15,829 nucleotides of DNA from Dioszegia crocea (taxonomy: Eukaryota; Basidiomycota; Tremellomycetes; Tremellales; Bulleribasidiaceae), in contig BCKK01000017.1 in NCBI GenBank assembly GCA_001600615.1, forward strand, positions 1 to 15,829, given 5' to 3'. The notes below the pieces were generated by a model. That model was not told the DNA's origin. It made no database searches and was given only the letters and a program-made list of their open reading frames with translations. Below, one piece after another: positions 1 through 15,829 of this stretch (position 1 is its first letter; each line of letters starts with the position of its first letter). The position numbers and the translations under genes are program-made.

Positions 1-119
1 GCCATGTTGGGGTCAAATGTATGCATCTCATAGACAGCGTGCTACGAGGGTAGGCAATGTAGACGGACGATCTGGTAGCATGCAGAGCACCTTGGAGGTG
101 CCTCCAGGCCAATTAATAG

Positions 120-310
120 GCAGTTATGCCTATTATGCGGTATTATATCCCGTAATATTTACTAAATAATAATAGTCGGGCCCGACGGCCGGACCCGATA
201 ATATTAGTATAGTAATAGTACAGCGTGTGGCTACTATATTTAATAATAGTAGAGGTCACCCTACTATTACTATTTTAGCTACTATAATAGACAGACGCAT
301 ATTAATGGTA
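120..310. repeat. AT-rich repeat-like DNA with two hairpins
   Basis: This stretch is mostly A and T, with recurring TAATAATAG/AGTAATAGT-like words. A sharp GC island interrupts it: the perfect 10-base palindrome TCGGGCCCGA at 176-185, followed by CGGCCGGACCCGA. A second hairpin has arms CTACTAT (231-237) and ATAGTAG (246-252). I see no coding frame. Because the reverse transcriptase remnant to the right lies on the minus strand, this is where its 3' end or target-site DNA would be, but no poly(A) tail or target-site duplication could be identified. Nothing else is supported in the first 450 bases. Confidence 0.4.
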
Positions 311-619
311 AACGTTAGGCGAGAGCACTTCGCTCAAAATTTATTCGCCGTGCCACGACATGGATGTTCCCCTTAATGGGCGGCCCCTCGGTGATCAGGT
401 AGCCATCTCTTTTCAGGTCTTAATGTACGAGCTAGGGATGTATAAGTGCGGATCATGGAGGCACAGGTGCTTTACCAGGGCACGTGCTTCCCCTCGCACC
501 TCTGCCGCAATCCCTACCACTTTTGGCGACTTGCGCCGGAACCTCTCCGACTGCTGGACACCTTTCAGTTGCATGGCCACTCATAGCTTCATACTCAGCT
601 CCAACATGCTTAGCCTCAT

Positions 620-1797
620 ACTTCTGCACCTGCCCGTACTCGGTTATGCCTCCCAAAATCCCTACCGTGAATGTCGATCCTGGTATCGTGCGAAGGGCTC
701 TGAAGATCGAGTTCTTCACCGCGTCGTGGCGACGGGTAGAGCGAGCACGGTTGCGGGACGGGCAACTCTCGGCGTGGAGGAGAGAACTGGGTCTCGTGCA
801 GGAAGTACACACCTGCTGTGCTTCAGGCATCAGTAGCCGAATCCGGAAATAGGCAGCCACTTGGGTGTCTGTGAGGGGGAGAAGTGCGGATGCAGGGATG
901 ATCGCCAAGACTCGTCGACCGATATAGAACCCGCTTTCCATACAGCCTACCCTTTGTAGAGGCTCTAAGCGAGAGAATAGAGTTTGTTGAATGCCATTGA
1001 AGGCTTCCTCGCAAAGTTGCTTTTGGGTAGAGGTAGTTCCGGGTTCGATATCTAGATCGGGGAATAGACGAGTGAGGAAGGAGTGGGAGTGTTGGTGAGA
1101 GACCTTTGCTGCCAATGGCGCGCAGACTGCGTGTGAGAGAAGCGCAAGACCGCCCATCCGGACAGGGAGGTGGGAGAGAATGCACTCGAGGGCATCGAGA
1201 GCGTCGACTTCCTCTGGTAGACCGCGCCTTTGGCGGCTGGCCATATATGTGGAATTATCCAATCGCTCCCAGAGATGAGAGATATCACTGGTATCGAGGG
1301 AGCGTTGGAGATGACGAAGCTTCTGCTGGAGGGACATGCGAAGGATGAGCAGGCCGTGCTGGCGTCTGACGCGACGGAGACGGTCGAGTCCCACCTCTAA
1401 CGCCTCAATTTTCCGCTCTAGGAATTCCTCTCGCGCCGCTCTACTGCCCAAGCAGAATCCAAAAGCTCAATGCCTCCATCCGCCAGGTCTGCCAATACGT
1501 GCGATTTGCACTTCGCAGGGTTGAGTCGGAGCAGGGTCCGCTCAGCGAAGAATGCCTCCACTCGTTCGAGTACATCTCCGTCCGGGCCCGTGATAGTGAT
1601 ATCGTCGAGATAGGTGAGATGGCATGATCCGGGCCGAGGAAGTCCTGAAGGGCCTGTAATTCATTGCGGATCGCAATTGAGAAGAGGAGGGGGCCTAGAG
1701 GGTCTGCTTGGCGAATGCCCTGCCAAAACAACGAGGAACGCACGGGATCGAACACGTGGGGTCGTAGTGGCGGGTCACTTCGCAGCTGGGCCGTCAA
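620..1797 (-). pseudogene. Decayed non-LTR retrotransposon reverse transcriptase
   Basis: Three minus-strand frames join into one reverse transcriptase remnant. The first (1797 down to about 1617) carries a G-I-R-Q-A-D-P-L-G-P-L-L-F-S motif, the palm motif preceding the catalytic strand. After a frameshift near 1617 the next frame reads T-Y-L-D-D-I, the catalytic YXDD box. A second shift near 1450 leads into a long frame (1451 to about 620) with the C-terminal part, including a C-x2-C...H...C cluster followed by R-R-H-D, which resembles the zinc-binding tail of such elements. No N-terminal part or complete endonuclease is present, so the copy is truncated at its 5' end and cannot encode a working enzyme. 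The remnant ends about 190 bases upstream of the aldolase start. The clade is uncertain. The exact left border is unclear because coding similarity fades below about 620. Confidence 0.75.
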
Positions 1798-1986
1798 AGG
1801 GGATCCGCCCCGGCTTTTACGGGCATTAGCGGGTTGATGGTAATGTCCGAACGCTCATGTAACACGCCAGAAAAACTCGAACCCGGGAAACGATCCAGAC
1901 TGTTTGGCGTCCGCCTCTCCTTCAACGCGGAAATTCTGCCTCGCATCCACTCACCTCGCCGCTACCATCTCGTTGCTCCTTCGGAC

Positions 1987-2818
1987 ATGGCAGGCGTCAT
2001 CTCGAAATTGGCAAAGTACGGCGCGTGTGATGTACGTTCCCTCCATCCCCCTCCTTCTCTGTGTCCACTTCGCTTATGCTGGAAGATCGCCGATGCGCTC
2101 ACTAAGTTGAAATATCCAGCGGGAGGATTTCTTTCGGGGCTGGAGCTGCGGGCATCCACAGATCACTCCACTAAGATGGTCGGACGGGCTCATACTGTAC
2201 TCTTCCGGCGCAATTCAATTGCAGCGCCAATAAAACGGTTTCAAGGGCACTACGTGAGTTTACGTGAGCCATGGCCTCAGATGTGCCTTGAGTTCAGAGG
2301 GACTTGATGGGATCTCATTGCAAAAAACACTCCTACTTATGCGCACGAGGCTAATCTTCGCCTAGATCGACACCGTCACCCCTGGGTCCGTGCTCTTCAT
2401 TTCGGCCCCGGAAAACATGCCGAACGCAGTATACGGTGGTCTCATGGCGAAACGCGCGCAGGTACTGGGCGCCGTCGGAGCTGTAGTCGATGGCCGTATA
2501 CGGGATTTAGCCGAGCACCGTGACATCAAACTTCCCACGTTCTCACGGGGAGTTGGGATCACTGCTGGACAGGAGCTATGCTATTCTTCGGAGATCAATG
2601 TTCCGGTCCGGCTGCACTCGACCGGACAGGCGGAAGTGTGGGTGAAGCCAGGGGATATCATCGTGGGCGATGAGAATGGAATCGCGTGCATTCCGCAGGA
2701 GCTAGAACAGCAAGTTGTGGACATTATCGAGAGCCTCGCGGAAAGGGATAGATTGAGCATGGAGGACATTGCTGGTGGCAGATCAGCCGATGAGACCTTC
2801 AGGGCTCGGCGTGTTTAG
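1987..2818 (+). CDS. RraA-family aldolase (CHA/HMG aldolase-like)
   Basis: Spliced from 1987-2031, 2086-2253 and 2366-2818, giving 221 aa. Introns are 54 nt (GTACGT...AAG) and 112 nt (GTGAGT...CTAG, branch CTAAT). The first intron is a multiple of three without a stop, so the genomic frame reads through it. The protein is a full-length RraA-like fold (family usually about 200-240 aa). It shows the G-X20-R-D-X2-E motif of divalent-metal class II 4-hydroxy-4-methyl-2-oxoglutarate/4-carboxy-4-hydroxy-2-oxoadipate (CHA) aldolases as G96, R117, D118, E121, inside GAVVDGRIRDLAE. These enzymes cleave CHA to pyruvate and oxaloacetate, and many also decarboxylate oxaloacetate. I chose the ATG at 1987 because homologs begin just before the A-C-D-x-x-D-A-L motif. 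In-frame ATGs further upstream (1837, 1843) would add about 50 residues with no family match. No targeting peptide is evident, so it is probably cytosolic. The substrate is inferred. Confidence 0.92.
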
Positions 2819-3484
2819 ACCTCTTGATGGGTTCCCATTTTGTAGACGCGTAGAAAACGGCAGTAGATGCTATCAGTGAGTTTGTGCTACTTAATTCAGC
2901 CGATCTGACTGAATCAATCTGCAACGGTAGGAGATGTACAGGCAGCTGTCCAAAAAGCTACCTCATTCTGATCTTATAGCTGCGTCGTCTGACCCTGCTA
3001 GGCTAAGACTCATGGAGCTCTCAACATGACCGATCTTTTGTTTTCGATGCTCGATCGCAATACCGGTGCGAAGCTATGCGGACCAGGATGACCGGAGCCT
3101 GGACCACCTTGAACGACCACTAGACAGTGTCATATACTGCTTGAATCAAATCACATCAAGAGAGCGCGTAGTTATCGAAGAGAGCGGACATGACACAGAC
3201 GCGTCTGTGTTGATGTATTAGATCCCATGACCAAGCGAAAGTGGCGGACTGGGGTATTCTGTCTCCACTCCCGGTATTGCGTCAGCCTCCACCGGCATTC
3301 CTCCTCCTATATCCCGACATAGTGCTCAATCTTTGATGTATCAGAGGAGGAACGGGGACACCACCGCCGATTCCGGCCTGTCGACAATGACAAAATTGCG
3401 CAGGGCTTTCTGAGAGAATTTCACGTCACTCGTACAGCATCCCGCCGAAGTCTGAGTGCTATCGTACTACAGCTAAGTACTATG
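2819..3484. other. Intergenic region between convergent 3' ends
   Basis: This stretch lies between the stop codons of the aldolase (plus) and the aconitase-like gene (minus). It should hold the two 3' untranslated regions and terminators. I see no open frame with family similarity, no RNA gene and no clear repeat in it. Confidence 0.6.
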
Positions 3485-6192
3485 CTACTCAGGACGGAGT
3501 GTGTTGAGCGCCGAGCCCGCCTTGAACCACTCGATCTGGATGGGCGTCAAAGTGTGGGTGCAGGAAATCGTCTCCTCCTCTTTTCCTTCATTTCTGAAAT
3601 GTAAATGGAGCTCGGATCCTGGAGCAAGACATCCCACGCCCGACAGTCTGACGCGAGCGTTCGGTTCGATTCTTTCATAGTCCTCCCCATTGCTGAAAAA
3701 CAAAGGGAGCAATCCTTGCTTTTTGAGGTTCTGATTCCATCAGCATAGGTGCACATCTTACCGGGAACTTGCGGGACTGACAGTCTCGTGAATCCGTGCC
3801 ATGGACTTTGCAATCACTGCGAACCCCCCCATGTATCGTGGGGACATTGCAGCTGCCTCGCGAGAAGAGCCTTCTCCGTAATTATCACCAGCGATGACGA
3901 CCCATTTCCGGCCGGCATTCCGGTACGCCCTGACACATCAGCTAAAATGTATTCAGAGGGGGAGTATCTGCTTACTCAGCGGTCGAAGGCACAGAGCCAT
4001 AATCCCCGGTCATTGAGTTTCGTACAGAGTTGACTTTATCCTGAGCCGATATCAGCATACATAAAGAGATAGTTTGGCTAATAGAAGCAGCAGACACTTA
4101 CGTTTTCGGCGTTCACGGCGCCAATCAAGAGATTTTCTTTCGATCAGCCAACTGTCGTAATAATCGGTACGGGCATGACACACGGGAGATATTCTGAAGG
4201 TGACCTCGGTACTTGTACCAAGGCCCCGCGGCGGAAATGTGGTCCGTAGCTATTGGTCAGCCATTTCAGAGAGGCCTGGAGGACTGATAGGACTTGCTGC
4301 ATTTCCCCTTCACCTTGATCAAGATTTCCAGCCTTTGTTCGTCATTCCCGTTCCAGGGTTCGAATCGTTGAATCAACTGGATCCGCTCAGAGTTTGGGTC
4401 GACAACGACTCCCAAAGTGGAATCCACACCGGGAGGCGGACTGTAGTACGAAAGAGTCCGATCGTAACCGTTTTTGGGTAAGGCGGGTCCTTGTGGTGGC
4501 GAGAACCGGAATTGGGAACCATCCGCCAAAGTCAAGCTGTCGCGAAGAGGGTTGAAAGCGAGATCGCCCGCAAAGGCCATGGCTGTCACAATCTCCGGGC
4601 TGGCGACGAAGCTATGTGTGGACGGGTTTCCATCTTGCCGGCCGACAAAGTTTCGATTGAAGGATGAGATGACTAAAGTTCAGCACAGGAAGTATAGGGA
4701 AACTGACTGGAATTCCTCTGTTTCGCAGGCATCTTCGGGCGCTCCCATTGACCAACACAAGCACCGCACGCATTTGCGAGTACCACGCCCCCGACTTCCT
4801 CCAATACGTTCAAGATGCCGTCGCGAGATACGGTCGAACGGATCTCCTCAGATCCAGGACTAATCAGGAACTCAGTCTTAATTCGAAGGCCGGCATCAGT
4901 CGCCTGTTTGGCCAGAGAAGCAGCGCGCGACAGGTCCTCGTACGACGAATTCGTGCAGGAACCGATCAATGCGGAGGAGATTTGCCGGGGCCAACTGGAC
5001 GTTTTCACTGCGTCCGACATTTCCGAAATCGACCAAGAAAGATCCGGCGTAAAAGGGCCATTGACGTGAGGTTCAAGCGTGGATAGATCCTGGGATTAGA
5101 GCGCTGCAAAGCAAATTACTCACTATTTCGATAATACTGTCGTACTCTGCGCCATCATCTGCCTTGAGATCGTTTTGATAATGATCAGCAGCTTGAGCAA
5201 TTCGAGATCGTCCGGTGAGACTGAGGTAGTCGGACATTCCCTTGTTGTAAGGGAAGATCGAGCAAGTCGCACCGACTTCGGCGCCCATATTTCCGATCGT
5301 GCCCATCCCCGTTGCCGAAAGCGCATCCACCCCAGGACCGAAGTATTCGATGATCGATCCGGTACCGCCTCTCACCGTTAGGATCGATGCCACCTTCAAG
5401 ATGATGTCTTTGGTACTGGCCCAGGGATTGAGGTGGCCTGTCAGTCGGACGCCGATGATGTTTGGATGCCTGAGCTCGTAGGCCAATCCTGCCATAACAT
5501 CAACTGCTTCCATCCCACCGACCCCAATGCCCAACATTCCCAGTCCTGCGGCGTTTGGCGTGTGGGAATCCGAACCAATCATCAATCCGCCGGGGTATGC
5601 GTATTGCTCGAAAATGACCTGATGTAGGATACCAGCTCCTGGTTTCCAGAACGCCAACCCGTATTTAGCACAGCAGGACTCGAGGAAATCGTAAACCTCC
5701 TTATTGATATCCACCGCCTTTGCAAGGTCAACTGCCGCTCCATCTCGAGCGGTGATGAGGTGGTCGGTATGGACGGAAGAAGGAACGCAAACTTGGGGGA
5801 TTTGGGTGGTCATGAATTGTAGTAGAGCCATTTGGGCGTTTGCGTCTCTCTGTCAGTCTCCACGTGTAGCGCAAAAACTCACCATGCAGCGCAACCCTTT
5901 TTGGTCGAAGACGCAAAATCGACTCTCCGCGCTTCAGTTCTTGCGTCTGTGCATCGTCGAGATGACCATACAGGATTTTTTCCGCCAAACTCAGCCTCTT
6001 TCCTGCCCTTCCATTAATATCATTCCCACGGCTGACTTACTGTTTTCTGACAGCTTGGATCTGCGCTGACACCTTTCCGTACTCTATGAAAGTCTCTGGC
6101 TCAATTGGGCTACCCTGCACACGAGCGTGCTTCGCAATATGGTGGGCGAAGCCACGCTTCGACAAGTGCGCCAGCCTGAGTGTCGGAATCAT
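3485..6192 (-). CDS. Aconitase-family hydratase, mitochondrial, divergent paralog
   Basis: Ten exons (minus): 6192-6041, 5995-5883, 5845-5124, 5089-4708, 4672-4298, 4249-4184, 4136-4102, 4040-3976, 3929-3782, 3730-3485; 767 aa, near the usual 780. Introns are 45, 37, 34, 35, 48 (GC-AG), 47, 61, 46 and 51 nt; all join in frame. The start at 6192 gives a basic, acid-free N-terminus (about residues 1-28), a likely mitochondrial presequence. The [4Fe-4S] cysteines are C374 (GSCTNSS), C437 and C440 ([10 protein letters not shown]). Other conserved motifs are [29 protein letters not shown] and GEGSSRE (S658, R660). Aconitases interconvert citrate, cis-aconitate and isocitrate. Departures from the usual sequence are SSREAAAM where SSREHAAL is typical (A662 for His) and Ala439 for Pro in the CxxC loop. 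The divergence and neighbours suggest a specialised hydratase, possibly for 4-oxalomesaconate. A redundant TCA-cycle aconitase or an aconitate-forming enzyme remain alternatives. Confidence 0.95.
4250..4297 (-). other. GC-AG intron in the aconitase-like gene
   Basis: The fifth intron starts with GCAAGT instead of GT and ends ...GCTGACCAATAG, with CTGAC as the branch site. Splicing restores the K-G-K-C-T-T-D-H-I-S motif of aconitases. No GT donor in the neighbourhood keeps the motif, and reading through meets a stop. The length is 48 nt. Confidence 0.85.
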
Positions 6193-6510
6193 TGGGTACC
6201 GCTCAGGTGTAAGGATACTGTTGAGGGATACTTGCAGATACCAAAACAAGATCCTTGAAGGATAGGTGGATAGGTCGACAAATGACAACGGCGGTCTCGG
6301 GCCGACCGGGCTTAACGGGTTTAACGGGCATAATCGGTCAAGAAGCGGATTTAGCGGAGGCCGGCTAGTCAGCCGTTAACCGCGTTATCGGATTTGAAAC
6401 AAGCTGAGCCTGGATTGCAAGCCGTGAGGTGGTATACATGGCAACTGACTATATAATGATAGTATGCTATACATTCGGCTCATAGGGTATCGTGCATACA
6501 CGCCGTCAAT
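6193..6510. promoter_or_regulatory. Divergent promoter: aconitase-like gene / tricarboxylate carrier
   Basis: These 318 bases separate the start codons of two head-to-head genes. On the plus strand TATATAA at 6450-6456, about 55 bases before the carrier ATG, is a plausible TATA box. The middle holds direct repeats: TTAACGGG twice (6312-6319, 6321-6328) and GCGGA twice with a 4-base spacer (6345-6349, 6354-6358). It is rich in CGG/CCG triplets, the half-site of Zn2Cys6 regulators such as the one encoded nearby. That these triplets are bound is inference. The aconitase 5' untranslated region takes up part of the left side. Confidence 0.6.
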
Positions 6511-7544
6511 ATGTCTGAGTGTCCGCAGAATCGACTGAACCCACTGATTGCCGGCGCGGCAGCTGGGATGGCCGAATCGTTCATAACTTATGTACGTCGC
6601 CTACTCGGCCTTGCTCTTCGGATGGCCACTCATCCTTTAGCCCACGGAGTATGTCAAGACCATTGCTCAAATGAGTTCCGGGCGGCATGTGAGACAAGCA
6701 ACACCCGTCTCCGTGATCAGGGACACCTTCGCGGCAAGCGGCCTCCCCGGTTTCTACAGGGGTTGCGCGCCTGTCATTGCAGGCAATGCACTCAAAGCCG
6801 GGACACGATTTTTTACCTATGAAAGCATACGAGGGATGCTTCGATCATCGGACGGCAAGATGAGCATGCCCGGAAATCTGCTAGCGGGTATCGGGGCGGG
6901 CTGTATAGAAAGCATCGTCGCAGTCACGCCATCGGAGGCTATAAAGTGAGTAGCTCTTTGACTAGAACTCACCGCAGAACTCGATTGATCGAATCACAAC
7001 GCCTGGGTAGTGCGCTGAGTTCAGGCGGATCGCTGAATGCCGTTGTGGTGATGATCAAGACAGACCGTTTGTCCAGCCTTTACAGGGGGCTGGTTCCGAC
7101 AGTGAGCCGATCCAGTCGACCTGTCCATCCGCGCTTACATCTCCTAGATGCTCAAGCAGAGCGCGAACTCTGCCGTCCGATTTACCTCGTATCAGACGAT
7201 GAAGGATCTCGCTCTCAAGAAAAGCGGCGCCCCGACACTGTCGAATGGAATGATCATGGGAATCGGCGGTCTTGCAGGCGTCATTACTGTCTACTGCACC
7301 ATGCCTTTTGAGTAAGTAGAGTCAGCTTATTTGTAGGCTGACGATCAGCGTGGTCAAAACTCGGATGCAACAATCCGAAGTCCGTTACACGTCGACACTG
7401 GACTGCCTCGTTAAGTCCTTCAGGGAGGAGGGGCTTTTGGTATTTTGGCGCGGATCAGCTCCTCGGGTAGCGAGATTGACCATCTCAGGCACGGTTACAT
7501 TCGTCATCTACGAGAATGTCCTGAAGATGTTAGGTAGTTTCTGA
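6511..7544 (+). CDS. Mitochondrial citrate/tricarboxylate carrier (SLC25 family)
   Basis: Spliced from 6511-6591, 6641-6945, 6978-7101, 7148-7311 and 7349-7544, giving 289 aa, the normal carrier length. Introns are 49, 32, 46 and 37 nt. All three mitochondrial-carrier signatures P-x-[DE]-x-x-[KR] are intact: PTEYVK (28-33), PSEAIK (124-129) and PFDVVK (223-228), one per repeat, as expected for the six-helix inner-membrane fold. Motifs such as GNALKAGTRFF, GCIESIVAVTP and YRGLVP place it in the citrate-transport-protein branch (yeast Ctp1/SLC25A1-like; A. terreus MttA also belongs near here). These proteins exchange tricarboxylates across the inner membrane. It is divergently paired with the aconitase-like gene, so the two are probably co-expressed. 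Given that pairing, the cargo could be citrate, cis-aconitate or a pathway tricarboxylate such as 4-oxalomesaconate or CHA. Sequence alone does not fix the substrate. Confidence 0.94.
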
Positions 7545-8109
7545 GAGGGTAGATAGGGATCTGAAGATGCTCCGGGCTCCCGTTTGTTGCAGCCGATGGA
7601 TTTTAGACCATACCCTAAGCGTGCTCTGTACATTCTGAGAGAAAGCGATATTATGTCACGCGAAGGTAAAAGATCTGGAACTTGGCAGATGTCGTACGGA
7701 GGGACCTCGAGAGCTGCCGTTGACCCAGACGCAGACTAGATACTACATCGGGACTATGGAATTTGCTTCATGGTTGTAAGTCGGCACCCGGCCTAAGCGC
7801 TACCAGACAGCCCGTCACGCACCGTGCCACGGACTTGGCCTGATCATTGTTATCTCAGCTGCTATGTAGGGCGAATCGGCGCCCATCATGCGGAGTGCCC
7901 TTTAATAGCCACATGGCAAAAACTCCGTGTCCTGACGTAATCTTCCACTCACCGCCATTTTCCGCTTCTTCGATATGATCGACGACAGCAGCGGCCCACC
8001 GCACCTGGCTACCAACACAGCTGACTTGTAGATATCTTATATACTGCCCTCCACCCTTTCTGAATTTTCTGTGCTCCCTATCATCTACAGGGAATACGCA
8101 CACATTGAG
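7545..8109. promoter_or_regulatory. Intergenic region and promoter of the Zn2Cys6 gene
   Basis: The region holds the carrier 3' flank and the regulator's upstream region. A TATA-like word (TTATATA, around 8038-8044) lies about 66 bases before the ATG at 8110, followed by a pyrimidine-rich tract (CCCTCCACCCTTTCT) typical of fungal transcription starts. I see no gene: minus-strand open frames here have no recognisable similarity. Confidence 0.45.
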
Positions 8110-10349
8110 ATGAACTCCCTACATGGGTCGCCAGACTATGACCTCCCATCTGAGGTCGTGCAAGGCAGAGACGGGAAACGAAAGCGGCAGAGGGCGGCTT
8201 ATAGCTGTACGGAATGTACGAAGGGGAAAAGCAAGGTCCGTTTGCTCCTGATCAAAGCTCATTATCAGTGCGACAGACAGCATCCCTGCGGCAGATGTGT
8301 GTCGAGAAGGATCCCTCATATGTGTCACTACCTCGTTAACGGTTATGAAGATCCATTGGAGGCTAGTCGGGATATGAAGGAACGGCTGCAGAGGATTGAA
8401 ACGCTGATCCTGGAAACCAAGTCTGCGGTACTAGGTTGCGGTCCCTCTTCCTCAGCTCCCAAAACCTCAAGTCCAGCGCGTCAAGGCTCGCCTGGCATTG
8501 GCTCCTCACAGGTGGCGGGGAAGCGAGGAGGTTTCGTAAAGTCAGGGCGTTATTATGGAGCTTCTGCCATGTCCCATGTCTCGGGCGGAGTGGCGAACGA
8601 CATCATGGATGCCTTGGAGGTAAGCTCCGGCGTGGGTCTGGGCTAACCTTAAGATCGCCCTTCCGAACCCCCCCGAGACCCTTCCAGGCGGGGATAGACG
8701 GCCGCCAAAAGAGCTGGTCACCATTATTCACGACGTGCCACCTCGGCCTCTTTGCGATCGTCTTTTGAATGCATACTTCCGTGATATAAAGTGAGCCCAG
8801 TGCAGGTGGTTGCTGACGGTAGTGCTACAAGGTATCCTATCGACCAGGCGGCATTCATGGCAGTCTTCTATCACACCTTGTGGCCCGCGCTGTCACATTT
8901 TGCCTTGGAGACGCATCATATCCATCAGCTCCCACTCCTCTTCATCATTCTTGCCATCACCACCCTATCTTCGCCAGTCTCTGCTTTCGACTTGCCGTCG
9001 GGGTCGACCGCCGCTGAAGGTGCTGAGCACAGGCTCGCAAAAGCAGAAGAGCTATTTGGCAGCTCTCGGAAGGCGAGCGCATACTCGGACACCATTTTGC
9101 TCGGTCGTGGGGACTTAGCACTCGTCATGTCGGATCTCCTCTCTGTTCGGTACCTGATTCTCGCGCGACGGGCGCCCGATGTGGCTCCCATACTTGGCTC
9201 GGCTATCTGCCGAGCACAAGCTCTGGGGCTGCACCGCTATATCCACATCGAAGGCCAAGAAGAGGTCGGAGCGATTCAGCAGGAACGACGTCTGATCTGG
9301 AGGTGGGTCTCTCGTTATGGACCGCACTGATAGAAGTTATGCCTATCATGTCGACCGTTACTGCAGTCTGCTTCTCGGTCGGCCACTGATAATCTCGGAT
9401 ACTGCATGTGACGCCAAGCCCCCACTAAATATCGGGGCGGATGGTATATGTCGAGGGCCCGGAGAGTTGACGCGAAATTCTTTCCTCATCGCTCGAAACT
9501 CCCTCGCATACCTTGAAGGGAGAATCACCACAGAAGTTTACGCATTGCGTCAACCAATGTATACGACAATCAACCAGCTTCATAGCGACCTACAGCTCTG
9601 GGCTAGTGGTCTTCCCGTTGGCCTCAGCATCCGCTCCTACGGCATTAGGGACCATCATACTCCCCTGGACGCCACGCTGGGCATGCATCGTTACTTCCTC
9701 TCCACCGAATACCACTTTGCGCGAATCAGTTTGCATAGATCATACCTCGCTCGACAGGATCCCGACAACAAATACAAGCTCAGTCGTCAGACATGTCTAT
9801 CCGCCGCCATGGACGATCTGTGGGCGCGAACACTTTTCAGCGAGAGTAATCAAGACGCGCAGCATATGAGCTCGGGCTCTTATCGAGTAACAAACTCTCT
9901 TGTCATCTTAGGGTCAGGTCTTAAATGCTTGTCCAAGCTGATCCTGTAGAATCTCGCTTCTGCTTCAACCTCCTGCCGAGACATTAAAGGCAATTCAGAG
10001 CTGCCTTGCTCAATTCGCCCAGTCGCAGAAGGGCAGCGGCAAGGTACTCGACGAGGCGACTCTCAAGGAAGTGGCGAAGGTCGAACTCCTTCAGATGAAA
10101 GCCGACCAGGACGTCGTTAGAGCATTCAGCAGGGCTAGCTCGCCACAGCCACTGCTTGATGATCCATGGGGCGCACATAACTCTACTCTCGACCCCGGTG
10201 TCCAATCTTTGCTCGACGGCTTGTGGCCATACAATGCGGATGGAGGCCCGGACAGCCTTCCGGGAGTCCTTGGGGACGAGCTGGGCGACGTAGTGGATAT
10301 TTGGGATAGTTTTGGCGTGTTGTTCGGTCTGAACAACCAGGATAGGTAG
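8110..10349 (+). CDS. Zn2Cys6 fungal transcription factor, likely cluster regulator
   Basis: Six exons: 8110-8235, 8269-8619, 8654-8790, 8832-9302, 9337-9912 and 9950-10349, giving 686 aa. All five introns are very short (33, 34, 41, 34 and 37 nt). The Gal4-type binuclear zinc cluster uses C33, C36, C43, C49, C52 and C61 (CX2CX6CX5CX2CX8C), preceded by a basic KRKRQR stretch. It is complete only after the first intron is removed. A short heptad-like segment (about 78-97) could be the dimerisation coiled coil. The middle homology region (PF04082 type) follows, with YPIDQ (206-210), LPLLFIILAITTL, LGLHRY and SLLLGRPLIISD (372-383). The C-terminus is acidic from about residue 640 and may activate transcription. 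Such proteins bind CGG half-sites. Its position among the enzyme genes suggests a pathway-specific regulator; activator or repressor cannot be told. The start ATG is the first one in frame upstream of the zinc cluster. Confidence 0.94.
8236..8268 (+). other. 33-nt in-frame intron inside the zinc cluster
   Basis: The intron runs from GTCCGT to ATCAG. It contains no stop and has a length divisible by three, so an unspliced message would still make a protein, with 11 extra residues between the second and third zinc-cluster cysteines (CX17C instead of CX6C). Removing it gives the canonical CX2CX6C spacing, which is the evidence for the intron. The donor is weak compared with the GTGAGT/GTAAGC donors elsewhere in this gene. 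Confidence 0.8.
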
Positions 10350-10734
10350 ACCTTGATCTCATTCCGCTTGTTATCAAATCAAGTGCATGAAGCGCGGCAT
10401 ATTACAACTTCAGACCTCACCGTAGTATGCGGCGAACAAGGCTCAGTCCTCACATCACCCTCGAGGCTGTCCTGTATCGGGGGGATGGACTGGGCATCAT
10501 TTGTCCTTCGTATTCGTCTGATCTGCGAGTATGCTTGGCGTCACGCTCTGCGCTATCGCAATGGAGACGACGCTGACGGTTGCTCTTCGTGCGCTGTATA
10601 GTGCGCGGCCTTCTCTCGCTTGCCTGGATACTTGCGTGATTTCGAGAGTCAAGGGCAGCTTATTGAGATTAGGCGAAACGTATGAATGACGTGATGTGCT
10701 GTTATTTCGTCACTGCTACATACGTACAAAGTGG
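10350..10734 (+). other. Downstream flank of the Zn2Cys6 gene, no gene seen
   Basis: This region probably holds the 3' untranslated region and terminator of the transcription factor. One 82-codon open frame (10353-10601) has no recognisable domain and follows the stop codon directly, so I do not call it. Confidence 0.4.
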
Positions 10735-10913
10735 CGACATGTAGCTTAATATGTAGATAGCCTCACAATTGGGCTACATAAGCTACATAGGCTACATAGC
10801 TTATGCTACGTAGCCGCATAGCTTAGGCCACACAGGCTACATAGCTACATAGGCTACATAAGTGAAGACATAGTAGCTAGTAGACAGGTAGCCGAGTAGC
10901 CAGACTAGACAGC
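10735..10913. repeat. Degenerate GGCTACATA/TAGCTACATA repeat tract
   Basis: Variants of a 9-10 base unit (GGCTACATA, AGCTACATAG, GTAGCC, TATGCTACGTAGCC) recur through this tract, in tandem around 10772-10800 and 10834-10860 and more scattered on both sides. Unit length and spacing vary and there are no unique spacers, so this is a decayed simple or satellite-like repeat, possibly from the end of a transposable element. Confidence 0.65.
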
Positions 10914-11210
10914 CCCGTATATACATAAGGCGAAGTCGATTGAGCTGCGCCGGGCTTTTGCCGAGGCAGAATACACATGCATCGTGTACCGGAGGCGGGG
11001 GGTGATGGCTCTTCTTCAGCCTGCTACCGCGATGGATTCAGCGATCGGCAGTAAAGATCGATGCGGCTAGCTACCGCGCGTACCGCAACGCGCAGACAGC
11101 CGGGACTCAAGGCCGCATAAGTATTCAAGACCAGCAGAAGTAGCTGATTCAGAATCTCGGTATATACAGAGTTGCTAAGATATATGCTGCGAATGATTGC
11201 AGTTCGATAC

Positions 11211-11510
11211 TTAGGTATACGGAGCTAGATCGGTGCTAGATACTAGAAATTTTGCACCACGTGTTGTGGATAGAATATTAAGGGGTATTCTGCAATAGTT
11301 AATATCCGAGAATACTAATCGAGCGCCCGCCATAACTGTCTTAGTTACAGGAGCCCAAGGTAGTAGAATCATAGCACCAACGAGGAAGATAAATGTAACG
11401 GCTGATTGTGAAACCGACGATACTTGGAATAGTCCACTGTAGATACCTGCGCCAGATCCAATAGCTTGGATGTCAAGGTATACTCGGATAGCAGTAGCAT
11501 AAGGATCGTG
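11211..11510 (-). pseudogene. Start-less open frame in repeat-like DNA
   Basis: A stop-free minus-strand frame of 99 codons lies between a TAG (11513-11511) and a TAA (11213-11211), with no start near its beginning. The middle is hydrophobic (SQSAVTFIFLVGAMILLPW), like one membrane segment, and is followed by APVTKTVMAGARLVFSD. The DNA includes a GAATA/TATTC inverted repeat around 11274-11291. I do not recognise the family. It could be a fragment of a transposon or membrane-protein gene, or a chance frame in a dispersed repeat. Confidence 0.3.
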
Positions 11511-11886
11511 CTAAATCGACACCAGGTCTCTCGAGTATCCCAGTCAAAGGATTTCTTGGTGATGGGGGAAGGAGGGCCCCAGCCATAGCTGTTGCTCAGA
11601 AGATCGTTGTCTACAATGCAGGGGCTAGAGGTCGCTTCGGTACAGATAGGTCCCGGAATCCAGTTTGTTCGGCTCCCCTCGTTGGGAACCGGTCTCATGG
11701 GAACTATACTTCTCCTCAGATTTGTGTCTCGATGCCACTCTCGCCAAGCTTCGCAAGCAGAATCGCCAATCTGCGAAGTCTTCCTCTTGGGCCGAGCTTG
11801 CCGTTACTCCTCGCCCACCACACTGGCGAAGTAGCCAAGCTTGAGCTAGGCATCTTGTCTATTGGCTTCCCTGACGTCTGCCATGC

Positions 11887-12150
11887 GTAATACGATGTGG
11901 GATCTGCCTTACCTTGTCAATGGTGGCGCACAAGCCTGTCAGTGGCCCAATGAGAAGCTCTGAGGAGGTTTCCAAATATCTCAAGCATTCCGCCAGGTCT
12001 ACGGGAGATCGGGGTGAGGACATGAGATGATGAAATATAGCGACGCAGACGTATTTCGCAGCCAACTCAGTGTCGATCTCACAAATTCAGCTCGAGCTGT
12101 GCTTAGCGATCTGCCAAAGACGGCGAAGGTAGGGAGAGGACGGTCCGCTG
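11887..12150 (-). pseudogene. Possible broken gene fragment of unknown function
   Basis: A minus-strand frame encodes a segment of protein-like composition (for example SPRSPVDLAECLRYLETSSE) and ends at a potential GTAAGG donor near 11911. Reading upstream, the same frame is cut by a TGA near 12083 but continues with plausible residues beyond it, so this may be an exon with a disabling stop. No convincing partner exon was found to the left, and the rest of 11514-12377 holds only short open frames. No family is recognised. It may be the relic of a gene that once stood between the regulator and the transporter. Confidence 0.3.
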
Positions 12151-12377
12151 GCATGATGGATATGGTGGGGACCTGGGATGACTCTGAAGAGAGAAAGTTT
12201 GCTCTGTTGTCATTGCCGAATAATCCTGGCATGATTTGTCTATCATCATGCACTTTCAACGTGTATCTTATCGCACTGCTTGACAACGTTCTCATCTCAT
12301 GTGATATAAGATAGCAAAAGGTATGATCCGCTTGATCGGCGAAACGGTGTCTCATGCTCCAGGAGTTCCTCTATCTC

Positions 12378-14191
12378 TCAAACCCTGTCGACCCGCTCCA
12401 CTTCCACAAAGTCTTCCTTCTTTATCTCGTTAATATCTAAGTCGCTAGCGGTTCCCGCAGCGCCCTCGGCGGGGCCGCGTATGAGGACGGCCTTGCGAAT
12501 GCCGTTCAGGTACCATCGGCGACCAAAGAGGGTGTCCATGTGCTCGATAGCGATATTCTTCGTCTCTGCAAGAGTCAGGCCGAGACGAGATGGTGTGCGG
12601 AACTTGTACTCACCAGGAAGGGCGAAGAAGACATAGATGATGATGACCGTAGAAACGATAGCAAAGATGGCGAAGGGGCCATATGCTCCAATATTTGCGA
12701 CCATATTGGGGAAGAAGCGGGTAAGGCAGAAGTTCACGAGGTACTGCATACCGATGGTCACCGACATGATCTTGGCTCGCATCCTGTTGGGGAAGACCTC
12801 CCCGTTGAGGCCAAACGCAACGGGGGCCCAGCCGATGCCATATCCAATGGCAAAGATGCAGACGGCGGCGATGGCAACCCAACCCGCCGCCTGGTTCTTG
12901 CCAGCCAGAATCCCCAGGTAAATGGCAATCCAGGCCACGCAGAGCATGTTGACGCCGGACCCGACGAGCAACATGTTTCGTCGCCCAAATCGCTCGGACA
13001 GGAGGAATGCGTATGTGAGCACCGCCAGGACCTTCATGAGACCGTAGATGCCTGAGAAGAGGTAGGCCCCGTCCGAGGTGGTAACTCCGATCGTGCTGAG
13101 GATAGATGTTTGGTAATAGGTGATCGAGTTACCGCCGGAGAAGTTGAAACCGATCTGGATGATCATGATGAGGATGAACCGGCGCATGAGCGTTTCATCC
13201 GCCCGAAGTTCCCTGTAGAGACCTGCCCACGAAGACGAGGTAGCAATCTCCTTCTCCATGTTGATCGATTGGTAGATCTCGTTGTATTCGGCCTGGACGA
13301 AGGGGTGCTCGCTCGGCAAATTGCGAATACGGACCAGAGCCTGGCGGGCAGCATCGTTACGGCCGCGGAGGACGAGATATCGTGGGGATTCGGGGATGAA
13401 GAATAGTCCGACAAGCAGGATCAATCCAGGGTACTGATCATGGTCAGCCCTAGCGTGGCTATTATGAATCGACGAACTCACTAGCTGGAAGAGGATGGGG
13501 GTACGCCATTGCCAGTGAGATGTGGCAGGAATGTAGAGGACCGCAATGTAATTGATCCAGTAGCCGAATGAGACGCCGAGCATGATGTTTGTGCTGAAGA
13601 AAGCACCCAGAACACCACGAATCGCCTTGGGAGCGATCTCGGCGAGGTATAGGGTAGAAGTGACAGTTCCTACTCCTGAAGCGTACCCCTGGACGGCACG
13701 ACCGCCAATGACCTGGTTTACGCTACCGGTGGCGACGAGTTGAACCACTGTTCCAACGCAACTGCATCTGTCAGGAGCGACGATTAGATGCAGAGGAAAA
13801 GACTTACTAGAGAACAGCAGACCCAAACAAAGTCCACTTCCTGCCGATCCGGTCATTGAACGGAGAAGACGTCAAAGCTCCGAATAGACCACCGAGAACG
13901 ATGACACTGGTGATCCAGCCGGAGATGTTGCTCTTCTCTTCGGCAGAGTAGGATGCAAGGTTGAATGTAGAGACGAAGTCTTTCATCTAGTCTGAGTCAG
14001 TCTTGAAGAAATCCTCAAGACGCGGTACGTACCGCTAAGATACCAGAAATGTTACTGGTATTCGCCCCGTGCAGCCCGCCGCCAAACGATATGATGATTG
14101 CCATGAAGAAGACGAATTTGTTCAGGACCTCCTTGGGAGTCGAGGCAAGCGCCTGCTTGTTGATAAGGGCTCCGAGACCGCCGCCAGCCAT
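12378..14191 (-). CDS. MFS transporter, sugar/quinate porter family
   Basis: Five exons (minus): 14191-14033, 13986-13808, 13761-13482, 13433-12614 and 12565-12378, giving 541 aa. Introns are 46, 46, 48 and 48 nt. For the second I used the acceptor ATGCAG at 13762, because the nearer one (CTGACAG) would create a stop. The protein has the layout of the 12-helix sugar-porter family: motif A NDRIGRK (97-103), the YLAEIAPKAIRG signature, PESPR (220-224) before the central loop, SERFGRR (352-358), EVFPNRMR (418-425) and a PETK motif (479-482). Helix 1 carries GGGLHGANTSNISG instead of the more common GYDxGVxGG, and helix 7 has GGNSITYYQ, so the substrate need not be a hexose; related fungal proteins move quinate and other acids. 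It is a plasma-membrane importer by family, divergently transcribed from the amidohydrolase gene, and probably brings in the pathway substrate. Confidence 0.94.
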
Positions 14192-14370
14192 CCTGATTAT
14201 TGAGTATCGGTGAGGGAGTGGGCGAAGTGATGCGCAAAGCCTTGTGGAGGTGTATCATGATTGTGGGCGTGTGCTCTTGCAGGGATGATATATATGATCT
14301 CGGGATGGCGCGATGTGAGAGGCGTTGCCCCGGCCTTGCGGGGCAAACCCGCAGAATTGTGGAGATCTTT

Positions 14371-14386
14371 GCGGAGCGCCTTCCGC
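14371..14386. promoter_or_regulatory. Candidate Zn2Cys6 site, CGG-N8-CCG
   Basis: GCGGAGCGCCTTCCGC is an inverted repeat with 5-base arms GCGGA/TCCGC, containing CGG-N8-CCG. Gal4-type dimers bind inverted CGG triplets with a protein-specific spacing. GCGGA also occurs twice as a direct repeat in the aconitase/carrier promoter. Binding by the regulator in this window is inference. Confidence 0.4.
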
Positions 14387-14422
14387 TAAAGCCTGTTATA
14401 ACCGGTAAACGCTTGGGCGGAT

Positions 14423-14444
14423 GAACCCGCGGTCGGACGGGTTC
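14423..14444. promoter_or_regulatory. Perfect inverted repeat GAACCCG-N8-CGGGTTC
   Basis: Seven-base perfect arms flank the 8-base centre CGGTCGGA, which itself holds two CGG triplets. It lies in the middle of the divergent promoter, about 230 bases from one start codon and 190 from the other. It could be an operator for a dimeric regulator or a relic of a repeat. Confidence 0.4.
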
Positions 14445-14635
14445 TCGCCGCAAGCTAGTAGTAACGTAAATCAGGTCGGGCTCGGCGCCAGATATTTTGG
14501 TGCCCCTGGCGGCTCCGGCTTAGCCGGCCAGTCTCCGCAGCTCGTCCACTGGCTTCGGAGAGCCGTAAATATGTAAGAGACTCTGGCCCTCAGAACCTCG
14601 TAGCGCCCTGAGCAACACGGACGACGACCAGTATC

Positions 14636-15638
14636 ATGCCCTCCCTGGCCGATACTGCGCCCCCAAGGACCGATCAGATCTGCCCGGCAGGCAGCTGGGA
14701 TGTTCATCACCACATCTTCGAGCTCGACCGGTTTCCACTGTCACCCACGAGACACTTCACTCCTTCTCCGGCCACACTATCGCAGCTCGAAGCTTACCAG
14801 CACTCGATGGGGATCGACCATGTCGCCATGTCGCACGGTCTATCCTTTGGAACGGATATGAGCTCCTTGCGTGCATATATGAGGTATTTTGACGGAGGTT
14901 GCAGGGCGTACGGATGCGTGGATATTGAGACGGTGACGGACGAGGATATCAAGCAGCTGCAATCGGAGGTGGGTGCTTTGAGACGTAGACACCATTTGCA
15001 TGCTGATAGGAAAGGGCATCATCGGGACCCGCATTGACTTTCACTTCTATAAAGCTCAGCACAACCTGGACGAGCAGGTCAAGCGCATCCGCCAATACGG
15101 CCAGCGAGTCAAAAAATCCGGCTGGGGCCTGTCCATCTACCATCCTCATCCAGAGTTTTACGAGACTCTTTCGCCCATCATCCGGGAGATCCAGACTCCG
15201 GTGGTCATCGACCACTTTGGTGGGCTGCAGACGGCATCTCTGCTTGCATACAAGGGGATCGACACGTTCGGCTTTGACGTGACTAGTCAGCCGGGCTTGA
15301 CGGCTATCTGCGGACTCCTCGCCGACGCCAAGCTTTGGATCAAGCTCAGCGCGCCATACCGGGTTTCCGAAGACCCTACGTATGAGGACATGCGCCCCAT
15401 CGTACGCGCTCTCGTGGATGCCAACCAGGACCGAGTCTTATACGGCTCGGACTGGCCCCACACACAACCCTTCCACAGGCGGTCGCAGGATATGAAGGGG
15501 ACAGATGTCGAAACACCCTTGAAGTTCGATGATCTTGCTTGGGTTCGCAAATTGAAATCATGGTTGAGTGAGGAGGAGTGGAGGAAATTGATGGTGGATA
15601 ATCCGCGAAGCTTTTTAGGGTATGCAGAAAAGAATTAG
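14636..15638 (+). CDS. Amidohydrolase, 2-pyrone-4,6-dicarboxylate lactonase-like
   Basis: Two exons, 14636-14968 and 15015-15638, give 318 aa. The 46-nt intron (GTGGGT...GGAAAG, branch CTGAT) was chosen because it joins in phase to a G-I-I-G-T-R-I-D-F strand; the nearer TAG acceptor does not fit the reading frame with this donor. The protein is an amidohydrolase-2 TIM barrel (PF04909). From recall of Sphingobium LigI, the metal-independent enzyme converting 2-pyrone-4,6-dicarboxylate to 4-oxalomesaconate, most active-site positions have counterparts: H24/H26 (DVHHHIF, strand 1), R117, Y153, H178 (VVIDHFGG), R227 (KLSAPYR) and D257 (YGSDWPH, strand 8). The second carboxylate-binding Arg (LigI R130) appears replaced by Y123 or K124, so the exact lactone substrate is uncertain. 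Other lactonases of this family (fucono-, rhamnono- or sulfomuconolactone) are alternatives. There is no signal peptide; it is likely cytosolic. It shares a promoter region with the transporter. Confidence 0.9.
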
Positions 15639-15680
15639 AGTAAAGCTTCGTACATACGAATGAATTTTAAGATGGTTGAG

Positions 15681-15762
15681 TTAGGGGGTGATTGATTGCA
15701 TGTATATGAGCTATAAGATATTTGTTGTCTTTACTTAGGGGTGATTGAGTTGCATTTGTGCT
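15681..15762. repeat. Imperfect short direct duplication downstream of the amidohydrolase
   Basis: TTAGGGGGTGATTGATTGCA (15681-15700) recurs as TTAGGGGTGATTGAGTTGCA near 15735-15754, and similar T/G-rich sequence follows both copies. It probably lies in the 3' untranslated region or terminator. No gene is seen between 15639 and the window end. Confidence 0.5.
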
Positions 15763-15829
15763 ATGTAGTAGGTACTTGGGTTTGCTACTAGTTAGCCTCT
15801 CTCACCCCCGTCTACCACCCTGCTTCCCA

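Follow-up and report, generated by a model that had tools for sequence, protein, structure and literature searches.

A possible gene cluster for catabolism of PDC or a close relative in the basidiomycete Dioszegia crocea

Which compound is broken down by the enzymes encoded together on a short contig of Dioszegia crocea, and what part could an aconitase play in its breakdown? The window analysed here is that entire contig (C17), 15,829 nucleotides in length. Spliced gene models and Pfam searches placed six genes between positions 1987 and 15638, encoding an RraA-type aldolase, an aconitase, a mitochondrial carrier, a Zn2Cys6 regulator, an MFS protein and a LigI-like amidohydrolase (Table 1). 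The same families and positions had been named in an earlier sequence-only reading and are confirmed by these models. Five of the six genes each give a single open spliced protein; the regulator was modelled in its first part, and its later pieces have no Pfam match. Rfam and tRNA scans of the window gave no match, nor did Pfam searches with parts of the left repeat and of the stretch 11211-12314. Nine other contigs have the right-end repeat at their ends too, which makes a subtelomeric position of the cluster, near a chromosome end, probable.

Table 1. Coordinates of genes, promoters and repeat in the window
Feature	Position	Strand	Details
RraA-family (PF03737) aldolase/oxaloacetate-decarboxylase-type enzyme	1987..2818	+	221 aa; exons 1987-2031, 2086-2253, 2366-2818
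Full-length mitochondrial-type aconitase paralogue	3485..6192	-	771 aa, 10 exons; presequence-like N-terminus; His at Gln72
Mitochondrial carrier (PF00153)	6511..7544	+	289 aa, 5 exons
Zn2Cys6 transcription factor (PF00172), putative cluster regulator	about 8109-10349	+	exon borders approximate
MFS transporter, sugar-porter type (PF00083), proposed importer	12378..14191	-	557 aa, 4 exons
Amidohydrolase-2 (PF04909) lactonase-type enzyme, LigI-like	14636..15638	+	321 aa; exons 14636-14972, 15010-15638
Aconitase/carrier divergent promoter	6193..6510		TTWRCGG at 6312, 6321, 6351, 6373
MFS/lactonase divergent promoter	14192..14635		TTWRCGG at 14368, 14383, 14563
TTWRCGG sites 5' of RraA	1816..1832		at 1816, 1826
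Repeat common to ends of nine other contigs	15734..15829		probable subtelomeric end

In bacteria, LigI, LigJ/GalB and LigK/GalC turn 2-pyrone-4,6-dicarboxylate (PDC) into pyruvate and oxaloacetate. 4-Oxalomesaconate (OMA) differs from aconitate by one additional C=O in an arm, and CHA differs from citrate in the same way, so hydration of OMA is a reaction of the aconitase type. The CHA aldolases known so far are RraA-fold enzymes. By family, the three enzymes of the window fit the series PDC to OMA to CHA to pyruvate and oxaloacetate, one per step, with putative substrates. A basidiomycete catabolic cluster for a tricarboxylic lactone, in the first place PDC or a close relative, is a tentative reading of these sequences; a lactone-to-tricarboxylate pathway, with the acid left unnamed, is quite probable. 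We infer the following route, including every substrate, transport step and compartment and the link between regulator and motif. The MFS protein would take up the acid, the LigI-like lactonase would open PDC to OMA, and the carrier would bring OMA into the mitochondrion, where the aconitase paralogue would hydrate it to CHA; the RraA enzyme would split CHA into pyruvate and oxaloacetate, and the Zn2Cys6 protein would activate the gene set through TTWRCGG sites. This scheme resembles the lower protocatechuate 4,5-cleavage/gallate pathway in its LigI-fold lactonase, its LigK (RraA)-fold aldolase and the hydratase slot between them. It differs in that the hydratase would be an aconitase paralogue and not LigJ/GalB, which is not represented in the six families encoded here. 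Further differences are that the lactonase and aldolase are not equivalogs, that no dioxygenase is linked, and that the carrier, MFS protein and Zn2Cys6 regulator are fungal.

The aconitase is not truncated. The listing of open reading frames ends near 4266, and a GC-AG intron with further exons extends the reading to the C-terminal swivel domain. Compared with mitochondrial aconitase (Aco1), the protein has the same domain set (PF00330 and PF00694), the Fe-S cysteines C358, C421 and C424 in the alignment, and the catalytic residues, with 19 of the 20 listed active-site residues retained. Its N-terminus is basic, acid-poor and presequence-like, as in the 11 relatives shown, and it passes the aconitase_mito equivalog cut-off (1081.6 bits against 825.35). 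However, in the tree it falls into a clade of its own with 13 rows (support 100/100), which persists when the long-branched row from contig C1 of the same genome is removed. The genome also encodes a canonical aconitase, and its aconitase on contig C4 groups with the housekeeping enzymes. In mitochondrial aconitase, Gln72 is one of the citrate ligands. Residue 72 is His in 12 of the 13 clade rows and Gln in all 107 other aconitases examined, and the window protein does not carry the full ligand set with Gln72. H646 is replaced by Ala or Val and L577 by Tyr in all 13 rows, and P423A and I425V are among further clade-fixed changes. In sequence distance such changes are not significantly nearer to active-site residues (11/40 against 85/380; P 0.26), and the idea that they cluster there was dropped. 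The idea of an aconitase paralogue as hydratase thus gains a protein distinct from the housekeeping enzyme and altered in a ligand, with OMA as the presumed substrate; the window aconitase is proposed to be a 4-oxalomesaconate hydratase.

The amidohydrolase had been described as PDC-lactonase-like. Its top PDB match is indeed LigI, both by sequence (1e-14) and by fold (E 5e-17, TM 0.73), and LigI residues H31, H33, R124, Y156, H180, R217 and D248 are conserved. Arg130 of LigI is not. Related lactonases occur in 79 bacterial loci, and 36 of these were used in a tree (37 entered, L099 dropped for an in-frame stop, 42 left out). The window protein falls there in a fungal clade apart from the bacterial RraA-linked group and does not group with LigI, whose own place has no clear support. 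The sole NCBIfam match is 4-sulfomuconolactone hydrolase (NF042924), far under its cut-off (103.3 bits against 500).

For the RraA protein (PF03737, E 7e-28), the proposed role as CHA aldolase agrees with the family and with a G-X20-R-D-X2-E motif from residue 96, also present in 46 of 72 relatives and in all six close ones checked. It is a motif of active HMG/CHA-type aldolases; in RraA-like class II pyruvate aldolases generally, the metal/catalytic motif has the form D-X20-R-D or G-X20-R-D-X2-E/D. The closest solved relative is yeast Yer010Cp (2c5q; 1e-29), which we take to be an RraA-like HMG aldolase/oxaloacetate decarboxylase with the same G-X20-R-D-X2-E motif; unlike it, the window enzyme has lactonase and aconitase-paralogue genes as cluster partners. 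With LigK/GalC it shares the fold family only and is not an equivalog, its scores being far under the CHA-aldolase cut-offs (TIGR02798, 57.1 bits against 304.5; NF006731, 63.9 against 179). These cut-offs are deemed strict, because the RraA protein of the bacterial locus L121 likewise falls under them. That two motifs exist in these enzymes is described in PMC5065237.

The carrier matches the general mitochondrial carrier family (PF00153), and its nearest stretches in the same genome, at 50 and 52%, are on C4. The earlier designation as a tricarboxylate carrier therefore holds as to family, and the citrate/tricarboxylate type is our assumption from its Ctp1-like sequence. The motif TTWRCGG, found by scanning, is enriched in the promoters of the structural genes; 1 in 150 random sets was equally good after correction for the search, which is the only usable figure. 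The Zn2Cys6 protein presumably acts through these sites.

Close homologues of the lactonase, aldolase and aconitase are linked in other basidiomycetes, their locus tags being close or consecutive in Kwoniella and Rhodosporidiobolus; this linkage was read from locus tags and equal lengths of the longest contigs, not from the contigs themselves. Since the three enzymes recur together, chance neighbourhood was ruled out. The linkage first noticed in D. crocea extends to co-conservation in other species, and so the sequence-only reading withstood one of the refuting checks that it had set. Filobasidium and Pseudohyphozyma have a clade aconitase, with no close lactonase or aldolase among the matches listed.

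Within the window no ring-cleavage family was seen, as the sequence-only reading had stated. Genome-wide, the intradiol dioxygenase family PF00775 has no match (its control was positive in 4 of 14, all prokaryotes), so PDC is without a known source. PF02900 has three matches, all on contig C8 and two above the cut-off. PMC10512348 cites a report of OMA and pyruvate for A. flavus on gallate (Gurujeyalakshmi and Mahadevan 1987). It also describes that A. niger still grew on gallate after deletion of all 17 predicted ring-cleavage genes, an FAD monooxygenase being needed instead. Among the literature matches listed there was no fungal OMA hydratase and no aconitase/RraA cluster.

A similar pairing occurs in bacteria. 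In four of the 79 loci mentioned above (Bosea L132, Cupriavidus L077, Pantoea L069 and Xanthobacteraceae L071) there is an aconitase whose residue at the Gln72 position is His; in Bosea the lactonase and aconitase genes overlap. Unlike the window, these loci have an aconitase of the AcnA branch, and no RraA was found in any of the four. Three were scanned, two of them over 20 frames and one over 10: genes for citrate-type transporters (TctC or CitMHS) occur in all three and Iso_dh with aldehyde dehydrogenase in two, and no ring-cleavage gene was found in these frames. The idea that His72 marks lactonase-linked enzymes only was set aside: among 11 AcnA-type frames aligned from the four genomes it occurs in all four that are lactonase-linked and in two of the seven others, around which no related lactonase was found in 16 and 20 kb. 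The association is suggestive only. Lactonase-RraA pairs also occur in loci of different composition, where the frames scanned again gave no ring-cleavage gene. In L121, one of 18 bacterial loci with such a pair, 11 different reading frames gave an amidohydrolase next to the lactonase, RraA, a 2-hydroxyacid dehydrogenase, TctC receptors, SMP-30 and other families; no ring-cleavage dioxygenase was among these 11, and the view of such loci as true protocatechuate 4,5 operons was dropped. A locus on C1 of the D. crocea genome and the bacterial L121-type loci share with the window the pairing of amidohydrolase and RraA genes, which there stand side by side; no aconitase was found in them and a 2-hydroxyacid dehydrogenase is present.

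The TctC and CitMHS genes lean towards a citrate-like acid, which suits these loci at least as well as PDC does. For this reason the PDC reading, earlier placed not far short of even, was lowered somewhat; the co-conserved enzymes and the altered aconitase still speak for a lower gallate/PDC pathway. A serious rival, if a somewhat unlikely one, is the breakdown of a citrate-analogue lactone, such as hydroxycitrate lactone (hibiscus or garcinia acid). In this route the lactonase would open it, the carrier would import hydroxycitrate into mitochondria, the aconitase paralogue would dehydrate it to enol/oxalosuccinate, and RraA, as a beta-keto-acid decarboxylase, would yield 2-oxoglutarate. All the genes would be employed with no need of a ring-cleavage enzyme, in agreement with the altered aconitase, the presequence-like N-termini and the transport and Iso_dh genes of the bacterial His72 loci, and RraA-fold enzymes do decarboxylate oxaloacetate. 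However, among solved structures LigI is closest to the lactonase, no RraA was found in the four bacterial loci with an aconitase, action of RraA on oxalosuccinate is conjecture, and the literature matches listed contain one plant review and no such pathway.

The simplest chemistry would be ordinary use of citrate, aconitate or isocitrate lactone by an inducible true aconitase, a citrate carrier and an RraA oxaloacetate decarboxylase forming pyruvate. The aconitase score, the retained active-site residues and the carrier family agree with this, but a separate clade with His72 and other fixed changes, beside an existing canonical aconitase, and a lactonase required only for a lactone make it distinctly unlikely. 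Still more improbable is another lactone, from a sugar acid or other pyrone, with the aconitase in an unrelated supporting role. The lactonase family is multifunctional, as the distant sulfomuconolactone hydrolase match illustrates, and lactonase-RraA pairs also stand beside 2-hydroxyacid dehydrogenase and TctC genes; yet an aconitase and a carrier in the cluster speak for a tricarboxylate, and aconitase and lactonase are linked in other species. The PDC reading can be taken further, to an aconitase fold re-tooled by Gln72 to His to act behind a LigI-type lactonase, once in the mitochondria of basidiomycetes and a separate time in AcnA enzymes of bacteria, the fungal enzyme being the OMA hydratase of a eukaryotic, partly mitochondrial lower gallate/PDC pathway with no LigJ/GalB; this wider proposal is speculative.

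The final steps of fungal gallate-like ring breakdown are poorly known. If the PDC reading is true, the conserved genes, which would supply an enzyme for every lower step, would be a directly testable pathway. They would also add a new activity to those of the aconitase fold, and offer yeast-based conversion to or from PDC, which serves as a building block of polymers. Should the substrate be another lactone, the conserved clade of altered aconitases would still pose a clear question of enzyme function, the more so as bacterial aconitases linked to a lactonase have a similar ligand change.

The six gene families named by the sequence-only reading were all found with Pfam and NCBIfam: an RraA-type aldolase, an aconitase, a mitochondrial carrier, a Zn2Cys6 factor, an MFS transporter and an amidohydrolase (hereafter the lactonase). 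Its outer limits, 1987..15638, coincide exactly with the start of RraA and the stop of the amidohydrolase. Gene models were spliced by hand, five complete and one partial. Divergent intergenic stretches separate aconitase from carrier (6193-6510) and MFS from amidohydrolase (14192-14635). Very short introns (32-37 bases) occur in several places across the genes, and a GC-AG intron lies in the aconitase gene at 4250-4297. The 2 kb at 10350-12377 hold no clear gene, only short frames matching no Pfam family and a 9-base tandem repeat (10772-10860); a gene relic is possible there.

Genes and loci in the window, in contig C1 of the same genome and in other organisms
Locus	Feature	Position or locus tag	Strand	Basis
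Window	RraA	1987-2818	+	spliced model
Window	aconitase	6192-3485	minus	spliced model
Window	mitochondrial carrier	6511-7544	+	spliced model
Window	Zn2Cys6 factor	about 8109-10349	+	partial model
Window	MFS transporter	14191-12378	minus	spliced model
Window	amidohydrolase	14636-15638	+	spliced model
C1:404-417 kb	frames	L018:6815-7801; L019:2250-3068; L019:5428-6333; L019:7209-8915		
R. poonsookiae	RraA, lactonase, aconitase	002044, 002049, 002050		locus tags
R. lusitaniae	RraA, lactonase, aconitase	003724, 003721, 003720		locus tags
R. ruineniae	RraA, lactonase, aconitase	003747, 003748, 003744		locus tags
R. microsporus	lactonase, aconitase	003576, 003573		locus tags
K. dejecticola	lactonase, RraA	I303_105644, I303_105645		locus tags
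L132 (Bosea)	lactonase-aconitase locus	5356-8852		
L132	neighbours: TctC			scanned frames
L077 (Cupriavidus)	lactonase-aconitase locus	34-8888		
L077	neighbours: TctC, Iso_dh, aldehyde dehydrogenase, PF10282 lactonase			scanned frames
L069 (Pantoea)	lactonase-aconitase locus	8001-16824		
L069	neighbours: CitMHS, Iso_dh, aldehyde dehydrogenase, PF10282 lactonase			scanned frames
L071 with L147	lactonase-aconitase locus			

The source assembly comprises 20.57 Mb in 17 contigs, and the window takes up all 15,829 bases of one of them, C17. Its ~95 terminal bases (15734-15829) are repeated, complete or in part, no more than 0.3 kb from the ends of nine others (C4, C5, C7, C8, C9, C10, C11, C12 and C13). 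This points to a probable subtelomeric position for the right end, with the repeat probably a subtelomeric element. On the left side, 1-317 and 664-1725 are interspersed repeats with copies on other contigs, the former matching pieces on C9, C10, C5 and C13 and the latter two C1 copies at 91% identity; they probably account for the break of the contig at this end.

Among the best 120 of 222 amidohydrolase matches, the closest relatives belong to Kwoniella and Cryptococcus (63-66%), followed by Rhodosporidiobolus, Leucosporidium and Meredithblackwellia (51-55%). All 10 species of the top group recur among the best 120 of 8000 scored aconitase matches. In nine, the lactonase and aconitase matches were reported on equal-sized contigs, which is weak evidence of linkage where the contigs are of chromosome size, as in Kwoniella sp. 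B9012 and M. eburnea; in C. neoformans, the exception, the representatives lie on contigs of differing size. RraA was found for five of the 10, considering all 72 RraA matches. For the three enzymes, the co-conservation expected earlier is borne out by locus tags, from which tight linkage was judged: lactonase, RraA and aconitase are tightly linked in R. poonsookiae, R. lusitaniae and R. ruineniae, as are lactonase and aconitase in R. microsporus and lactonase and RraA in K. dejecticola. Penicillium salamii has a remoter lactonase (44%) and RraA (50%) on equal-sized contigs. Filobasidium and Pseudohyphozyma have the aconitase, with no close lactonase or RraA among the matches listed.

A search of every 7-letter pattern with two twofold-degenerate positions gave TTWRCGG as the best: the 1062 promoter bases hold 9 sites where 0.24 would be expected, a score equalled by 1 of 150 random segment sets. 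In the whole window there are 12 sites, with 5.1 expected, a count reached by 1 of 200 shuffles; the 564 bases upstream of the regulator have none. The pattern contains a CGG triplet, which is usual for Zn2Cys6 factors, and we infer that the cluster's regulator acts through it.

The window aconitase scored 1081.6 bits against the NCBIfam mitochondrial aconitase equivalog (cut-off 825.35) and aligned with the bovine enzyme over 748 residues. Its N-terminus and those of the 11 relatives shown are basic, with few acidic residues. Additional aconitase-family genes lie on C1, C2, C3 and C4. The C4 enzyme matches a basidiomycete aconitase at 69 and 76% in two of its best stretches (43-60% in the rest), groups with canonical basidiomycete aconitases in trees and, judged by sequence, is of canonical type. 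Together with 12 relatives, the window protein makes up a single clade (100/100 support), which persists after removal of the long-branched C1 row. The clade keeps 19 of the 20 positions that we take to form the active site. The substrate ligand at residue 72 is Gln in all 107 other aconitases examined; of the 13 clade rows, 12 have His, and the Pseudohyphozyma row has Pro there, after residues that look mis-predicted. Forty of 380 positions at least 95% conserved in other aconitases are changed in every clade member, including P423A, I425V, L577Y and H646A/V; along the chain these lie not significantly nearer than the others to the active-site residues (P 0.26).

LigI, the bacterial lactonase of 2-pyrone-4,6-dicarboxylate (PDC), is the top PDB sequence match to the window lactonase and the top fold match to the predicted model of its K. 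dejecticola orthologue (pLDDT 95, TM 0.73). H31, H33, R124, Y156, H180, R217 and D248 of LigI are kept and R130 is not, the roles of these residues being presumed. All 10 cluster-type proteins keep Tyr156, as do 21 of the 24 from bacteria; of the 66 proteins next in similarity, whose named members are mostly fungal, none has it and 65 have Thr or Gln. Fungal lactonases form their own clade (100/100), separate from a bacterial RraA-linked group (100/99); the tree left LigI unresolved.

The best solved relative of the window RraA is yeast Yer010C (1e-29). The motif G-X20-R-D-X2-E, which we take to mark active HMG/CHA-type aldolases, begins at residue 96. PMC5065237 describes one of two motifs in most homologues, making class II pyruvate aldolase activity likely, and PMC8563752 describes a dehydratase/decarboxylase with this fold, which thus supports other chemistry too. 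The window RraA scored well under the cut-offs of the NCBIfam bacterial CHA aldolase models. The RraA of the bacterial locus L121 is likewise under both, one by far and the other narrowly.

Lactonase and RraA also meet in other settings, and the pairing alone is therefore no proof of PDC. A related lactonase was found at 79 bacterial loci, 18 of which encode RraA as well; L121, the one scanned, adds a second amidohydrolase, a 2-hydroxyacid dehydrogenase, TctC receptors and SMP-30, a carboxylate pathway without a name. Much like it is C1:404-417 kb of the same genome, where family searches found a 2-hydroxyacid dehydrogenase, two amidohydrolases, RraA and a fumarylacetoacetate-hydrolase-type frame. 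MFS- and Zn2Cys6-like frames were recognised there by eye, and the 10-kb L019 stretch has no TTWRCGG site.

Four of the 79 loci encode an aconitase, none of them with RraA; the three aconitases typed are AcnA-type. In Bosea, the aconitase frame (5356-7983) overlaps the lactonase start (7980-8852). Each of the four aconitases carries His at the position of Gln72, in a small sample of which three proteins are 54-58% alike and so not independent. Seven other AcnA-type frames aligned from the same genomes have Gln (five) or His (two), and no related lactonase was found in the 16 and 20 kb read around the latter two. His72 beside a related lactonase in two aconitase branches suggests one kind of chemistry.

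That PDC, 4-oxalomesaconate and CHA are the substrates of the cluster enzymes is a tentative reading, somewhat short of even. A search of the genome for PF00775 intradiol dioxygenases gave no match (the control matched in 4 of 14, all prokaryotes), and three LigB-type PF02900 matches on C8, two above cut-off, are unlinked to the cluster. Weak matches of this type lie side by side at C8:626119-629327. A PDC-degrading cluster would depend on import of PDC or on a route to it yet to be found. In PMC10512348, A. niger uses gallate without its 17 predicted ring-cleavage enzymes, and 4-oxalomesaconate with pyruvate in gallate-grown A. flavus and aconitic acids in A. niger are cited. PMC9830802 names protocatechuate 4,5-cleavage enzymes of a Rhodosporidium genome solely by Pfam domains. 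No report of an aconitase-type 4-oxalomesaconate hydratase was among the open-access papers listed. At the bacterial lactonase-His72 aconitase loci L132, L077 and L069, no ring-cleavage gene is among the frames scanned. This setting looks nearer to citrate-analogue than to aromatic breakdown, so confidence in PDC was lowered slightly and that in a hydroxycitrate-type lactone pathway raised by as little, leaving the latter unlikely. The cluster itself is probably a conserved catabolic set for a tricarboxylate-yielding lactone.
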